From contig NZ_QDDR01000003.1 in the NCBI RefSeq assembly GCF_003075525.1, forward strand, positions 248,001 to 312,000: a DNA stretch of 64,000 nt. The letters are read 5' to 3'. The notes under the pieces are model-generated. The model ran no database searches and had not been told where the DNA came from. It saw only the letters and a list, made by a program, of their open reading frames with translations. The translations under genes were made by a program, and so were the position numbers. This stretch comes from Pararhodobacter aggregans. GTDB taxonomy: Bacteria > Pseudomonadota > Alphaproteobacteria > Rhodobacterales > Rhodobacteraceae. Of this stretch, positions 1 to 64,000 are shown piece after piece. How positions within the stretch are numbered: the stretch's first letter is position 1; every line of letters starts with the position of its first letter.

Positions 1-679
1 GGCCGATGGCGCGGGCGATCTCGGAATAGGTGGTGACCTTGCCCGAGGGGATGGACAGCAGCGCCTCCCAGACCTTGATCTGGAAGGGCGCGCCGATCAG
101 GTAGAGCGGCGTCTCGCTCAGCCCGCCCTTCGCGCCAAAGGCGGTGTCGACCCAGGGCCTCAGCCGCATCGGATCCTCGACAAACCGCGCCTTCGGCCAG
201 CGCCCGGTCAGATCGGCAAAGGCCGCCTCCGCCCCCATCTCGGCGGCGAAACCCATGCCGCAGAGCCCCTTGTCGGTCCCCATGACCAGCGCCGGGCCGA
301 AGGGGCTGTCGAACCAGCCCCAATGGATCACCAGCCCCGCCCCGCCCTTGGCGTAATCGCCGGGCGTCATCGCCTCCCAGCGCAGGAACAGGTCATGCAG
401 CCGCCCCGGGCCCGACAGCCCGCTGGCATGCGCCGCCTCCAGCACGGTGAACCGCTCGGCCAGCAGGCGCCGGGCATGGCCCAGCGCCAGATATTGCTGG
501 TAGCGTTTGGGCGAGACGCCGACCCATTGCGTGAAGACCCGCTGGAAATGCGCCGGGCTCATGCCCAGCCGCCCGGCCAGCTCCTCCAGCGAGACCCGCT
601 CGCCCGCCGCGTCGATCTCGGCAATCGCCCGGCCGATGACCCCGTAATGATAGGCCCGCTCGTCCTGATCCCCGTCCAT
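1..679 (-). CDS. Ada-like AraC regulator / methylated-DNA-protein cysteine methyltransferase (partial)
   Basis: The gene runs off the left edge, so only about the first 226 codons are present. Residues ~12–100 form an AraC-type DNA-binding domain (LEELAGRLGMSPAHFQRVF, then GVSPKRYQQYL). Residues ~105–190 fit the O6-alkylguanine transferase N-terminal fold, and the visible end (FQIKVWEALLSIPSGKVTTY) is the start of the catalytic domain; the PCHR active-site loop lies outside the window. The N-terminal Cys-metal domain of E. coli Ada is absent, the common alphaproteobacterial layout. Expected role: repair of O6-alkylguanine coupled to regulation. The ATG at 679 is preferred because AAGGGG precedes it; an in-frame ATG at 694 lies inside a dispersed repeat. 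Confidence 0.85.
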   Translation of the reverse strand, partial: MDGDQDERAYHYGVIGRAIAEIDAAGERVSLEELAGRLGMSPAHFQRVFTQWVGVSPKRYQQYLALGHARRLLAERFTVLEAAHASGLSGPGRLHDLFLRWEAMTPGDYAKGGAGLVIHWGWFDSPFGPALVMGTDKGLCGMGFAAEMGAEAAFADLTGRWPKARFVEDPMRLRPWVDTAFGAKGGLSETPLYLIGAPFQIKVWEALLSIPSGKVTTYSEIARAIG

Positions 680-680
680 C

Positions 681-715
681 GCCCGCCCCTTCATTCTGCT
701 GCAAATACGCCCTTC
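681..715 (-). repeat. 35-bp dispersed repeat, copy 1
   Basis: Read on the minus strand, these 35 bases match 27070–27104 at 34 of 35 positions (core GCGTATTTGCAGCAGAATGA). Both copies lie between genes. This one sits just upstream of the Ada-like start and supplies its ribosome-binding site, so it may be part of the 5' untranslated region. Confidence 0.7.
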
Positions 716-766
716 GGCACCAACCTATCCCCCGGGTGCCCGGGCTTCGACCCGGAACCTGCGCTT

Positions 767-1942
767 TCAGCCCGCCCACCAGTCGCGCGGCTTCAACCGT
801 TTGGCCCGGCCGGACCGGTCGTCCAGCCACAGGGCCAGCCGTCGCAGCGGCGAGAGCGCCAGCTTCAGCCACAGCCGGTTGCGCCGCTTGCTGAAATCGC
901 GGTTGAACGGGCAGACCCGCAGGCAGATCGCGCAGTCGGAGGCCAGTTTCGCCCAATAGCCGAAGCATTTCTCGGCGTCCGAGGTCCATTTGACCACGCC
1001 CTTGATGGCGCTGCGGTTGGTGCCGCCTGCCTCGGGCGCGCCGAAGGGCAGCGCCTTGACCGGGCAGCCCTCGGCGCAGCGGGTGCAGATGTCGCAGACC
1101 GCCTTCACGCCCAGCGGTTTCGGCGCGTCATGGGCCAGCGGCAGGTCGGTGAAGATCTTGGAAAACCGCAGCCTCGGCCCGAATTCGGGGGTGATGACCA
1201 GCTGGTTGCGGGCGTATTCGCCCAGACCCGCCTTCACCGCGAAGGGGATGACCAGCCCGGTGTCGTTCATCGAGGCCACTGCCCGATAGCCCATGTTGCG
1301 GATGAAGGCCGCAAGCTGCATCACGATCGCCGCCTCGTGGCTGTATTCCCGCCCCGTCGCCGCCCCGGCCAGCGCCGAGGGATAGGTCTGCACCAGCGGC
1401 GCATCCATCTGGTGCCCCAGCACGATGACCGAGCCGAGGCCGGGCGGCAGATCCACCGGCACCTCGGAAAAATCGCGGGTATCGACCTGCGAGGCATAGA
1501 TCCAGCGCGGGTCCATCCCGGTGATGCCGCAGAGGTCCGCGCCAAAGAAGCGGGCGACGCGCTTGACCTCCTCGGCCATCGCCGCCGGGTCCTCGACCGG
1601 CACCTGCACCGGCGCCACCGGCGTGTCGGCGCGGATCGGCGCCTGAAACCCCTCGCGCACCCCCTCGGCGGCGGATCGGTTCGAGATGATATCGCTGACC
1701 AGCCAGGCCGCGTTCCGCAGCGCGAAATCCTTCTGCTGGAACCCCTCGCCCTTTCGCGGTGTGGCGTCGATCCGGTAGCTGCCGAAGAAGGCATCACTCT
1801 GTTTCGAGCGCACCGCAGGATCCCAGAATGCCCGGGTGAAGATGTCGTCGCGCTGGCGGAACCGCTCGAAATCCGCCGTCACCTCGATCCCGGCGGCGGC
1901 ATCGAGCGGATCGGGCGGCAGGTTGTGACCGGGCATGCTCAT
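767..1942 (-). CDS. Reductive-dehalogenase-like 4Fe-4S protein (RdhA family, cytosolic)
   Basis: 391 residues. The C-terminal third carries two ferredoxin clusters: C283, C286, C289, C293 (CDICTRCAEGCP), then C326-x10-C337-x2-C340-x3-C344 followed by PFN. The second spacing, with the KCFGYW context, is that of RdhA corrinoid dehalogenases and not of QueG. The preceding ~200 residues would be the cobalamin-binding, nitroreductase-like part. There is no Tat signal (starts MSMPGHNLPP), no fused NADPH reductase domain and no RdhB anchor nearby, so it is likely cytosolic and dependent on a separate electron donor. Substrate unknown. It is divergent from the MFS gene at 2045. Confidence 0.75.
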   Translation of the reverse strand: MSMPGHNLPPDPLDAAAGIEVTADFERFRQRDDIFTRAFWDPAVRSKQSDAFFGSYRIDATPRKGEGFQQKDFALRNAAWLVSDIISNRSAAEGVREGFQAPIRADTPVAPVQVPVEDPAAMAEEVKRVARFFGADLCGITGMDPRWIYASQVDTRDFSEVPVDLPPGLGSVIVLGHQMDAPLVQTYPSALAGAATGREYSHEAAIVMQLAAFIRNMGYRAVASMNDTGLVIPFAVKAGLGEYARNQLVITPEFGPRLRFSKIFTDLPLAHDAPKPLGVKAVCDICTRCAEGCPVKALPFGAPEAGGTNRSAIKGVVKWTSDAEKCFGYWAKLASDCAICLRVCPFNRDFSKRRNRLWLKLALSPLRRLALWLDDRSGRAKRLKPRDWWAG

Positions 1943-2044
1943 GGCATCGACGCTACGCGGCGGGACCCGGTCAAGTCAAAGCCTCTGGACGCAGGCCCTG
2001 CCCCGCGCCAAGGTAGCGCCAACAGACCGCCTGGACCGACGCGC

Positions 2045-3262
2045 ATGACCCTGCTGATTTCCTTCGCCGCGCTTTTCGTCTCGGTCTTCTTCCTGCAGCT
2101 GGGGCTAGGCGGCGTGGTGCCGCTGGACGCGCTGTCCGGCACCGTGCTGGGGTTCACCGCCGAACAGATCGGCACCATGGGCTCGGCGCATTTCCTGGGC
2201 TTCTTCGTCGGCTGCTGGTGGGCGCCGCGGCTGATGGGCGAGGTCGGCCACGCCCGCGCCTTCGCCGCCTTCACCGCCGCGGGCACCACCGGGATCCTGG
2301 CCCATATGATGTGGCTCGATCCCTGGGCCTGGGCGGGGATGCGCATGCTCTCGGGCCTGGCCGTCGCCGGGTGCTACACGATCATCGAGGCCTGGCTGCA
2401 ATCCAAGGTCACGAACGAGACGCGCGGCCGGGCGATGGGCGTCTACCGGATGGTGGACGTGTCCGGCAACCTGGGCGCGCAGGTGCTGATCGCCTTCCTG
2501 CCGCCCGCGGCTTACGTCAGCTACAACCTGCTCGCGCTCTTCATGTGCTTCGCGATCTTCCCGCTGCTGCTGACCCGGGCCGAGGCCCCCTCGGCCGGTC
2601 CCGCCCCCCGCCTGAGGCCGAAACTCGCCTGGAGCAAATCGCCGCTCGGCGCCGTGGGCGTCGTCGTTTCGGGCATCACCGGCGCTGCCTTCCGCATGGT
2701 CGGCCCCCTCTACGGCATCGCCGTGGGGCTCGAGGCCGACCGCATCGCCCTGTTCCTGTCCGCCTATGTCGTGGGCGGGGCGCTCGCGCAATTCCCGGTC
2801 GGCTGGATCGCCGACAAATACGACCGACGGCTGGTGCTGATCGGCATTTCCGTGGCCTCGATCCTGGGTTGCGTGGCGATGATCGCCGGGGCGCAGGGCA
2901 ACGTCGTCACCATCTTCCTCGCCGCCGCCTTCTTCGGCTTCACCACTTTCCCGATCTATTCGATCTCGACCGCGCATGCCCATGACTTCGCCGAACAGCA
3001 TGAACGGGTCGAACTCAGCGCCGCGCAGATGTTCCTCTATGCGGTGGGCGCCATCGCCTCGCCGGTGATCGCCTCGGCGCTGATCTCGGGCTTTGGACCC
3101 GCCTCGATGTTCATCTTCATCGCGCTGGCGCATGTGCTGCTGATCGTCTTCGGGCTTTACCGCATGCAGGTCGGCCGCACGCCCCCCGCCCATACGCCCT
3201 ATGTCTATACGCCGCGCACGTCCTTCCTGATCGGGCGTTTGCTCCGGCGGCGTGACGACTAG
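2045..3262 (+). CDS. MFS transporter
   Basis: 405 residues, about 12 hydrophobic helices in two halves. The start MTLLISFAALFVSVFFLQLG begins directly in the first helix. The open frame continues far upstream, but only as antisense to the neighbouring gene. Loop motifs are MFS-like: PRLMGEVGHARAF after helix 2, ETRGRAMGVYRM, and GWIADKYDRRLVL in the second half, the classic GxxxDRxGRR-type signature. Inner-membrane carrier of unknown substrate. It shares a 102-bp divergent region with the RdhA-like gene, which makes a transporter/enzyme pairing possible but unproven. nth follows after 38 bases. Confidence 0.85.
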   Translation: MTLLISFAALFVSVFFLQLGLGGVVPLDALSGTVLGFTAEQIGTMGSAHFLGFFVGCWWAPRLMGEVGHARAFAAFTAAGTTGILAHMMWLDPWAWAGMRMLSGLAVAGCYTIIEAWLQSKVTNETRGRAMGVYRMVDVSGNLGAQVLIAFLPPAAYVSYNLLALFMCFAIFPLLLTRAEAPSAGPAPRLRPKLAWSKSPLGAVGVVVSGITGAAFRMVGPLYGIAVGLEADRIALFLSAYVVGGALAQFPVGWIADKYDRRLVLIGISVASILGCVAMIAGAQGNVVTIFLAAAFFGFTTFPIYSISTAHAHDFAEQHERVELSAAQMFLYAVGAIASPVIASALISGFGPASMFIFIALAHVLLIVFGLYRMQVGRTPPAHTPYVYTPRTSFLIGRLLRRRDD

Positions 3263-3300
3263 CCCTTGCGCCACGGCCCCGGCCGGGGCAAGGAACCGAC

Positions 3301-3945
3301 ATGGCCGCGCAACTCGATTACCTCACCCTCAAAGAGATCTTCCGCCGTTTCCAGGCGGCCGAGGCCGAACCCAAGGGCGAACTCGACCATACCAACGCCT
3401 TCACCCTGCTGGTGGCCGTGGCGCTTTCGGCGCAGGCCACCGATGTGGGGGTGAACCGGGCCACCAAGGCCCTGTTCCCCATCGCCGACACGCCGGAAAA
3501 GATGCTGGCGCTGGGCGAGGACGGGTTGATCGAGCATATCAAGACCATCGGCCTTTACCGCAACAAGGCCAAAAACGTCATCAAGCTCTCGCAGATCCTG
3601 GTCGATCACTACGGCGGCGAGGTGCCCTCGTCCCGCGCAGCGCTGCAATCCCTGCCGGGCGTCGGGCGCAAGACGGCGAATGTGGTGCTCAACATGTGGT
3701 GGGGCGTGCCGGCGCAGGCGGTCGACACGCATATCTTCCGCATCGGCAACCGGACCGGCATCTGCCCGGGCAAGGATGTCGACGTCGTGGAACGCGCCAT
3801 CGAGGACAATATCCCCGCCGAATTCCAGCATCACGCCCATCACTGGCTGATCCTGCACGGCCGCTACGTCTGCAAGGCGCGAAAACCCAATTGCCCCGCC
3901 TGCCTGATCCGCGATCTCTGCCCCTTTGAGGAAAAGACCCTATGA
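3301..3945 (+). CDS. nth: Endonuclease III
   Basis: 214 residues, normal length. Bifunctional glycosylase/AP lyase for oxidised pyrimidines in base-excision repair. The helix-hairpin-helix is LPGVGRKTANVV (residues 118–129) with catalytic Lys124; Asp142 follows in VDTHIFRI. The 4Fe-4S ligands are C191, C198, C201 and C207 (C-x6-C-x2-C-x5-C). It begins a tight operon: its stop overlaps the RidA gene start by four bases (ATGA). Confidence 0.97.
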   Translation: MAAQLDYLTLKEIFRRFQAAEAEPKGELDHTNAFTLLVAVALSAQATDVGVNRATKALFPIADTPEKMLALGEDGLIEHIKTIGLYRNKAKNVIKLSQILVDHYGGEVPSSRAALQSLPGVGRKTANVVLNMWWGVPAQAVDTHIFRIGNRTGICPGKDVDVVERAIEDNIPAEFQHHAHHWLILHGRYVCKARKPNCPACLIRDLCPFEEKTL

Positions 3946-4340
3946 CCCGCAGCCTCGTCTCCTCGGGATCCTATCTCGAACCCATCATCGGCTTCAGCCG
4001 CGCCGTGCGCATCGGCCAGCATGTCTCGGTCGCCGGCACCGCACCGATTGCCGAGGGCGGTGGCACGGCGGGCGTGGGCGACATGGCCGCGCAGATGCGC
4101 CGCTGCCTCGAGATCAGCCTCAAGGCCCTTGCGGATGCCGGCGCCCGGCCCGAGGACGTGATCCGCTCGCGCATCATCGTCACCGACATCACCCGCTGGG
4201 AAGAAGCCGCGCGGGTCCATGGCGAGGTCTTCGGCGAGATCCGCCCGGCCTGCACCGTCATGGCCGTGTCAGGCTTCGTCGACCCCGAATGGCTGGTCGA
4301 AACCGAAATCGACGCGATCATCCCGGAGGCATCGCAATGA
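3942..4340 (+). CDS. RidA/YjgF family protein
   Basis: 132 residues. Rid-family small protein; archetypal members deaminate reactive enamines/imines made by PLP enzymes. The fold is recognised from GQHVSVAGTAPI, ARPEDVIRSRIIVTDI and the C-terminal EIDAIIP. The arginine of the archetypal active site (near R105 of RidA) is probably the Arg of GEIRPACTVMAV. It overlaps nth upstream and the kinase gene downstream by four bases each, so the three genes are translationally coupled. Confidence 0.9.
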   Translation: MTRSLVSSGSYLEPIIGFSRAVRIGQHVSVAGTAPIAEGGGTAGVGDMAAQMRRCLEISLKALADAGARPEDVIRSRIIVTDITRWEEAARVHGEVFGEIRPACTVMAVSGFVDPEWLVETEIDAIIPEASQ

Positions 4341-5329
4341 GCAAAACCTATCAGGTCGCCGGCATCGGCAATGCCATCGTCGATGTGATCTCGACCGTGG
4401 ACGACCATTTCCTCGACCATATGGGCATCCACAAGGGGATCATGCAGCTGATCGAACGGGAGCGCGCCGAGACCCTGTTCGGCGCCATGCGCGACCGGCA
4501 GGAGGCCGCGGGCGGCTCGGTCTGCAACACGATCGCGGGCGTGGGCGCGCTGGGCCTGAAAACGGCGCTGGTCGGCCGGGTGCGCGACGACAGCCTGGGC
4601 CGGTTCTTCGCGCAGGACACCGAACGCACCGGCACCGCCTTCGTCAATGCGCCGGTGACGGGCGGCGACCTGCCGACCTCGCGCTCGATGATCTTCGTCA
4701 CGCCCGATGGCGAACGCTCGATGAACACCTATCTCGGCATCTCGTCCGAAGTCGGCCCCGACGATGTCGACGAAGCGGTGATGGGCAACAGCGAGGTCGT
4801 GTTCCTCGAAGGCTATCTCTTCGACAAGGACAAGGGGAAAGAGGCCTTCCTGAAAGCCGCCCGCGCCTGCCACAAGGGCGGCGGCCGCGTCGGCATCGCG
4901 CTGTCGGATCCCTTCTGCGTCGACCGCCACCGCGCCGATTTCCGCCGTCTGGTGGCGAACGAGATGGATTACGTCATCGGCAACGAGAAGGAATGGACCT
5001 CGCTCTACCAGGCCAATGACCTCGACGAGGCGCTGGCCCAGGCGGCCGAAGATTGCGGCATCGTGGTCTGCACCCGCTCGGGCGATCCGGTGGTGCTGAT
5101 CCAGAACGGCCACCGCGTGACGGCCCCGGTGCGCACCGTGGTCCCGGTCGATGCCACGGGCGCGGGCGACCAGTTCGCGGCGGGCTTCCTTTACGGGCTG
5201 GTGACGGGCCATTCGATGGAGACCTGCGGCCGCATGGGCAACATCGCCGCGGCCGAAGTCATCGGCCATATCGGCGCCCGGCCCCGCGCGAATGTGCTCG
5301 CCCTCTACAAGGGTGAAGGGCTGCTCTGA
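4337..5329 (+). CDS. PfkB-family sugar/adenosine kinase
   Basis: 330 residues. The ribokinase fold is shown by the substrate/lid segment [22 protein letters not shown] and by the C-terminal PfkB signature [17 protein letters not shown], which carries the anion hole and catalytic Asp. [20 protein letters not shown] is the middle strand. Rhodobacteraceae members are usually annotated as adenosine kinase; the substrate is not provable here. The ATG at 4337 overlaps the RidA stop by four bases, and the longer upstream reading frame is antisense/overlap sequence. 55 bases then separate it from htpX. Confidence 0.9.
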
Positions 5330-5384
5330 TCTTGCAGCGCGCCCGGCACACCCCATATCGGAAACCGTAAGAACGGAGGCGATC

Positions 5385-6290
5385 ATGGGCTACGTCAAGA
5401 CCGGGATCCTGATGGCGGCGATGACCGCCCTGTTCCTCGGCATGGGCTATCTCATCGGCGGGGGCACCGGCGCGCTGATCGCGCTGGTGGTGGCGGCGGG
5501 CATGAATGCCTTCAGCTACTGGAATTCGGATTCGATGGTGCTGCGGATGCATAACGCGCGGCCGGTCGATGCCCATACCGCGCCCGAACTGCAACAGATC
5601 GTCATGGAGCTGTCGCGCAACGCCGGGCTGCCGACGCCCAAGGTCTATGTGATCGAGAGCGACCAGCCCAACGCCTTCGCCACCGGCCGCAACCCCGACA
5701 ACGCCGCGGTGGCGGTGTCGCGCGGGCTGATGGACCGGATGACGCGGGAAGAGGTGGCGGCGGTCGTCGCGCATGAACTCGCGCATATCAAGAATTACGA
5801 CACGCTGACGATGACCATTACCGCAACCTTCGCCGGTGCGATCTCGATGCTGGCGAACTTCGCCATGTTGTTCGGCGGCAACCGCGAACGGGCCAATCCC
5901 ATCGCCATGATCGCCATGATGATCCTGGCGCCGCTGGCTGCGGCGCTGGTGCAGATGGCGATCTCGCGGTCGCGGGAATACGAGGCCGACCGGATCGGCG
6001 CCCAGATCGTCGGCAACCCGCTGTGGCTGGCCGATGCGCTGCGCAAGATCCAGGGCTACGCCAGCCGGATCGACAACGACGCGGCGGAGAGGAACCCGGC
6101 GACGGCGCATCTGTTCATCATTAACCCGCTGCACGCCCACGCCCGGGACAAGCTCTTCTCGACCCACCCGGCGACCGAGAACCGCATCGCCGCGCTCGAG
6201 GCCATGGCCCGCGAGCAGGGCGCCCGGCCCATGCCGCGCCCCACCTCCTCGCGCCCCGTCTCCCGCCAGAACCCGGGCCCCTGGGGCTGA
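5385..6290 (+). CDS. htpX: Membrane protease HtpX homolog
   Basis: 301 residues. M48 zinc metalloprotease for membrane-protein quality control. Zinc site [10 protein letters not shown] (residues ~128–137) with the third ligand Glu in [11 protein letters not shown]. Two N-terminal helices ([20 protein letters not shown] and the next) and a hydrophobic pair around residues 150–190 place it in the inner membrane with a cytosolic active site. The ATG at 5385 has GGAGG at 5375–5379. The C-terminal ~25 residues are Pro/Arg-rich and not conserved in the family. Confidence 0.95.
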
Positions 6291-6320
6291 ACCGGCCCGC
6301 CTGTGGCTTCTGTCGGACCG

Positions 6321-6370
6321 GGGGGCCAGCCCCCCGGACCCCCCGGGATATTTAGAGAACAAAGAAGCGC
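6321..6370 (-). repeat. Rhodobacteraceae-type extragenic repeat, copy 1 (inverted)
   Basis: Read on the minus strand this contains TTTGTTCTCTAAATATCCC followed by a C/G-rich hairpin (GGGGGGCC…GGCCCCCC type). The same core recurs at 6427–6472, 27184–27243 and 56934–56992. It lies just past the htpX stop and faces copy 2 with 56 bases between, so the pair separates two converging genes. Likely role: 3' end or terminator-like element. Confidence 0.75.
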
Positions 6371-6426
6371 GATTTACCTTTCATCAAGGTTAACGCGCCC
6401 CCAATCCCGGGAGCGCGCCTTGCTCA

Positions 6427-6472
6427 TTTTTGTTCTGCAAATATCCTGGGGGGCTTGGGGGGCTAGCCCCCC
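6427..6472 (+). repeat. Rhodobacteraceae-type extragenic repeat, copy 2
   Basis: Contains TTTGTTCTGCAAATATCCT, then G-rich sequence ending in the hairpin GGGGGGCTAGCCCCCC (6457–6472). The TAG stop of the CoA-transferase gene on the opposite strand falls inside this hairpin (6463–6465), so the repeat has become the 3' end of that coding sequence. Confidence 0.75.
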
Positions 6473-7593
6473 AATGTCCCGTCCGCCTCACCCAGCGCCG
6501 GCGCCGGCAAGGACGCGCTGCAGCGCTCGCCGTCGATCACAAAGGGCGAGCGCACGCCCTCGTGCGGGCCCAGCGACAGCCGCATCCCCCGCGCCGCGAC
6601 CTGCGGATCGGCGAAGACCTCGTCCATCGTGTTGATCGGCCCGGCCGGGATGCCCTGCGCCTCGCAGGCGGCCAGAAGATCGGCCTTGCTCCAGCCGCGG
6701 GTCTTCTCGGTCAGCAGCGCCACCAGCGCGGCGCGGTTGGCCACGCGGTCGGCGTTTTTCAGATAGGCGGGGTCGGTGATCAGCCCCTCCAGCCCCAGCA
6801 CCCGGCAGAGCCGCTGGTACTGGCCGTCGTTGCCGGTGGCGATGATGATATGGCCGTCCGCGACCTCGAACACCTGATAGGGCACGAGGTTCGGATGCCA
6901 GTTCCCGGTCCGGCCCGGCGGCTGGCCCGAGGCGAGGTAGTTCATCGCCTGATTGGCCATCACCGAGACCGCGCAATCCAGGAGCGCCATGTCGATATGC
7001 GCGCCCTGCCCGGTGCGCGCACGCTCCACCACCGCCGCCAGGATCGCGGTCGAGGCATAGATCCCGGTGAACAGATCCGTCACCGCCACGCCCACGCGAT
7101 GCGGCTCGCCCTCGGCCGGGCCGGTGATCGACATCAGCCCGGACATGCCCTGGATGATGTAATCGTAGCCCGCGCGATGCGCATAGGGGCCGTCCTGCCC
7201 GAAGCCGGTGATCGAGCAATAGATCAGGCGCGGAAACTCGGCCTTCAGCGTCGCGTAATCCAGCCCGTATTTGGCCAGCCCGCCGACCTTGAAATTCTCG
7301 ATCAGGATATCGGCATCGGCCAGCAGCGCCTTGACCCGCGCCTGCCCCTCGGGTGTGCGGAAATCGGCGGTGACCGAGCGTTTGCCCCGGTTGGCGGAAT
7401 GGAAATAGGCCGCGACGGGGGTGCCGTCGCGGTCGATGAAGGGGGGACCCCATTGGCGGGTGTCGTCGCCTTCGGGCGCCTCGACCTTGATCACCTCGGC
7501 CCCGAGGTCGGCCAGCGTCTGACCGGCCCAGGGACCGGCCAGGATGCGGGCCAGTTCGACGACCCGCAGCCCCGCGAGCGGCTTGGCGGACAT
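6463..7593 (-). CDS. CaiB/BaiF-family CoA-transferase
   Basis: 376 residues, usual family length. Class III CoA-transferase moving CoA between carboxylic acids. Recognised from LAGLRVVELARILAGPWAGQTLADLGAEVIKVE, RGKRSVTADFRTPEGQ, the catalytic-Asp region GAHIDMALLD, and GQYQRLCRVLG. Substrate undetermined. The ATG at 7593 overlaps the stop of the DsbA-like gene by one base (TGATG), giving the operon dciA–dsbA–CoA-transferase. The last codons and the stop lie in an extragenic repeat hairpin, so the C-terminus GTLGG is repeat-derived. Confidence 0.93.
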   Translation of the reverse strand: MSAKPLAGLRVVELARILAGPWAGQTLADLGAEVIKVEAPEGDDTRQWGPPFIDRDGTPVAAYFHSANRGKRSVTADFRTPEGQARVKALLADADILIENFKVGGLAKYGLDYATLKAEFPRLIYCSITGFGQDGPYAHRAGYDYIIQGMSGLMSITGPAEGEPHRVGVAVTDLFTGIYASTAILAAVVERARTGQGAHIDMALLDCAVSVMANQAMNYLASGQPPGRTGNWHPNLVPYQVFEVADGHIIIATGNDGQYQRLCRVLGLEGLITDPAYLKNADRVANRAALVALLTEKTRGWSKADLLAACEAQGIPAGPINTMDEVFADPQVAARGMRLSLGPHEGVRSPFVIDGERCSASLPAPALGEADGTLGG

Positions 7594-8279
7594 CAGGTCA
7601 GCAGCGGATCGAGGATCGCGCGGAACTCGTCCATGCTCATGTTGGAATAGGTCGTGCCGTTGATCACGAAGCTGGGCGTGCCCTGGATGCCGTATTCGGT
7701 CATCCCCTCCTGATAGACCTGCATCATCGCCGTGGCGAGGTCGCGGTCGGTCAGGCATTGGTTCAGCTCGTCGTCGGACATGCCGGCGCGGCGGCCGATG
7801 CGGCGCAGGTTGTCGGCCACGGCATTGCCGTCGGCACCGCGGGCCCATTGGTTCTGCTCGTCATAGAGCATGTCCGAGATGCCGAAATAGCGCATCTCGC
7901 CGCCGCAGCGGGCGACCAGCGCCGCCCAGAGGCCGTAGGCGTCGAAATAGACCTCGCGGTATTCGAAGCGCACCTTGCCGGTGTCGACGTATTCGGCCTT
8001 GAGCGCCGGCCAGACATTGGCGTGGAAGCTGGCGCAATGCGGGCAGGTGTAGGAGGCGAATTCGATGATCGTCACCTCGGCGTCGGGATTGCCCAGCACC
8101 AGATCCATCACGCGCGAGGTATCGACCGCGCCTTCACCGGTCTGCGCCTGGGCGGCGGTCGGCAGCAGCGTCTGCGAGAGCGAGGGCGCGCGGCCGCCGG
8201 TCAGGCTGTTCAGACCGGCATAGGCGCCGGCGGCGACCACGGCGGCGCCCCCGGAGAGGAGAAGCGAGCGTCGGTTCAT
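7593..8279 (-). CDS. DsbA-family thiol:disulfide oxidoreductase, exported
   Basis: 228 residues. The N-terminus MNRRSLLLSGGAAVVAAGAYAG is an export signal with an arginine pair. The thioredoxin fold begins near residue 60, with the active site C79-P-H-C82 in FASYTCPHCASFH and the cis-Pro loop GIQGTPSFVING near the C-terminus. Periplasmic role in forming or transferring disulfides. Extra cysteines (RCGGEMR and NQCLTDRD) resemble the second pair of alphaproteobacterial DsbA2-type proteins. The start overlaps the dciA stop by four bases. Confidence 0.92.
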   Translation of the reverse strand: MNRRSLLLSGGAAVVAAGAYAGLNSLTGGRAPSLSQTLLPTAAQAQTGEGAVDTSRVMDLVLGNPDAEVTIIEFASYTCPHCASFHANVWPALKAEYVDTGKVRFEYREVYFDAYGLWAALVARCGGEMRYFGISDMLYDEQNQWARGADGNAVADNLRRIGRRAGMSDDELNQCLTDRDLATAMMQVYQEGMTEYGIQGTPSFVINGTTYSNMSMDEFRAILDPLLT

Positions 8280-8863
8280 GGATCTTCCTTTCTGTCGCCG
8301 GCAGGGCCCTTTGCCCCGAGCCGGTCCTGTCGCAAGAGAACTTGAGTGGCCAGCCGCTCGAGCGCGCTTTTCAGCCCGCTGTCGGCCACCCCCTCGGTCA
8401 GCCCGTCCAGCACGCCCTGCGCGCGGGCCAGCGCCTGGGCCGAGGGGCGGGTGATATTCGGCCCGTCGAAGGGGCGCTGGGCCTCGGCCAGACCCGCCAT
8501 TGTGCCGCGGGCCGAGGTCTGGGTCACGCGGATCCGGGCGATCGCGGCATAGCCGTAGATCGCGTTGACCCGTTCGCGCAGCTTGTCCGCCTGCATCTGC
8601 ACCAAAGGCGCCGCCGCGCCCGAGGTGAGCAGCGTCAGTGTCGCGCCCAGCCCCTGTTTGGCGTAGCTGACATTGACCGGGCGGCAGAGCGGTGCCAGGT
8701 CCGGCCCGGCCACTTCCGGCCAATGGGTCAGCAGGCGGGTCACGGCGAAGCCGCGGGTTTCCCCCGCCTTGCGGATCGGATCGCGCAACAGGCCAGCCGC
8801 AGCCTCGAACCCCCGCATGCGGCGGGGACCCCGGGGGCCGGTTCTGTCGGCGGGTTTGCTCAT
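8276..8863 (-). CDS. dciA: DciA-family (DUF721) protein
   Basis: 195 residues. The N-terminal ~110 residues match the DUF721/DciA domain (GFEAAAGLLRDPIRKAGETRG, LLTHWPEVAGPDLA, ADKLRERVNAIYGY). Known members interact with the replicative helicase DnaB at initiation in bacteria lacking DnaC. The C-terminal ~80 residues are Ala/Arg-rich and poorly conserved. The start MSKPADRTGP is chosen where family similarity begins; in-frame starts further up are possible. It is first gene of the operon with the DsbA-like and CoA-transferase genes and is divergent from mutY. Confidence 0.85.
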   Translation of the reverse strand: MSKPADRTGPRGPRRMRGFEAAAGLLRDPIRKAGETRGFAVTRLLTHWPEVAGPDLAPLCRPVNVSYAKQGLGATLTLLTSGAAAPLVQMQADKLRERVNAIYGYAAIARIRVTQTSARGTMAGLAEAQRPFDGPNITRPSAQALARAQGVLDGLTEGVADSGLKSALERLATQVLLRQDRLGAKGPAGDRKEDP

Positions 8864-8884
8864 GCGGCGGGCGGCTTTCCTGTC

Positions 8885-8906
8885 ACTCACGAATATCTTA
8901 GTGAGT
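8885..8906. promoter_or_regulatory. ACTCAC-N10-GTGAGT dyad between dciA and mutY
   Basis: Perfect 6-bp inverted arms with a 10-base AT-rich centre (GAATATCTTA), inside the 86-bp divergent region. The position suits an operator acting on both genes. The binding factor is unknown. Confidence 0.4.
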
Positions 8907-8949
8907 TCGCAGACCTTGGCCAGAGGGTCCAGCGAGGGGAGCGTCAAGA

Positions 8950-10029
8950 ATGCGTGACGGAATCGAGAGCGCGGCGGTCGCCCCGGCGCTTCTGCGCTGG
9001 TACGATTCCGCCGCCCGGGTGCTGCCCTGGCGCGTCGGCCCCGCCGAGCGCGCGGCGGGCGAGATCCCCGATCCCTATCGCGTCTGGCTGTCCGAGGTGA
9101 TGCTGCAACAGACCACCGTGGCGACGGTGAAGGGCTATTTCCACCGTTTCACCACCCGCTGGCCCGATGTGCAGGCGCTGGCCGCCGCCGCGGATGCCGA
9201 GGTGATGGGCGAATGGGCCGGGCTTGGCTATTACGCCCGCGCCCGCAACCTGATCGCCTGCGCCCGGGCCGTGGTGGCGCAGGGCGGTTTCCCCGATACG
9301 CTGGAGGGCTTGCGCGCCCTGCCGGGGATCGGCGCCTATACCGCGGCCTCGGTCGCGGCCATCGCCTTTGACCGGGCCGAGACGGTGGTTGACGGCAACG
9401 TGGAGCGCGTGGTCGCGCGGCTTTTCGCAGTGACCGAGCCCCTGCCCCGCGCCAAGCCAGGGCTGGCGAAGCTGGCGGCCCGGCTCACGCCCCGGGAGCG
9501 GCCCGGCGATTTCGCGCAGGCGATGATGGATCTGGGCGCGACGATCTGCACGCCGCGCAATCCGCGCTGCGCCGACTGCCCGCTGGAGGGGTTCTGCGCC
9601 GCCGCCCATCAGGGCATCGCCGCCGATCTGCCGATGAAGACCGCCAAGGCGCCGAAGCCCACCCGGCGCGGTTATGCCTATGTGGCGATCCGGGCGGATG
9701 GGGCGCCTTTGCTGGAGACCCGGCCGCCCAAGGGCCTGCTGGGCGGGATGCCCGGCTGGCCCGGCAGCGACTGGGGCGAAGACCCCGCGCCGCAGCCGCC
9801 GCTGACTGCCGAGTGGACGGAACTGCCGGGCGTGGTGAAGCACACCTTCACCCATTTCCATCTGGAACTCACGGTCCTCATGGCGCATGTGCCGCTGGGC
9901 GCCAATCCGCAGAGGGGCGACTTCCGCCCCGGGTTCGACCCCGGCGACCTGCCGACCGTGATGCGCAAGGTGCATGACCACGCGTCCGCGGCATCAAGCG
10001 ATCTTTTCGGCCCGCGCCCCGGGGCGTAG
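8950..10029 (+). CDS. mutY: A/G-specific adenine glycosylase
   Basis: 359 residues. Removes adenine opposite 8-oxoguanine. The catalytic Glu is in SEVMLQQTTVATV; the helix-hairpin-helix is LPGIGAYTAASVAAIAF with catalytic Asp in VVDGNVERV. The 4Fe-4S ligands follow the pattern C-x6-C-x2-C-x5-C (CTPRNPRCADCPLEGFC). The C-terminal NUDIX-like 8-oxoG recognition domain runs from about residue 235 (RGYAYVAIRADGAPLLETRP) to the end. The start places MRDGIESAAVAPALLRWYD in line with the family N-terminus. Confidence 0.96.
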   Translation: MRDGIESAAVAPALLRWYDSAARVLPWRVGPAERAAGEIPDPYRVWLSEVMLQQTTVATVKGYFHRFTTRWPDVQALAAAADAEVMGEWAGLGYYARARNLIACARAVVAQGGFPDTLEGLRALPGIGAYTAASVAAIAFDRAETVVDGNVERVVARLFAVTEPLPRAKPGLAKLAARLTPRERPGDFAQAMMDLGATICTPRNPRCADCPLEGFCAAAHQGIAADLPMKTAKAPKPTRRGYAYVAIRADGAPLLETRPPKGLLGGMPGWPGSDWGEDPAPQPPLTAEWTELPGVVKHTFTHFHLELTVLMAHVPLGANPQRGDFRPGFDPGDLPTVMRKVHDHASAASSDLFGPRPGA

Positions 10030-10051
10030 ACTCGGGGCATCGGAGGCCCCC

Positions 10052-11194
10052 ATGTCCACAGCCCGCCCCCTCGGTTCCGTCATCCAGGCCCTGCCCTTCT
10101 GGGCCTCGCTCGGCTTCGTGCCGCTGGTCTGGGCCGGTGCGGCCTATGGCGGCTGGATGGTGGCGCTGGTGCCGCTCTATACTTTCGGGCTCTTCTCGCT
10201 GCTCGACGCCGTGACCGGGCTCAACACCGCCAATCCCGATACCGAGACCCCGGTGCAGGAGTTGCGCTGGTATCGCGCCATCACGCTGATCTGGTTCCCG
10301 GTGCAGGCCTTCCTGATCTACGGGCTGATCTGGTACGTGACCCAGCGCGCCACGCTGGCCTGGTGGGAGGTGCTGATCCTGTTCCATGCGCTGGGCGTGG
10401 TCAGCGGCGGGATCGGCATCACCTATGCCCATGAGCTGATGCATCAGAAAACCCGGGCCGAGCGCTGGCTGGGCGACCTGCTGCTGGCGACCACGCTCTA
10501 TTCGCATTTCCGCTCCGAGCATCTGCGGGTCCATCACCTCTGGGTCGGCACCCCCGCCGATCACGTCACCGCCCGCTATAACGAGGGGTTCTGGCGCTAT
10601 TTCCTGCGTGTGCTGCGCGGTTGCCCGGCCTCGGCCTGGCGTAGCGAGGTGGCGATGCTGGCCCGCGCCGGCAAGGGACCGTTCGACCGCGCCAATCCGT
10701 TCTGGCGTTATGCGGGGTTGCAGGCGCTGGCGCTGCTGGCGGCGGTTCTGGCGGGTGGCTGGCTGGGGCTCCTGCTGTTCCTCTTTCAGGCGCTGACCGC
10801 CATCACGCTGCTGGAACTCACGAACTACATCGAGCATTACGGCCTGACCCGCCGCCATCTGGGCGAGGGGCGGTACGAGCCCGTGCGGCCGCATCACAGC
10901 TGGAACGCCTCGCACCGGGCCTCGAACTGGCTGCTTATCAACCTGCAGCGCCATTCCGACCACCATTACAAACCCGACCGCCGCTATCCCCTGTTGCAGA
11001 CCTATGCCGAGGCCGAGGCCCCGCAACTGCCGCTGGGCTATCCGACCATGGTGGCTGCGGCGGCGATCCCGCCCCTCTGGCGGCGGATCATGAACCCGAA
11101 AGTCCGCGCCTGGCGGCGGCATTTCTACCCGGATATCGAGGATTGGTCCGCCTACAAGGCCGGAACCACCCCGATGCCACGCGGCCTGCGCTGA
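10052..11194 (+). CDS. alkB: Alkane 1-monooxygenase
   Basis: 380 residues. Integral-membrane di-iron hydroxylase for terminal oxidation of alkanes. All AlkB boxes are present: HELMH (127–131), EHLRVHH (156–162), NYIEHYG (258–264) and LQRHSDHH (298–305). About six helices are visible. The start follows CGGAGG at 10041–10046, 22 bases after mutY. No rubredoxin or rubredoxin reductase gene is adjacent, so its electron partners must be elsewhere. Confidence 0.94.
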   Translation: MSTARPLGSVIQALPFWASLGFVPLVWAGAAYGGWMVALVPLYTFGLFSLLDAVTGLNTANPDTETPVQELRWYRAITLIWFPVQAFLIYGLIWYVTQRATLAWWEVLILFHALGVVSGGIGITYAHELMHQKTRAERWLGDLLLATTLYSHFRSEHLRVHHLWVGTPADHVTARYNEGFWRYFLRVLRGCPASAWRSEVAMLARAGKGPFDRANPFWRYAGLQALALLAAVLAGGWLGLLLFLFQALTAITLLELTNYIEHYGLTRRHLGEGRYEPVRPHHSWNASHRASNWLLINLQRHSDHHYKPDRRYPLLQTYAEAEAPQLPLGYPTMVAAAAIPPLWRRIMNPKVRAWRRHFYPDIEDWSAYKAGTTPMPRGLR

Positions 11195-11198
11195 GGGG

Positions 11199-11918
11199 TC
11201 AGTAAAGCCCCGCCACCGTTGCCAGATCCGCCCGGATCCGGTCCGCCCCGGGGAAATCCGCGTCGCGGGCGACGGTCAGATACTCGGTGAAGGTCTGGCA
11301 GAGGGCCCGGTCATTCGGGTCCATCGCCGCGATCCGGTCGAACCAGGCACCGTCCGCGCCCTGATCGGCCAGACGCTGGCTGATCGCGGCGTAATCCGCG
11401 TCGCTGGCCAGATCCCGGTGCGGAACGGCATCGCGGCTGGCATCGGCAATGGCGAGGCGCTGGCGATAGGCCTCTTCCAGCACGCCCTCGGTCAGATAGC
11501 GGTGGTCCGACCCCAGCGCGCCGGGCCCCTGCACCACGACCCGGGCGCAGAGCATCGGCTGGCTCGCCAGCCCCTGCAGCATACGAAGCTGCGTATCCAG
11601 CAGCGCCACCAGATCGCCATCAGGCGCCTGCGCGACCATGCCCATGATCGGCGCCATGATCTCGGCGTTGAGGGTGCTCAGCCGCTCGAACCCGGCGGCC
11701 GAGAACCCGTCAGGCTCGGAAACGACCTCGCGCAAACTGTCCACCATGCGCTGCGCTTCGGCCGGGAAATAGGCCATGAGCCCCGGCATCGCACTGCGCG
11801 CCGGTTCCGACGCCAGAACCAACGCGACCCGTTCGGCAATCCCGGCAGGGGCGACTTCGGCCTGAGCCGGGATCGCACTCGCGATCAGCAGGGCGGTGAG
11901 CGGGGCGTTCAGTGGCAT
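11199..11918 (-). CDS. Exported protein of unknown function, paralog A of a tandem triplet
   Basis: 239 residues; function not recognised. The N-terminus (MPLNAPLTALLIASAIPAQA) reads as a signal peptide. It shares with B and C the sequence EPARSAM…YFPAEAQ near residues 38–55, an Asp/Leu-rich LVALLDTQLRML segment, and GADRIR near the C-terminus. GGAGG precedes the ATG by a normal distance. The GTTCC-N4-GGAAC dyad at 11982–11995 lies upstream. It is the last gene of the C–B–A run and converges on alkB with four bases between. Confidence 0.75.
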   Translation of the reverse strand: MPLNAPLTALLIASAIPAQAEVAPAGIAERVALVLASEPARSAMPGLMAYFPAEAQRMVDSLREVVSEPDGFSAAGFERLSTLNAEIMAPIMGMVAQAPDGDLVALLDTQLRMLQGLASQPMLCARVVVQGPGALGSDHRYLTEGVLEEAYRQRLAIADASRDAVPHRDLASDADYAAISQRLADQGADGAWFDRIAAMDPNDRALCQTFTEYLTVARDADFPGADRIRADLATVAGLY

Positions 11919-11981
11919 GGCGGGCCTCCGGGGTTCTGGGTGACGATACAGAATGTCTAGCGCAGGGTCGGGGGCACGGCT

Positions 11982-11995
11982 GTTCCGCCGGGAAC
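11982..11995. promoter_or_regulatory. GTTCC-N4-GGAAC dyad upstream of paralog A
   Basis: GTTCCGCCGGGAAC has perfect 5-bp arms and sits just before the B stop, upstream of A. A matching dyad with the same flanks (CTGTTCC…GGAACCC) is at 13555–13568 upstream of paralog C. Either an operator or a remnant of the duplication that made the triplet. Confidence 0.45.
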
Positions 11996-11999
11996 CCGC

Positions 12000-12746
12000 T
12001 CAGCCGTTGGCCAGCGCTGCCACCCAGGCGCGGCGCAGGCGGTCGGCGCCCTCGAACTCGCCATGACGCACCGCTTTCAGGATGGTGACAAAGGCCACGC
12101 CCAGCCGCGGCTCCTCGGGGTCCAGCCGCTCCAGCACCGCAAAGGCGTCGTCCATGCCCCAGACCCGGGCCAGCGCCGCCTGCAAAGGCTCGTAATCGCC
12201 GACCACCGGCATCGCCGCCCCCACGGGCGCCCCGCGATACTGCGCCATGGCGCGATAGACCCGGGTCCTGATCCGCTCGCTTTCGGCGAGGATACCGTCC
12301 GGCTCCGAGCCCGACAGCGCCTTGATCCCCCGCACCACGAAACGCGAGGCCAGCAGTGGCTCGCCCTCGAACCGGCGGTAGAGAGCGATCTGGTCATCCA
12401 GCAGGGCGTCGATCTCGGCCCCGGGGATCGACAGCACCGCCGCGCCCAGACCGCGCCGCACCGCGGCCGCCGCATTGGCGATAGCGACCTGCCGTTGCCA
12501 GACGCTGCCCGGCCCGCGGGCGATCCGGATCATCTTGCGGCGAAGCATCCGGGCATCGGCCGGAAAATGCGCCGCCATTGCCGCAAAAAGGCTGCGCCCC
12601 GGCTCCAAGGCCAGAGCCTGGTCCACAAGGCGACTGGCGGCGCGGCGCCGGGCCAGCGCCTGCCGGCCAAGGCCCCAGCCGCCCCAGAGACCGCCCAGCG
12701 CCGCACCGGCCAGCGTGGCGGCGACGGCGGTTTCCATGCCGATCAT
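12000..12746 (-). CDS. Membrane-anchored protein of unknown function, paralog B
   Basis: 248 residues; function not recognised. A Gly/Ala-rich N-terminal helix (ETAVAATLAGAALGGLWGG) followed by RRR suggests an uncleaved anchor. Shared family marks: LALEPGRSLFAAMAAHFPADARMLR (in C: LAQEPVASTYQAMRRHFPIEAVQLR), EIDALLDDQIALYRRFEGEPLLASRFVV, and EGADRLR at the end. The gap to C is 11 bases, so C and B are surely co-transcribed. Confidence 0.75.
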   Translation of the reverse strand: MIGMETAVAATLAGAALGGLWGGWGLGRQALARRRAASRLVDQALALEPGRSLFAAMAAHFPADARMLRRKMIRIARGPGSVWQRQVAIANAAAAVRRGLGAAVLSIPGAEIDALLDDQIALYRRFEGEPLLASRFVVRGIKALSGSEPDGILAESERIRTRVYRAMAQYRGAPVGAAMPVVGDYEPLQAALARVWGMDDAFAVLERLDPEEPRLGVAFVTILKAVRHGEFEGADRLRRAWVAALANG

Positions 12747-12757
12747 CGCCCGCCCCC

Positions 12758-13498
12758 TCAGCCGCCAAACAGCGACACGACGATCTCTAGCCGCATCCGG
12801 TCGGCGCCCTCGCTTCCGGCGCCGCGCAGGCTGGTCAGAAGCCGGCGATAGGCACCGCAGAGCTGCGGGTCGGCCGGATCGCGCGCCTCGACCGCGGCCA
12901 GATCGGCATCGGTCCCGCCATCGGCCAGAAACACCGGGGCGAAGGCGTCGAAATCCGCCTCCTCGACATAGCGCCGGTCTACGGCGAAGCGGTAGCGGTC
13001 CATCGTGGCGTAAAGCCGCTCGGCCGCCTCGGCCAGTTGCACGGGATCAAGCCGCGGGTCGCCGGGCTGCACCGAGGTCAGCCCCCCTGCCGCGATGGCC
13101 GAACAGGCGGTGGTGTCGCTGTCGAAGGGCGCGATGGAGACCAGCCAATCGTCCAGAATCGCCACGATCTCGGCATCCGTGGCGGCGCGCAGCCCCTCGG
13201 CCAGCCGGAAATGGATCTCGCCCGCCTCGCGCGACAGGACCACCAGCGCCGCGTCGTTCGGCCGTCCGCCGCGATAGGCGTCCAGCATCAACCCCCGCAG
13301 CTGCACCGCCTCGATCGGGAAATGCCGCCGCATCGCCTGATAGGTGCTCGCGACCGGCTCCTGCGCCAGGATCGCATCGACCCGCTCGGCGGCGGTGGGG
13401 GTCGTGGCGGCCAGCACCCCGATCACCACGCCCTTGGCAAGGACGAAGGCACCGGCGGCAAGGCCCCAGGTGAGCATGGATTTCAATGTGCGGTTCAT
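12758..13498 (-). CDS. Membrane-anchored protein of unknown function, paralog C
   Basis: 246 residues; function not recognised. The N-terminal helix LTWGLAAGAFVLAKGVVIGV could be an anchor or signal. It carries the same three motifs as A and B: EPVASTYQAMRRHFP, EIVAILDDWLVSIAPF and EGADRMR. Two cysteines (TTACSAIAAGG and QLCGAY) might pair if exported. First gene of the triplet, 71 bases downstream of corA, with a perfect 14-bp palindrome in that gap. Confidence 0.75.
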   Translation of the reverse strand: MNRTLKSMLTWGLAAGAFVLAKGVVIGVLAATTPTAAERVDAILAQEPVASTYQAMRRHFPIEAVQLRGLMLDAYRGGRPNDAALVVLSREAGEIHFRLAEGLRAATDAEIVAILDDWLVSIAPFDSDTTACSAIAAGGLTSVQPGDPRLDPVQLAEAAERLYATMDRYRFAVDRRYVEEADFDAFAPVFLADGGTDADLAAVEARDPADPQLCGAYRRLLTSLRGAGSEGADRMRLEIVVSLFGG

Positions 13499-13554
13499 GG
13501 CGGGGCTCCTGTCTCTGGCTTGCCCCCTTGTTCCATGCCACCGCCGGCTGCGCT

Positions 13555-13568
13555 GTTCCCCGGGGAAC
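13555..13568. promoter_or_regulatory. Perfect palindrome GTTCCCCGGGGAAC upstream of paralog C
   Basis: A 14-bp perfect palindrome between the corA stop and the start of paralog C. It shares flanks and arms with the dyad upstream of paralog A, so the two may bind one regulator. Confidence 0.45.
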
Positions 13569-13569
13569 C

Positions 13570-14622
13570 CTAGCGTTTCGGCCCCAGCCAGCCCTTGCGC
13601 CGAAACCACCAGGCCAGCACGCCCGCGATCACCGCCATGAAGGCCATCACGGCGGGATACCCCCAGCGCCAGTGCAATTCCGGCATGTCGTCGAAATTCA
13701 TCCCATAGACCCCGACGACGAAGGTCAGCGGGATGAAGATCGTGGCGATCAGGGTCAGGACCTGCATCACCTCGTTGATCTTGTTCGACTGGCTGGACAG
13801 CAGGATATCGACCAGCCCCGTCGCGATCTCGCGGTAGGTCTGCAAGGTCTCGATCAACTGCACCGCGTGGTCCTGGCAATCCCTCAGGTAAAGCCGCGTC
13901 GTCTCGGTGAAGCGGGGCGTCTCCTCTCGGGTCAGGGCCGAGACCAGATCGCGCAGGGGCCAGACCGCGCTGCGGACGGCCATCAGGTCACGCTTGATGG
14001 CGTGGATATCGCCCATCTCGGTGGCGCTGGCCTTGAAGACGACCTCATCCTCCAGCGCTTCCAGCTGCTCGCCCAGGGTCTCCAGCACCGGAAAAAAGGC
14101 GTCGATCACCGCATCCAGCAGGGCGTAGCACAGGTAATCGGCACCGCGCTTGCGCATCTGGCCCTGCGGGTTCCTCAGCCGCACCCGCACCGGGTCGAAG
14201 ACATCGCCCGAGCGCTCCTGAAAGGTGATGACGAACCCGTCGCCCAGAAACATCGTCACCTGCTCGGTCGCGACCAGCCCCGCCCGGCGGTCCGGCATCC
14301 GCAGCGCGATGAACTGATGCGCCTCGTATTCCTCGGCCTTGGGGCGCTGGTGGCCGTTGACCACATCCTCCAGCGCCAGCGGATGCAGGCCGAAGATCTC
14401 GCCGATCCGCTGCAAAAGCGCGGTATCGGCCAGCCCGTCGACGTTCAGCCACAGCACCGTGCCGGGCTTGCAGGTCAGGATCTGGTCGCTCTCTTCCACA
14501 CCCTCGGCCGAATAGCGGAAGGCGTGGATCGTCGACGGATGCGCACCGGGGTCGGCGGTCAGCGTGCCGGGGGCGGTGCCGGGCGGCGAGCGGCGGCGGC
14601 GGATGTAGCGGGGCGGTTTCAT
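13570..14622 (-). CDS. corA: CorA-family divalent cation transporter
   Basis: 350 residues. The N-terminal cytosolic α/β domain and long helices precede two C-terminal transmembrane helices (VLTLIATIFIPLTFVVGVYGMNF and YPAVMAFMAVIAGVLAWWF). The selectivity motif YGMNF between them defines the CorA/ZntB superfamily. Lys/Arg-rich C-terminus in the cytosol. Substrate is Mg2+ (or Zn2+ efflux, as in ZntB); not separable here. It lies 10 bases past the EamA gene on the same strand, hence probably one transcript. Confidence 0.92.
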   Translation of the reverse strand: MKPPRYIRRRRSPPGTAPGTLTADPGAHPSTIHAFRYSAEGVEESDQILTCKPGTVLWLNVDGLADTALLQRIGEIFGLHPLALEDVVNGHQRPKAEEYEAHQFIALRMPDRRAGLVATEQVTMFLGDGFVITFQERSGDVFDPVRVRLRNPQGQMRKRGADYLCYALLDAVIDAFFPVLETLGEQLEALEDEVVFKASATEMGDIHAIKRDLMAVRSAVWPLRDLVSALTREETPRFTETTRLYLRDCQDHAVQLIETLQTYREIATGLVDILLSSQSNKINEVMQVLTLIATIFIPLTFVVGVYGMNFDDMPELHWRWGYPAVMAFMAVIAGVLAWWFRRKGWLGPKR

Positions 14623-14632
14623 GGCCGGAAAG

Positions 14633-15505
14633 CTAGCGCGCGGCCGGGGCCTTGGAAAGCTGCACCGCCAGAATCCCGGCCATGATGATCGCCACGCCGA
14701 TCACATCGGTCAGGTTCAGCGTCTCGCCCAGCAGGGCGGCGGCGATGGCCACGCCGAAGAACGGGTTGAGGAAGTGGAAGGTCGCGCCCCGGATGGCGCC
14801 GATCCGCTGCACCAGCTTGAACCAGACCCAGGTCGCGGCGACGCCGGGAATGAGCGTGGTATAGAGGAAGGCGAGGATCAGCCGCGGGGTCCAGGTGACG
14901 GTCAGCGTCTCGAAAGCCAGCGCCGGGCCGATCAGCGCGGCGGCGCCGACCAGCATCTGCAGGCCGACCACCATCATCACGTTCCCGCCCGAGGAGGCGC
15001 CCCTGAGCGCCAGCGTCGCCACGGTCAGCGCCATGGCGGCGATCACGCAGAGGATGACGCCCAAGGGGTCGAGCCCCCCGCCGAAGCGCGCGCCCATGAT
15101 GAGGATGACGCCGCCGAAGCCGGCGACGAGGCCCGCCACGGCCACGGGTTTCAGCCGGTCGCCGAGGAACAGGAACCCGGCGGCGGCGACCATCAGCGGC
15201 AGGGTCGAGGCGATGATGGCGGCGGCCGAGGCCTCGACCCATTGCATGGCGATGAAGTTGAGCCCGAGGTAAGCCGCGTTCTGGCAGAGGCCGAAGATGA
15301 TCGTGGCCCGCCACTGGGCCCGGGTCAGGCGCCAGCTTTCGCCCATCAGCCGGGCGAGGATGATGGCGAAGAGGCCCGAGATGAGGAAGCGGAAGGAGAG
15401 GGCGTAGAGCGGCGGCGCGTCCTGGACGATCATGCGGGCCGAGGTGAAGGCCGAGGACCACATGAAGGCGAAGGCGAGGCCCATGAGGAGGGCTTTGAAA
15501 TCCAT
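14633..15505 (-). CDS. EamA/DMT-family transporter
   Basis: 290 residues, ten hydrophobic helices in two EamA repeats (each ends with a PLMVA…GDRLK or NPFFGVAIAAALLGETL motif). Inner-membrane exporter of metabolites or amino acids; substrate unknown. The start MDFKALLMGLAFAFMW opens directly in helix 1, with AGGATG upstream. First gene of the minus-strand run leading to corA and the paralog triplet. Confidence 0.9.
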   Translation of the reverse strand: MDFKALLMGLAFAFMWSSAFTSARMIVQDAPPLYALSFRFLISGLFAIILARLMGESWRLTRAQWRATIIFGLCQNAAYLGLNFIAMQWVEASAAAIIASTLPLMVAAAGFLFLGDRLKPVAVAGLVAGFGGVILIMGARFGGGLDPLGVILCVIAAMALTVATLALRGASSGGNVMMVVGLQMLVGAAALIGPALAFETLTVTWTPRLILAFLYTTLIPGVAATWVWFKLVQRIGAIRGATFHFLNPFFGVAIAAALLGETLNLTDVIGVAIIMAGILAVQLSKAPAAR

Positions 15506-15860
15506 GACATCCTCCCCGGGCCGGACGGGGCCCCCTCGGCAGGGATAACGGGGAAATCCGCAGAGGGGAAGAGGTGTCCCGCGTGTGGGACAGGGGGGCG
15601 GGGTGTGGGATTACAACGGGTTAGGGGGGTGCGTTAAGGTTTTGGCAGGAATGTCCCATGGGGTGGGGAGCGTCCGGTGGACCAAGGGAGGGGTAGGTGG
15701 GTAGGGTGCGCATTCATTGCGCACCGGGGAGCGGGTTGGGCGAGGGGAGCGGGTCGCGCCCGGTGAGGGGTGCGCAATGAATGCGCACCCTACGGCTCGC
15801 TGCACCCAGTGGGATGGCTCCAAGAGCTGGAATAGACCTCAAACTGCGGGTTACAAATCG
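15506..15860. other. Gene-free stretch between the EamA gene and the protease island
   Basis: 355 bases without a convincing gene. It is strongly G-rich on the plus strand. It holds a TGTCCC-N6-GGGACA dyad at 15575–15592, 70 bases upstream of the EamA start and so a candidate operator, and then the large inverted repeat at 15701–15793. Base composition drops sharply after about 15800. Confidence 0.6.
15701..15793. repeat. 25-bp perfect inverted repeat with 43-bp spacer
   Basis: The left arm (15701–15725, begins GTAGGGTGCGCATTCATT) and right arm (15769–15793, ends GAATGCGCACCCTAC) are exact reverse complements over 25 bp. Each arm is itself nearly palindromic (GGTGCGCA…TGCGCACC). The arm resembles the 28-bp palindrome at 44336, so both belong to one REP-like family. 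It forms the left edge of the AT-richer protease island. Confidence 0.85.
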
Positions 15861-16766
15861 TTAGCTAACCGCTGGCGACCAGGTCGCACCATGCGCATTC
15901 TGAATGATCTTAATAGCATTCGTTCTTGCGAATGAGGCGATAAAGGAGTGATGCACACTCAGAATATCCTCTTGAAGCTCTTGGTTATCCTCGATAGCCA
16001 AGACCTTGAGGCCCATTTCCTTACACTTGTCGATCAGGAAGTGATGAGCGTGGTCTGTAGTGCCAAGATAGTTCATGAGGTTCGCGACGGTCGCATTCGC
16101 GGCGACGGAAGGATTTTCCTCCTCGGATAGCATATTCGTCGCCAACCATTCACAGACCATGTCACGAGATCCGGCAACTGAACGCTCGCAGTCCAAAATA
16201 AATGCGGGCGGGTATTTCGCAAATATTTGCTGGTAAAGTAATTGCTTAAGTGGCTCCTTTTTGATTTCGATAATGGCTTGGTCGACTTCAGCGAGGACTC
16301 CCATTGCCGGATGGCCTCTAACTTGAGGATCGGTTGGCCCAAGGCAAGAGTGCTTTCCCATCAGCACCTGTCGACATGCGCACGCGATCATTGTTCCCGC
16401 AGACATCGCTATCTGTGGGACGATCGCTCTTATGTCGCGTCCGAACATCTTGTAAAGGTATTCGACCAGCGCCCTCGTCGCCTCTGTGCCACCTCCGGGC
16501 GTATGGAGAATTAGGTCAAGACCGCGATCACGAGGAACATTGTGAACGACCGCCATAAAGCCATTCATGTCCAGATCAGTAATCGCGGATTCCGGATGGG
16601 CACGACCATCCGAAGACTTCTTTTGAAGGAAGCCCGAGTAATAGGCGATTACGGTTCGGTCTACCCGCCTCTCTAGCGCGGAGAGATACTTGGCTCTTAC
16701 ACGGTCACAAGCGTCGGGTTTACCTATCCGCGAAATCTCGGCGTTGATCTCATTCCAAGTGGGCAT
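15861..16766 (-). CDS. SDH-family Clp-fold serine protease
   Basis: 301 residues. Matches the serine-dehydrogenase-proteinase (SDH_sah) group of ClpP/SppA-fold proteases: VIAYYSGFLQK, DLILHTPGGGTEATRALVEYLYKMFG, IVPQIAMSAGTMIACAC with likely nucleophile Ser122, and MGKHSCLGPTDPQ (residues 136–148) for the rest of the site. No signal peptide or membrane helix, so cytosolic. Base composition is unlike its neighbours: 25 of the 60 bases at 16201–16260 are G or C, with common use of codons rare elsewhere in the window. Likely acquired by transfer. Target unknown. Confidence 0.85.
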   Translation of the reverse strand: MPTWNEINAEISRIGKPDACDRVRAKYLSALERRVDRTVIAYYSGFLQKKSSDGRAHPESAITDLDMNGFMAVVHNVPRDRGLDLILHTPGGGTEATRALVEYLYKMFGRDIRAIVPQIAMSAGTMIACACRQVLMGKHSCLGPTDPQVRGHPAMGVLAEVDQAIIEIKKEPLKQLLYQQIFAKYPPAFILDCERSVAGSRDMVCEWLATNMLSEEENPSVAANATVANLMNYLGTTDHAHHFLIDKCKEMGLKVLAIEDNQELQEDILSVHHSFIASFARTNAIKIIQNAHGATWSPAVS

Positions 16767-16959
16767 CTCTGAGCACAGTGTCCGATCTAACAGTTATCGG
16801 AGTGAACTCGCCATAGCCAGAAAAAGCAAGAGATGTATCGCCGTTTACAACATCTAGTAACATGCTACCGGTGTTTGTAGCCGCGCAGAGATCGATACCC
16901 ATATCAAGAAGGACGACCTCGCGTGCAGACTTAACGCGTTGCATAGCTTGGGGCTCCAC
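16750..16959 (-). CDS. Possible small protein overlapping the protease start
   Basis: 69 codons from an ATG at 16959, ending 17 bases inside the protease gene in another frame. The product (MEPQAMQRVKSAREVVLLDM…) is not recognised. Support is positional only: same strand, same atypical composition and a stop overlapping the next start, as in coupled pairs. Bases 16960–17157 upstream show no convincing gene. It could equally be chance. Confidence 0.3.
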   Translation of the reverse strand: MEPQAMQRVKSAREVVLLDMGIDLCAATNTGSMLLDVVNGDTSLAFSGYGEFTPITVRSDTVLRDAHLE

Positions 16960-17157
16960 TCTATAGGTGATTCGCTACACAGTAGCACCCACGTGTCAAG
17001 AGACAAGCGAATTGACCAAACAAGGTTCCGAAATTCTTGGCGTTCGAGTCTTGTTCCACACGTTTCCTACATCTTTCTTTAACAGCGTTGAGAGGGCACC
17101 TCCTGCGAGGAACATGAGCTTCCACTTTTGCAATGGATTGAGACTCCAGCATCCCCC

Positions 17158-17529
17158 TCACCCCTCCTTCTGAAACCATTTCTCCACATACTCCAGGATA
17201 TCATCCACGATCCCCGGATGCGCCGCGTGCCGCGCGTCGATGCGGATGGTCCAGCCTGAGGGGGTCCATTCGCGCCGGAGCGTGTTCCCCGAATTGAGGC
17301 GCAGCACGCGGTGGGGGCGGCCTCGAGGCCGGGGAAATAGCGCCGCGCGCCCGGGATCAGGGCCCAGGGGGCGCGGGCCCTCGACGGGCCAGACCTCGAC
17401 CGGCTGGCGCAGACCATCCTGCAGGATCGGCAGCAGGAGGGTGTCGAGCGGCCCCTCCTCCATCGCCAGCCGGTCACGCGGCAGGGCCTCGGGGTCGATG
17501 TCGGCAAGGGAGATCGGGGTGATGTCCAT
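17158..17529 (-). pseudogene. Decayed ParB-like protein gene (internal deletion and frame shift)
   Basis: The start is intact (AGGAG, then ATG at 17529), and residues 1–50 look like the N-terminus of Rhodobacteraceae ParB-type proteins (ISLADIDPEALPRDRLAM…ILQDGLRQPVEVWP). The next expected strand, a LIxGARR motif, is found only in another frame (ALIPGARRYF, near 17310–17370). The last ~45 residues (RLNSGNTLRREWTPSGWTIR…VDDILEYVEKWF) return to a ParB-like C-terminal style. At 123 codons it lacks about 150–200 residues of the middle. The frame is still open, so a short protein might be made. It sits at the right edge of the protease island. Confidence 0.6.
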
Positions 17530-17572
17530 GGCGGGCTCCTTTGCCGCAGGAGGCCATGATCCGGTTGACGGA

Positions 17573-17601
17573 AAACGAAGAGGCCGCCCGGAGGGGCGGC
17601 C
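17573..17601 (-). terminator. Terminator of the HU gene
   Basis: On the minus strand: stem GGCCGCCC–TCC–GGGCGGCC (17582–17601), then TCTTCGTTTTC. It lies about 30 bases past the HU stop. Confidence 0.7.
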
Positions 17602-17631
17602 TTGCGGTCAGTCGCGCGGGCGAGCGGTGGC

Positions 17632-17916
17632 TCAGGCGACGGCGTCTTTCAGGGCTTTCGCCACGGTCACTTTCACGGCGCGGTCGGCGGGCTTGGTCAG
17701 CGTCTCGCCGGTGGCCGGGTTGCGGACTTCGCGCTCGGGGCGGGCGCGGCAGGCGACTTTGCCGATGCCCGGCAGGGTGACCGAACCGCCGGCGGCGACT
17801 TCGGTGGCGACGATCGAGGCAATGCCGTCCAGCGCGGCGGCAGCGGTCTTCTTGTCAGCGCCCATCTGCTCGGCAAGGGTGGCGACGAGCTGGGTTTTGG
17901 TCATCGGCTTGTTCAT
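17632..17916 (-). CDS. hup: HU-family DNA-binding protein
   Basis: 94 residues. Histone-like dimeric protein that bends and compacts DNA. The N-terminus MTKTQLVATLAEQMGADKKTA and the arm signature GIGKVACRARPEREVRNPATGE are diagnostic, though the usual G-F-G-x-F of the DNA-binding ribbon is altered to PGIGKVACRARPERE. Single-gene transcript: it has its own terminator downstream and a GCAGGCC–GA–GGCCTGC palindrome at 17946–17961 in the upstream region. GGAGAG precedes the ATG. Confidence 0.95.
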   Translation of the reverse strand: MNKPMTKTQLVATLAEQMGADKKTAAAALDGIASIVATEVAAGGSVTLPGIGKVACRARPEREVRNPATGETLTKPADRAVKVTVAKALKDAVA

Positions 17917-18069
17917 ATCGGTGCTCTCCGTCTATCAAAACGCTGGCAGGCCGAGGCCTGCGTTGTTCAGCGCATCTATCGGCTGCGCGGGCCTCAGGCA
18001 ATCGGAAAGCAGCGGGCATGCGGGGGATTTCGCCGAAAACCCCCGAAAACCCGGCGTCCCGGGGCCCGA

Positions 18070-19545
18070 TTACAGGAAGGCCGTCTCGTCGAAGCTGCGC
18101 AACTTGCGCGAGTGTATCCGGTCGAGCGGCATGTCGCGCAGCCGTTCCATGGCGCGGACGCCGATCTGCAGGTGGCGGGCGACCTGGGTCTTGTAGAAGG
18201 CCGACGCCATGCCGGGCAGCTTCAGCTCGCCATGCAAGGGCTTGTCCGAGACGCAGAGCAGCGTGCCATAGGGCACCCGGAATCGGAACCCGTTGGCGGC
18301 GATGGTGGCGCTTTCCATGTCCAGCGCGATGGCCCGCGACTGGCTGAGGCGCTGCACCGGGCCGGACTGGTCCCTCAACTCCCAGTTGCGGTTGTCGATG
18401 GTGGCGACGGTGCCGGTGCGCATGATGCGCTTGAGCTCGTAATCCTTGAGCTGGGTGATCTCGGCCACGGCCTCCTGCAGGGCGATCTGGATCTCGGCCA
18501 GCGCCGGGATCGGCACCCAGACGGGGAGGTCCTCGTTCAACACGTTATCTTCGCGCAGATAGGCATGGGCGAGGACGAAATCGCCGAGCGACTGCGAGTT
18601 CCTGAGCCCGGCGCAATGGCCGACCATCAGCCAGGCATGCGGGCGCAGCACGGCGATATGGTCGGTCGCGGTCTTCGCGTTCGAGGGGCCGACGCCGATA
18701 TTGACCAGGGTGATCCCCTGCCCGCCCGGCCGTTTCAGGTGATAGGTCGGCATCTGCGGCAGGCGCGCCAGATGCGGGATCTGCGCCTGCGAGTCGGTCA
18801 GCACCGCGTTGCCGGGCGCGACGAAGGCGGTGTAGCCGCTGTCGGGATCGGCCAGGACCTGACGGGCATAGGCCTCGAATTCATCGACGTAGAACTGGTA
18901 GTTGGTGAACAGGACGTGGTTCTGGAAATGCTCGGGATCGGTCGCGGTGTAATGCGCCAGCCGGGCCAGCGAGTAATCCACCCGCTGCGCCGTGAAGGGT
19001 GCCAGCGGGACCGAGCCATCGGCGTTGCGCACCCCCTCGCCGTTGACGATATCGTCATTGGTGATCGACAGGTCCGGCACATCGAAGATGTCGCGCAGGG
19101 TGAAGCTGAGTTCCCCCGCCATGGCCACGTCATCACGCCCGGCCATGGCGAAATGCAGCGGGATCGAGGTGTCGGAATAGCCCACCATCACCGGCTGGTT
19201 GTGGTTCTTCAGCAAGAGCTCGATCTGCTGCTCGAGGTAATTGCGGAACAGATCCGGCCGGGTGATCGTGGTGGCATAGGTGCCGGGTTCGGGCACATAG
19301 CCGAAGGCGAGGCGGCTGTCGGGCTGGTCATAGGTCGAGGTGGTCAGCCGCAGTTCCGGATAGAACGCGCGGTAGCGGGCGCGGGGCGTGCCGTCGGCGA
19401 TGGCGGTGCGGAAGCTGGCGGCCAGGAAATCGGTAGCCTGATTGTAGAGAGCCTGCAGATGCGAGACGGCCTGACGGGCATCGGAAAAAGCCACCGGCTC
19501 GGCGCCGGGGGCGGTCAGGATCGGAAGGGTTCGGGTCGGTTTCAT
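18070..19545 (-). CDS. amn: AMP nucleosidase
   Basis: 491 residues. Hydrolyses AMP to adenine and ribose-5-phosphate, adjusting adenylate pools. The N-terminal regulatory part (DARQAVSHLQALYNQATDFL…) and the C-terminal phosphorylase-fold domain (LVNIGVGPSNAKTATDHIAVLRPHAWLMVGHCAGLR, then IALDMESATIAANGFRFRVPYG) match the family, including the DMES catalytic segment. The start MKPTRTLPILTAPGAEP is at the normal family N-terminus; the frame extends upstream without similarity. It is divergent from the first outer-membrane protein gene. Confidence 0.94.
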   Translation of the reverse strand: MKPTRTLPILTAPGAEPVAFSDARQAVSHLQALYNQATDFLAASFRTAIADGTPRARYRAFYPELRLTTSTYDQPDSRLAFGYVPEPGTYATTITRPDLFRNYLEQQIELLLKNHNQPVMVGYSDTSIPLHFAMAGRDDVAMAGELSFTLRDIFDVPDLSITNDDIVNGEGVRNADGSVPLAPFTAQRVDYSLARLAHYTATDPEHFQNHVLFTNYQFYVDEFEAYARQVLADPDSGYTAFVAPGNAVLTDSQAQIPHLARLPQMPTYHLKRPGGQGITLVNIGVGPSNAKTATDHIAVLRPHAWLMVGHCAGLRNSQSLGDFVLAHAYLREDNVLNEDLPVWVPIPALAEIQIALQEAVAEITQLKDYELKRIMRTGTVATIDNRNWELRDQSGPVQRLSQSRAIALDMESATIAANGFRFRVPYGTLLCVSDKPLHGELKLPGMASAFYKTQVARHLQIGVRAMERLRDMPLDRIHSRKLRSFDETAFL

Positions 19546-19743
19546 GCGGATACTCGGATAATTGCGTCCCCTCCCTGCCGCGGGAATGCGGCGGGGCCGT
19601 GACGGCTGCGGAGAGGGGGAAGGTGTTCCATGCGCCAAGATGGCAGAGGGGCGACAGGAAGGGAAGACCCGACCGCGGCACCCCCCAGCGGTGCAAACAA
19701 GACGCACTTCACGAAAGAAAATGCTGCTGCTGCAGCCCGCCGA

Positions 19744-19771
19744 TTGAACCGCGGGACAGAACGCGTAGACT
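19744..19771 (+). promoter_or_regulatory. Promoter of outer-membrane protein gene 1
   Basis: TTGAAC (19744–19749), 16 bases, TAGACT (19766–19771), followed by CACCCG. The same hexamers, spacing and CACCCG recur at 20664–20691 before gene 2, which supports function. The rest of the 289-base amn/OMP gap (19546–19834) shows no gene. Confidence 0.7.
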
Positions 19772-19834
19772 CACCCGCAGACGTCCGCTTTCGGAATCCC
19801 GTCAAGTCATTCGAAACCTCAGGTGGTGAATACC

Positions 19835-20458
19835 ATGACCTCGACAAAATCCCTTGTTACCCGTGTTTCGGCGCTGGCCCTCGCCTGCGCGCTGCCGATT
19901 GTTCCGGCGCTGGCCTCGGGCCCCGTTGCCCCTCCGCCCCAAGTCGTTGATTACGTGATGCCTGCCCCGGCCTTCGACTGGGCGGGTGCTTATGGCGGTC
20001 TGAGCTATTCGGCGGTGAGCGGCCGGATCACCCAGGCCCCGGGCGGCACGCCGGACATGGAAAGCGTGAACGGCTGGGGCGCCTTCGCCGGCTACAACTG
20101 GCAGCGCGGCAATTTCGTCTTCGGCCCGGAACTGAGCTACATCGATTTCGAGGCGAATTATCCTCCGTTCATCAACCAGCAGCGCAACGCTCTCGAACTG
20201 CGGGCCCGTGCCGGCTATGCCGTGAACAACGTGATGTTCTACGGCTTCGTCGGTGCTGCGCGCTCGGAATTCTTCGGCGGCGGCGTCTGGAACTCCGAGA
20301 ACGGCGTGAGCTACGGCCTCGGCGCGCAGTTCCACGTTCGCAACAACTTCTTCGTCGGCGTCGAAGCGGCGCGGCGCAACATGAGCTTCTCCACCGGCGG
20401 CGCCGACATCGAGAACGACATCGACACGATCTCGCTGCGCTTCGGCTATCAGTTCTGA
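19835..20458 (+). CDS. Small outer-membrane β-barrel protein, copy 1
   Basis: 207 residues. Signal peptide LVTRVSALALACALPIVPALA, then alternating β-strands typical of an 8-stranded opacity/OmpA-like barrel (WAGAYGGLSYS, WGAFAGYNWQRGNFVFGPELSYIDF, LELRARAGYAVNNVMFYGFVG, YGLGAQFHV) ending in RFGYQF, the C-terminal aromatic needed for BAM insertion. Ligand or function unknown. AGGTGG precedes the ATG at 19835; GTG codons just upstream are in frame but are taken as the ribosome-binding site. Nearly identical in layout to the gene at 20758. Confidence 0.85.
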   Translation: MTSTKSLVTRVSALALACALPIVPALASGPVAPPPQVVDYVMPAPAFDWAGAYGGLSYSAVSGRITQAPGGTPDMESVNGWGAFAGYNWQRGNFVFGPELSYIDFEANYPPFINQQRNALELRARAGYAVNNVMFYGFVGAARSEFFGGGVWNSENGVSYGLGAQFHVRNNFFVGVEAARRNMSFSTGGADIENDIDTISLRFGYQF

Positions 20459-20478
20459 GCCGGTCTTTTTCGGCCATA

Positions 20479-20509
20479 CAGCCGCCCTTCGGGGCGGCTG
20501 TTTGCGTTT
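20479..20509 (+). terminator. Terminator after outer-membrane protein 1
   Basis: Stem CAGCCGCCC–TTCG–GGGCGGCTG then TTTGCGTTT. The same 25+ bases recur after gene 2 at 21402–21432. Confidence 0.85.
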
Positions 20510-20663
20510 CAGGGGGTCGATCGGTGGGCACCCGGCATGATGTCGCCTCCCGATAGCCCGGGACGGCCCCGGCCGCAGGTCAGCGCGCTCCTGCCCGCGG
20601 TCGCAGGGCCGATGCAAGGAAGGCGCAGTGGACCACGAAAATAGACCCTGGACCCCTGGGTGA

Positions 20664-20691
20664 TTGAACCAAGGCCCAAAGTGCATAGACT
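20664..20691 (+). promoter_or_regulatory. Promoter of outer-membrane protein gene 2
   Basis: TTGAAC (20664–20669), 16 bases, TAGACT (20686–20691), CACCCG: the same arrangement as before gene 1. The 299-base gap 20459–20757 otherwise holds only the terminator of gene 1 and diverged sequence. Confidence 0.7.
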
Positions 20692-20757
20692 CACCCGTGA
20701 CACACCGTCGAGATTCCCGCGTCCCGACACCACTCCGGCCCCAAATTGGTGGACATC

Positions 20758-21381
20758 ATGACCTCGATCACAACCCTCGCTACCCGTGTATCCGCAATTG
20801 CGTTGGCCTGTTCCCTGCCGATTGTTCCGGCGCTTGCCTCGGGCCCCGTTGCCCCCCCGCCCCAAGTCGTTGACTACGTGATGCCCGCCCCGGCCTTCGA
20901 CTGGGCGGGTGCTTATGGCGGTCTCAGCTATTCGTCGGTGAGCGGCCGGGTCACCCAATCCCCCGGCGCCCTGCCCGATCTGGACAGCGCGAACGGCTGG
21001 GGCGTCTTCGCCGGCTACAACTGGCAGCGCGGCAATTTCGTCTTCGGCCCGGAACTGAGCTACATCGATTTCGACACGGGCTATGTCGGCTTCCCCGAAC
21101 GCCAGCGCAACGCGCTGGAGCTGCGCGCCCGTGCCGGCTATGCGGTCAATAACGTCATGTTCTACGGCTTCGTCGGCGCCGCGCGCTCCGAACTCTTCGG
21201 CCTCGGCGTGTGGAACAGCCAGAACGGCGTGAGCTACGGCCTCGGCGCGCAGTTCCACGTTCGCAGCAACGTCTTCGTCGGCGTGGAAGCCGCGCGGCGC
21301 AACATGAGCGCCACCATCGGCGGTTCCAACGTCGAGAACGACATCGACACCATCACGCTGCGGATCGGCTATCAGTTCTGA
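20758..21381 (+). CDS. Small outer-membrane β-barrel protein, copy 2
   Basis: 207 residues. Same signal peptide style, barrel strands and C-terminal RIGYQF as copy 1; the stretches SGPVAPPPQVVDYVMPAPAF and FAGYNWQRGNFVFGPELSYI are identical. Most differences fall in predicted surface loops (PGALPDLDSAN, DTGYVGFPER, FGLGVWNSQ). The ATG at 20758 is chosen over an upstream TTG because GGTGG is correctly spaced. Tandem duplicate with its own promoter and terminator. Confidence 0.85.
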   Translation: MTSITTLATRVSAIALACSLPIVPALASGPVAPPPQVVDYVMPAPAFDWAGAYGGLSYSSVSGRVTQSPGALPDLDSANGWGVFAGYNWQRGNFVFGPELSYIDFDTGYVGFPERQRNALELRARAGYAVNNVMFYGFVGAARSELFGLGVWNSQNGVSYGLGAQFHVRSNVFVGVEAARRNMSATIGGSNVENDIDTITLRIGYQF

Positions 21382-21401
21382 TCCGGCCGCTATCGGCATC
21401 G

Positions 21402-21432
21402 CAGCCGCCCTTCGGGGCGGCTGTTTGCGTTT
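21402..21432 (+). terminator. Terminator after outer-membrane protein 2
   Basis: CAGCCGCCC–TTCG–GGGCGGCTG then TTTGCGTTT, identical to the copy-1 terminator. It separates the gene from the converging NADAR gene (stop at 21445). Confidence 0.85.
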
Positions 21433-21444
21433 CAGGGACGGGTT

Positions 21445-21900
21445 TCAGAGCGCGCGGCGGAGGTCGGCCCGCACCTGCATGAGCAACTGACCCAGCCGGT
21501 TCAGCCCGCTCCCGTCCGCCCCGCATCCCCAATAGAAATCGCCCGGCGCATTCTCGACGATCAGCCGCTCGCCGGTGCCCAGCAGCAGGTCGCGCGGGGT
21601 CTGGTGGGTGGCGAATTTTACGCGCAGCGCGTCCAGCATGAGGGTGTCCTTGACCGCCTCCCAATCCGGCCGGAGGGGCAGATCGCGGCTCATCCCCAGC
21701 CCCTTGGCCTGTTTCGGGGTCGAGGCCCTGCGGATCCGCTCGCGATACGCGGCATCGTGGAACTTCTGCGCCTGGAAATAATGCTCGACACTTGGCCAAT
21801 AGGCGCCGTCCATCGCCACGCCGTAGGGCGCGAAGTTGGAGAACTCGGCATAGGGGTCGGTCTGGGCGTAGAACCAGATCGTGTCGAGGGGGTGGGTCAT
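21445..21900 (-). CDS. NADAR (YbiA-like) N-glycosidase
   Basis: 151 residues. Matches the NADAR/COG3236 fold: IWFYAQTDPYAEFSNFAPYGV, YWPSVEHYFQAQKF, GLGMSRDLPLRPDWEAVKDTLMLDALRVKF, LLLGTGERLIVENAPGDFYWG and NRLGQLLMQVR. Known relatives cleave N-glycosidic bonds: YbiA acts on riboflavin-pathway intermediates, and other NADAR proteins remove ADP-ribose from guanine bases. No DarT-type partner is adjacent, so the housekeeping reading is likelier. The start MTHPLDTIWFY matches the family; the longer frame to 21966 has no similarity. Confidence 0.88.
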   Translation of the reverse strand: MTHPLDTIWFYAQTDPYAEFSNFAPYGVAMDGAYWPSVEHYFQAQKFHDAAYRERIRRASTPKQAKGLGMSRDLPLRPDWEAVKDTLMLDALRVKFATHQTPRDLLLGTGERLIVENAPGDFYWGCGADGSGLNRLGQLLMQVRADLRRAL

Positions 21901-22360
21901 TGCGGCCCCCGGACAGGCCTGCCACCCGGGACAGATCGGCGAAATCCGCAGGCAAGCGCAACCCAAAGGAGAGCCGCCGGGATAGGGCGGGGACCGGCAG
22001 GCGCCAGACAGCGGAGACCCCCGGGCCGCGGCGCTGCGAGGGGCGCGCGGGCCTGTTCAAGAGTTGGTTCCATCACAACTTGGCGGATTGTGAAGATTTT
22101 TCTGCCCATCCCGACCGCCCTCAGCACGACGTCGAACCAACTATGTGAGCAGCACGGCATAGATCCTTGCAACCATTAAAGAACCCCGATCACGAAAAAA
22201 TCACGCCGCGGTGAACAACCTGAACGGGTGGTGCAGGAATGCAGCAGACGAGGTTCACATCGCCGAGAGCGCCGGTCCTGCGGTTGAAGCCTCGCCCGAA
22301 GCGGCAGATTTTGGCCCCCGCAAACCGTGCCCCCGGGCACACATAACGGAAGAGAGCATC
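21901..22360. other. Gene-free stretch before outer-membrane protein 3
   Basis: 460 bases with no convincing gene. A 9-bp inverted repeat AGTTGGTTC (22062–22070) / GAACCAACT (22134–22142) encloses an AT-richer segment. Promoter elements for gene 3 must lie between this and 22340; none stands out. Confidence 0.5.
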
Positions 22361-22996
22361 ATGTCGATGTCCAAGAAAATCATCCTCGCCGCCACCGGCT
22401 CCCTGCTTGCCCTGACCGCCACCTCGGCGCTGGCCTCGGGCCCGGTCGCCGTCCAGCCGGTGCCGGAAGTCGTCTACACCGCCCCCGTCGCCACCGCCCA
22501 TAACTGGGCCGGGGGCTATGGCGGTCTGAGCTTTTCGCGCGTGACCGGCGGCATCAACGAGAACACTACGCCGGGCGGCGTGACGCCGGATATGGAAGGC
22601 GACAACGCCTTCGGTGCCTTCGCCGGTTACAACTGGCAGAGCGGGAACCTCGTCTACGGTGGCGAACTGAACTACACCCATTTCGCGACTCCGTTTGTCG
22701 GCTTCCCGGGCAGCCAGCAGGAAAACGTGATCGAGCTGCGCGCCCGCCTCGGTTACGCCGTGAACAACGTGCTGATCTACGGCTTCGTCGGTGCGGCCCG
22801 TTCTTCCATCGAAGACGGCGGGATCTCGGCCAGTCAGAACGGCGTTTCCTATGGCCTGGGCGCTCAGATGGCGTTCCGCAACAACATGTTCGCCGGTCTC
22901 GAAGTCGGTCGCCGCGACGTGTCGGGTGACGTCCCGACCGGCACCGTCGGGACGGATATCGACACCGTCACGCTGCGCGTCGGCTTCCAGTTCTGA
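22361..22996 (+). CDS. Small outer-membrane β-barrel protein, copy 3 (diverged)
   Basis: 211 residues. Signal peptide KKIILAATGSLLALTATSALA, then the same barrel layout as copies 1 and 2 (SGPVAVQPVPEVVY, WAGGYGGLSFS, FGAFAGYNWQSGNLVYGGELNY, IELRARLGYAVNNVLIYGFVG, GLGAQMAFRNNMF, ending RVGFQF). More diverged, with a different upstream region and terminator, so it predates the copy 1/2 duplication. GGAAGAGAG precedes the ATG at 22361; the frame extends 50 codons upstream without signal or similarity. Confidence 0.85.
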   Translation: MSMSKKIILAATGSLLALTATSALASGPVAVQPVPEVVYTAPVATAHNWAGGYGGLSFSRVTGGINENTTPGGVTPDMEGDNAFGAFAGYNWQSGNLVYGGELNYTHFATPFVGFPGSQQENVIELRARLGYAVNNVLIYGFVGAARSSIEDGGISASQNGVSYGLGAQMAFRNNMFAGLEVGRRDVSGDVPTGTVGTDIDTVTLRVGFQF

Positions 22997-23011
22997 TAGC
23001 GTTAAACAGGA

Positions 23012-23044
23012 AACGGCCGCGTCCCCCGGGACGCGGCCGTTTTC
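23012..23044. terminator. Bidirectional terminator between outer-membrane protein 3 and dxs
   Basis: Arms AACGGCCGCGTCCC and GGGACGCGGCCGTT with a minimal loop, followed by TTT on the plus strand. It lies between two converging genes and can serve both. Confidence 0.85.
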
Positions 23045-23057
23045 TATTGCGCGGGGC

Positions 23058-24986
23058 TCACGCCCGCTTCGCCCCGATCCGCGCAACGCCCAGCACGTCC
23101 AGCACCTTCGCCTCGATATCCGCCGCCGTGAGACCGGCAGCTTCGTACATCTGGTCGGGCGAGGCCTGGTCGAGGAACACGTCCGGCAGCACCATGGAGC
23201 GGTATTTGAGGCCGGTGTCGAAGACCCCCTCCTCGGCCAGCAGCTGCGCGACATGGGAGCCGAAGCCGCCCACCGCGCCCTCTTCGATGGTGATGAGCGC
23301 TTCGTGCCCGGCGGCCAGCGTCAGGATCAGCTCGCGGTCCAGCGGCTTGGCGAAGCGGGCGTCGGCCACGGTGGGGCTGATGCCGCGCGCGTCCAGTGCC
23401 TCGGCGGCCTTCATCACCTCGGCCAGACGGGTGCCGAAGGACAGGATCGCCACCCGCTGCCCCTGCCGGATCAGGCGGCCCTTGCCGATCTCCAGCGGGA
23501 TGCCGCGTTCGGGCATTTCCACCCCCACCCCCTCGCCGCGCGGAAAGCGGAAGGCGATGGGCCCGGTGTCATGCGCGGCGGCGGTGGCGACCATGTGCAC
23601 GAGTTCCGCCTCATCGGCGGCGGCCATGACCACGAACCCGGGCAGGTTGGCCAGATAGGCCACGTCGAAGGACCCGGCATGGGTCGCGCCATCCGCCCCC
23701 ACCAGACCGGCGCGGTCGATGGCGAAGCGCACGGGCAGGCCCTGAAGCGCCACATCGTGCACGACCTGATCGTAGCCGCGCTGCAGGAAGGTCGAATACA
23801 TGGCGCAGAAGGGCTTCAACCCCCCGGCAGCCAGACCGGCGCAGAAGGTCACGCCATGCTGTTCGGCGATGCCCACATCGAAAGTGCGGCTGGGGAAACG
23901 CTCGGCGAAGAGGTTCAGGCCGGTGCCGTCCGGCATGGCGGCGGTAACGGCGACGACCTTGTCGTCGGCCTCGCCCTCGCGGATCAGGGCCTGGGCGAAG
24001 ACCTTGGTGTAGCTGGGCGCGTTGGACGGCGCCTTCACCTGCTTGCCGGTGATGACGTCGAACTTCGCCGTAGCATGGCCCTTGTCCGCCGCCATCTCGG
24101 CCGGGCGATAGCCCTTGCCCTTCTTGGTCAGCACATGGATCAGCGTGGGCCCGGTGGCCCGGGCGTGCAGCGTGCGCAGGACGGAGAGCAGCGTCTCCAT
24201 ATCGTGCCCGTCGATCGGGCCGACGTAGTGGAAGCCCAGCTCCTCGAACATGGTACCGCCGACGGTCATGTGCTTGAGCATGTCCTTGGCCCGGCGCGCG
24301 CCCTCCTGCAGGGGCGGCGGCAGCAGGCCCAGCGCGCCCTTGGCGGCGGCCTTGAGGTCCTGCAAGGGCTTCTCGGTATAGAGCCGCGACAGGTACGAGG
24401 ACAGCGCGCCGGTGGGCGGCGCGATCGACATCTCGTTGTCGTTGAGGATGACGAACAGCCGCTTGCCCAGATGGCCCGCGTTGTTCATCGCCTCGAAGGC
24501 CATGCCGGCCGACATCGAGCCATCGCCGATCACCGCGATGGCATCGCCCAGCGCGGGCTCGGGCGTGCCGCCGAGGTCATGGGCGACCTTGAAGCCCAAA
24601 GCGGCGGAGATGGAGGTGGAGCTATGCGCGGCGCCGAACGGGTCATAGGGCGATTCCGCGCGCTTGGTGAAACCCGAAAGCCCGTCCTTCATCCGCAGGG
24701 TGCGGATGCGGTCGCGCCGCCCGGTCAGGATCTTGTGCGGATAGCTCTGGTGCGAGACGTCCCAGATCAGCCGGTCGCGCGGCGTGTCGAAGACCGCGTG
24801 CAGGGCCACGGTCAGCTCGACCACGCCCAGCCCCGCGCCCAGATGCCCGCCCGTCTCGCTGACGGCGCTGATCGTCTCGGCCCGCAGCTCGTCCGCCACC
24901 TGTTTGAGCTGCGCATCCGACAACCGCTTCAGATCGGCCGGGCTCTGCACACGGTCGAGGAGGGGCGTGGCGGGTCGGGTACTCAT
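23058..24986 (-). CDS. dxs: 1-deoxy-D-xylulose-5-phosphate synthase
   Basis: 642 residues, full length. First enzyme of the MEP isoprenoid pathway (pyruvate + glyceraldehyde-3-phosphate). Thiamine diphosphate site [30 protein letters not shown] and [12 protein letters not shown] near the N-terminus; the transketolase middle domain with [14 protein letters not shown] and [16 protein letters not shown]-terminal domain to the end. It follows ispA by 12 bases in the same direction, so the prenyl-diphosphate route is one transcript xseB–ispA–dxs, a common order. Confidence 0.97.
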
Positions 24987-24998
24987 GGGCGCTCCGGG

Positions 24999-25850
24999 TT
25001 ACTTGTCGCGGCTGATAACGAAGCGGGCCGCTTCGCGCAAGGAATCGGCCCGCGAGCCATAGGGTGCCAGAGCCTCCCCGGCCTGGGAAATCAATTCACG
25101 GGCACGCTCCCTTGCCGGTTCCAGCCCCAGCAGCGAAACAAAGGTCGCCTTGCCCGCCGCCGCATCCTTTTGTAGCCGCTTGCCGGCGGTGGCCGCATCG
25201 CCCTCGGTATCCAGGATGTCGTCTGCGATCTGAAAGGCAAGGCCCAGCGCCATGGCATAGGCGGCCAGTGGCGCGGGATCGGCCCCGGCCAGGATCGGCC
25301 CGGTCAGGCAGGACCAGCCGAAGAGGGCGCCGGTCTTGCCCTGCTGCAACTGGACGATCTGCTCCAGCGTCAGGGGGGCAGCGGCAGTCTCGGCCGCGAT
25401 GTCCAGCGCCTGCCCCAGCACCATGCCTTCGGCCCCGGCGGCCCGGGCCAGCGCGGCGGTCAGCCCCGCATGCCCCGTCTCGGCGCAGAGCTGGAAGGCC
25501 AGCGATTGCAGCGCGTCACCGGCCAGGATCGCGGTCGCCTCGTCAAAGGCGACATGCACCGTGGGACGGCCGCGGCGCAGGTCGTCGTCGTCCATGGCGG
25601 GCAGGTCGTCATGGACCAGCGAATAGGCATGCATCGCCTCGATGGCGGCGGCGGCGTTCAGCGCGACGTCGCGGGCGATGCCATGCAGCGCGCAGGATTC
25701 GAGGACCAGATAGCCCCTCAGCCCCTTGCCGCCATGCAGCCCGTGGGCCATCCCCGCCTTGACCCGGCTCTCGGGCAGGGCATCGAGCGCGCGCGCCAGC
25801 CGCCCGGCCACGGCCAGCGAGGCGGCGCTCAGATCGGCGGGAAAGCTCAT
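24999..25850 (-). CDS. ispA: Farnesyl/geranyl diphosphate synthase
   Basis: 283 residues. Head-to-tail prenyl synthase making C10–C15 diphosphates. First aspartate-rich motif in [22 protein letters not shown], second in [13 protein letters not shown], and [15 protein letters not shown] for substrate binding. The ATG at 25850 overlaps the xseB stop by four bases; the longer frame is antisense/overlap sequence. Product chain length cannot be decided by eye, but the family position beside xseB and dxs favours farnesyl diphosphate. Confidence 0.95.
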
Positions 25851-26083
25851 TTGGCGTCGAAGGGCGCGGTGCCGTTGGGCTCGCCAGTCTCGGCCAGCGT
25901 GATCTGCTCGATCCGGGCCTGCGCCTGGGCCAGTTTCGCCTCGCAATGCTTCTTCAGCTTGGCGCCGTGGTCATAGAGGTCGATGGATTTCTCCAGATCG
26001 ACCTGGCCGCTTTCCAGCTGCCCCACCACCTGTTCGAGGGCGCGCAGGGCCTCCTCGAAGGACATTTCACTCACGTCTTTCAT
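25847..26083 (-). CDS. xseB: Exodeoxyribonuclease VII small subunit
   Basis: 78 residues. SFEEALRALEQVVGQLESGQVDLEKSIDLYDHGAKLKKHCEAKLAQAQ is the canonical XseB helical hairpin. Partner of XseA, which is not in the window. It overlaps the deacetylase stop upstream and the ispA start downstream by four bases each. Confidence 0.96.
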   Translation of the reverse strand: MKDVSEMSFEEALRALEQVVGQLESGQVDLEKSIDLYDHGAKLKKHCEAKLAQAQARIEQITLAETGEPNGTAPFDAK

Positions 26084-27015
26084 GCGCCCCGCTCCCTCAG
26101 CACCCGGACATGCGCCGCGGTCGAGGCCGCCAGCGCGTCGAGGTTATAGCCCCCTTCCAGCACGCTGACCACCCGGCCCCCGGCATGGGCATCGGCCAGA
26201 TCGCAGAGGCGGTGGGTGATCCAGCTGAAATCCGCTTCCGTCAGGTTCAGTTGCGCCAGCGGATCGTCGCGGTGGGCGTCGAACCCGGCCGAGACGAGGA
26301 TCAGTTGCGGGTCGAAGGCCGCGACCCGGGGGAAGACAGTCTCTTCCCAGGCCTGGCGGAAGGCGGGCCCCTCGGTGCCGGGGGGCAGCGGCAGGTTCAG
26401 GATGTTGCCGTGCGGGCCGGTTTCCTCGGCCCGGCCGGTCCCGGGCCAGAGCGGGAATTGATGCGAGCTGACGAAAAGCGCGCGCGGCTCGTGCTGCAGC
26501 AGATCCTGGGTGCCGTTGCCGTGGTGGACATCGAAATCGAGGACCGCGACGCGGCTCAGCCCGTGATGGTCGAGCGCCCGCTTGGCGGCAATGGCGATCG
26601 TGCCGAAGAGGCAGAAGCCCATCGGCGTCGCGGTCTCGGCATGATGCCCGGGCGGGCGGATCGCGGCAAAGGCGTTCCGCGCCTCGCCCGCCATCACCGC
26701 ATCGAGCGCCCCGTTCAGCGCCCCCACCCCCGCCAGCGCCGCATCCCACGACCCGGGCGAGACCCAGGTATCGGGGTCGAGCTGGTGGCTGCCCTCGGCC
26801 GGAATGCTGGCCCTGATCTGCGCTACATAGGCCGCCGGATGACAGCGCAGCAATTCAGCCTCGGGCGCGGGCGGGGCCTGTCGACGGTCGAGACCGGCGA
26901 ATTCCGGAGCTTCCAGCGCGGTGAGGATCGCGCGCAGCCGCTCCACCCGCTCGGGGTGGCCCTGGGGGGTGACATGGGTCAGGCAGGCGGGATCGGTGAA
27001 GAAGAGGGTGCTCAT
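26080..27015 (-). CDS. Histone-deacetylase-family amidohydrolase
   Basis: 311 residues. Arginase/deacetylase fold with zinc ligands: RPPGHHAETATPMGFCLF, LDFDVHHGNGTQDLL, and the C-terminal SAGFDAHRDDPLAQ…EGGYNLDAL. Bacterial members remove acetyl groups from polyamines, acetoin-related compounds or protein lysine; the substrate is not decidable. The start MSTLFFTDPACLTHVTPQGHPER matches the family. It is first in the overlapping operon deacetylase–xseB–ispA–dxs. Confidence 0.93.
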   Translation of the reverse strand: MSTLFFTDPACLTHVTPQGHPERVERLRAILTALEAPEFAGLDRRQAPPAPEAELLRCHPAAYVAQIRASIPAEGSHQLDPDTWVSPGSWDAALAGVGALNGALDAVMAGEARNAFAAIRPPGHHAETATPMGFCLFGTIAIAAKRALDHHGLSRVAVLDFDVHHGNGTQDLLQHEPRALFVSSHQFPLWPGTGRAEETGPHGNILNLPLPPGTEGPAFRQAWEETVFPRVAAFDPQLILVSAGFDAHRDDPLAQLNLTEADFSWITHRLCDLADAHAGGRVVSVLEGGYNLDALAASTAAHVRVLRERGA

Positions 27016-27069
27016 GGGGCGAGGCTATCCCTGCCCCCTGCCCGGTTCAAGCGCGGCGGGGTGCCGCCA

Positions 27070-27104
27070 GAAGGGCGTATTTTCAGCAGAATGAAGGGGC
27101 GGGC
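27070..27104 (+). repeat. 35-bp dispersed repeat, copy 2
   Basis: One mismatch from 681–715 (minus strand). It lies 55 bases upstream of the deacetylase start but in the opposite orientation to that gene. Confidence 0.7.
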
Positions 27105-27117
27105 TCATCGTGAACCA

Positions 27118-27152
27118 GGGATGCGTATTTGGGACAAGATGATGGGGCGGAC
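27118..27152 (+). repeat. 35-bp dispersed repeat, degenerate copy 3
   Basis: GCGTATTTGGGACAAGATGA followed by TGGGGCGGAC keeps the GCGTATTT, ATGA and GGGGCGG blocks of copies 1 and 2, in tandem with copy 2. About two thirds of positions agree. Confidence 0.5.
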
Positions 27153-27183
27153 GAGGCACAAACAATTTTAATCAAATTCGCGC

Positions 27184-27243
27184 ATCTTTGTTCTCCAAAT
27201 ATCCTCGGGGGGTGAATTGGCCGCCAGGCCAAGAGGGGGGCAG
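27184..27243 (+). repeat. Rhodobacteraceae-type extragenic repeat, copy 3
   Basis: TCTTTGTTCTCCAAATATCC, then CGGGGGG and the hairpin TTGGCC–GCCA–GGCCAA (27217–27232) ending in GGGGGG. It is just downstream of hslU (minus strand, stop at 27281), again at the 3' end of a gene. Confidence 0.8.
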
Positions 27244-27280
27244 ACGGCCCCCCTCCCTTTTCCCGCCAAGGCCTCCCCGG

Positions 27281-28579
27281 TCAGAGAACGTAGCGGCTCA
27301 GATCCGCCGAGCGGGACAATTCACCGATATTCGCCTCGACATAGGCGGCATCGACCACCACCGCCTGCCCGCCGCGGTCCGGGGCGGCGAAGGAGAGTTC
27401 CTCGAACACCCGCTCCATCACCGTATAAAGCCGGCGCGCGCCGATATTCTCGACCGAGCGGTTGACCTCTGCCGCGATGGCGGCGAGCGCGCGGATGCCG
27501 TCCTCGGTGAAGCTGACGCCCACCTCCTCGGTCTGCATGAGCGCCGTGTATTGCAGCGTCAGCGCGTTGTCGGTCTCGGTCAGGATGCGGACGAAATCGT
27601 CCTCGGTCAGCGCCCTCAGTTCCACCCGGATCGGCAGGCGGCCCTGCAATTCCGGCAGCAGGTCCGAGGGTTTCGCCACATGGAAGGCGCCCGAGGCGAT
27701 GAACAGGATATGATCGGTCTTGACCGGCCCGTGCTTGGTGGACACCGTCGTGCCCTCGATCAGCGGCAGCAGGTCGCGCTGCACCCCCTCGCGGCTGACA
27801 TCGGCGCCGCGGGTTTCCGCCCGGGCGCAGACCTTGTCGATCTCATCGAGAAAGACGATGCCGTTCTGTTCGACCGCTTCCAGCGCGGCGGCTTTCACCG
27901 CCTCCTCGTCCAGCAGCTTGTCGGCTTCCTCGCTCAGCAGGAGGTCGTGGCTTTCGGCCACACTCATCCGCTTCTTCACCGTGCGTCCGCCGAAGGCCTT
28001 GCCGAAGAGGTCGCCCAGGTTCATCCCCTGCGCCTGCATGCCGGGCAGTTCCAGCATCGGCATCGAGGGCGCGGCTTCGGCCAGTTCCAGCTCGATGATC
28101 GTGTCATCGAGGTCACCCGCCCGCAGCTTCTTGCGGAACAGATCCCGGGTGCCGGCGCGGGATTCCTTGCCGGCGACGGCATCGAGCACCCGTTCCTCGG
28201 CATTGGCCTGGGCCCGGGCGCGGACATCCTCGCGCATCGCCTCGCGGGTCATCACCATCGCCGCATCGACCAGATCGCGGATGATCTGTTCCACGTCGCG
28301 GCCGACATAGCCGACCTCGGTGAACTTGGTCGCCTCGACCTTCAGGAAGGGCGCCTTGGCCAGCTTTGCCAGACGGCGCGAGATCTCGGTCTTGCCGACG
28401 CCGGTCGGGCCGATCATCAGGATGTTCTTCGGGTACACCTCGTCCCGCAGATCGGCGCTGAGCTGCTTGCGCCGCCAGCGGTTCCTCAGCGCCACGGCGA
28501 CGGCGCGCTTGGCCTCGGCCTGGCCGATGATGAAGCGGTCCAGCTCGGAAACGATTTCGCGGGGGGTCAGGTCGGTCAT
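27281..28579 (-). CDS. hslU: ATPase subunit of the HslVU protease
   Basis: 432 residues. AAA+ unfoldase that feeds HslV. Walker [10 protein letters not shown]; the YVGRDVE pore motif (GYVGRD); Walker [15 protein letters not shown]; sensor region [15 protein letters not shown]-terminal [14 protein letters not shown], the tail that docks into HslV. The I-domain spans ~residues 110–230. The ATG at 28579 overlaps the hslV stop by four bases. Confidence 0.97.
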
Positions 28580-29133
28580 TTGCGGATCCTCTCCACCGTC
28601 AGGTTGCCGTTGGTATAGACGCAGATCGAGGCGGCGATCTCCATCGCCTTGCGGGCGATCTTCTCGCCCTCCCAATCCGTCTCCATCAGCCCGCGCGCCG
28701 CGGCGGCGGCGAAATTGCCGCCCGAGCCGATGGCGGCGATGTCGTATTCCGGCTCCAGCACGTCCCCGGCGCCGGTCACCACCAGCAATTCCGCGCCATC
28801 GGTGACGATCAGCATCGCCTCCAGATTCCGCAGGTATTTGTCGGTGCGCCAGTCCTTGGCCAGCTCCACACAGGCACGCGCCAGCTGGCCCGGCAGCGCC
28901 TCGAGCTTCTTTTCCAGCCGTTCCAAGAGGGTGAAGGCGTCGGCGGTCGAGCCCGCGAAACCGACCACGATCTCGCGCCCCGGCGGGCCGATGCGGCGCA
29001 CCTTGCGGGCCGAGCCCTTGATGACCGTCTGGCCCAGGCTCACCTGCCCGTCGCCCGCGACCACCACTTCACCGCCCCGGCGCACCGCCAGGATCGTGGT
29101 GCCGTGCCAGCCGGGAAACTTGTCTTCTGCCAT
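28576..29133 (-). CDS. hslV: Peptidase subunit of the HslVU protease
   Basis: 185 residues. Threonine peptidase of the proteasome β fold. The propeptide [11 protein letters not shown] would be removed to expose Thr12 ([10 protein letters not shown]). [29 protein letters not shown] and [16 protein letters not shown] are family hallmarks. The eleven-residue propeptide is longer than the single Met of E. coli HslV but usual in alphaproteobacteria. First gene of hslVU, divergent from tsaE with 105 bases between. Confidence 0.97.
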
Positions 29134-29238
29134 GGGGGAAACCCTTTCGCTGTCTGCCGCCCTATATGGAGCCCGACCCCGGCCGTCGCAAGCCGCTGGC
29201 CTCTGGCGGGTCCCCTTGGGCGCCGTTAAGCTGGCCCG

Positions 29239-29691
29239 ATGCAGCCCGTTCATCCCCCCGTCACCCTGCCCGACCCCGACGCCACCGAGGCCCTGGCCCG
29301 ACGTTTCGCCCCCCGTCTGGGGGTGGGCGATGTGCTGTTGCTGGAGGGGCAGATCGGCGCCGGCAAGACCGCTTTTGCCCGGGCGCTGATCCAGGCGCTG
29401 GGGGTGGCCGAGGACGTGCCCTCGCCGACCTTCACGCTGGTCCAGACCTATGACGCCGGGATGGAGGTCTGGCACGCCGACCTCTACCGCCTGTCCCATC
29501 CCGACGAGGCGGTCGAACTGGGCCTGACCGAGGCTTTCGAGACCGCGCTTTGCCTGGTGGAATGGCCGGAAAAGCTGGGGGCGGATCGGCCGGAAAAGGC
29601 TCTGACATTGCGGTTTTCGGTGGTCGGCGAGGGGCGTGAGGTCGCGTTTCTCGGCCCCAAAGCATGGGAGGCGCGCCTTGCCGATCTTTGA
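29239..29691 (+). CDS. tsaE: tRNA threonylcarbamoyladenosine ATPase TsaE
   Basis: 150 residues. P-loop [19 protein letters not shown], switch [20 protein letters not shown], and the [10 protein letters not shown] element are those of TsaE, the ATPase required for the t6A37 modification complex (TsaB/TsaD elsewhere). Its last 14 bases overlap the start of addB in another frame, coupling tRNA modification to recombination genes, an arrangement common in this family. Confidence 0.95.
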
Positions 29692-32596
29692 GCCCTGCCC
29701 CGGTCCGCGCGTCTTCGGCGTTCCGCCCGGCGCCGATTTCCCGCTGCATCTGGCCCGCGGCCTGCGCGAGCGTTTTGCCGGTCAGCCGCCCGAGGCCGTC
29801 GCCCGGGCCGAGGTGCTGGTCAACACCTCGCGCATGCGCAACCGGCTGCGCGAGGCGCTGGTCTCGCTCGGCCCCGGCTTCCTGCCGCGGATCCGGCTGA
29901 TTACCGATATCGCCCCGCCGGGGGCGGATGTGCCGCTGCGCGCGCGGCTGGAACTGGCGCAGCTGATCCGGCAGCTGCTGCTGGCCGAGCCTGATCTCGG
30001 CCCGCCTTCCGCGGCTTTTTCGCTGGCCGAGAGCCTGTTTCGTCTGCTCGACGAGATGCAGGGCGAGGGGGTGACGCTGGAGGCGCTGAACGGCCTCGAT
30101 GTCTCGCAACACTCGCTGCATTGGGACCGATCGCTCAGGTTCATCCGGCTGATCGCGGGGTTCCTGGGCCCCGCTTCCGGCGGGCAGGCGCGGCTGCGTC
30201 AGGCGGCGCTGGCCTTGGCGGCCGACTGGGCCGTCACCCCGCCCGCGCATCCGATGATCGTGGCGGGCTCGACCGGCTCGCGCGGGCCGACGGCGCTGCT
30301 GATGCAGGCGGTCGCGCGTCTGCCGCAGGGGGCGCTGGTGCTGCCCGGTTTCGATTTCGACCTGCCGGGGCCGGTCTGGGGCAGCCTCGACAACCCGCTG
30401 CATTCCGAGGACCACCCGCAATTCCGCTATGCCCATCTGCTGGACTTGCTGGGCGCAGGGCCTGACGCCGTGCAACGCTGGGGGGCTGCGGATGCGCCCG
30501 ATCCGGCACGCGGGCGGCTGGTCTCGCTGGCGCTGCGGCCCGCGCCGGTGACCGACCAATGGCTGCGCGACGGGCCCTCGCTGACGGACCTGCCCGCCGT
30601 CACCGAGACCCTGTCGCTGATCGAAGCGCCAAGCCCGCGGGCCGAGGCGCTGGCCATCGCGCTGGCCCTGCGGGAGGCGGCGGTGCAGGGACAGAAAGCG
30701 GCTCTCATCACGCCGGATCGGACCCTTGCCCGCCGCGTCACCGCCGCGCTGGACCGCTGGCATCTGCGCCCCGATGACAGCGCCGGGCGCCCGCTGGGCC
30801 TGTCCGCGCCGGGCCGCTTCCTGCGGCAGAGCGCCGAACTGCTGGCCGGATCGGTCACCGCCGAGGCGTTGATCGCGCTGCTCAAGCACCCCATCGTCCA
30901 TTCGGCCGAGGGGCGCGGCGACCATCTGCGCCACCTGCGCGACCTGGAACTGCATTTGCGGCGCCGCGCCGTGCCCTTCCCCGACGCAGCCGCGCTGAGC
31001 GATTTCGCCGACCGCGCGCCCGACCGGAAGCCCTGGGCCGAGTGGCTGTCGCAGGCGCTGGCCCTGCTGCCGGGCGATGGCGAGCGCCCGCTGGACGACT
31101 GGCTGGTCGCGCATGAGCGCGTCGCGCTGGCGCTGGCCGCCGGGACCGGCGAGGGCTCGGGCGAGCTGTGGCTGGCCGAGGCCGGGGCCGAAGCGCAGGC
31201 GCTGGTCGAGGAATTGCGGGCCGAGGCTGGCCACGGCGGAATCGTCGCCGCTCGGGACTATTCAGCCTTGCTAGAGACGCTTTTTGCCGGGCGCGAGGTC
31301 CGCGAGGTGCTGGAATCCCGCCCCGATGTGATGATCTGGGGCACGCTCGAGGCCCGCGCGCAGGGGGCCGATCTGGTGATCCTCGGCGGACTGACCGAGG
31401 GCACCTGGCCCGCCGCGCCGAAGCCCGACCCCTGGTTCAACCGCCAGATGCGGCTCAATGCGGGTCTGTTGCTGCCCGAACGACAGATCGGCCTGTCGGC
31501 GCATGACTTCCAGCAGGCGGTCGGCGCCCCCCGGGTGATCCTGTCCCGCGCCCGGAGGGATGCCGAGGCGGAAACCGTGCCCTCGCGCTGGCTGAACCGG
31601 CTGGTCAACCTGATCGGCGGGCTCAGGGCACAGGGGGGCGATACGGCGCTGGCGGCGATGCGCGCGCGCGGCAATCACTGGCTCAGGCTGGCCGAGGCGC
31701 TGGAGGCTGACCTCTCCGCCGTGCCCGAGGCCAGCGCCCGGCGCAACCCGCGGCCCGCCCCGGCCCCGCCCGCGCGGGCCCGGCTGACAGAACTGCCGGT
31801 GACGCGGATCGAGAAGCTGATCCGCGACCCTTACGCGATCTATGCCGAGCGGATCCTGCGGTTGCGCCCCTTGGACCCGCTGGCGCCCGAGGCCGATGCG
31901 CGGCTCAGGGGCACGGTGCTGCACCGGGTGCCGGACCTCTATGTCCGCGACTTCCCGCCGGGGACGCCGGGCGATCTGGCGGCGTTTTTGGCAATCGCAG
32001 AGACGATTCTGACCGAGGAATGCCCCTGGCCCGCGACCCGGCTGCACTGGCGCGCGCGGCTCGACCGGACCGCCGCCGATTTCGTCCGCTGGAACGCGGG
32101 GCTTGAGGGGCAACCGGCACTGCTGGAGCAAAAGGGCGCGTTGACCCTGGCCGATCCGCCCTTCACCCTGACCGGCCAGCCGGACCGCATCGACCGCGAC
32201 CCGGACGGGCGGCTCAGGCTTTACGATTACAAGACCGGCACCCTGCCCAGCCCCAAGCAGATCGCTTTTTACAACAAGCAGTTGAGCCTGCTGGCGGTGA
32301 TGGCGCGGGACGATGCCTTCGGCCTTGGCCCCGGCAGCGTGGCGGAAGCGATGTTCGTGGGCCTCGGCAGCAAGTTCGACACGCGGCCGGTGCCGGTGGA
32401 GCCCGCCGATATCGCCGAGCACCAGGCCAAGCTGCGGACGCTGTTGACCTCCTACACCAGCCCCGACCAGGGCTTCACCGCCATGCGTGCCGTCGAACAG
32501 GAGGAGCGCGCGGGCGATTACGACGCGCTGTCGCGGCGCGGTGAATGGGAAACCACGGACGAACCCGTGCTGCAAAGGGTCGGCGACGATGGATGA
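29678..32596 (+). CDS. addB: Double-strand break repair protein AddB (alphaproteobacterial type)
   Basis: 972 residues from a TTG start. GGGAGG lies seven bases upstream, and the product then begins [22 protein letters not shown] as in relatives; an in-frame GTG at 29636 has no such site. AddB pairs with AddA to resect DNA ends for RecA. The C-terminal RecB-type nuclease shows [18 protein letters not shown] and [13 protein letters not shown] (GxxDxxD and catalytic Lys). A Firmicutes-like Walker A is not obvious in the N-terminal half, typical for this branch. A rare CTA codon occurs inside an AGAGACGCTTTTTGCC motif at 31273. Confidence 0.93.
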
Positions 32597-35500
32597 GGCG
32601 ACGCTCAATCAGGTCCGCGCCGCCGAGCCCGGGCAATCGACCTGGCTTTCGGCCAATGCGGGCTCGGGCAAGACCAAGGTGCTGATCGACCGGGTGGCGC
32701 GGCTGCTGTTGGGCGGGACGCCACCGCAGCGCATCCTGTGCCTGACCTATACCAAGGCCGCCGCCGGTGAGATGCAGAACCGGCTGTTCAAGCGGCTGGG
32801 CGAATGGGCCATGCTGGAGGATGCGGCGCTGGTCGCGGAACTGGCGAAGATGGGCGAGGCGGTGCAGGACCCCGACCTGCTGCCCCGCGCGCGCAGGCTC
32901 TTTGCCCGCGCCATCGAGACGCCGGGCGGGCTGAAGATCCAGACGATCCACGCCTTCTGTTCCTCCCTCCTGCGCCGCTTCCCGCTGGAGGCGGCCGTCG
33001 CCCCGGACTTTACCGAGGTCGAGGAACGCAGCCTGCAACAGCTGCGGATGGAGCTGCTGGACCGCTTCGCCCGGGGGCCCGAGGCCGGGGCGATGATGGC
33101 GCTGCTGGGGCGGTTGAGCGAGGAGGGTTTCGACCGCCTGCTGGGCGATCTGGGCAAGTACAGAGACGCTTTTGACGGGGATCTGCCCGATTTCGACCGG
33201 CTGTTCGACCTGCCGAAGGGGCTGTCCGAGGACGGGCTTCTGGCGCAGGTGTTCGACGGGGGCGAGGGGGATCTTTGCGCCCGGCTGGTGCCGAAGCTGC
33301 TGAAGGGCGGGTCGAACGACAACAAGCTGGCCGCGAAACTGGCGCGGATCGGGGCGCCGGGGATGGCGGCGCTGGCCGAACTGGAAGGCGCGCTGCTGAC
33401 GCAAACCGGCGCCAATGCCGGGCAGGCGAAGACCGGCAAGCACATCACCAAGGCGACGCAGGCGCTGGTCGGCCCCGACGATCTGGCAGCGCTGGACGAT
33501 CTGGGCGAGCGGGTGGCCGAGGCCCGGCCGCTCAGGCTGGGTCTGGAAGCCAAGCGCATGGCCGAAGCGCTGCATGGCTTCGCCCGGCTCTGGCTGCCGG
33601 CGCTGGACCGGGCCAAGGCGGCGCGCGGCTGGCTGGATTTCGACGACCTGATCCGCCTTGCACGGGACCTGCTGTCGCGCTCGGACGTGGCGCAATGGGT
33701 GCTCTTCAAACTCGACGGCGGCATCGACCATATCCTGGTGGACGAGGCGCAGGATACCTCGCCCGGGCAATGGCGGGTCATCGACCTGCTGACCCAGGAA
33801 TTCACCGCGGGTGAGGGCGCGCGCGAGGTGCTGCGCACGATCTTCGTGGTGGGCGACCGCAAGCAGTCGATCTATTCCTTCCAGGGTGCCGATCTGCAGG
33901 GTTTCGAGCAATCGCAGAGTCTGTTTTCGGAACGGCTGGCGGCGACGGGACAGGGGCTCAGCCGTCAGGAACTGAAGCATTCCTTCCGGTCCTCGGATGC
34001 GGTGCTGCGGCTGGTGGACCAATGCTTTGCCGGCAGCGGGTCGGGGCTGGGCGGCGCGCCGGAGCATCTGGCCTTCCATCCCGGGATGGCCGGTCGCGTC
34101 GACCTCTGGCCCGCGATCCCCAAGCCCGACAAGCCCGAGGACACGCCCTGGGAAAGCCCGCTGGACCGTCCCTCGGCCGACCATGCCGAGATCCAGCTGG
34201 CCCGGACCATCGCGCGGGAAATCCGGGCGATGATCGACCGGGGCGAGCGGATCGAGGGGCGGGACGGCCCCCGCGCGGTGCATGAGGGCGATTTCCTGGT
34301 GCTGGTGCAGCGCCGCCGCCTGCTGTTTCACGCGCTGATCCGCGCCTGCAAGGCCGAGGGGCTGGAGATCGCCGGCGCCGACCGGCTGGCTTTGGGCGAG
34401 GTTCTGGCGGTGCAGGACCTGATCGCGCTGCTCAAGTTCCTCGCGCTGCCGGAGGACGATCTGTCGCTGGCCGTGGCCCTGCGTTCGCCGCTGTTCGGCC
34501 TCGGCGAGGACGATCTGTTCCGGCTGGCCTGGGACCGGCCCGGGTTCCTGTGGGAACGGCTCAGGGCCGAGCCCGCACTGGCCGAGGTCCGCGCAGTGCT
34601 GGACGATCTGCGCGGGCAGGTCGATTTCCTGCGCCCCTATGAGCTGATCGAACGGGTGCTGACCCGCCATGACGGCCGCCGCCGGATCCGGGCGCGCTTT
34701 GGCCCCGAGGCCGAGGATGCGCTGGAGGCTTTCGTCGATCTGGCGCTGGGCTATGAACAGGGGCATGTCCCCTCGCTCGACGGGTTCCTGGGCTGGCTGG
34801 CGGCCTCGGACGCCGAGGTGCAGCGCCGGTCCGAGGGGGCCGGGCGGGTGATCCGGGTGATGACGGTGCATGGCTCGAAGGGGCTGGAGGCGCCGATCGT
34901 CATCCTGCCCGACACCGCCAGGCGCCGCCCGCAGGAGCGCGCGACGCTGGCCGATGCCGCGGGCGTGCCGATCCTGCGCGCGGTCAAGGATCTGGCGACC
35001 GAGGCCCAGCGCGAGGCCGACGGGCTGAGCGAGACCCTGCGCCATGAGGAGGGCGACCGGCTGCTCTACGTGGCGCTGACCCGGGCGGAACGCTGGCTGA
35101 TCGTCTGCGGCGCGGGCGATACCGGCGAGGGCAGCTGGTACGAGCGGATCGAAACGGCGCTGGCCGGGCTGGCCCCGGTGCCGCTGGCGGCGCCGACCGG
35201 TACGGGTCTGCGGCACGCCCATGGCGAGTGGCCGGCGCCGCTGGTCATGCCGCGCGACACGGCAGAAAGCGGCTCTGCGCCTGCGGAATTGGCCGATCTG
35301 CCGCCGGTCAGCGCGGCGTCTCGGGTGCTGACGCCTTCGGATCTGGGGGGTGCCAAGGCGCTGCCCGGCGAGGGGGCAGAGACCGAGCAGGCGCTGGCCC
35401 GCGGGCGGCTGATCCATCTGCTGCTGGAGGAGCTGGCCGACCTGCCCGACGCCGACCGCAAGCCCCGCGGCACCCTACTCGCCGCCGGGATGGCCGGGGG

Positions 35501-35897
35501 CGAGGCCTGTCTGGCCGAGGCGCTGGCGGTGCTTCAGGACCCCGCGCTGGCCCCGGTTCTGGGCGGGGGCGCGCTGGTCGAGGTCGGTCTGTCGGGTGCG
35601 TGGAACGGGCGGCCCATGTGGGGCGTGATCGACCGGCTGATCGTCACCGACGATGCGGTTCTGGCGGTCGATTTCAAGTCGAACCGCGTGGTGCCGGACG
35701 GGCCGGACGGGGTGCCCGAGGGCCTGCTCAGGCAGATGGGGGCCTATGCGCATCTGCTGGCGGCGCTTTATCCCGGGCGGCGGATCGAGACGGCGCTCTT
35801 GTGGACCGCGACGGGCGCGCTGATGCAGCTGCCGCCCGGGGCTGTCGCCGCGGCGCTGGACCGCGCTGCCCTTGACCCGGATCGGCGACCTTCCTAG
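32589..35897 (+). CDS. addA: Helicase-nuclease AddA
   Basis: 1102 residues. UvrD-type helicase with a C-terminal nuclease. Walker A ANAGSGKTKVL (residues ~24–34), LCLTYTKAAAGEM, QTIHAFCSSLLRRFP, DEAQDTSPGQW (motif II), GDRKQSIYSFQGA (motif III), HSFRSSDAVLRLVD, VMTVHGSKGLEAPIV, LYVALTRAERWLIV. The nuclease core is near the end: LIHLLLEEL, WGVIDRLIVTDDAVLAVDFKSNR. The ATG overlaps the addB stop by eight bases. A promoter for trxA lies in its last codons. Confidence 0.96.
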   Translation: MDEATLNQVRAAEPGQSTWLSANAGSGKTKVLIDRVARLLLGGTPPQRILCLTYTKAAAGEMQNRLFKRLGEWAMLEDAALVAELAKMGEAVQDPDLLPRARRLFARAIETPGGLKIQTIHAFCSSLLRRFPLEAAVAPDFTEVEERSLQQLRMELLDRFARGPEAGAMMALLGRLSEEGFDRLLGDLGKYRDAFDGDLPDFDRLFDLPKGLSEDGLLAQVFDGGEGDLCARLVPKLLKGGSNDNKLAAKLARIGAPGMAALAELEGALLTQTGANAGQAKTGKHITKATQALVGPDDLAALDDLGERVAEARPLRLGLEAKRMAEALHGFARLWLPALDRAKAARGWLDFDDLIRLARDLLSRSDVAQWVLFKLDGGIDHILVDEAQDTSPGQWRVIDLLTQEFTAGEGAREVLRTIFVVGDRKQSIYSFQGADLQGFEQSQSLFSERLAATGQGLSRQELKHSFRSSDAVLRLVDQCFAGSGSGLGGAPEHLAFHPGMAGRVDLWPAIPKPDKPEDTPWESPLDRPSADHAEIQLARTIAREIRAMIDRGERIEGRDGPRAVHEGDFLVLVQRRRLLFHALIRACKAEGLEIAGADRLALGEVLAVQDLIALLKFLALPEDDLSLAVALRSPLFGLGEDDLFRLAWDRPGFLWERLRAEPALAEVRAVLDDLRGQVDFLRPYELIERVLTRHDGRRRIRARFGPEAEDALEAFVDLALGYEQGHVPSLDGFLGWLAASDAEVQRRSEGAGRVIRVMTVHGSKGLEAPIVILPDTARRRPQERATLADAAGVPILRAVKDLATEAQREADGLSETLRHEEGDRLLYVALTRAERWLIVCGAGDTGEGSWYERIETALAGLAPVPLAAPTGTGLRHAHGEWPAPLVMPRDTAESGSAPAELADLPPVSAASRVLTPSDLGGAKALPGEGAETEQALARGRLIHLLLEELADLPDADRKPRGTLLAAGMAGGEACLAEALAVLQDPALAPVLGGGALVEVGLSGAWNGRPMWGVIDRLIVTDDAVLAVDFKSNRVVPDGPDGVPEGLLRQMGAYAHLLAALYPGRRIETALLWTATGALMQLPPGAVAAALDRAALDPDRRPS

Positions 35898-35900
35898 GTA
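35872..35900 (+). promoter_or_regulatory. Sigma70-like promoter of trxA
   Basis: TTGACC (35872–35877), 17 bases, TAGGTA (35895–35900). It overlaps the end of addA and lies 51 bases upstream of the trxA ATG, allowing independent expression. Confidence 0.65.
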
Positions 35901-35951
35901 AGGAAAGACCAAAGACGCTTCCCCCTTTCCCCGGATCCGCAGGAGATTCCC

Positions 35952-36272
35952 ATGGCTACCTTTCCCGTGACCGACGCCACTTTCGACTCCGAAGTGCGCA
36001 ACAGCGACCTGCCGGTCGTGCTCGACTTCTGGGCCGAATGGTGCGGTCCGTGCCGGCAGATCGGTCCGGCGCTGGAAGAGCTGTCGGAGCATTACGAGGG
36101 CCGCGTGCGCATCGCCAAGGTCAACGTGGACGAGAACCCGCAGGTCGCCGCCGCCATGGGCATCCGCGGGATCCCGGCGCTGTTCGTGGTGAAGGACGGC
36201 AAGATCGTCGCCAACAAGGTCGGCGCTGCACCCAAGGCGGCGCTGCAAAGCTGGATCGACGCCTCGATCTGA
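35952..36272 (+). CDS. trxA: Thioredoxin
   Basis: 106 residues. Active site C31-G-P-C34 in [15 protein letters not shown]; cis-Pro in [12 protein letters not shown]. General cytosolic disulfide reductant. AGGAG is well placed before the ATG, and an intrinsic terminator follows. Synteny addA–trxA–divL resembles Rhodobacter. Confidence 0.97.
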
Positions 36273-36293
36273 GCCACCTGCCGGGTTGATGGA

Positions 36294-36323
36294 AACGCCG
36301 GGCCCGTCGGGTCCGGCGTTTTT
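36294..36323. terminator. Terminator between trxA and divL
   Basis: AACGCCGGGCCC–GTC–GGGTCCGGCGTT with one mismatch, then TTTTT on the plus strand. The minus strand also reads into T's less strongly, so it may serve both converging genes. Confidence 0.8.
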
Positions 36324-36344
36324 CTGTGGCACCCCGCGCTGCGC

Positions 36345-37925
36345 TCAGGCGCTGGCGCGCAGCACCTGCGCGCGGGGGCTTTCCTGCGCCGGGGGATTGG
36401 TCGTGGTGAACGAGATCATCACCGCCCCGGTGGCAGTCCGCCGCGCCGCGACCCGCAGGACCTCGCCATCGGTCAGCGTCATGCTGCCGGCAAGCGGCGC
36501 GCCATCGCCGGAACCGGGCCGGGCCAGCGTCGCCACCTGAGCCCAGAAGGCCGGATCGCCACCCGCCTCGCGCCAATTGGCCAGCGCCTCGGGCAGGGTG
36601 ACGGCGCCGAGCGATTCCTCGCCTTCCAGCGTCCAGAGCTGGGTGAAGGCGCTGTTGGTCAGCAGCAATTCGCCGTTCGAGGCGAAGACGGCGATCGCCT
36701 CGTCCAGCTGGTTCAGCACGGCCTGGCTCGTCTCCATCTCGGCCCGGACATTGCGGGTGAGATGGGTTTCCGAGGTGATATCCTCGATCAGGAAGGCCAG
36801 CGCGCCATCGGGATGCGGATTGGCGCTGACGCGGAAGGTCTGGCCGCTGCCCAGCGTCCAGGTTTCCTCGAACTCGCCGCCGGGGCTTGAAGCCTCGATA
36901 TCCAGCAGGCGCCGCGCCCAGCTGCGGTAATCGCGGGGCTCGGGCAGCACGCGCTTGTCGCGCATGCGGTTGAGGAAGCCTTCGATCCCCGGGCGCGACA
37001 GCAGGAATTCGGGCTCCAGCCCGGTCAGATCGGTCAGCGCCGGGTTGAACATCTGCAACCGCCGCGTCCGGTCGAAGACGGCAAGGCCGATGGGCAGGGT
37101 GGCGAAGGTCTTGGTCAGGGTCTGGATGAAGGCGCGCTTGGTGCGTTCGGCCTGATAGGCCTCGTCCGCGGGGAGGGCATAGACCAGCATCCCGTCCTCG
37201 CCATTGACCCGGGTGACATCGAACCAGGATTGCGCCGTCCCTTTGCGCGCGCCGTTCGGCACCGGCAGGCCGGTGCGGCGGGCGGGCCCGGCCTCGGCCC
37301 TGGGGAAGAGGGCGGGCAGCGGCCAGGTCATCGTCGCACCCTCGCCCGCCTCGGACACCCGCTTGAGATAGGCGTCATTGGCCCAGGTCACCTGCCCCTG
37401 CGCCCCCTCACGCCAGAGCAGCAGCGGCGCGGCTTCGGTGATCTGCCGCAACAGCGCGAGTTCCTCCTGCAGCGCGCGGTAGCTGAGCCGGTCCAGCACC
37501 ACCGCGCCATCCTCGGCCAGGGCGTCGATGACGGTGAGCCTGAGCGCCCCGTCGAGCCAGTCCATCACCAGTTCGGTGCGCCGGTCGTCGCCGGCGACCA
37601 GACGGGCGCGGCGGGTCAGCGGCAGATCGGCCAGCGCGGTCGCCAGATCGGGGAAATCCTGCGCCAGGAAATAGGTCAGGCGGCTCCATTCATCGCCACC
37701 CTCGGTCCCGTCCTTGCGCAGGGAGTCCAGCAGCGCGGCGCCGCGGGCGTTGGTGTCGATCAGGGTCTGGCCGTCGAACAGGAACGCCGCATCGCTGCCG
37801 ATGGCCAGGGGCGAGGCGCTGCGTTTGCCCGGGCCCCGCAACGCGCCGAAGATCAGCAGGCTGGCCAGCACCGTCAGGACCGAGGTTCCGACAAGCACGA
37901 GGGCAAAGGCAAAAGTCGTCTGCAT
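36345..37925 (-). CDS. divL: DivL-like PAS-domain protein without kinase core
   Basis: 526 residues. One N-terminal membrane helix (FALVLVGTSVLTVLASLLIFGAL), then three PAS-like segments: ~170–240 (LRQITEAAPLLLWREG), ~280–390 (TFATLPIGLAVFDRTRRLQMFNPAL) and ~415–510 (VLNQLDEAIAVFASNGELLLTNSAF). No phospho-acceptor H-box or HATPase domain is present. This matches the truncated Rhodobacterales DivL, which acts on the CckA–ChpT–CtrA relay controlling motility and gene transfer agent production. Its place between trxA and regB supports the call. A perfect CtrA box lies upstream. AGGAG precedes the ATG. Confidence 0.8.
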   Translation of the reverse strand: MQTTFAFALVLVGTSVLTVLASLLIFGALRGPGKRSASPLAIGSDAAFLFDGQTLIDTNARGAALLDSLRKDGTEGGDEWSRLTYFLAQDFPDLATALADLPLTRRARLVAGDDRRTELVMDWLDGALRLTVIDALAEDGAVVLDRLSYRALQEELALLRQITEAAPLLLWREGAQGQVTWANDAYLKRVSEAGEGATMTWPLPALFPRAEAGPARRTGLPVPNGARKGTAQSWFDVTRVNGEDGMLVYALPADEAYQAERTKRAFIQTLTKTFATLPIGLAVFDRTRRLQMFNPALTDLTGLEPEFLLSRPGIEGFLNRMRDKRVLPEPRDYRSWARRLLDIEASSPGGEFEETWTLGSGQTFRVSANPHPDGALAFLIEDITSETHLTRNVRAEMETSQAVLNQLDEAIAVFASNGELLLTNSAFTQLWTLEGEESLGAVTLPEALANWREAGGDPAFWAQVATLARPGSGDGAPLAGSMTLTDGEVLRVAARRTATGAVMISFTTTNPPAQESPRAQVLRASA

Positions 37926-38001
37926 GGGCGGCTCCTGTCCCCCTGTCGGCTACCCGGGAGAGCTGACCGAGTCGGGGCCGGGTCAGGATCGGCGCTATTG
38001 G

Positions 38002-38016
38002 TTAAAGCTGTGTTAA
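38002..38016. promoter_or_regulatory. CtrA-binding site upstream of divL
   Basis: TTAA-AGCTGTG-TTAA matches the CtrA consensus TTAA-N7-TTAA exactly, in an AT-rich pocket 77–91 bases upstream of the divL ATG. Rare by chance in DNA this GC-rich. Confidence 0.7.
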
Positions 38017-38072
38017 GAAGTGATAATAGCCATAGAAATGGCGATCTTGGCAGAAAAACTTCAGACGGGGTA

Positions 38073-39461
38073 TCAGGTCATTGACTTGTCGATGGGCGTG
38101 TTCTCGCCCAGCGCGCGGCGCGGGTCGGCCTCGATCGCGCGCCGGGGCCAGCGGACTTCGGCCAGGGCGCCGCAGCGGCGGTCGGGGGCCTGGCGGGGGC
38201 GCGTGCGCTCGGTGCAATTGCCGAAACGCACGCTGGCGCCGGTGCGTTCCAGCAGCGTCTTGGCAATGAACAGGCCCAGCCCCATCCCCTCGTATTCCGG
38301 GCGGGATTCGTCGCGCGGTTCGTCCCAGCGGCGGTTCTTCAGATAGGGCTCGCCAAGCCGTGCCAGCAGATGCGGCGGATAGCCCGGGCCGTCGTCGATG
38401 ACCCTGAGCACCACCTCGGTGGCGGTCCAATGCGCCTCGACCCAGACCTCGGAGGCGGCGAAATCGACGGCGTTCTGGATCAGGTTGCGCAGGCCGTGGA
38501 CGATTTCGGGGCGGCGGAAGATCTCGGGCATGCGGCCATCGGCGGCGCCGGTATCGAAGCCGATCACCTTGCCGCGGTCGGTGTGGGGCGCGGCGGCCTC
38601 GTGCAGCACGGCCTCGAGCGGCGCGTGGCGCAGATGCAGGTCGTCCTTGCCCGCCTGCCCCATCGAGCGCAGGATCGCCCGGCATCGGTCGGCCTGTTCG
38701 CGAATGAGGCGCGCGTCCTCGGCCAGATCGGGGTCGTCCAGCGCGTCGATCAGCTCGGAGGACACGAGCTTGATCGTGGCAAGGGGCGTGCCCAGCTCAT
38801 GCGCCGCCGCCGCCACCACGCCGCCCAGATCGGTCAGCTTCTGTTCCCGGGCCAAGGCCAGCGAGGTGGCCAGCAGCGCCTCGGTCAGGGCGTGTTTCTG
38901 CGCCGCGACCGAGCGGGAATAAAGCCCGATGAAGGCGATACCGATGACCAGCGCGATCCAGAAGCCGAAGCGGAAGAGATCGGGCATCAACACGGGATCG
39001 CCCGCCTCGGTGCGCAAAGGCTCGAAGGCGAAGGCCAGGAGCGAGGCCAGCAGCACCGCCGCCCCGCCAAGGATCAGGACCGAGCGCAGGGTCAGCGCGG
39101 TTGCGGCGATGGTCACCGGCGCGATCAGCAGCAGCCCGAAGGGGTTGTTCAGCCCGCCGGTCAGGAACAGCAGCAGCGCCAGCTGGGTCGTATCGAACAG
39201 AAGCGTGAGCAGCGCCTCGGTTTCCGACAGGCGCTTGGTGCGGGGAAAGACATAGGCCGACAGCAGGTTCGACGCGGCCGAAACGGCGACGACCGACAGG
39301 CACAGAGCCAGCGGGAAATCGAGGCTGAACAGGAAATGCGTGACCAGAAGCGCCACGACCTGACCCGAGGCCGCCAGCCAGCGCACCCGCGTCAGCGTCT
39401 CCAGCCGGACCCAATGGCCCTGCACGTCGCGGTTCATGAGGCCCTGGGCGGTGCTGTCCAT
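38073..39461 (-). CDS. regB: Redox sensor histidine kinase RegB/PrrB
   Basis: 462 residues, six N-terminal membrane helices. The ubiquinone-site loop GGLNNPF is at 102–108; the H-box AAAHELGTPLATIKL has His221; Cys260 (EQADRCRAIL) is the equivalent of the redox-active cysteine of RegB; the HATPase has NLIQNAVDFA, DDGPGYP and GMGLGLFIAKTLL. It senses the quinone pool/redox state and phosphorylates RegA. The start MDSTAQGLMNRDVQGHW fits RegB. Divergent from senC across 95 bases. Confidence 0.95.
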   Translation of the reverse strand: MDSTAQGLMNRDVQGHWVRLETLTRVRWLAASGQVVALLVTHFLFSLDFPLALCLSVVAVSAASNLLSAYVFPRTKRLSETEALLTLLFDTTQLALLLFLTGGLNNPFGLLLIAPVTIAATALTLRSVLILGGAAVLLASLLAFAFEPLRTEAGDPVLMPDLFRFGFWIALVIGIAFIGLYSRSVAAQKHALTEALLATSLALAREQKLTDLGGVVAAAAHELGTPLATIKLVSSELIDALDDPDLAEDARLIREQADRCRAILRSMGQAGKDDLHLRHAPLEAVLHEAAAPHTDRGKVIGFDTGAADGRMPEIFRRPEIVHGLRNLIQNAVDFAASEVWVEAHWTATEVVLRVIDDGPGYPPHLLARLGEPYLKNRRWDEPRDESRPEYEGMGLGLFIAKTLLERTGASVRFGNCTERTRPRQAPDRRCGALAEVRWPRRAIEADPRRALGENTPIDKSMT

Positions 39462-39483
39462 CGGCGTCCTGTTGTCGCGGTCA

Positions 39484-39538
39484 CGGGTTTGCGCCTTGTT
39501 ACGCCCCGCGGGTTGAGGCATCAAGCGGTGCAAACCCG
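39484..39538. promoter_or_regulatory. Inverted repeat in the regB–senC divergent region
   Basis: CGGGTTTGCGCC (39484–39495) and GGTGCAAACCCG (39527–39538) are complementary at 11 of 12 positions and enclose the dyad TTGA-GGCA-TCAA (39513–39524). The symmetric position between both promoters suits shared control, for example by RegA itself. Confidence 0.45.
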
Positions 39539-39556
39539 CAAGCGACGGAGAGACGC

Positions 39557-40201
39557 ATGACCAAGGCCTATGCAATCGGAGCGGCAACGCTGGTCGCGGT
39601 GATGCTGGCGGGGCTGGCGCTGTTCGCCTATCAGCCGCCGTTCCTGCGCACGATGCTGGGGATGAGCGACGATCCCTTCGACCCCTGCCGCTCGGGCGCG
39701 GTGATGGGGGGCCTCGACCAGATCGGCGGCCCCTTCACCCTGGTCAATGCCCAGGGCCAGACGGTCACCGATCAGGACGTGATGACGATGCCGTCCATCG
39801 TGTATTTCGGCTATACCTTCTGTCCCGATGTCTGCCCGCTGGACAGCGCCCGCAACGCGCTGGCGACCGAATTGCTGGAGGCCGAGGGTCAGATCGTGCA
39901 ACCGGTCTTCATCTCGATCGACCCCGAGCGGGACACGCCCGAGGTGGTCGGCGAATTCGCCTCGATCTTCCATCCGCGGATGATCGGGCTGACCGGCAGC
40001 GACGAGCAGGTCCGGGCGGCGTCGCGCGCCTATCGCACCTATTTCTCGCGGCAGGAGGGCGACGATCAGTATTACCTCGTCGATCATTCGACCTTCAGCT
40101 ATCTGGTGATCCCCGGTCACGGCACGGTCGAGATCTTCCGCCACGACACACCGGCCGAAGAGGTCGCGGAAATCGCGCAATGCTATCTGTCGCGGGTCTG
40201 A
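39557..40201 (+). CDS. senC: SCO-family copper chaperone SenC/PrrC
   Basis: 214 residues. N-terminal membrane anchor (IGAATLVAVMLAGLALFAY) with a periplasmic thioredoxin fold. The copper site is C89, C93 (TFCPDVCPLD) and His177 (YLVDHST). Delivers copper to cytochrome c oxidase and, in Rhodobacter, lies between RegB and RegA and affects their signalling. Confidence 0.95.
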   Translation: MTKAYAIGAATLVAVMLAGLALFAYQPPFLRTMLGMSDDPFDPCRSGAVMGGLDQIGGPFTLVNAQGQTVTDQDVMTMPSIVYFGYTFCPDVCPLDSARNALATELLEAEGQIVQPVFISIDPERDTPEVVGEFASIFHPRMIGLTGSDEQVRAASRAYRTYFSRQEGDDQYYLVDHSTFSYLVIPGHGTVEIFRHDTPAEEVAEIAQCYLSRV

Positions 40202-40246
40202 CAGCGGCGGACTGACGCAGGCATATCAGCAATCCCGCATCCATGT

Positions 40247-40275
40247 TTGATTTTCGCGCTCGGGGCGACTAGATC
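40247..40275 (+). promoter_or_regulatory. Sigma70-like promoter of regA
   Basis: TTGATT (40247–40252), 17 bases, TAGATC (40270–40275), 27 bases before the regA ATG. This allows regA expression apart from senC. Confidence 0.6.
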
Positions 40276-40302
40276 GGACCAAGACACCCCGAGGAGCCCC
40301 GC

Positions 40303-40860
40303 ATGACCGACGACAGCCCGCTCGATCTCGGCCCCGACCCGTCGCTGTTGCTGGTCGATGACGACGAAGTCTTCCTCAAGCGGCTGGCCCGCGCCATGGA
40401 GCGGCGCGGTTTCGCCGTCGAAACCGCCGCCTCGGTCGCCGCTGGCAAGGCGCTGGCCATGGCCCGGCCCCCAGCCTATGCGGTGATCGACCTGCGGCTG
40501 GACGACGGCAACGGCCTCGATGTGGTCGAGGCTCTGCGCCTGAAGCGGCCCGACGCGCGGATTGTCGTACTGACCGGCTATGGCGCGATTGCCACCGCCG
40601 TGGCCGCGGTCAAGATCGGCGCGACCGACTACCTGTCCAAGCCCGCCGACGCCGATGAGGTGGTGAACGCCCTTCTGCAACGCGAGGGCGCCGTGCTGCC
40701 CGAGCCGCCGGAAAACCCGATGTCCGCCGACCGGGTGCGCTGGGAGCATATCCAGCGGGTCTATGAGCAATGCGACCGCAACGTGAGCGAGACGGCGCGC
40801 CGCCTCAGCATGCACCGCCGGACGCTGCAACGGATCCTCGCCAAGCGCAGCCCGCGCTGA
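40303..40860 (+). CDS. regA: Response regulator RegA/PrrA/ActR
   Basis: 185 residues. Receiver domain with acidic pocket DDDE (19–22), phospho-acceptor Asp63 (VIDLRLDDGNG), Thr in VLTGYG and Lys in YLSKPAD. The proline-rich linker LPEPPENPMSADRVRWEHIQRVYEQC precedes the Fis-type helix-turn-helix NVSETARRLSMHRRTLQRIL, virtually invariant in RegA homologs. Global regulator of respiration, photosynthesis, CO2 and N2 fixation in relatives. Its stop abuts the smc stop with no base between. Confidence 0.97.
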   Translation: MTDDSPLDLGPDPSLLLVDDDEVFLKRLARAMERRGFAVETAASVAAGKALAMARPPAYAVIDLRLDDGNGLDVVEALRLKRPDARIVVLTGYGAIATAVAAVKIGATDYLSKPADADEVVNALLQREGAVLPEPPENPMSADRVRWEHIQRVYEQCDRNVSETARRLSMHRRTLQRILAKRSPR

Positions 40861-43800
40861 TCACGCCACCAGCGATTCCGCCGCTTTCAGATCGACGCTG
40901 ACCAGCTGGCTGACGCCCTGCTCGGCCATGGTCACGCCGAACAGCCGGTCCATCCGCGCCATGGTCAGCGCGTTATGGGTGATGATGAGGAACCGTGTCT
41001 CGGTCCGCCGGGTCATCTCGTCCAGCAGATCTGCGAAGCGCATGACGTTCGCGTCGTCGAGCGGCGCGTCCACCTCGTCCAGCACGCAGATCGGCGCCGG
41101 ATTGGCCAGAAACACGCCGAAGATCAGCGCCAGCGCGGTCAGGGTCTGTTCCCCGCCCGACAGCAGGCTGAGCGAGCTGAGTTTCTTGCCCGGCGGCTGG
41201 CAGAGGATCTCCAGCCCCGCCTCCAGCGGGTCGTCGGATTCGACCAGCACCAGACGCGCCTCGCCCCCGTTGAAAAGGTGCGTGAAGAGCGTCATGAAAT
41301 TCGCGTTCACCTGATCGAAGGCGGCCAGCAGACGCTCGCGCCCCTCGCGGTTCAGGGCGGCGATGCCGCCGCGCAGCTTGGCCACCGCGGCCTCCAGATC
41401 GGCCTTTTCGCGGACCAGCGTGCCGTGTTCCTCCTCGACCTGCCGGGCGTCTTCCTCGGCCCGCAGGTTGACCGCGCCCAGCGCGTCGCGGGCCCGGCGC
41501 AACCGGGCGATTTCCGTCTCTAACGTTGCCGAATCCGGCATCTCCTCGGCCCCGACGCCCAGCTGGTTGAGCAGGCCCTGCGGCGTCGCGTCCAGCTCGT
41601 CGGCGATGCGGTTGGCGGCCAGCGCCACGGCCTCGCCCGCGGCATCGACCCGCGCCTCGGCCCGAGCGCGGGCCTCGCGCGCCTCGCCGGCGCTGCGCTC
41701 GGCGGCGCGTTCGGCCTCGCCCGCCGCACGGAGCGCGCTTTCGGCAGAGAGCAGCGCCTCGACCGCGGCGGTGCGGCGGGTCTCGGCCTCGGCAATCGCC
41801 TCGGCCAGTTCGGCGCGGCGGGCCAGAATTTCCTCGGGTGCGGCATTGGCTTCCGAGAGTTCCTCCTGTGCGTCATCGGCGCGGCGTTCCAGCTCGGCGA
41901 TGCGGTCGGCGGCGTTGGTCTTGCGCGCCGTCCAGCTTTGAATGTCGCGCGCCACCTCTTGCGAGCGGGTGCGGCGGGCAGCGCCCTCGCGGCGGATTTC
42001 CTCCTGCGCGGCGCGGCGCGACATCATCGCCATGCGCGCGGCCTCGACCTGGGTGCGGATGGTTTCCAGCCGGGCACGGGCGCTGTCCAGATCGTCGATC
42101 CCGGCCAGCGCCTCCTCGGCTTCGGCCAGCCGCGAGTCCGCCGCTTCGGCCTCGGCCTGCATCCGTTCCAGCGCCAGTTCCGCCGTCTCGCGCTTCGAGC
42201 GCGCGAGGCTCGCATCCGCCTCGGCCTTCGACGCGGCGCGGGAGGCTTCGGTCAGCCGCATCTCGGCCTGACGGCGGGCGTCGCGGGCCATGCGGTCGGC
42301 CTCGGTCAGCTGGGTTAGGCGCGACTGGCGGGCCTGATGCGCCTCACGCGCGGCCTCCTGCCGTTCCTCGGCCTCGTCGAGATCGGCGCGCAGCTGGTCC
42401 AGCCGGTTGCGCTGCGTCAGGCGGATGGCGGCGGCCGAGGGCGCATCCTCGCCCCGCTGCATCAACCCGTCCCAACGCCAGAGGTCGCCGCCCTTCGTCA
42501 CCAGCCGCTGCCCGGGTTTCAGGCTGGCGTGCAGGGCCTCGGCCTGCCCCGGCTCCACCAGCCCGATCTGCGACAGGCGGCGGGTCAATTCGGCAGGCGC
42601 AGAGACGCTTTTTGCCAGCGGCGCAACCCCGGCAGGGAGCGCGGCGGGTGCCTCATACGGCATGAGCGCGCGCCAGCCCGAGCCGGTCGCCGCCGCCGCG
42701 ATCCTGAGATCATCGCCCAAGGCCGCGCCCAGCGCGTGTTCCAGACCCGGCGCCACGCGGACCTGATCCAGGAGCCCCCCGGCAAGATCCTTGTCGCGCG
42801 CCAGCAGCCGTTCCAGCGCCGTCAGTTCCGCCGACAATGCCGTCGCCTCGCCCTCGGCCCCGGCGCGGGCGGCGCGCGCCTCGACCTCGGCGGCCTGTGC
42901 ATCGGCGCGGGCGGCTTCGGTTTCGATCAGCGTTTCCTCGGCCGATTCCAGCAGGTCCTGTGCCGCGTCCCGGGCCTCGGCCGCTTGTTCCTGACCCTGC
43001 TCGGCAGCCTCCAGCGCGGCCCCGGCCTGCGCGGCATCATCGGCGGCGCGCTGGGCCCCGGCGGCGGCTTTCGCCCCTTCGGCCCGGGCATCGGCCGCCT
43101 GACGGTTCAGCGACTGGTGACGGGCGGCGAGGCGGGCCATGTCCTCGGTCGCCTCGGTCAGATGCGATTCGATGTCGGCCAGCACGTCCGAGGCCTCGCG
43201 CGCCGCTTCCACGGCCTCGGCCAGCTTCTCCTCGTGCCCCTCGGCGGCGCGGGCGAGCTGCTCCTCCTCCCATTGCAGGCGCTCGATGCTCTCATCCGCA
43301 TCCGCCGCCAGCCCCGATTCGCGCTGCGCGTCGCGGCGGAGCTGCTCGATGCGGGCCATGAGGGTCTGCACCGCTTCCCGCGCCCGGGCCTCGGCATCGG
43401 TCAGCGTGTCGCGCTGCACCTGTAGGCGTTGCAGGATGGCGCCGGCGATGGCTTCCTCCTCGCGCAGCGGCGGCAGGGCGTCCTCGCGGCTCTCGCGGGT
43501 GGTCTTGGCCTCGCGCGCGGCGCGTTCGGCAGCGGCGGCGGCGGTGATCGCCTGGGTCAGCGACGCCTGCACCTCGGCCCGTGCCTGACTGGCCTCGCGC
43601 CAGCGACGATAGAGGATCATCCCCTCGTTCTTGCGCAGCTCGACCGCGATCTCGCGGTAGCGGGCCGCCTGCCGCGCCTGCCGGGCCAGAACCGAGAGCT
43701 GTTGCGCAAGGGCCTCCACGGTATCGCCGACCCGGGCGAGGTTGGTCTCAGTCGCGTTGAGCCGCAACTCGGCCTCGTGCCGCCGCTGATACAGGCCCGA

Positions 43801-44310
43801 GATGCCGGCGGCCTCTTCGAGAACCCGCCGGCGCGCCTTGGGCTTGGCGTTGATGAGTTCCGAAATCTGCCCCTGCCGAACCAGCGCCGGGGAATGCGCG
43901 CCCGTCGAGGCATCGGCGAAGAGCATCTGCACGTCGCGGGCGCGGACCTCCTTGCCGTTGACGCGGTAGGCCGAGCCCGCGTCGCGGGTGATGCGGCGCG
44001 TGACCTCGAGGAAATCGGCGTCGTTGAAGCCCGCGGGCGCCACCCGGTCGCCGTTGTCGACGGTCAGCGCCACCTCGGCAAAGGCCCGGGCGCCGCGCGA
44101 CTTGGTGCCGGCGAAGACCACGTCCTCCATGCCCGAGCCGCGCATGGCGGTCGGGCGATTCTCGCCCATGACCCAGCGCAGCGCCTCCAGCAGGTTGGAC
44201 TTGCCGCAGCCGTTCGGCCCGACCACGCCGGTCAGCCCCTCGCGGATCACCAGTTCGGTGGGATCGACGAAGCTCTTGAAACCGTTGAGGCGCAGGCGGG
44301 TGAAGTGCAA
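40861..44310 (-). CDS. smc: Chromosome segregation protein SMC
   Basis: 1149 residues from a TTG start, where family similarity begins (LHFTRLRLNGFKSFVDPTELVI). An in-frame ATG upstream lies inside a palindrome and adds unrelated residues. Walker A GPNGCGKSN (~32–40); coiled coils ~170–500 and ~660–1000; hinge ~505–640 (GLEHALGAALGDDLRIAAA … GQRLVTKGGDLWRWDG); signature LSLLSGGEQTLTALAL; Walker B ICVLDEVDAPLDDAN. ATP-driven DNA loop extruder, partner of ScpAB (not in window). A perfect DnaA box and a 28-bp palindrome lie upstream. Confidence 0.95.
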   Translation of the reverse strand: MHFTRLRLNGFKSFVDPTELVIREGLTGVVGPNGCGKSNLLEALRWVMGENRPTAMRGSGMEDVVFAGTKSRGARAFAEVALTVDNGDRVAPAGFNDADFLEVTRRITRDAGSAYRVNGKEVRARDVQMLFADASTGAHSPALVRQGQISELINAKPKARRRVLEEAAGISGLYQRRHEAELRLNATETNLARVGDTVEALAQQLSVLARQARQAARYREIAVELRKNEGMILYRRWREASQARAEVQASLTQAITAAAAAERAAREAKTTRESREDALPPLREEEAIAGAILQRLQVQRDTLTDAEARAREAVQTLMARIEQLRRDAQRESGLAADADESIERLQWEEEQLARAAEGHEEKLAEAVEAAREASDVLADIESHLTEATEDMARLAARHQSLNRQAADARAEGAKAAAGAQRAADDAAQAGAALEAAEQGQEQAAEARDAAQDLLESAEETLIETEAARADAQAAEVEARAARAGAEGEATALSAELTALERLLARDKDLAGGLLDQVRVAPGLEHALGAALGDDLRIAAAATGSGWRALMPYEAPAALPAGVAPLAKSVSAPAELTRRLSQIGLVEPGQAEALHASLKPGQRLVTKGGDLWRWDGLMQRGEDAPSAAAIRLTQRNRLDQLRADLDEAEERQEAAREAHQARQSRLTQLTEADRMARDARRQAEMRLTEASRAASKAEADASLARSKRETAELALERMQAEAEAADSRLAEAEEALAGIDDLDSARARLETIRTQVEAARMAMMSRRAAQEEIRREGAARRTRSQEVARDIQSWTARKTNAADRIAELERRADDAQEELSEANAAPEEILARRAELAEAIAEAETRRTAAVEALLSAESALRAAGEAERAAERSAGEAREARARAEARVDAAGEAVALAANRIADELDATPQGLLNQLGVGAEEMPDSATLETEIARLRRARDALGAVNLRAEEDARQVEEEHGTLVREKADLEAAVAKLRGGIAALNREGRERLLAAFDQVNANFMTLFTHLFNGGEARLVLVESDDPLEAGLEILCQPPGKKLSSLSLLSGGEQTLTALALIFGVFLANPAPICVLDEVDAPLDDANVMRFADLLDEMTRRTETRFLIITHNALTMARMDRLFGVTMAEQGVSQLVSVDLKAAESLVA

Positions 44311-44335
44311 GGGCGGGTCCCGGGGCTGGTGTCTG

Positions 44336-44363
44336 GTAGGATGGGCAATATTGCCCATCCTAC
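44336..44363. repeat. 28-bp perfect palindrome upstream of smc
   Basis: The half-site GTAGGATGGGCAAT is followed directly by its exact complement. It lies 26 bases before the smc TTG codon and would form a strong hairpin in the leader. Its outer GTAGG-TG-GCA pattern is shared with the inverted repeat at 15701–15793. Confidence 0.8.
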
Positions 44364-44432
44364 GGGGCGCAGTTTCCGGTGAGGGCGCGACCCTGTCAAG
44401 AAACCCGCCGGATATGGCGGGCGCCACGGGGG

Positions 44433-44441
44433 TTATCCACA
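44433..44441. promoter_or_regulatory. DnaA box
   Basis: TTATCCACA, the strongest E. coli DnaA box sequence, in the 192-base divergent gap between smc and the GNAT gene. A single copy, so not an origin. Confidence 0.5.
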
Positions 44442-44502
44442 AGATATTGGGGCATTGCGGCCACACCGGCGGCGTCCTAGCCTGCCGGCAAAGAGGTCCG
44501 CC

Positions 44503-45417
44503 ATGGCTGTTTCCGTCCGCCCCGATTCCCCCCGCGACCCCGGCGCGACCGCCTTGTTGCAGGCGTCCCATGCCTATCTGCAAAGCCTCTATGACCCCGA
44601 AGACAACCATTTCCTGTCCATTGACGCCCTTTGCGCACCGGACATCCTGTTCTTCACGGCGCGGCAGGACGGCCGGGTCATCGGCACCGCGGCGCTGGCC
44701 TTGCGGGCGGGGTATGGCGAGGTGAAGTCGATGTTCGTGGACCCCGCCGCCCGGGGTCAGGGCGCTGCGGGGGTGCTGCTGGCGCGGCTGATCGGCGAGG
44801 GGGCGTTGCGCGGCCTGCCGGTGCTGAAGCTGGAGACGGGCCCCCTCAACACCGAGGCACTGGCGCTTTACGCGCGGCATGGCTTCAGCGTCTGCGGGCC
44901 CTTCGCCGACTATGCGGATGTCCCGGCGTCGGTGTTCATGGAGCGACCGCTCGATCCCGTGACCCTCCGGCGCATGGCGCCGGACGAGGAGATGGCGCCG
45001 GTCCATACGCTGCTGACCGACGCTTTCGGTTATATGGAGGGGGTGATCGACCCGCCGTCCTCGCTTACCCGGATGACGCCGGCGGATCTGGCCAGCGACG
45101 CGGCGCAGAATGAGCTTTGGGTGCTGGAACCGGGGCCTGCCGCCTGCATGATCCTGACGGTCAAGGGCGACACGCTCTATCTGGGCAAGCTGGCGGTGGA
45201 TGGTCGGCTTAGGGGCGCGGGGCTTGCGCGGCGGATGATCGGGCACGCGGTGGCGCGGGCCCGGGCGCTGGGGTTGGCGCATGTCACCTTGCAGACCCGG
45301 GTCGAGTTGACCGGCAATCAGGCGACTTTCCAGCGGCTGGGCTTTCGCGAGGTCGAACGGACGGCGCACCCGGGCTATGACCGCCCGACCTCGATCACCT
45401 ATCGGCGCGCGGTCTGA
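44503..45417 (+). CDS. Tandem GNAT N-acetyltransferase
   Basis: 304 residues made of two GNAT domains. The first, ~1–150, has the acetyl-CoA loop VKSMFVDPAARGQGAAGVLLARLI and LETGPLNTEALALYARHGF. The second, ~155–304, has LGKLAVDGRLRGAGLARRMIGHAV and LQTRVELTGNQATFQRLGF. Both have a R/Q-x-x-G-x-G/A-type binding loop, so both may be active. Acceptors unknown. The start MAVSVRPDSP is chosen at the family-like N-terminus. Confidence 0.85.
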   Translation: MAVSVRPDSPRDPGATALLQASHAYLQSLYDPEDNHFLSIDALCAPDILFFTARQDGRVIGTAALALRAGYGEVKSMFVDPAARGQGAAGVLLARLIGEGALRGLPVLKLETGPLNTEALALYARHGFSVCGPFADYADVPASVFMERPLDPVTLRRMAPDEEMAPVHTLLTDAFGYMEGVIDPPSSLTRMTPADLASDAAQNELWVLEPGPAACMILTVKGDTLYLGKLAVDGRLRGAGLARRMIGHAVARARALGLAHVTLQTRVELTGNQATFQRLGFREVERTAHPGYDRPTSITYRRAV

Positions 45418-45450
45418 ACCCGTTGCACCTGCGACAATCGGGCGCTTCAC

Positions 45451-45466
45451 ATTCCAAATTTGGAAT
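45451..45466. promoter_or_regulatory. Operator-like dyad 1: ATTCCAAATTTGGAAT
   Basis: Perfect 16-bp palindrome, 57 to 42 bases upstream of the membrane-protein ATG. It fits ATTC-N8-GAAT, the pattern I recall for the persulfide-responsive ArsR-family repressors SqrR/BigR. Confidence 0.6.
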
Positions 45467-45476
45467 GCTATCAAGT

Positions 45477-45492
45477 ATTCCATAACTGGAAT
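45477..45492. promoter_or_regulatory. Operator-like dyad 2: ATTCCA-TAAC-TGGAAT
   Basis: Second ATTC-N8-GAAT dyad, centred 26 bp from the first and ending 15 bases before the ATG. Binding here would block the start region. Confidence 0.6.
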
Positions 45493-45507
45493 ATGTGAGG
45501 TCCCGCC

Positions 45508-46713
45508 ATGTCTCCCACCCGTCCCTCGGACACCTATACGCCAATGTATTTCCTGGCCTCGCTCGGTGCCGGGGGCCTGTCGGTCAGCTTCTTCATGTGG
45601 CTGATGTTCTGGCTGCCGCATCCCGGCCGCACGGTGCCGATCTTCGAGGATATCGCCGCCGCCTTCCAGAGCGGGACACCTCTGAAACAGGCGATGATTG
45701 CTGCGGCGATGGCCGGAATCGCGCTGTTCGTCGTGCTGAATCTGAAATCGCTGCTGTGGAACCTCAGCCACTTCGTCGCCTGGAAACGGACCGAGGCCTA
45801 TGAGAAATTCACCAAGACCAACGCGCAAAGCCAGTTGATGGCCCTGCCGCTGGCGCTGGCCATGTCGGTGAACGGGTTGTTCATCGCCGGGCTGGTCTTT
45901 GTGCCCGGCCTGTGGACCGTGGTCGAATATTTGTTCCCGGTGGCGCTGTCGGCCTTCGTGCTGATCGCCGTGCTGGCCTTCCGCAGCTACGGCGCCTTCA
46001 TCGCCCGCATCAAGGTCGAGGGCGGGTTCAACCACGCCGCCAACAACAGCTTCGGCCAGATCCTGCCCGCCTTTGCCTTTGCCATGATCGGGGTCGGCAT
46101 GGCCGCCCCCGCGGCGATGAGCACCAATGCGGCCGTGGTCGGCCTGTCGATCGTCGCCTCGACCTTCCTGCTGGTGACTTCGGTCCTGATCGCCGGGATC
46201 GCACTGGTGCTCGGCATCCGCTCGATGCTGGACCATGGCACCAATGCCGAGACCGCGCCGACGCTGATGATCCTGATCCCGCTGATGACCATCCTCGGCA
46301 TCCTGATGATGCGGCAGAATCACGGGCTGGGCACCCAGTTCGAGGCGCATACCTCGGACGCCGAGACCTTCCTCTTCCTGGCCAAGGTCGTCTCGGTGCA
46401 GCTGGTCTTCGCGCTCTTCGGCTGGCTGATCCTGTCGCGCCACCAATACGGCAAGCGCTTCATCTGGGGGCGCGAGACCTCGGTCATGAGCTATGCGCTG
46501 GTCTGCCCCGGCGTCGGCTTCACCGTGCTGTGGCAGTTCTTTGTCCACAAGGGGCTGGTCGCGGTGCATCTGGTCGACAAGTTCTCGGCCGTCTACTGGG
46601 CGCTGATCGCGGTGGCGCTGCTGGTGCAGGCGGCGATGGTGGCGCTGGTCTTCACCCTGAACCGGCGCCATTTCGGCAGCCCGCGCGCCGTCGCGGCGGT
46701 GCCCGCCGAATAA
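45508..46713 (+). CDS. Polytopic membrane protein, possibly sulfur-related
   Basis: 401 residues with about ten transmembrane helices (YFLASLGAGGLSVSFFMWLMFWL, AMIAAAMAGIALFVVLNLKSLLW, LMALPLALAMSVNGLFIAGLVF … LIAVALLVQAAMVALVFTLNRR). I do not recognise a proven function; the opening MYFLASLGAGGLSVSFFM recalls a family that pipelines name TsoY, from memory only. The context is suggestive: two ATTC-N8-GAAT dyads directly upstream and a periplasmic DsrE protein gene 165 bases downstream on the same strand. Possible transport of a sulfur compound. Confidence 0.7.
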   Translation: MSPTRPSDTYTPMYFLASLGAGGLSVSFFMWLMFWLPHPGRTVPIFEDIAAAFQSGTPLKQAMIAAAMAGIALFVVLNLKSLLWNLSHFVAWKRTEAYEKFTKTNAQSQLMALPLALAMSVNGLFIAGLVFVPGLWTVVEYLFPVALSAFVLIAVLAFRSYGAFIARIKVEGGFNHAANNSFGQILPAFAFAMIGVGMAAPAAMSTNAAVVGLSIVASTFLLVTSVLIAGIALVLGIRSMLDHGTNAETAPTLMILIPLMTILGILMMRQNHGLGTQFEAHTSDAETFLFLAKVVSVQLVFALFGWLILSRHQYGKRFIWGRETSVMSYALVCPGVGFTVLWQFFVHKGLVAVHLVDKFSAVYWALIAVALLVQAAMVALVFTLNRRHFGSPRAVAAVPAE

Positions 46714-46878
46714 CCGGGGCTTCGGACAAGGACAGGGGCGGCACCGCGCGGGCCGCCCCCTCTGCATTCGTATATGCGCATTCTTTCATTGTGCGGGCCG
46801 GGCAGACATGCCTATCCTGACCCCGGGTTTCGGCCCCGCGCGTTTGGGAGGATGCGCGTCACGAACCGGAGGATTTCC

Positions 46879-47319
46879 ATGCTGAAGACTGCTTTGCGCG
46901 CGACCGGCCTCGCCGTCGCGCTGTCGCTCGCGCCGCTGGCCGCGCTGGCCGAGACGCACCGCGTCGCCTTTCACGTCGACGAGAATGACCCGCAGGTCAT
47001 GAACATGACGCTGAACAACGTGAACAACCTGATCGCCTATTACGCCGAGCAGGGCGACGAGGTGGAGGTGCAGGTCGTGACCTATGGCCCCGGCCTGCAC
47101 ATGCTGCGCGAAGATACCTCGCCGGTGGCGCCGCGCATCGCCCAGATGGCGCTGGAGCATGAGAACGTCACCTTCCAGGCCTGCAACAACACCCTGCAGG
47201 GCATGCAGCGGCAGGCCGGGCACGACATCGCGCTGTTGTCCGAGGCCAATATCGTCCCCTCGGGCGTGGTGCAGCTGGTCACGCTGCAGGAGCAGGGCTG
47301 GTCCTATATCCGGCCCTGA
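46879..47319 (+). CDS. Exported DsrE-family protein
   Basis: 146 residues. Signal peptide LRATGLAVALSLAPLAALA, then a DsrE/F-like fold (HRVAFHVDENDPQVMNMTLNNVNNLIAYYAEQGDEVEVQVVTYGPGLHML) with the single conserved cysteine in FQACNNTLQGM. Cytosolic relatives carry sulfur as persulfide on this cysteine; this one would work in the periplasm. GGAGG precedes the ATG at 46879. Probably functions with the preceding membrane protein. Confidence 0.85.
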   Translation: MLKTALRATGLAVALSLAPLAALAETHRVAFHVDENDPQVMNMTLNNVNNLIAYYAEQGDEVEVQVVTYGPGLHMLREDTSPVAPRIAQMALEHENVTFQACNNTLQGMQRQAGHDIALLSEANIVPSGVVQLVTLQEQGWSYIRP

Positions 47320-47340
47320 CCCGCAGGCGCCGGGGTCGCC

Positions 47341-47841
47341 TTACATCGCCGGATGGCAGGCGGCCTCGGACAGGGTGAGCAGCGTGTCCGAGGTCCGCAC
47401 CACCCGCCCGTCACCCAGCGCCCCTTGAACCGCCGGGCGGAACGTCTCGGGCATGAAGCCCAGCGGCATCAGCAGGGTCGGCACCTGGCTGACCTCCAGC
47501 TGGCAATCGTTGTAGCGCATCACCTCGACCAGCAGGGCGTCGGCGCTTGGCGCCTGGTCCAGCGTACAGAAATCGGCGTCGAGCGTGACCCCGCCCATGA
47601 CCGAGGCATCGCCGGTGGCAAAGCCCCGGGCCACGGCATCGGCCAGGACCTCCTGATATTCCTCGGGCGTGGTGCCCATGTCGCTCATGAAAAGGCCGGT
47701 CTGCGCCTCGTTCAGGGTGCAGCCATAGGCGCGCAGCATGCCGATCACGGCATGGGCCTTGGCGGGGTCGACCTCTGCCCGGGCGGTGAGGGGGGCAAAG
47801 GGCAGCAGGGCCGCAGCAGCGGCCAGAAGATAACGGGTCAT
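47341..47841 (-). CDS. Exported protein of unknown function
   Basis: 166 residues; not recognised. Signal peptide TRYLLAAAAALLPFAPLTARA, then a mostly helical mature part with four cysteines (YGCTLNE, DFCTLDQ, NDCQLEV, AACHPAM) that could form two disulfides. It faces the DsrE gene tail to tail with 21 bases between. Confidence 0.7.
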   Translation of the reverse strand: MTRYLLAAAAALLPFAPLTARAEVDPAKAHAVIGMLRAYGCTLNEAQTGLFMSDMGTTPEEYQEVLADAVARGFATGDASVMGGVTLDADFCTLDQAPSADALLVEVMRYNDCQLEVSQVPTLLMPLGFMPETFRPAVQGALGDGRVVRTSDTLLTLSEAACHPAM

Positions 47842-47935
47842 GCTAATGCCTCATGCAAATACGGGTGGGAAACACCACCACGATCAGGGAAACACCGCCG
47901 CGCCCACCCGTCAACGCAAACCCGCGCGGGCGGGC

Positions 47936-48280
47936 CTATTCGTCCTTTGGCAGGGGGGCGAGTTCGGTTTCCAGAAACCGCTCGAAGGCGTCCAGGTTCA
48001 GGGGTTCGAACTGCCCGAAGGCCTGCATGAAGACCGAGGCCGCGCGCATCGCGTCGGGCTCCAGCTTGCACCATTTCACCCGGCCGCGTTTCTCCTGGCT
48101 GATGAGCCCGGCCTCGGCCAGAAGCGCCAGATGCTTGGAGACGGCAGCGAGCGAGATGGCGAAGGGCTCGGCCACATCGGTGACGGCCATGTCGTCTTCC
48201 AGCAGCATGCCCAGGATCGCCCGGCGCGTCGGATCGGCCAGCGCCATGAAGATCACGTCAAGAGGATCGGGGGATGCCAT
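47936..48280 (-). CDS. ArsR/SdpR-type winged-helix regulator
   Basis: 114 residues. Winged-helix fold: IFMALADPTRRAILGMLLEDDMAVTDVAEPFAISLAAVSKHLALLAEAGLISQEKRGRVKWCKLEP. Only one cysteine is present, so it lacks the Cys pair of SqrR/BigR and the metal sites of ArsR/SmtB; it belongs to the ligand-unknown SdpR-like group. The start MASPDPLD is chosen by similarity; upstream codons are possible. Upstream neighbour of the F0 genes, divergent from atpI. Confidence 0.85.
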   Translation of the reverse strand: MASPDPLDVIFMALADPTRRAILGMLLEDDMAVTDVAEPFAISLAAVSKHLALLAEAGLISQEKRGRVKWCKLEPDAMRAASVFMQAFGQFEPLNLDAFERFLETELAPLPKDE

Positions 48281-48438
48281 GGCCAAGGGCCTATCCAGCC
48301 CCCGCGCCCCGGTCAAGATATTCAACCGATCCGTTGAATGTGCAGATGCGGCATCGTTAGCGCCCGAAACCCCACGACCCCGTGAAGCACCGGAAAATTT
48401 CCGCTCTTTATCAAAGACTTGCAGGGCAGTATTCGCGC

Positions 48439-48467
48439 TTGACTCTGTGCCCCCCCGCTTCTAGGTT
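48439..48467 (+). promoter_or_regulatory. Promoter of the F0 operon
   Basis: TTGACT (48439–48444), 17 bases, TAGGTT (48462–48467), 29 bases before the atpI ATG. Good hexamers and spacing. Confidence 0.7.
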
Positions 48468-48496
48468 CCGCCCGTCACTCCCCAGGGGGGTTCCCG

Positions 48497-48832
48497 ATGT
48501 CCGACCCGAACGATCTGGAGCGCCTGAAAGCGCTCGACGAACGGCTGCGGAGCCTGAAGAAGGCACAGGAACCGACCGTCAACGGGGTGGCGCAGGGTCA
48601 TGAGATGGCGCATTTCGCCTGGCGCATGGTCACCGAGTTGGTTGCCGGTCTGCTGATCGGTTTCGGCATCGGGTACGGGCTGGATACGGTGTTCGACACC
48701 ATGCCGCTGTTCCTGGTGCTGTTCATATTGCTGGGCCTCGTGGCCGGTATCCGCGTGATGATGCGGACCGCCCAGGACGCGCAGCGCAAGAGCACGCAGG
48801 CGGCAATGCCCGCCAAGAACGAAGGGGACTGA
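48497..48832 (+). CDS. atpI: ATP synthase protein I
   Basis: 111 residues. N-terminal polar helix (SDPNDLERLKALDERLRSLKK) then two membrane helices (ELVAGLLIGFGIGYGLDTVF and FLVLFILLGLVAGIRVMM). Assists c-ring assembly. First of the five-gene F0 cluster; the F1 genes are elsewhere, as in other alphaproteobacteria. Confidence 0.92.
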   Translation: MSDPNDLERLKALDERLRSLKKAQEPTVNGVAQGHEMAHFAWRMVTELVAGLLIGFGIGYGLDTVFDTMPLFLVLFILLGLVAGIRVMMRTAQDAQRKSTQAAMPAKNEGD

Positions 48833-48835
48833 GAC

Positions 48836-49606
48836 GTGGCCGCAGAAGAGCATGGCGAAGGCCTGGCCTTCCACCCGATGGACCAATTCATCGTGCGCCC
48901 GCTGTTCGGCGAGGGCGACGTGGGGGTCTTCACGATCACCAACGCCACGCTGTGGATGGCGCTGAGCGTCCTGGCCATCGCGCTTCTGTTCATCGTCGGC
49001 ACCCGCGGCCGGGCCATCGTGCCGACCCGGGTGCAGTCGATCGCCGAACTGGCCTATGGGTTCATCCACAAGATGGTCGAGGATGTGGCGGGCAAGGAAG
49101 CGCTGGCCTTCTTCCCCTATATCTTCACCGTGTTCCTGTTCATCGTCTTCTCGAACTTCCTGGGCCTCCTGCCCATGGCCTTCACGCCCACCTCGCATAT
49201 CGCGGTCACCGCGGTGCTGGCGATCGGCGTGTTCCTGACGGTGACCATCGTCGGTTTCGCCAAGAACGGCGCGGGCTTCCTGGGCCTGTTCTGGGTGTCC
49301 TCGGCGCCGCTGGCGCTGCGCCCGATCCTGGCGCTGATCGAGATCATCTCGTATTTCGTGCGCCCGGTCAGCCACTCGATCCGTCTTGCCGGCAACATGA
49401 TGGCCGGTCACGCCGTGATCAAAGTGTTCGCCGCCTTCGCGCCGCTGATCCTGCTCTCGACCATCGGGATCGCCGTGACGCCGCTGTCGATCATCGCTAT
49501 CACCGCGATGTACGGGCTCGAAATTCTCGTGGCCTTCATCCAGGCCTACGTCTTCACCATCCTGACCTGCGTCTACCTCAAGGATGCGCTGCATCCGCAC
49601 CACTGA
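48836..49606 (+). CDS. atpB: ATP synthase F0 subunit a
   Basis: 256 residues from a GTG start three bases after atpI. Membrane stator of the proton channel. The essential Arg is in [18 protein letters not shown]; conserved [22 protein letters not shown] forms the last helix. [14 protein letters not shown] is the typical alphaproteobacterial N-terminus. Confidence 0.97.
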
Positions 49607-49658
49607 CGCGGGCTCTCGACACCTCACTCAACCTATTCCAGCCTCAAGGAGAAAGATC

Positions 49659-49895
49659 ATGGAAGGTTCCATCGTTCAAATGGGTGCGTACATCGGCGCT
49701 GGCCTGGCCTGCATGGGCATGGGCGGGGCTGCGGTCGGCGTGGGCAACGTCGCCGGCAACTTCCTGTCGGGCGCGCTGCGCAACCCGTCGGCGGCCGCTG
49801 GCCAGACCGCGACGCTGTTCATCGGCATCGCCTTCGCCGAAGCGCTGGGGATCTTCTCGTTCCTCGTCGCGCTGCTGCTGATGTTCGCCGTCTGA
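49659..49895 (+). CDS. atpE: ATP synthase F0 subunit c
   Basis: 78 residues. Two-helix hairpin of the c-ring with proton-carrying Glu61 in [13 protein letters not shown], polar loop [11 protein letters not shown], and Gly-rich helix 1 ([21 protein letters not shown]). AAGGAGAAAGATC precedes the ATG, a strong site suited to the high copy number of c. Confidence 0.97.
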
Positions 49896-49974
49896 TCCTG
49901 ACCATTCCGTGATCCTTGCGGCCGGGTGGGTCTGACGACCTGCCCGGCGGATACGGTCAATCAGGAGGACGCCC

Positions 49975-50538
49975 ATGTCTGCAGAAACCGCAGCCGAGCA
50001 CGGCGCCGCCGCTGCGCATGGCGCCGAAGCGGCCTCGTCGGGTGGCATGCCGCAACTCGATTTCGCGACCTTCCCCAACCAGATCTTCTGGCTGGTGGTG
50101 GCGCTGGTCGTGCTCTACTTCATTCTCTCGCGCGTGGCGCTGCCGCGGATCGGATCGGTTCTGGCCGAACGGACCGGCACCATCACCAACGATATCGCCG
50201 CCGCCGAGACCTACAAGCAACAGGCCGCCGAGGCCGAGGCCGCCTATCACAAGGCGCTGGACGACGCACGCGCCGCTGCCGCCAAGGTGGTCGAGGAATC
50301 GCGCGCCGAGATCCAGAAGGAACTCGACGTGGCCATCGCCAAGGCCGATGCCGAGATTGCCGCGCGCACCGCGGAATCCGAGGCCCGGATCGGCGAGATC
50401 CGTGACAGCGCGGCCGAGGCCGTGAGCACGGTCGCCAAGGACACGACCAAGGAAATCCTGGGCGTGTTCGGGGTCAAGGCCGATGCGCGGTCGGTGACCT
50501 CGTCGGTGAACGCCCGCCTGAAAGGGGGTGCCGCATGA
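49975..50538 (+). CDS. ATP synthase F0 subunit b'
   Basis: 187 residues. Ala-rich head, one membrane helix ([25 protein letters not shown]), then a long Ala/Glu coiled coil. The b' form precedes b in species with a heterodimeric peripheral stalk. It overlaps the b gene by four bases. Confidence 0.93.
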
Positions 50539-51092
50539 CCCGGCTTCTCGCCGTGATGCTTGCCGTTGCCGCTTCGCCGGCGATGGCGGCCTCGGGTCCG
50601 TTCTTCTCGCTGCGCAACACCGACTTCGTGGTGCTGCTGGCCTTCCTGCTGTTCATCGCGGTGCTCCTTTACTTCAAGGTGCCCGGGCTGATCGGCGGTC
50701 TTCTGGACAAGCGCGCGGCCACCATCCGCGCCGAGCTGGAAGAAGCCCGCAAGCTGCGGGAGGAAGCGCAGGAGCTGCGCGCCTCGTTCGAGCGCAAGAA
50801 AGCCGAGGTCAAGGACCAGGCCGACCGCATCGTAGCCAAGGCGAAAGCCGACGCGGAGGTGGCGGCGGCTCAGGCCAAGGCCGATCTGGAAACCTCGATT
50901 GCCCGCCGTCTGCGCGCGGCCGAGGATCAGATCGCTGCGGCCGAAGCGGCGGCGGTTCGCGAAGTCCGCAACCGCGCGATCGCCGTGTCGGTCGCGGCGG
51001 CGAGCGATCTGATCGCCAAGAACCTGACGGCCGAAGACGCCAACAAGATGATCGAGGATTCGATCGCGACGGTGGAACAGCGCCTGCATTGA
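50535..51092 (+). CDS. atpF: ATP synthase F0 subunit b
   Basis: 185 residues. N-terminal segment reads as a cleavable signal ([18 protein letters not shown]), then the membrane helix [24 protein letters not shown] and a coiled coil to the end ([36 protein letters not shown]). Peripheral stalk with b'. Terminator follows 20 bases later. Confidence 0.94.
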
Positions 51093-51112
51093 GCGCGCCT
51101 CACCGCACCGGA

Positions 51113-51138
51113 AGGGCCCCGCTTCGGCGGGGCCTTTT
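51113..51138 (+). terminator. Terminator of the F0 operon
   Basis: GGCCCCGC–TTCG–GCGGGGCC followed by TTTTCGTTT. It also separates the cluster from the converging TetR gene. Confidence 0.88.
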
Positions 51139-51148
51139 CGTTTCCGTT

Positions 51149-51724
51149 TCAGGCCAGCCGGGCGAGGAGGCTGTCGATCATCGCCGCATGCGGCCCGGCA
51201 TCGCCCCCCTCCGCACCGGCCAGCGCCGCCCGGTCGAACATCGCCGACACCAGATCCGCCAGCGCCTCCAGCTCCGTGCCCGTCGCCGTGACGCCGGGCA
51301 GCGCCGCCAGCCCCTCACGCAGCGTGGCGCCGCCGGTCGCGGCGTCGATCCGGCGCATCTCGTCGGGGCCCAGCACGGCCGGACCGTCGATCAGCATCAG
51401 CCGCACCCGGCCCGGCGCCTGCATTGCCGCGAAATAGGCCCGAGCGCCCTGTCTGAGCGCGGTCAGCGGGTCGCTGGCATCGAGGCTTGCCGCGTCGATA
51501 CCGGCGGCGATGGCCTGCGCCTCGGCCTCGATCAGCGCCTGGAACAGCGCGCGTTTGTCGGCGAAATGGTGGTAGAGCGCGCCGCGCGTCACCCCGGCCC
51601 GGGCGACGATCTCGGGCGTGCCGGTCTCGGCATAGCCGGTTTCGGTGAACAGCGCCCGGGCGGCCCCCAGCAGGGCGGCGCGGGTTTCCTGTCGGCGGTC
51701 GGCGTTGCTACGTCTCTCTTGCAT
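51149..51724 (-). CDS. TetR/AcrR-family regulator
   Basis: 191 residues. N-terminal helix-turn-helix TRAALLGAARALFTETGYAETGTPEIVARAGVTRGALYHHFADKRALFQAL; helical ligand-binding domain of unknown specificity. The ATG at 51724 is chosen; an in-frame ATG at 51754 would add MEVSNIQAAC and lie in an operator-like dyad. Divergent from the VOC gene, with two matched dyads between, so autorepression and control of the VOC gene are likely. Confidence 0.9.
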   Translation of the reverse strand: MQERRSNADRRQETRAALLGAARALFTETGYAETGTPEIVARAGVTRGALYHHFADKRALFQALIEAEAQAIAAGIDAASLDASDPLTALRQGARAYFAAMQAPGRVRLMLIDGPAVLGPDEMRRIDAATGGATLREGLAALPGVTATGTELEALADLVSAMFDRAALAGAEGGDAGPHAAMIDSLLARLA

Positions 51725-51725
51725 A

Positions 51726-51766
51726 CATGCAGCCTGTATGTTACTCACTTCCATACAGACTGAATG
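51726..51766. promoter_or_regulatory. Paired TetR-type operators
   Basis: CATACAGGCTGCATG (51726–51740, minus strand) and CATACAGACTGAATG (51752–51766, plus strand) share CATACAG-N-CTG-N-ATG, a near 7-1-7 dyad, in the 66-base gap between the regulator and the VOC gene. Confidence 0.65.
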
Positions 51767-51790
51767 TTTTTGACTCCCGGAGCAAGCCCC

Positions 51791-52216
51791 ATGCAGATCG
51801 CCCAATTCTATCCCGTGCTGATGGTCGAGGATGTCCCGGCCACCGCCGCCTTCTACCAACACCATTTCGGCTTTGAGGCGGCGTTCGAAAGCGACTGGTA
51901 TGTCCATCTGACGATGCCGGGCGCGGTGCCGGTGAACCTGGCGATCCTCGATGGCAGGCATGACACGATCCCCGCCATGGCCCGGGGCAAGGTCACGGGC
52001 ATGCTGCTGAATTTCGAGGTGGCGGATGTGGACGCCGTGCATGAGACGCTCAGCGCGGCGGGCCTGCCGATCCTGCTGCCCCTGCGCGACGAGGATTTCG
52101 GCCAGCGGCATTTCATCACCGCCGACCCAAACGGCGTGCTCATCGACGTGATCACCCCGATTGCGCCCAGCGCCGACTATGCCGCGCAGTACACAGCCGA
52201 GGCGCTGCCCGGATAA
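51791..52216 (+). CDS. VOC-family (glyoxalase/dioxygenase-like) protein
   Basis: 141 residues. Two βαβββ modules: [35 protein letters not shown] and [26 protein letters not shown]…[15 protein letters not shown]. Metal-binding superfamily including glyoxalases, dioxygenases and antibiotic-binding proteins; substrate unknown. GGAGC precedes the ATG at 51791. Probably regulated by the adjacent TetR protein. Confidence 0.88.
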
Positions 52217-52219
52217 GAC

Positions 52220-53245
52220 CTAGCGGCGGCCGAGATTGTCTCTGACGCGAAACCCCTCAGGCACCGCGTCCCGACCCTCCAGCAGCAGATCGGCCGCCAG
52301 TTCCGCGAGCTTCGGCGCCATGCCGAAGCCGATCTTGAACCCGCCGTTCAGCACGAAATGCCCGGGCCTGTCGGGCCAAGCCCCCAGCATCGGCGCGCGG
52401 GACGGGGCGCGGGGGCGGACGCCCGCCCAGCGTTCGATCACCGGCGCCCCGGCCAGGTCGGGGCACAGCGCCCGCACCCGCTCGATCAGGCTCTCCAACT
52501 GCTCGTCGGTGCTGTCGGGGCTGGCGTAATCGCGTTCGCTGGTCGATCCCACGGCAACGGTGCCGTCAGCATGGGGCACGATATGCAGCGAGTCAGCGAA
52601 AAGCTGCGGCGCGGTGCGGAAATCGGCCCGGAACAGGGCCGCCTGCCCCTTCACCCCCGCCCCGATCCCCAGATCGGCCAGCCCCTGCACCCCGGTCGCC
52701 CAGAGCACCTGACCCGAGGGCTCGCCGCCGATCTCGACCGTCACGCCCCTGGTCGCCAGCGCTGCCACCAGCGCCTCGGCCGCGCCGCGGGGCCGCATCC
52801 GGGCGGTCAGCGTGTCATGGACCACCAATCCGGTCGGGCTGGACAGACGCATTCCCGGCACCTGATCCCCCGGCACCACGCGCCACTCGGCCTGCCCCTG
52901 CCAGAGGTCGCGCGCCTTCTCGCCCCGTTCGCGCGCGCGGGTCACGGCGGCCTCGTCCGCCAGCGGCTGCACCCGGCCCAGCCGCGCGTAGCCCGGGTCG
53001 CGGCCGCCAGCCTGCGCCACTTCTGCCCAGAACCCCTCGGCCATCAACAGGCTGTCGAGCTGAAACGCCTTCTTGGTGTTCCAGTTCTCGGGCACATGCG
53101 GGGCCAGCGCGCCGACGATCCCGCCCGAGGATCCGGCACCCACGCGCGCGGCCTCGATCACCCGCACCCGGGCGCCCCGCCGGGCCAGCGCCCAGGCGGC
53201 GCTGAGGCCGAAGATCCCCGCCCCCATGACGGTGAATTGTGCCAT
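52220..53245 (-). CDS. FAD-dependent oxidoreductase, likely the stand-alone MnmC oxidase
   Basis: 341 residues. Dinucleotide motif VMGAGIFGLSAAWALARRGARVRVIE at the N-terminus, GSSGGIVGALAPHVPENWN, and C-terminal ERWAGVRPRAPSRAPMLG…HFVLNGGFKIGFGMAPKLAELAA typical of DAO-family enzymes. Divergent with mnmD 55 bases away: in E. coli both activities form one protein, MnmC, whose FAD part removes the carboxymethyl group from cmnm5s2U34. Glycine-oxidase-like ThiO is the alternative. Confidence 0.8.
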   Translation of the reverse strand: MAQFTVMGAGIFGLSAAWALARRGARVRVIEAARVGAGSSGGIVGALAPHVPENWNTKKAFQLDSLLMAEGFWAEVAQAGGRDPGYARLGRVQPLADEAAVTRARERGEKARDLWQGQAEWRVVPGDQVPGMRLSSPTGLVVHDTLTARMRPRGAAEALVAALATRGVTVEIGGEPSGQVLWATGVQGLADLGIGAGVKGQAALFRADFRTAPQLFADSLHIVPHADGTVAVGSTSERDYASPDSTDEQLESLIERVRALCPDLAGAPVIERWAGVRPRAPSRAPMLGAWPDRPGHFVLNGGFKIGFGMAPKLAELAADLLLEGRDAVPEGFRVRDNLGRR

Positions 53246-53300
53246 TGCCTTTCCCCTGCCCGCGCGTCATGCAGGGCCTGACGCAGCCCTTCACACGCGA

Positions 53301-53957
53301 ATGAACCAGCCCGACCTCACCTGGACCGAGAGCGACACGCCGGTCGCAACGGCGTTCGACGATCCCTACTTCACCGGAGGGCTGGAGGAAACGCGCCATG
53401 TGTTCCTGGCGGGCAACGATCTGCCCGCGCGGCTGCGGGACGGGTTCCATGTGGCCGAACTGGGTTTCGGCACCGGGCTGAACCTGCTGGCGCTGGCGCA
53501 GATCTGGGACGGCCCCGGCGTTCTGCGTTTCACGTCGTTCGAGGCCTTTCCGATGGCCGCCGCCGACATGGAGCGCGCGCTGAAACCCTTCGCCCTGCCC
53601 CAGACCGGGGCGCTGGTCGCGCAATGGGCGGCAGCGGAAGGCCCGGTGCGGCGCCTCACCCTCGACGGGATCGCGGCGCAGGTCATCATCGGCGATGCGC
53701 GCCAGACGCTGCCCGACTGGGACGGCGCGGCCGATGCCTGGTTCCTCGACGGTTTCGCCCCGGCGCGGAACCCCGAACTGTGGAACGATGACCTGCTGGC
53801 CGAGGTCGGGCGCCACACCGCCCCCTTGGGCAGCTGCGCCACCTATACCGCCGCGGGCCATGTCCGCCGGGCGCTGGAGGCCGCTGGTTTCACCGTCACC
53901 CGCCAGCCCGGCTTTGGCCGCAAGAAACACATGACGCACGGCAGGAAATCCGCATGA
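53301..53957 (+). CDS. mnmD: tRNA 5-methylaminomethyl-2-thiouridine methyltransferase MnmD
   Basis: 218 residues. Rossmann methyltransferase of the DUF752/MnmC1 type: SDTPVATAFDDPYFTGGLEETRHVFLAGNDLPAR, FHVAELGFGTGLNLLAL (SAM motif I), DAWFLDGFAPARNPELWNDDLL, and CATYTAAGHVRRALEAAGF. Uses SAM to complete mnm5s2U34 in tRNA. The start MNQPDLTWTESDTP is normal. It overlaps the DMT gene by four bases. Confidence 0.92.
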   Translation: MNQPDLTWTESDTPVATAFDDPYFTGGLEETRHVFLAGNDLPARLRDGFHVAELGFGTGLNLLALAQIWDGPGVLRFTSFEAFPMAAADMERALKPFALPQTGALVAQWAAAEGPVRRLTLDGIAAQVIIGDARQTLPDWDGAADAWFLDGFAPARNPELWNDDLLAEVGRHTAPLGSCATYTAAGHVRRALEAAGFTVTRQPGFGRKKHMTHGRKSA

Positions 53958-54832
53958 GCGCCCGTCAGAACACCACCCTCGGCGTCTGGCTGATGATCGC
54001 CGTGACCTTCGTCTTCGCCATGCAGGACGGGATCTCGCGCCATCTGGCCGGGGAATACAACGTCTTCATGGTGGTGATGATCCGCTACTGGTTCTTCGCC
54101 AGTTTCGTCATCGTGCTGGCCAGCCGCATGGCCGGGGGGCTGAAGAACGCCGCCCGCTCGGGCGCGACCAAGATGCAGATCTTCCGCGGCGCCCTGCTGT
54201 CGCTGGAGATCTTCGTCGCCATCATGAGCTTCGTCCTGCTGGGTCTGGTCGAGGCGCATGCGGTCTTCGCCACCTATCCGCTGCTGATCGCGGCGCTATC
54301 GGGCCCGGTGCTGGGCGAGAAAGTCGGCTGGCGGCGCTGGGTCGCCATCGGCATCGGCTTTGTCGGCGTGCTGGTGATCCTGGAACCCGGCTTCGGCGTC
54401 TTCCGGCCCGAGGCGCTGATGTCGGTCCTCGCCGCCTTCATGTTCGCGCTTTACGGGCTGCTGACCCGCTATGTCGCGCGCTACGATTCCGCCGCCGTCA
54501 GCTTCTTCTGGACCGGCGTCACCGGCGCCGTGGTCACAACGGCGGTCGGCGTCTGGTTCTGGGAACCGATGAGCGCGGGCGACTGGGGGTGGATGGGGCT
54601 GTTGTGCATCACCTCGGCCTCCAGCCATTTCCTGCTCATCAAGGCCTATGAGGTGGCCGAGGCGAACGCGATCCAGCCCTTCGCCTATCTGCAGCTGGTC
54701 TTCGCCAGCGTCATCGGCATCACCATCTTCGGTGAGACCCTGCGCCCCAATGTGGCGGTGGGCGCGGCGATCGTGGTCTGCGCCGGGCTCTTCACCCTGT
54801 GGCGCGCCCGGATCGCCGCGCAGCGCGGCTAG
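53954..54832 (+). CDS. EamA/DMT-family transporter
   Basis: 292 residues, ten membrane helices in two EamA repeats (LGVWLMIAVTFVFAMQDGISRHL … IQPFAYLQLVFASVIGITIFGETL). Inner membrane; substrate unknown. Translationally coupled to mnmD by a four-base overlap, although a functional link is not evident. Confidence 0.9.
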   Translation: MSARQNTTLGVWLMIAVTFVFAMQDGISRHLAGEYNVFMVVMIRYWFFASFVIVLASRMAGGLKNAARSGATKMQIFRGALLSLEIFVAIMSFVLLGLVEAHAVFATYPLLIAALSGPVLGEKVGWRRWVAIGIGFVGVLVILEPGFGVFRPEALMSVLAAFMFALYGLLTRYVARYDSAAVSFFWTGVTGAVVTTAVGVWFWEPMSAGDWGWMGLLCITSASSHFLLIKAYEVAEANAIQPFAYLQLVFASVIGITIFGETLRPNVAVGAAIVVCAGLFTLWRARIAAQRG

Positions 54833-54833
54833 G

Positions 54834-55145
54834 TCAGCCGGTCGCGCACATCTGTTCGGCCAGCGAGCCGAAGTTGCGATAGCGCGCCCAGAATTCGTTG
54901 TCGGCGCGCGTCGGCGACATGCGGACCGATTGCGCCTCGTCGGGATTGGTGAAGAAGCGCGCGGCGCGGCGCTGCTCCGACCGGGTCAGCGTATGGTCCG
55001 CCGCCGCGTCGATGCAACGGCAAAGCTGGCGCGAGGCGCCGGGCCGGTCCGAGCTGTTGCAGGCGGCCTCGATCGGGCCGGCAAGGGCCGCCACCGGGAC
55101 CATGGTCGCCAGCGCCAGCACGGAAGCTGTCAGGAGTTGTTTCAT
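54834..55145 (-). CDS. Small exported protein of unknown function
   Basis: 103 residues. Signal peptide KQLLTASVLALATMVPVAALAG, then ~80 residues with four cysteines (AACNSSD, QLCRCIDAAAD, QMCATG). Not recognised; widespread as a hypothetical in the family by impression only. GAGG precedes the ATG at 55145. A near-CtrA box TTAA-N7-TTAT lies 41–55 bases upstream. Confidence 0.75.
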   Translation of the reverse strand: MKQLLTASVLALATMVPVAALAGPIEAACNSSDRPGASRQLCRCIDAAADHTLTRSEQRRAARFFTNPDEAQSVRMSPTRADNEFWARYRNFGSLAEQMCATG

Positions 55146-55346
55146 TCTTGCCTCTGTCCGGGTCAACGCGGCCTTTCCGGCCGTCTTAACAAAGCGTTAT
55201 AAGCATACGTTATTCTTAGCAAAATCCCCGCGATTCGGCAATATCTACCCCTAGTATCGGCAACAATCCCCGCCGCTAGATCGGCACCGCGCCGCTTGCC
55301 CGCGAATCGGCCGGGGCCTATCGTGGCCCCGGACAGGGAGGCGGCC

Positions 55347-56930
55347 ATGGACGTCTGGGATTACATCATCGTCGGCGCGGGCAGCGCGGGCTCGCTGCTG
55401 GCCAACCGCCTCAGCCGCCAGCACAAGGTCCTGTTGCTCGAGGCCGGGGGCTCGGACAATTACATCTGGGTGCATGTCCCGGTCGGCTATCTCTATTGCA
55501 TCGACAACCCCCGCGCCGACTGGCGCCTGCGCACCGCGCCCGAACCGGGGCTGAACGGCCGCTCGCTGCTCTATCCCCGCGGCAAGATGCTGGGCGGCTG
55601 TTCGTCGATCAACGGCATGCTCTATCTGCGCGGTCAGGCGGCGGATTACGACCAATGGCGGCAGATGGGCAATACCGGCTGGGGCTGGGACGACGTGCTG
55701 CCGCTGTTCAAGGCGCATGAGGATTACGCGGCCGGTGAGGCTGGCGATATGCACGGCACCGGCGGCGAATGGCGGGTGGAAAACCAGCGCCTGCGCTGGC
55801 AGGTGCTGGACGATTGGGCGAAGGCCGCGCAGGAGGTGGGCATCCCCGCGACCGCCGATTTCAACACCGGCGACAACGAGGGCGTGGCCTATTTCAAGGT
55901 GAACCAGCGGGCGGGCTGGCGCTGGAACGCGGCCAAGGCCTTCCTGCGCCCGGCGCGGCGCTCCGGCAATCTGGCGATCCACACCCAGGCGCAGGCGACC
56001 GGCCTCGTGTTCGACGGCACCCGCTGCACCGGCATCCGCTACCTGCGCGATGGCCACCCGGCCGAGGCCCGCGCCCGGGCCGAGGTGATCCTCTGCGCCG
56101 GTTCGGTGGGCTCCACCCAGCTCCTGCAGCTGGCTGGCATCGGCCCCGCCCCGCGGCTGCGCGCGCTCGGCATCGCGCCGCTCCACGATTGCGACGCGGG
56201 CGAGAATCTGCAGGACCATCTGCAATTGCGCCTCGCCTACAAGATCACCGGCGGCAAGTCGCTGAACACGATGGCGAATTCCCTCATCGGCCGGGCCCTG
56301 ATCGGCGCCGAATACGCGCTCAGGCGCAGCGGGCCGATGTCCATGGCCCCCTCGCAGCTCGGCGCCTTCGCCCGCTCCAGCGCCACGGTGGAGCGCGCCG
56401 ATCTCGAATACCACGTCCAGCCGCTCAGCCTCGAAGCCTTCGGCCAGAAGCCGCATCCCTTCCCGGCGATCACCGCCTCGGTCTGCCACCTGCGCCCCGA
56501 CAGCCGCGGCCATATCCGCCTCGCCAGCCCCGACCCGCGGACCCCGCCGGTGATCCAGCCCAATTACCTCAGCGCCGAAAGCGACCGCCTGACCGCCGCC
56601 AACGCCATCCGCCTGACCCGAAGGATCATGGCCGCGCCCGCGCTGGCGCAGTACCGCCCCGAGGAATTCAAACCCGGCCCCGGGGCCCAGACCGAGGCGG
56701 ATCTGATCCGCGCCGCGGGCGAGATCGGCACCACGATCTTCCACCCGGTCGGCACCTGCCGCATGGGCACCGACCCCCGCGCCGTGACCGGGCCGGACCT
56801 GCGGGTCAACGGCGTCCAGGGCCTGCGCGTCGCCGATGCCTCGATCATGCCGACCATCCCCTCGGGCAACACCAATTCGCCGACGCTGATGATCGCCGAA
56901 AAGGCCGCCGCCCTGATCCTCGGCGCCTGA
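55347..56930 (+). CDS. GMC-family oxidoreductase
   Basis: 527 residues. FAD motif DYIIVGAGSAGSLLANRLS, LLLEAGGSDNY, GMC signature 1 PRGKMLGGCSSINGMLYLRG, signature 2 VILCAGSVGSTQLLQLAGIG, active-site region EIGTTIFHPVGTCRMG and PTIPSGNTNSPTLMIAEKAA. Choline/alcohol dehydrogenase-like; substrate unknown, and no betaine genes are adjacent. AGGGAGG precedes the ATG at 55347. An extragenic repeat follows the stop. Confidence 0.93.
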   Translation: MDVWDYIIVGAGSAGSLLANRLSRQHKVLLLEAGGSDNYIWVHVPVGYLYCIDNPRADWRLRTAPEPGLNGRSLLYPRGKMLGGCSSINGMLYLRGQAADYDQWRQMGNTGWGWDDVLPLFKAHEDYAAGEAGDMHGTGGEWRVENQRLRWQVLDDWAKAAQEVGIPATADFNTGDNEGVAYFKVNQRAGWRWNAAKAFLRPARRSGNLAIHTQAQATGLVFDGTRCTGIRYLRDGHPAEARARAEVILCAGSVGSTQLLQLAGIGPAPRLRALGIAPLHDCDAGENLQDHLQLRLAYKITGGKSLNTMANSLIGRALIGAEYALRRSGPMSMAPSQLGAFARSSATVERADLEYHVQPLSLEAFGQKPHPFPAITASVCHLRPDSRGHIRLASPDPRTPPVIQPNYLSAESDRLTAANAIRLTRRIMAAPALAQYRPEEFKPGPGAQTEADLIRAAGEIGTTIFHPVGTCRMGTDPRAVTGPDLRVNGVQGLRVADASIMPTIPSGNTNSPTLMIAEKAAALILGA

Positions 56931-56933
56931 TCG

Positions 56934-56992
56934 CTTCTTTGTTCTGCAAATATCCTCGGGGGTTCCCCAAGGGGGTGGAAAACCCCCTTGGG
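56934..56992 (+). repeat. Rhodobacteraceae-type extragenic repeat, copy 4
   Basis: TTCTTTGTTCTGCAAATATC, then CTCGGGGG and a hairpin CCCAAGGGGG (56966–56975) / CCCCCTTGGG (56983–56992). Located between the converging GMC and ubiG genes. G/C-rich hairpin remnants continue to about 57070. Confidence 0.8.
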
Positions 56993-57114
56993 CGGGGGGT
57001 GAGCGGCGTCTCGGAAACGCGCCAGTGGCGCGGCCGGGAGTCGAGGGGGCAGCGCCCCCCGCTTCCGTCGCCCGAGGCGCCCGCGTCAGCGGGCAACGAG
57101 GGCGAAACCCCTCG

Positions 57115-57849
57115 CTACCTGCGCACCGAGGCCGTCACGTAATTCACCGACAGATCCCGGTCCGACAGCGACCAGCGCCAGAGGATCGGGTTGAACACCA
57201 TCCCCTTGCGGTCGACCGGATCCAGCGCGGCGCTGCGGATCAGCGCGTACAGCTCGTCCGGCGTGATGAATTTCGCCCAGTCATGCGTCCCCTTCGGCAA
57301 CCAGCGCATCACCACCTCGGCGCCGACAATCGCCATGGCATAGCTCTTGGGATTGCGGTTCAGGGTCGAGCAGATCATCAGCCCGCCGGGTTTCAGCAGG
57401 TCATGGCAGGCGATCAGGAAAGCCTGGGGATCGGCGACATGCTCGATCACCTCCATGTTCAGCACCACGTCGAACCGCTCGCCCGCCGCCGCCAGATCCT
57501 CGGCCGTGGTATGGCGATAGTCGATTTCCAGCCCTGATTGCTGGGCATGGATCTGCGCCACCGGGATGTTGCGCGGTGCGGCGTCCGCGCCGATCACCGT
57601 GGCCCCCAGCCGCGCCATCGGCTCGCTGAGCAGCCCCCCGCCGCAGCCGATATCCAGCAGCCTGAGCCCCTCGAAAGGTTTCGGCCCGGTCAGATCCCGG
57701 TCGAATTCGGCGGCGATCTGGCTGGTGATATAGTCCAGACGGCAGGGGTTCAGCATGTGCAAGGGCTTGAACTTGCCATGCGGATCCCACCAATCCGCGG
57801 CCATGGCCTCGAATTTGGCGACTTCGGCGGGGTCGATACTGGTGCTCAT
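57115..57849 (-). CDS. ubiG: Ubiquinone O-methyltransferase
   Basis: 244 residues. SAM methyltransferase for two O-methylations in ubiquinone synthesis. Starts [40 protein letters not shown], diagnostic of UbiG; SAM motif [41 protein letters not shown]; and the membrane-contact insert [19 protein letters not shown]. The longer frame beyond 57849 is antisense to pip. Divergent from pip across 69 bases. Confidence 0.97.
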
Positions 57850-57918
57850 CCTGCGCTCCGGCTTGCCTTTTCCGCCCGCATCCCGTGGAATGCGGCGATT
57901 GGGCGGTATATAGACCGG

Positions 57919-58905
57919 ATGATGGACAAGTCCCACGAGCAAAAGAGCGCAGCCGCCTTCCTCTATCCCCCGATCGAACCCTACGAGCGGCGGATGCTGG
58001 ATGTGGGCGACGGGCACAGCCTCTATGTCGAGGAATGCGGCAATCCGGCGGGCGTGCCGGTGGTGGTGCTGCATGGCGGACCGGGCGGCGGCTCCAGCCC
58101 GATGATGCGGCGCTTCTTCGATCCCCTGCATTACCGGATCGTCCTCTTCGACCAGCGCGGCTGCGGCCGTTCGCGCCCCCATGCCAGTGTCGAGGCCAAC
58201 ACCACCCAGCACCTGATCCGCGACATCGAGGCGATCCGCCAGACCCTCGGCATCGGCCGCTGGATCGTCTTCGGCGGCAGCTGGGGCGCGACGCTGGCGC
58301 TGGCCTATGCCCAGGCCCATCCCGCCCATGCCGCCTGGCTGGTGCTGCGGGGCGTGTTCCTGGGCACGCAGGCAGAACTCGACTGGTTCTACGGCGGCGG
58401 CGCCGGGCGTTTTTACCCCGAGCTCTGGGCCCGCTTCGCCGAGGCGATCCCGCCCGAGGAGCAGGGCGATCTGATCGGCGCCTATCGGCGGCGGCTCTTC
58501 TCCGGGGTCTTCGCCCAGGAATCGCGCTTTGCCCGGCTCTGGTCCGATTGGGAGAACGCGCTGGCCACGGTCGAGACCCGGGTCTTCCACGACACCCCGG
58601 TCGATTACGCCCGCGCCTTCGCCCGGCTGGAGAATCACTATTTCTCAAACGATTGCTTCTTCGACCGGGACGGCCAGTTGCTGGAGGATCTGTGGAAGAT
58701 GGCCGGCGTCCGGGGCACCATCGTGCAGGGACAGCTGGACATGATCTGCCCGCCGGTCATGGCCTGGACGCTGCACCGCGCGTGGACCGGCAGCACGCTG
58801 CGGATGGTGCCGATGGCCGGCCACGCCCTCTCGGAACCCGGCATCACCGCCGAGCTGGTCGGCGTGATGGACAGCCTGCGCAACATCGGGCTGCTGAGGG
58901 CCTGA
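57919..58905 (+). CDS. pip: Proline iminopeptidase
   Basis: 328 residues. α/β-hydrolase releasing N-terminal proline. Oxyanion [22 protein letters not shown], nucleophile elbow [14 protein letters not shown] (Ser), catalytic Asp in [10 protein letters not shown] and His in MAGHALSEP. Cap-domain W-rich region [18 protein letters not shown] is typical. Two adjacent ATG codons (57919, 57922) could serve as start. Confidence 0.95.
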
Positions 58906-58916
58906 TCGGGGCCGGA

Positions 58917-59798
58917 TCAGGCCTCGGGCAGCCGGAACTCGGCGATTTCGGTGTTCTGCAGGCGGAGCTGGTTGTCGTCCGAGATTGTCGTGGCCCAAAG
59001 CTGCCCGGCACGGTCGCGGGTGACCGAGATCCCCTCGTGATTGTCGAGCTGTCCCAGCGAGGTCTCGACCAGCGTCTCGGGCCGGTCCCAGGCGCCGGGG
59101 CGCAGGCGGCTGATGCGGGTGGCGAAGAAGGCGAGGCGGAATTTGCGTTCCAGCAGGTAGAGGTTGCCGTCCGGCCCGAAATCCATGCCGACCGGCCGGA
59201 ACCCGCCACGCGAGGGGATCATGCCCGCGACCTCCCAGCCGTCGCGCAGCCGGTAGAGCGGATGACCGCCGTCGAGCGTGGCCTCGGGCAGGACATGCAC
59301 GACGCCCCGGGCATCGAGCGCCAGCGACTCGAGGCTGGCGTTCCTCGGCAGGCGGCGCCAGTCGGGCGACACCGGCAGGGCCACCGCGGGCCCGCCGAGC
59401 TCGGGATAGGCGTAGACGCGGGGCTGGGGGCCCTCGAACGAGACATAGAGCGTGCCGTCCGGGCCGACATCAAGCCCCTCGGCATCGGCGCGATGGACGG
59501 GCATCTCGTTGCCCTCGGGGTCGCGCAGGGTGAAATGGTCGATCTTCTCGACCGCCTGCAACCGCCCCGCCGCGTCGCGGATCAGCCGGACGCGCAGCGC
59601 GAATCCACGGTCGCTGACCACCAGCGCGCGGTCGCGGCCGGGGGTCAGCCGGATGCCCGAGAAGCCGCCGAAGAACGGCCCGCCCCCTTCCCAGCGGAAA
59701 AGCGAGTCGGCACGGGCGGCGATGGCACCGGCAGGGCGGCCAAGGGGCAGCGCGCTGGCGGCAGCGAGGGTGAGGAAAAGGCGACGGGTCAACGGCAT
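58917..59798 (-). CDS. Exported phytase-like/esterase-like β-propeller protein
   Basis: 293 residues. Signal with twin arginine at its start (PLTRRLFLTLAAASALPLG). The mature part fits the esterase-like phytase domain: GGFSGIRLTPGRDRALVVSDRG, ADAEGLDVGPDGTLYVSFEGPQ, NASLESLALDARG, GMDFGPDGNLYLLERKF, DNHEGISVTRDRAGQLWATTISDDN. A calcium-binding propeller of unknown substrate in the periplasm. Tail to tail with pip. Confidence 0.85.
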   Translation of the reverse strand: MPLTRRLFLTLAAASALPLGRPAGAIAARADSLFRWEGGGPFFGGFSGIRLTPGRDRALVVSDRGFALRVRLIRDAAGRLQAVEKIDHFTLRDPEGNEMPVHRADAEGLDVGPDGTLYVSFEGPQPRVYAYPELGGPAVALPVSPDWRRLPRNASLESLALDARGVVHVLPEATLDGGHPLYRLRDGWEVAGMIPSRGGFRPVGMDFGPDGNLYLLERKFRLAFFATRISRLRPGAWDRPETLVETSLGQLDNHEGISVTRDRAGQLWATTISDDNQLRLQNTEIAEFRLPEA

Positions 59799-59854
59799 GG
59801 CGGCACCCTACAGACGAAATATGACAAACGGAATCCCGCCTCACGACATTGCGC

Positions 59855-59883
59855 TTGAAACGAGCGGCGCTTGGGCGTATATC
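59855..59883 (+). promoter_or_regulatory. Promoter upstream of rimP
   Basis: TTGAAA (59855–59860), 17 bases, TATATC (59878–59883). The best-looking sigma70 promoter in the window; it drives the rimP–nusA–infB operon and/or the short transcript ended at 59960. Confidence 0.75.
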
Positions 59884-59960
59884 GCCCTCAACAGCGGCGC
59901 TGCAGGGTCCAAACCTGCAGCCCACCGAAAAGTATCGCGGGCCGCTTCGGCCCGTTTTTT
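59884..59960 (+). ncRNA. Leader with intrinsic terminator before rimP (attenuator or ~75-nt small RNA)
   Basis: Between promoter and rimP lie hairpin CTGCAGG–GTCCAAA–CCTGCAG (59900–59920) and a canonical terminator CGGGCC–GCTTC–GGCCCG–TTTTTT (59938–59960), 18 bases before the rimP ATG. Any transcript from the promoter must pass it. Either it attenuates the operon or it ends a discrete small RNA. Confidence 0.6.
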
Positions 59961-59978
59961 CATTTCTGGAGGTCGCGC

Positions 59979-60605
59979 ATGACCGACCAAGACCTGCACT
60001 CCGATCCGACCCCCGGCCAGCCCGAAGATCTGGTGGCCCGCACCGCCATCGACCGGCGCCTGGCCGAGATCGTCCAGCCCGCGGTCGAGGCCGCCGGCTT
60101 CGAGCTGGTGCGCATCCGGCTGATGTCGGGCAAGACCCGCACCCTGCAGATCATGGCCGACCGGCCCGAGGGCGGGATCGAGATCGACGAGCTGGGCGAG
60201 ATCACCACGCTGGTCGGCGCCGTTCTGGACGTCGAGGACCCGCTGGAGGACGCCTATGTGCTGGAGGTCTCCAGCCCCGGCATCGACCGGCCGCTGACCC
60301 GGCTCAAGGATTTCGACACCTGGTCGGGGCACGAGGCGCGGCTGGAGACCAGCGAATTGATCGACGGCCGCCGCCGCTTCAAGGGCATCCTGCAAGGGAC
60401 CGAGGAGGGCGAAGTGCTGGTCGAGATCGAGGAAAAGGGCGAGCCGCTGATTATCGGCCTGCGCTTCGAGTGGCTCTCGGACGCCAAGCTGGTGCTCACC
60501 GACGAGCTGATCGCCCAGACGCTGCGCGCCCGCAAGGACGCCGGCGCCATCACCGAATCCGACTTCGATTCCATCGAATCCGAAAACGCTTCCGAGGAGG
60601 AGTGA
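59979..60605 (+). CDS. rimP: Ribosome maturation factor RimP
   Basis: 208 residues. N-terminal domain [70 protein letters not shown] is diagnostic; the C-terminal SH3-like domain follows, then an acidic tail ESENASEEE. Needed for 30S maturation. CTGGAGG precedes the ATG. First gene of rimP–nusA–ylxR–infB. Confidence 0.96.
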
Positions 60606-60608
60606 CGA

Positions 60609-62219
60609 ATGGCCATCACCAGCGCCAACCAGCTTGAACTCTTGCAGACGGCCGAAGCCGTCGCGCGGGAGAAACTGATCGACCCCGAGCTGGTCGTTCA
60701 GGCGATGGAAGACAGCCTCGCCCGGGCCGCGAAGTCGCGCTATGGCGCCGATATGGACATCCGCGTCCACATCGACCGCAAGACCGGCCGCGCCCAGTTC
60801 ACCCGAATCCGCACCGTGGTGGCCGACGAGGAATTCGAAAACCACCACGCCCAGATGACCGTGGCGCAGGCCAAGCAATTCATGGCCGACCCGCAGATCG
60901 GCGACGAGCTGAAGGATGACGTGCCGCCGGTCGAACTGGGCCGCATCGCCGCGCAATCCGCCAAGCAGGTCATCCTGCAGAAGGTCCGCGAAGCCGAGCG
61001 GGATCGCCAGTTCGACGAGTTCAAGGACCGCGTCGGCACGATCATCAACGGTCAGGTCAAGCGCGAGGAATACGGCAACATCATCGTCGATATCGGCCGG
61101 GGCGAAGGCATCCTGCGCCGCAACGAGAAGATCGGCCGCGAATCCTATCGCCCGAACGACCGCATCCGCTGCTTCATCAAGGATGTCCGCCGCGAGGCCC
61201 GGGGCCCGCAGGTCTTCCTGTCGCGGACCGCGCCCGATTTCATGGCTGCCCTCTTCAAGATGGAAGTGCCGGAGATCTATGACGGCATCATCGAGATCAA
61301 GGCCGTGGCCCGCGACCCGGGTTCGCGGGCGAAGATCGCGGTCATTTCCTATGACAACTCGATCGACCCGGTCGGCGCCTGCGTCGGTATGCGCGGCTCG
61401 CGCGTGCAGGCCGTGGTGAACGAGCTGCAGGGCGAGAAGATCGACATCATCCCGTGGAACGAGGATCAGGCGACCTTCCTCGTCAACGCGCTGCAACCGG
61501 CCGAAGTGTCGAAAGTGGTGATCGACGAGGATGCGGCCCGCATCGAGGTCGTGGTGCCGGATGAGCAGCTCTCGCTCGCCATCGGCCGCCGCGGTCAGAA
61601 CGTGCGTCTGGCCAGCCAGCTGACCGGCCTCGACATCGACATCATGACCGAGTCGGACGAATCGGCCCGTCGTCAGGCGGAATTCGCCGAGCGGACCAAC
61701 CTGTTCATGGAAGCGCTCGACATCGACGAGATGATGGCGCAGCTCTTGGTCGCCGAAGGCTTCACCAATCTGGAAGAAGTGGCCTACGTCGAAATCGACG
61801 AGCTTCTGTCGATCGACGGCTTCGACGAAGGCACCGCGACCGAGCTGCAAGCCCGGGCCCGCGACCGGATCGAGGCGGCCAATCAGGCGGCGCTGGACAA
61901 TGCCCGCGCGCTGGGTGTCGAGGACAGCCTCATTGACTTTGAGGGTCTGACGCCCCAGATGATCGAGGCACTGGCGAAAGACGGCATCAAGACGCTGGAA
62001 GATTTCGCCACCTGTGCGGACTGGGAACTGGCCGGTGGCTGGACGTCGGTCAATGGTCAGCGTGTCAAGGACGACGGCATCCTCGAGCCCTTCGAGATGA
62101 GCCTCGAAGAGGCGCAGACCATGATCATGACCGCGCGCGTCCTGCTGGGCTGGGTCGATCCCGCCGAGCTGGAGGCCGAGGCCGAGGAAGAGCCCGCCGA
62201 CGACGAAGACGACGCGTAA
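60609..62219 (+). CDS. nusA: Transcription termination/antitermination factor NusA
   Basis: 536 residues. N-terminal RNA-polymerase domain (1–~130), S1 domain (~135–200, [21 protein letters not shown]), KH1/KH2 (~225–345, [28 protein letters not shown] and [20 protein letters not shown]), then two acidic helix-hairpin-helix repeats (~365–490) and an acidic tail [15 protein letters not shown]. Controls pausing and termination, which bears on the leader terminator of its own operon. Three bases after rimP. Confidence 0.97.
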
Positions 62220-62231
62220 GGAGTCCGACCC

Positions 62232-62858
62232 ATGACCAGGGGCGGGCGCGTCAAGGACCAGGACGGGCCGGAACGGCGCTGCATCGTCTCGGGCGAGGTT
62301 CAGCCCAAGGGTGGGCTGATCCGCTTCGTGGTGGGGCCGGGCGCCGCGCTGGTGCCGGATATCGAGGGCAAGCTGCCCGGTCGCGGGATCTATGTCTCGG
62401 CCGACCGGGCGCTGATCGCGCAGGCGGCGAAGAAGAAGCTCTTCGCCCGCGCGGCCCGGGAGCCGGTCACGGTGCCTGCGGATCTGGACGCGCTTGTCCA
62501 CGACCTGCAGACGCGGCGCGTGATCGGTCTGCTGGCGCTGGCCCGCAAGGCGGGTCAGGCGGTGGCGGGCTACGAGAAGGTGAAGGACTGGCTTCGGTCG
62601 GAAGAGGCGGTGGTGCTGATCCAGGCCACCGACGGCTCTGAACGGGGCAAGACGAAGCTGAAGGCCCCGCCGGGCGAGGACGGTTTTGTCGGCTGTCTGC
62701 TGGCTGGGGAAATCGGTTTGGCTTTCGGCCGGGAACATGTGATACATGCCGCGCTTGCCGCTGGCGGTCTGTCTGCACGTGTAGTAGAGGAAGCGGCGAA
62801 ACTCGCGCGTTTGCGCGGGCAGGACGGTGGCCATTGTGGCGCCACCCGAGAGGATTGA
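62232..62858 (+). CDS. YlxR / L7Ae-like RNA-binding fusion protein
   Basis: 208 residues. N-terminal YlxR (DUF448) domain: [21 protein letters not shown]…[15 protein letters not shown]. From ~95 an L7Ae-like segment: [48 protein letters not shown]. Two genes in Firmicutes (ylxR, ylxQ) correspond to these halves. Putative RNA-binding protein always found between nusA and infB. Eight bases before infB. Confidence 0.92.
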
Positions 62859-62866
62859 CGAGACGC

Positions 62867-64000
62867 ATGAGCGATACTGACGGCAAGAAACCCCTTGGGC
62901 TGCGCAGCGGCTCGACCCCCGGGCAAGTGAAGCAGAGCTTCAGCCACGGGCGGACCAAGGCGGTTGTGGTGGAAACCAAGCGCAAGCGCGTTGTGGTGCC
63001 CAAGCCCGGCGCCGCGGGTGGTGCGTCGGACGGATCGGCGAACAAACCGGCGGCGGGCACTCTGGGCTCGCGCCGCCCCGCAGGCATTTCCGACGCCGAG
63101 ATGGAGCGCCGTCTGGCCGCTGTCCGCGCCGCCAAGGCACGGGAGGCCGACGAGGCCATCCAGCGCGCCGAGGAAGAGCGCCAGCGCGAGGAAGACCGCG
63201 AGCGCCGCCGCGCCGAGATCGAGGCCCGCGAGCGCGAAGAGCGTGAACGCGAGGAAGCCCGCAAGGCCAAGGAAGAGGAAGAGGCCCGCAAGGTCGCCGA
63301 AGCCGCTGCCGCCGTGGCTGAAAAGGCCGCCGCCGCCGTGGCCGAGAAGGCCGAGCGCCCGGCCCGTGGCGCCGACCGCGCCCCCTCGGCGCCGAGCCCG
63401 GCCAATGCCCCCGCCGCCGAACGCAGCACCCCGCCGCGTCCGGCCGGTGGCCCCGTGGGCGCGCCCCGCAAGTCCGAGCGCGAGCGCGAGGACCGCGATT
63501 CGCGTGGCAAGAAGGGCGACGACGCCGGCCGCCGCGCCGGCAAGCTGACGCTGACTGCCGCGCTGGACGGTGGCGAGGGCGGGCGCCAGCGCTCGCTGGC
63601 CGCCATGAAGCGCAAGCAGGAAAAGGCCCGCGCCAAGGCGCTGGGCATGGGCCACAAGGCCGAGAAGCAGTCGCGTGAAGTGCGCCTGCCGGAAACCATC
63701 GTCGTGCAGGAACTGGCCAACCGGATGGCGGAACGCGCCGCCGACGTGGTCAAGGCCCTGATGAAGATGGGCATGATGGTCGCCATGAATCAGGCGATCG
63801 ATGCCGATACCGCCGAGCTGGTGATCGAGGAATTCGGTCACAAGGCGATTCGCGTCTCGGACGCGGATGTGGAGCAGGTGATCGACACCGTGCAGGACAA
63901 GGACGAGGATCTCGTCTCGCGTCCGCCGATCATCACCATCATGGGCCACGTCGACCACGGCAAGACCTCGCTGCTGGACGCGATCCGCAAGGCGAACGTC
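62867..64000 (+). CDS. infB: Translation initiation factor IF-2 (partial, 3' end outside window)
   Basis: 378 codons visible. N-terminal [28 protein letters not shown] motif, long charged Ala/Glu/Arg linker (~75–200), IF2_N-type region [34 protein letters not shown], then the G-domain start [21 protein letters not shown] at the window edge. Delivers initiator tRNA to the 30S subunit. Start [14 protein letters not shown] is the alphaproteobacterial norm. Confidence 0.97.

Follow-up and report, generated by a model that had tools for sequence, protein, structure and literature searches.

TsoY is a ten-helix membrane protein encoded in a stretch of the Pararhodobacter aggregans genome (the window, the whole 64,000 nucleotides of DNA that were analyzed). 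On balance, and with moderate confidence, it is read here as an SqrR-controlled, anion-channel-like membrane protein that would move oxidized sulfur, while the DsrE-family protein encoded after it is regarded as separate. This reading draws on computed features of TsoY and its locus, namely its family, predicted fold, invariant cysteine, conserved operator and a regulator with both cysteines. The features discussed are as follows.

45431..45445, + strand: possible RegA/PrrA-type box, GCGACAATCGGGCGC (GCGAC-N5-GGCGC), right half degenerate in the window
45451..45466, strand (.): operator dyad 1, ATTCCAAATTTGGAAT, predicted SqrR site, exact match
45477..45492, strand (.): operator dyad 2, ATTCCATAACTGGAAT, predicted SqrR site, exact match, 26 bp from dyad 1
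45508..46713, + strand: tsoY, TsoY-family ten-helix membrane protein of 401 aa (NF047644), TehA/SLAC1-like fold predicted
46504..46506, + strand: Cys333 codon (TGC) in a CPGV motif, the only cysteine of TsoY
46879..47319, + strand: exported DsrE-family protein of 146 aa with Cys102 (PF02635, 25.0 bits, cut-off 22.7)
47936..48325, − strand: ArsR-family regulator, SdpR-like, not SqrR (NF033788, 75.5 bits, cut-off 55)

The TsoY family, its predicted fold and its gene neighbors

TsoY is a full-length match to the family model NF047644, with a score of 503.6 bits against a cut-off of 150 over profile positions 1–378 of 378. Its score against the model of the selenoprotein form, NF047643, is 65.2 bits, under the cut-off of 250, and no Pfam family matches it up to an E value of 0.1. 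The preliminary description regarded the system as undescribed, which is half right: the family has already been named TsoY by NCBI, and no function for it was found in the literature searched. Of 198 genera sampled from the window's family, 53 have the gene.

Cys333 is invariant, being kept in 40 of 40 sequences of an alignment (A1) made from the proteins of 39 of the 49 tsoY loci plus the window's TsoY, and in 41 of 41 sequences of a second, partly overlapping set. Selenoprotein TsoY of the Tso (three selenoprotein operon) system is listed with a UxxV motif in a review table (PMC13188914), and the CxxV containing Cys333 appears, from the sequence, to fit its selenocysteine position. Unlike that selenoprotein, the window's TsoY carries cysteine at codon 333, and unlike the genes of the Tso operon, its gene stands alone as far as the neighbors were inspected.

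The AlphaFold model of TsoY (pLDDT 91.3) contains ten long helices, in agreement with the ten-helix membrane protein that had been proposed from the sequence. In a Foldseek search with this model, ranks 1–17 are all TehA, SLAC1 or SLAH structures at probability 1.00, with E values of 2.7e-3 to 4.5e-2, TM scores of 0.46–0.57 by query length, and loose superpositions (rmsd 5.5–8.0); no match has an E value of 0.001 or better. SLAC1 membership by sequence failed, both in Pfam and with hhalign, which gave a non-significant probability of 0.9 % against the SLAC1 family (a comparison set of 30 loci, of which 28 were inspected and the 10 with a clean reading frame aligned). Since the sequence comparison failed, the link between TsoY and SLAC1 is one of fold. 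TehA/SLAC1/SLAH channels (PF03595, TDT family) have no detectable sequence relation to TsoY but resemble its model in their ten helices and fold, and the two-layer, ten-helix arrangement of SLAC1/TehA is present in that predicted model. TsoY is predicted to lie near the TehA/SLAC1 anion-channel fold. The fungal sulfite exporter Ssu1 belongs with the TehA/SLAC1 channels.

In SLAC1, the odd-numbered helices line the pore. Invariant TsoY residues are enriched in odd-numbered helices (32 of 128 positions versus 7 of 164, p = 4e-7), as expected if these helices line a pore. A forced profile alignment sets C333-P334 on the gate Phe-Pro of TehA (Phe262, helix 9); in an ungapped register scan, C333 came eighth of all positions, and in the reciprocal scan the gate Phe came second. 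These alignments suggest that Cys333-Pro334 on helix 9 may replace the gate Phe-Pro.

Genes for sulfur metabolism adjoin tsoY in a minority of genomes. The L208 locus contains a same-strand run encoding a CsoR-type regulator, Prx, SLAC1, TsoY, a multiheme cytochrome, an MBL-fold protein that is a probable persulfide dioxygenase, and Blh-SQR. At L039, L042 and L043, tsoY adjoins an SQR-like, MBL-rhodanese or rhodanese gene (some named by eye). Family neighborhoods were taken from 40 of the 53 tsoY genomes, some of them cut by contig ends; in 6 of these 40, SQR is located no more than about 8 kb from tsoY, versus 0 of 20 control windows placed 100 kb away. The 34 other neighborhoods have neither an SQR nor a PDO gene near tsoY, and when any sulfur gene looked for is counted, neighborhoods (7 of 40) and controls (2 of 20) do not clearly differ. 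Of three distant members inspected, two (L206 and L207) have no sulfur genes alongside tsoY, and the conserved tsoY neighbors in Rhodobacteraceae are mostly housekeeping genes of the smc, rsfS, phoH and lrgAB type, identified by eye from translations.

It is possible, if somewhat unlikely, that TsoY is a membrane redox enzyme or sulfurtransferase and not a transporter, with Cys333 or its selenocysteine counterpart passing sulfane sulfur to quinone, thioredoxin or rhodanese. Selenocysteine usually marks catalysis, and its apparent presence in TsoY relatives favors an enzyme. So do the SQR, rhodanese and multiheme cytochrome genes that adjoin tsoY in some genomes and the listing of TsoB, a rhodanese/DsbD fusion-like selenoprotein, beside TsoY in the review table (PMC13188914). 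The channel-like fold found by Foldseek argues against catalysis, as do the single invariant cysteine of TsoY and the fact that a non-systematic look noticed no cofactor-binding motif.

Operator dyads and candidate regulators

The preliminary description placed two perfect dyads 26 bp apart before tsoY and took them to fit the SqrR/BigR pattern. Both are exact, and they match the ATTC-N8-GAAT form published for the deduced SqrR site (PMC9774250). The window contains four such sites versus 0.58 expected in shuffles, and none of 100 shuffles reached four. Across the whole genome (5.08 Mb) there are 27 sites versus 0 for the backwards-read pattern, and the dyad also lies before blh-SQR. Among family copies of blh-SQR, 8 of 29 carry the dyad, the source genome's copy included and L238 omitted, and these 29 upstream regions contain no dyads at spacers 4–7 and 9–12.

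Conservation before tsoY was assessed in 69 non-redundant upstream regions of tsoY homologs, thinned from 79; the window itself was excluded because its near relative L008 made it redundant, and L052, with 81 bases of upstream sequence, was removed before the count. The dyad at exactly spacer 8 is found in 38 of the 69, versus a shuffle mean of 0.26 and maximum of 2, and other spacers from 0 to 16 give 0–3 matches each. Two perfect dyads occur in 14 of the regions, and the commonest second-dyad spacing is 24–26 bp. The dyads before tsoY are more than chance. The exact dyad is absent from 31 of the 69, among them L097, yet the genome of L097 (G017) has SqrR and carries tsoY directly before SQR. 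In a Nioella-like group (5 of the 69) the dyad is a different one and mostly sits some 80 bases before tsoY.

Upstream of the dyads lies the possible RegA/PrrA-type box, which resembles an R. capsulatus RegA ChIP site, GCGACCGTTCGTCGC, reported in PMC5359404. TGCGAC occurs in 26 of the 69 upstream regions (shuffle mean 1.93, maximum 6), and GCGAC-N5-GTC(A/G)C occurs in 6, with 0 at the other spacers tested (2–4 and 6–9). A sigma-70 promoter scan found none, which carries little weight in a GC-rich alphaproteobacterium.

The source genome encodes an SqrR ortholog (the L064 protein; contig 1, 363.9 kb). Its best PDB match is 6o8k (E = 1.6e-40), named in the PDB just as an ArsR-family regulator, which we take to be SqrR of R. 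capsulatus. Cys63 and Cys129 of the ortholog align with the two cysteines of 6o8k, and its score against the NCBI BigR model is below the cut-off (91 versus 155 bits). The genome scan for the dyad and the search for an SqrR homolog with its cysteine pair, both proposed in the preliminary description, were positive. SqrR is present in 52 of 53 genomes with tsoY versus 100 of 145 without it (p = 2e-6), a co-occurrence confounded by shared ancestry; the sole tsoY genome without SqrR (G065) is also without the dyad. Features in common with the SqrR regulon of Rhodobacter capsulatus are the ATTC-N8-GAAT operator, an SqrR with the cysteine pair, and a blh-SQR gene with the dyad. The published form of the site, the SqrR ortholog, the dyad before blh-SQR and its conservation before tsoY together make persulfide control of tsoY likely. 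The parts of the literature searched contain no mention of TsoY as a member of the SqrR or BigR regulons.

It is improbable that the dyads are sites for a different ArsR-type repressor, such as the ArsR-family protein at 47936–48325 or SoxR, and that tsoY answers metals or another signal. An ArsR gene does lie about 600 bp beyond the DsrE gene, ArsR-family sites look alike, and the different dyad of the Nioella-like group indicates that the regulator may change. The protein at 47936–48325 is, however, SdpR-like: it scores 63.4 bits against the SdpR model NF033789 (under the cut-off of 100) and 19 bits against the BigR model. It contains one cysteine and has its own, differently spaced dyad, ATTCAAC-N6-GTTGAAT, at 48320–48339, and its cluster is seen in just two (L006 and L008) of the 49 tsoY loci. 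On the grounds of its SdpR-like character, its dyad and its rarity near tsoY, it was rejected as the tsoY regulator. The SoxR-like protein of the source genome is without the second cysteine, and the dyad found before tsoY also marks blh-SQR.

The DsrE gene downstream of tsoY

The gene following tsoY was correctly described as encoding an exported DsrE protein with a conserved cysteine. The longest open reading frame starts at 46774; the start at 46879 was chosen because it gives a signal-peptide-like N-terminus, as read by eye. The protein matches MTH1491 (1L1S) at E = 1.6e-15 and contains a single cysteine, Cys102, in a C-x-N-T motif that is kept in 33 of 33 homologs examined, the window's copy included. 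Domain and motif are common to the exported DsrE proteins of sox clusters and MTH1491; in some relatives the sox-cluster DsrE gene is flanked by soxB and soxC, whereas the window's DsrE gene is beside tsoY and outside a sox cluster.

A gap of 165 bp separates the two genes. It contains a GC hairpin without a T-run (z = −1.28; matched in folding by 16 of 200 shuffles), and a terminator scan found none on the tsoY/DsrE strand. No exact dyad precedes the DsrE gene or occurs in any of the 33 DsrE-homolog upstream regions. DsrE sits beside tsoY in 3 of the 49 loci (3 of the 49 break off no more than about 120 bases past tsoY), solely in certain of the window's close relatives; it is next to tsoY in 0 of the 40 family neighborhoods, some of which are cut by contig ends. 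DsrE homologs are present in 21 of 53 genomes with tsoY versus 44 of 145 without it (p = 0.23), so the co-occurrence proposed as a check was not found. Among neighborhoods of the best 20 of 65 matches, ranked after the window's own, 4 have the DsrE homolog inside the sox operon, between soxB and soxC. DsrE homologs co-occur with SqrR-like genes in 64 of 65 cases (p = 2e-8).

The earlier proposal, in which the membrane protein cooperates with the exported DsrE as periplasmic carrier to import or export persulfide or thiosulfate, is very doubtful: the codirectional adjacency in the window and three relatives, the independent link of each gene to sulfur and the co-occurrence of DsrE with SqrR-like genes speak for it, and the rarity of that adjacency, the absence of tsoY/DsrE co-occurrence, the sox-operon homologs and the dyad-free gap speak against it. 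DsrE was rejected as a TsoY partner on the grounds of adjacency, co-occurrence and sox-operon homologs, and is probably a sulfur-oxidation gene in its own unit.

Proposed role of TsoY

In the mechanism that we infer for TsoY as an SqrR-controlled, channel-like protein, SqrR would bind both dyads and repress tsoY when sulfide is absent. Oxidation of sulfide to persulfide would allow sulfur to bridge the two cysteines of SqrR, releasing it, and TsoY would then be produced jointly with the sulfide:quinone oxidoreductase whose gene bears the same dyad. The substrate that TsoY moves through the inner membrane would be an anionic product of sulfur oxidation (sulfite, thiosulfate or persulfide/hydrosulfide), with export the more likely direction. 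Bacteria with the BigR operon (Xylella/Agrobacterium) are described as secreting sulfite via an exporter (PMC5823870). Cys333, on the ninth helix, may be the chemically reactive residue of TsoY, because relatives appear to carry selenocysteine at the same position. DsrE would be a separate, periplasmic Sox-linked gene that happens to neighbor tsoY in the window and in certain of its close relatives.

A more speculative and rather doubtful extension is that persulfide gates TsoY as an anion channel: the pore would have the SLAC1 fold, with a reactive cysteine (selenocysteine in relatives that have the selenoprotein form) in place of the gate residue. If so, sulfane sulfur on the gate cysteine would open or load the pore, one signal would both lift SqrR repression and open TsoY, and the gate of the channel would be a thiol or selenol.

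The TsoY family is already named, includes a selenocysteine form and has no Pfam match; it now has a first testable role. At stake is the movement of sulfide-oxidation products over the inner membrane in sulfide-oxidizing bacteria, a question that reaches past one organism because tsoY is found in 53 of the 198 genera sampled.

A conserved operator before tsoY and its predicted repressor

The tsoY gene encodes a ten-helix membrane protein and is preceded by the double ATTC-N8-GAAT operator claimed in the preliminary description, with both dyads exact. The features of the region are as follows.

40303-40860: RegA/PrrA/ActR response regulator gene (311.8 bits, cut-off 250), about 4.6 kb before tsoY
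45431-45445: GCGAC-N5-G(T/G)CGC element resembling RegA/PrrA sites, five bases before dyad 1
45451-45466: dyad 1, ATTC-N8-GAAT, ending 41 bases before the tsoY ATG
45477-45492: dyad 2, ATTC-N8-GAAT, ending 15 bases before the tsoY ATG
45508-46713: tsoY, membrane protein of 401 residues
46879-47319: dsrE, exported DsrE-family protein of 146 residues, 165 bases past tsoY
47936-48325, minus strand: SdpR-like ArsR gene

The motif occurs four times in the window (shuffle average 0.58) and 27 times in the whole 5.08 Mb genome. The upstream set comprised 49 tsoY loci, 30 family-genome loci and the window; 79 of these 80 could be used, and thinning reduced them to 69. ATTC-N8-GAAT lies within 120 bases of the start in 38 of these 69 upstreams, while shuffled upstreams average 0.26 (maximum 2) and other spacers from 0 to 16 give 0 to 3 of 69. 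Two perfect dyads occur in 14 of 69. Where a perfect dyad is accompanied by another that has no more than one mismatch, the two are most often 24-26 bp apart (27 of 37 distances; pairs in which both dyads are perfect enter twice). By its sequence conservation, the dyad before tsoY is a predicted conserved operator.

The exact dyad was not found in 31 of 69 upstreams, which belong to distant members (Marinobacter, Ectothiorhodospiraceae and others), several family genomes, a Roseibaca-like group carrying one-mismatch forms (by eye) and a Nioella-like group. The Nioella-like group (L026, L029, L031, L033 and L037) has no ATTC dyad and instead a TT(A/G)nC-N3-GTCAA dyad, mostly about 80 bases upstream (5/69; shuffle mean 0.04), as if another repressor had replaced the one at the ATTC dyad.

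The proposed fit to the SqrR/BigR pattern holds, in that ATTC-N8-GAAT is the deduced Rhodobacter capsulatus site of SqrR, a persulfide-sensing ArsR-family repressor, as cited in a paper on Escherichia coli YgaV (PMC9774250). An ArsR-family protein is encoded in the window's genome at 363.9 kb on contig 1; among solved structures, its best match is 6o8k (E 1.6e-40). We take 6o8k to be SqrR; the entry itself is labelled just as an ArsR-family regulator. The two proteins are identical over RQAAVSQQLARLRLEGLV, taken as the stretch with the recognition helix, and the two sensing cysteines of 6o8k align with Cys63 and Cys129, so that the SqrR homologue with its cysteine pair is present. It scores 91 bits against the NCBI BigR model, below the cut-off of 155, and this model has no match above cut-off in any of 14 control genomes either.

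The same dyad starts 130 bases 5' of a blh-sulfide:quinone oxidoreductase (blh-SQR) fusion gene in the window's genome. It precedes 8 of 29 blh-SQR genes in the family, this copy counted, with zero dyads at spacers 4-7 or 9-12, and many of the dyad-less genes look operon-internal by eye. SqrR-like genes (E <= 1e-25) occur in 152 of 198 family genomes: 52 of the 53 tsoY genomes versus 100 of the 145 others (Fisher's test, p 2e-6, ancestry ignored). The sole tsoY genome without one, G065, also lacks the dyad. Control of tsoY by SqrR is very probable on this evidence.

The neighbouring ArsR gene was rejected as the tsoY regulator: it is SdpR-like and has its own dyad of different spacing at its start (ATTCAAC-N6-GTTGAAT, 48320-48339), probably an autoregulatory site. 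The RegA/PrrA-type box, a second conserved element of this promoter, suggests an additional oxygen or redox input to tsoY; TGCGAC occurs in 26 of 69 upstreams versus 1.9 in shuffles.

Several further features were observed. The open reading frame at 39557-40201, ahead of the response regulator gene, looks SenC/Sco-like by eye. An ATTC-N8-GAAT pair 19 bp apart lies at L066:4064-4098 (G000:C7:9063-9097), near ECF-sigma-like and IclR-like genes (named by eye), and a single dyad at G000:C3:155276 (L077:3277) lies a few bases 5' of a peroxiredoxin-like gene (by eye).

Fold and invariant cysteine of TsoY

TsoY matches the NCBIfam TsoY_fam model at 503.6 bits (cut-off 150), while a Pfam search finds no family up to E 0.1. 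Tso denotes "three selenoprotein operon", and a review table gives UxxV as the motif of selenoprotein TsoY (PMC13188914). The sole cysteine of the window protein, Cys333, lies within CPGV, with no alternative cysteine that could match the Sec of UxxV. Its column is cysteine in 40/40 aligned homologues and in 41/41 loci of another set, partly shared with the first and including the window gene. From the motif, we infer that Cys333 occupies the Sec position.

An AlphaFold model built from 40 sequences (pLDDT 91.3) contains ten long helices. For this model, TehA, SLAC1 and SLAH channels fill Foldseek ranks 1-17 (probability 1.00; TM 0.46-0.57, normalised by query length; rmsd 5.5-8.0; E from 2.7e-3 to 4.5e-2), and none of the matches is as good as E 0.001; the next 33 of 318 rows hold three more SLAC1/SLAH proteins, and the remainder look unrelated. 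Sequence-profile comparison with the SLAC1 family detects no relation (hhalign 0.9 %). The SLAC1-type pore is lined by odd helices, which predicts the observed bias of invariant residues towards odd-numbered helices (32/128 positions versus 7/164 in even ones; p 4e-7). A SLAC1-like fold is predicted with high confidence from the model.

Cys333 lies on helix 9. The gate of TehA is Phe262 (PMC3172217), which is followed by proline; Cys333-Pro334 falls on this Phe-Pro when the full-length profiles are forced into alignment. In an ungapped register scan, Cys333 comes 8th when all TsoY positions are ranked; in the reverse scan, the gate Phe comes 2nd. Because the scan fails to confirm the forced alignment, Cys333 as a channel gate is a suggestion, and an unlikely one.

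Genomic company of tsoY and the DsrE gene

The preliminary description joined TsoY and DsrE in one system, a claim that gene distribution does not support. Besides the window, dsrE adjoins tsoY only in L005, L007 and L008 (3/49 loci; among the 49, L023, L041 and L048 end about 120 bases or less after tsoY). L006 and L038, both close relatives, lack this adjacency, as do all 40 family neighbourhoods. DsrE homologues occur in 65 of 198 family genomes and show no association with tsoY (21/53 with versus 44/145 without; p 0.23). They track SqrR-like genes (64/65 genomes, p 2e-8). Among 20 neighbourhoods, the homologue lies between soxB and soxC within a sox operon in four; in two more, a sox cluster is about 6 kb away or less, and in the other 14 no sox genes were found around it. 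A sox cluster is present on contig 2 (87.1-97.5 kb) of the window's genome, with SoxC at 598 bits (cut-off 420) and the other sox names read by eye from translations. These occurrence and neighbourhood data point to DsrE as a Sox-linked periplasmic sulfur protein whose placement beside tsoY looks recent.

Within the family, tsoY is mostly solitary. Across the 40 neighbourhoods (about 8 kb each side, some ended by contig edges), SQR or persulfide dioxygenase genes were not found in 34. SQR is present in six, at 56-57 % identity to a reference copy that is itself one of the six, and in none of 20 control windows. It lies directly 3' of tsoY in L243 and L276, the latter with a SLAC1 gene nearby; L248 combines tsoY and SQR with SLAC1, peroxiredoxin (Prx) and a dioxygenase-like gene. 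Any searched-for sulfur gene occurs in 7/40 neighbourhoods versus 2/20 controls, one control with a weak dioxygenase-like match and one with Sox-like matches.

Across the phylum, 398 genomes were sampled and 12 of them carry the gene. Outside the family, sulfur-gene company is confined to a few telling cases. L208 (L208:1178-9842) holds a same-strand run encoding a CsoR-type regulator, peroxiredoxin, SLAC1, TsoY, a multihaem cytochrome, a metallo-beta-lactamase-fold protein and Blh-SQR, a putative compact sulfide-response cluster in which the SLAC1 and TsoY genes adjoin. Beside tsoY are an MBL-rhodanese protein, Prx and rhodanese in L042 (the last two by eye), an SQR-like flavoprotein in L039 and a rhodanese in L043 (by eye). 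Near tsoY in the distant members L206 and L207, no company of the L208 or L042 kind was found. Prx genes are found close to tsoY in L042 and L051 (by eye) as well as in L208 and L248.

Proposed role of TsoY

In the presence of sulfide, SQR would produce persulfide, and the SqrR cysteines would become bridged, releasing SqrR from the dyads, a mechanism described for SqrR (PMC9143464). With SqrR gone, TsoY would be produced, and as a SLAC1-like pore it may let an anionic sulfur product exit the cytoplasm. This proposed exit resembles that in BigR-operon bacteria, where a sulfite exporter releases sulfite (PMC5823870). Anion transport by the predicted pore is somewhat favoured.

The system had been called undescribed. 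The family already bears the name TsoY; its fold class and place in the SqrR regulon were not found among the open-access literature matches listed. TsoY would be a SLAC1-fold protein, predicted to be controlled by persulfide, with an invariant cysteine at a position where relatives appear to use Sec.
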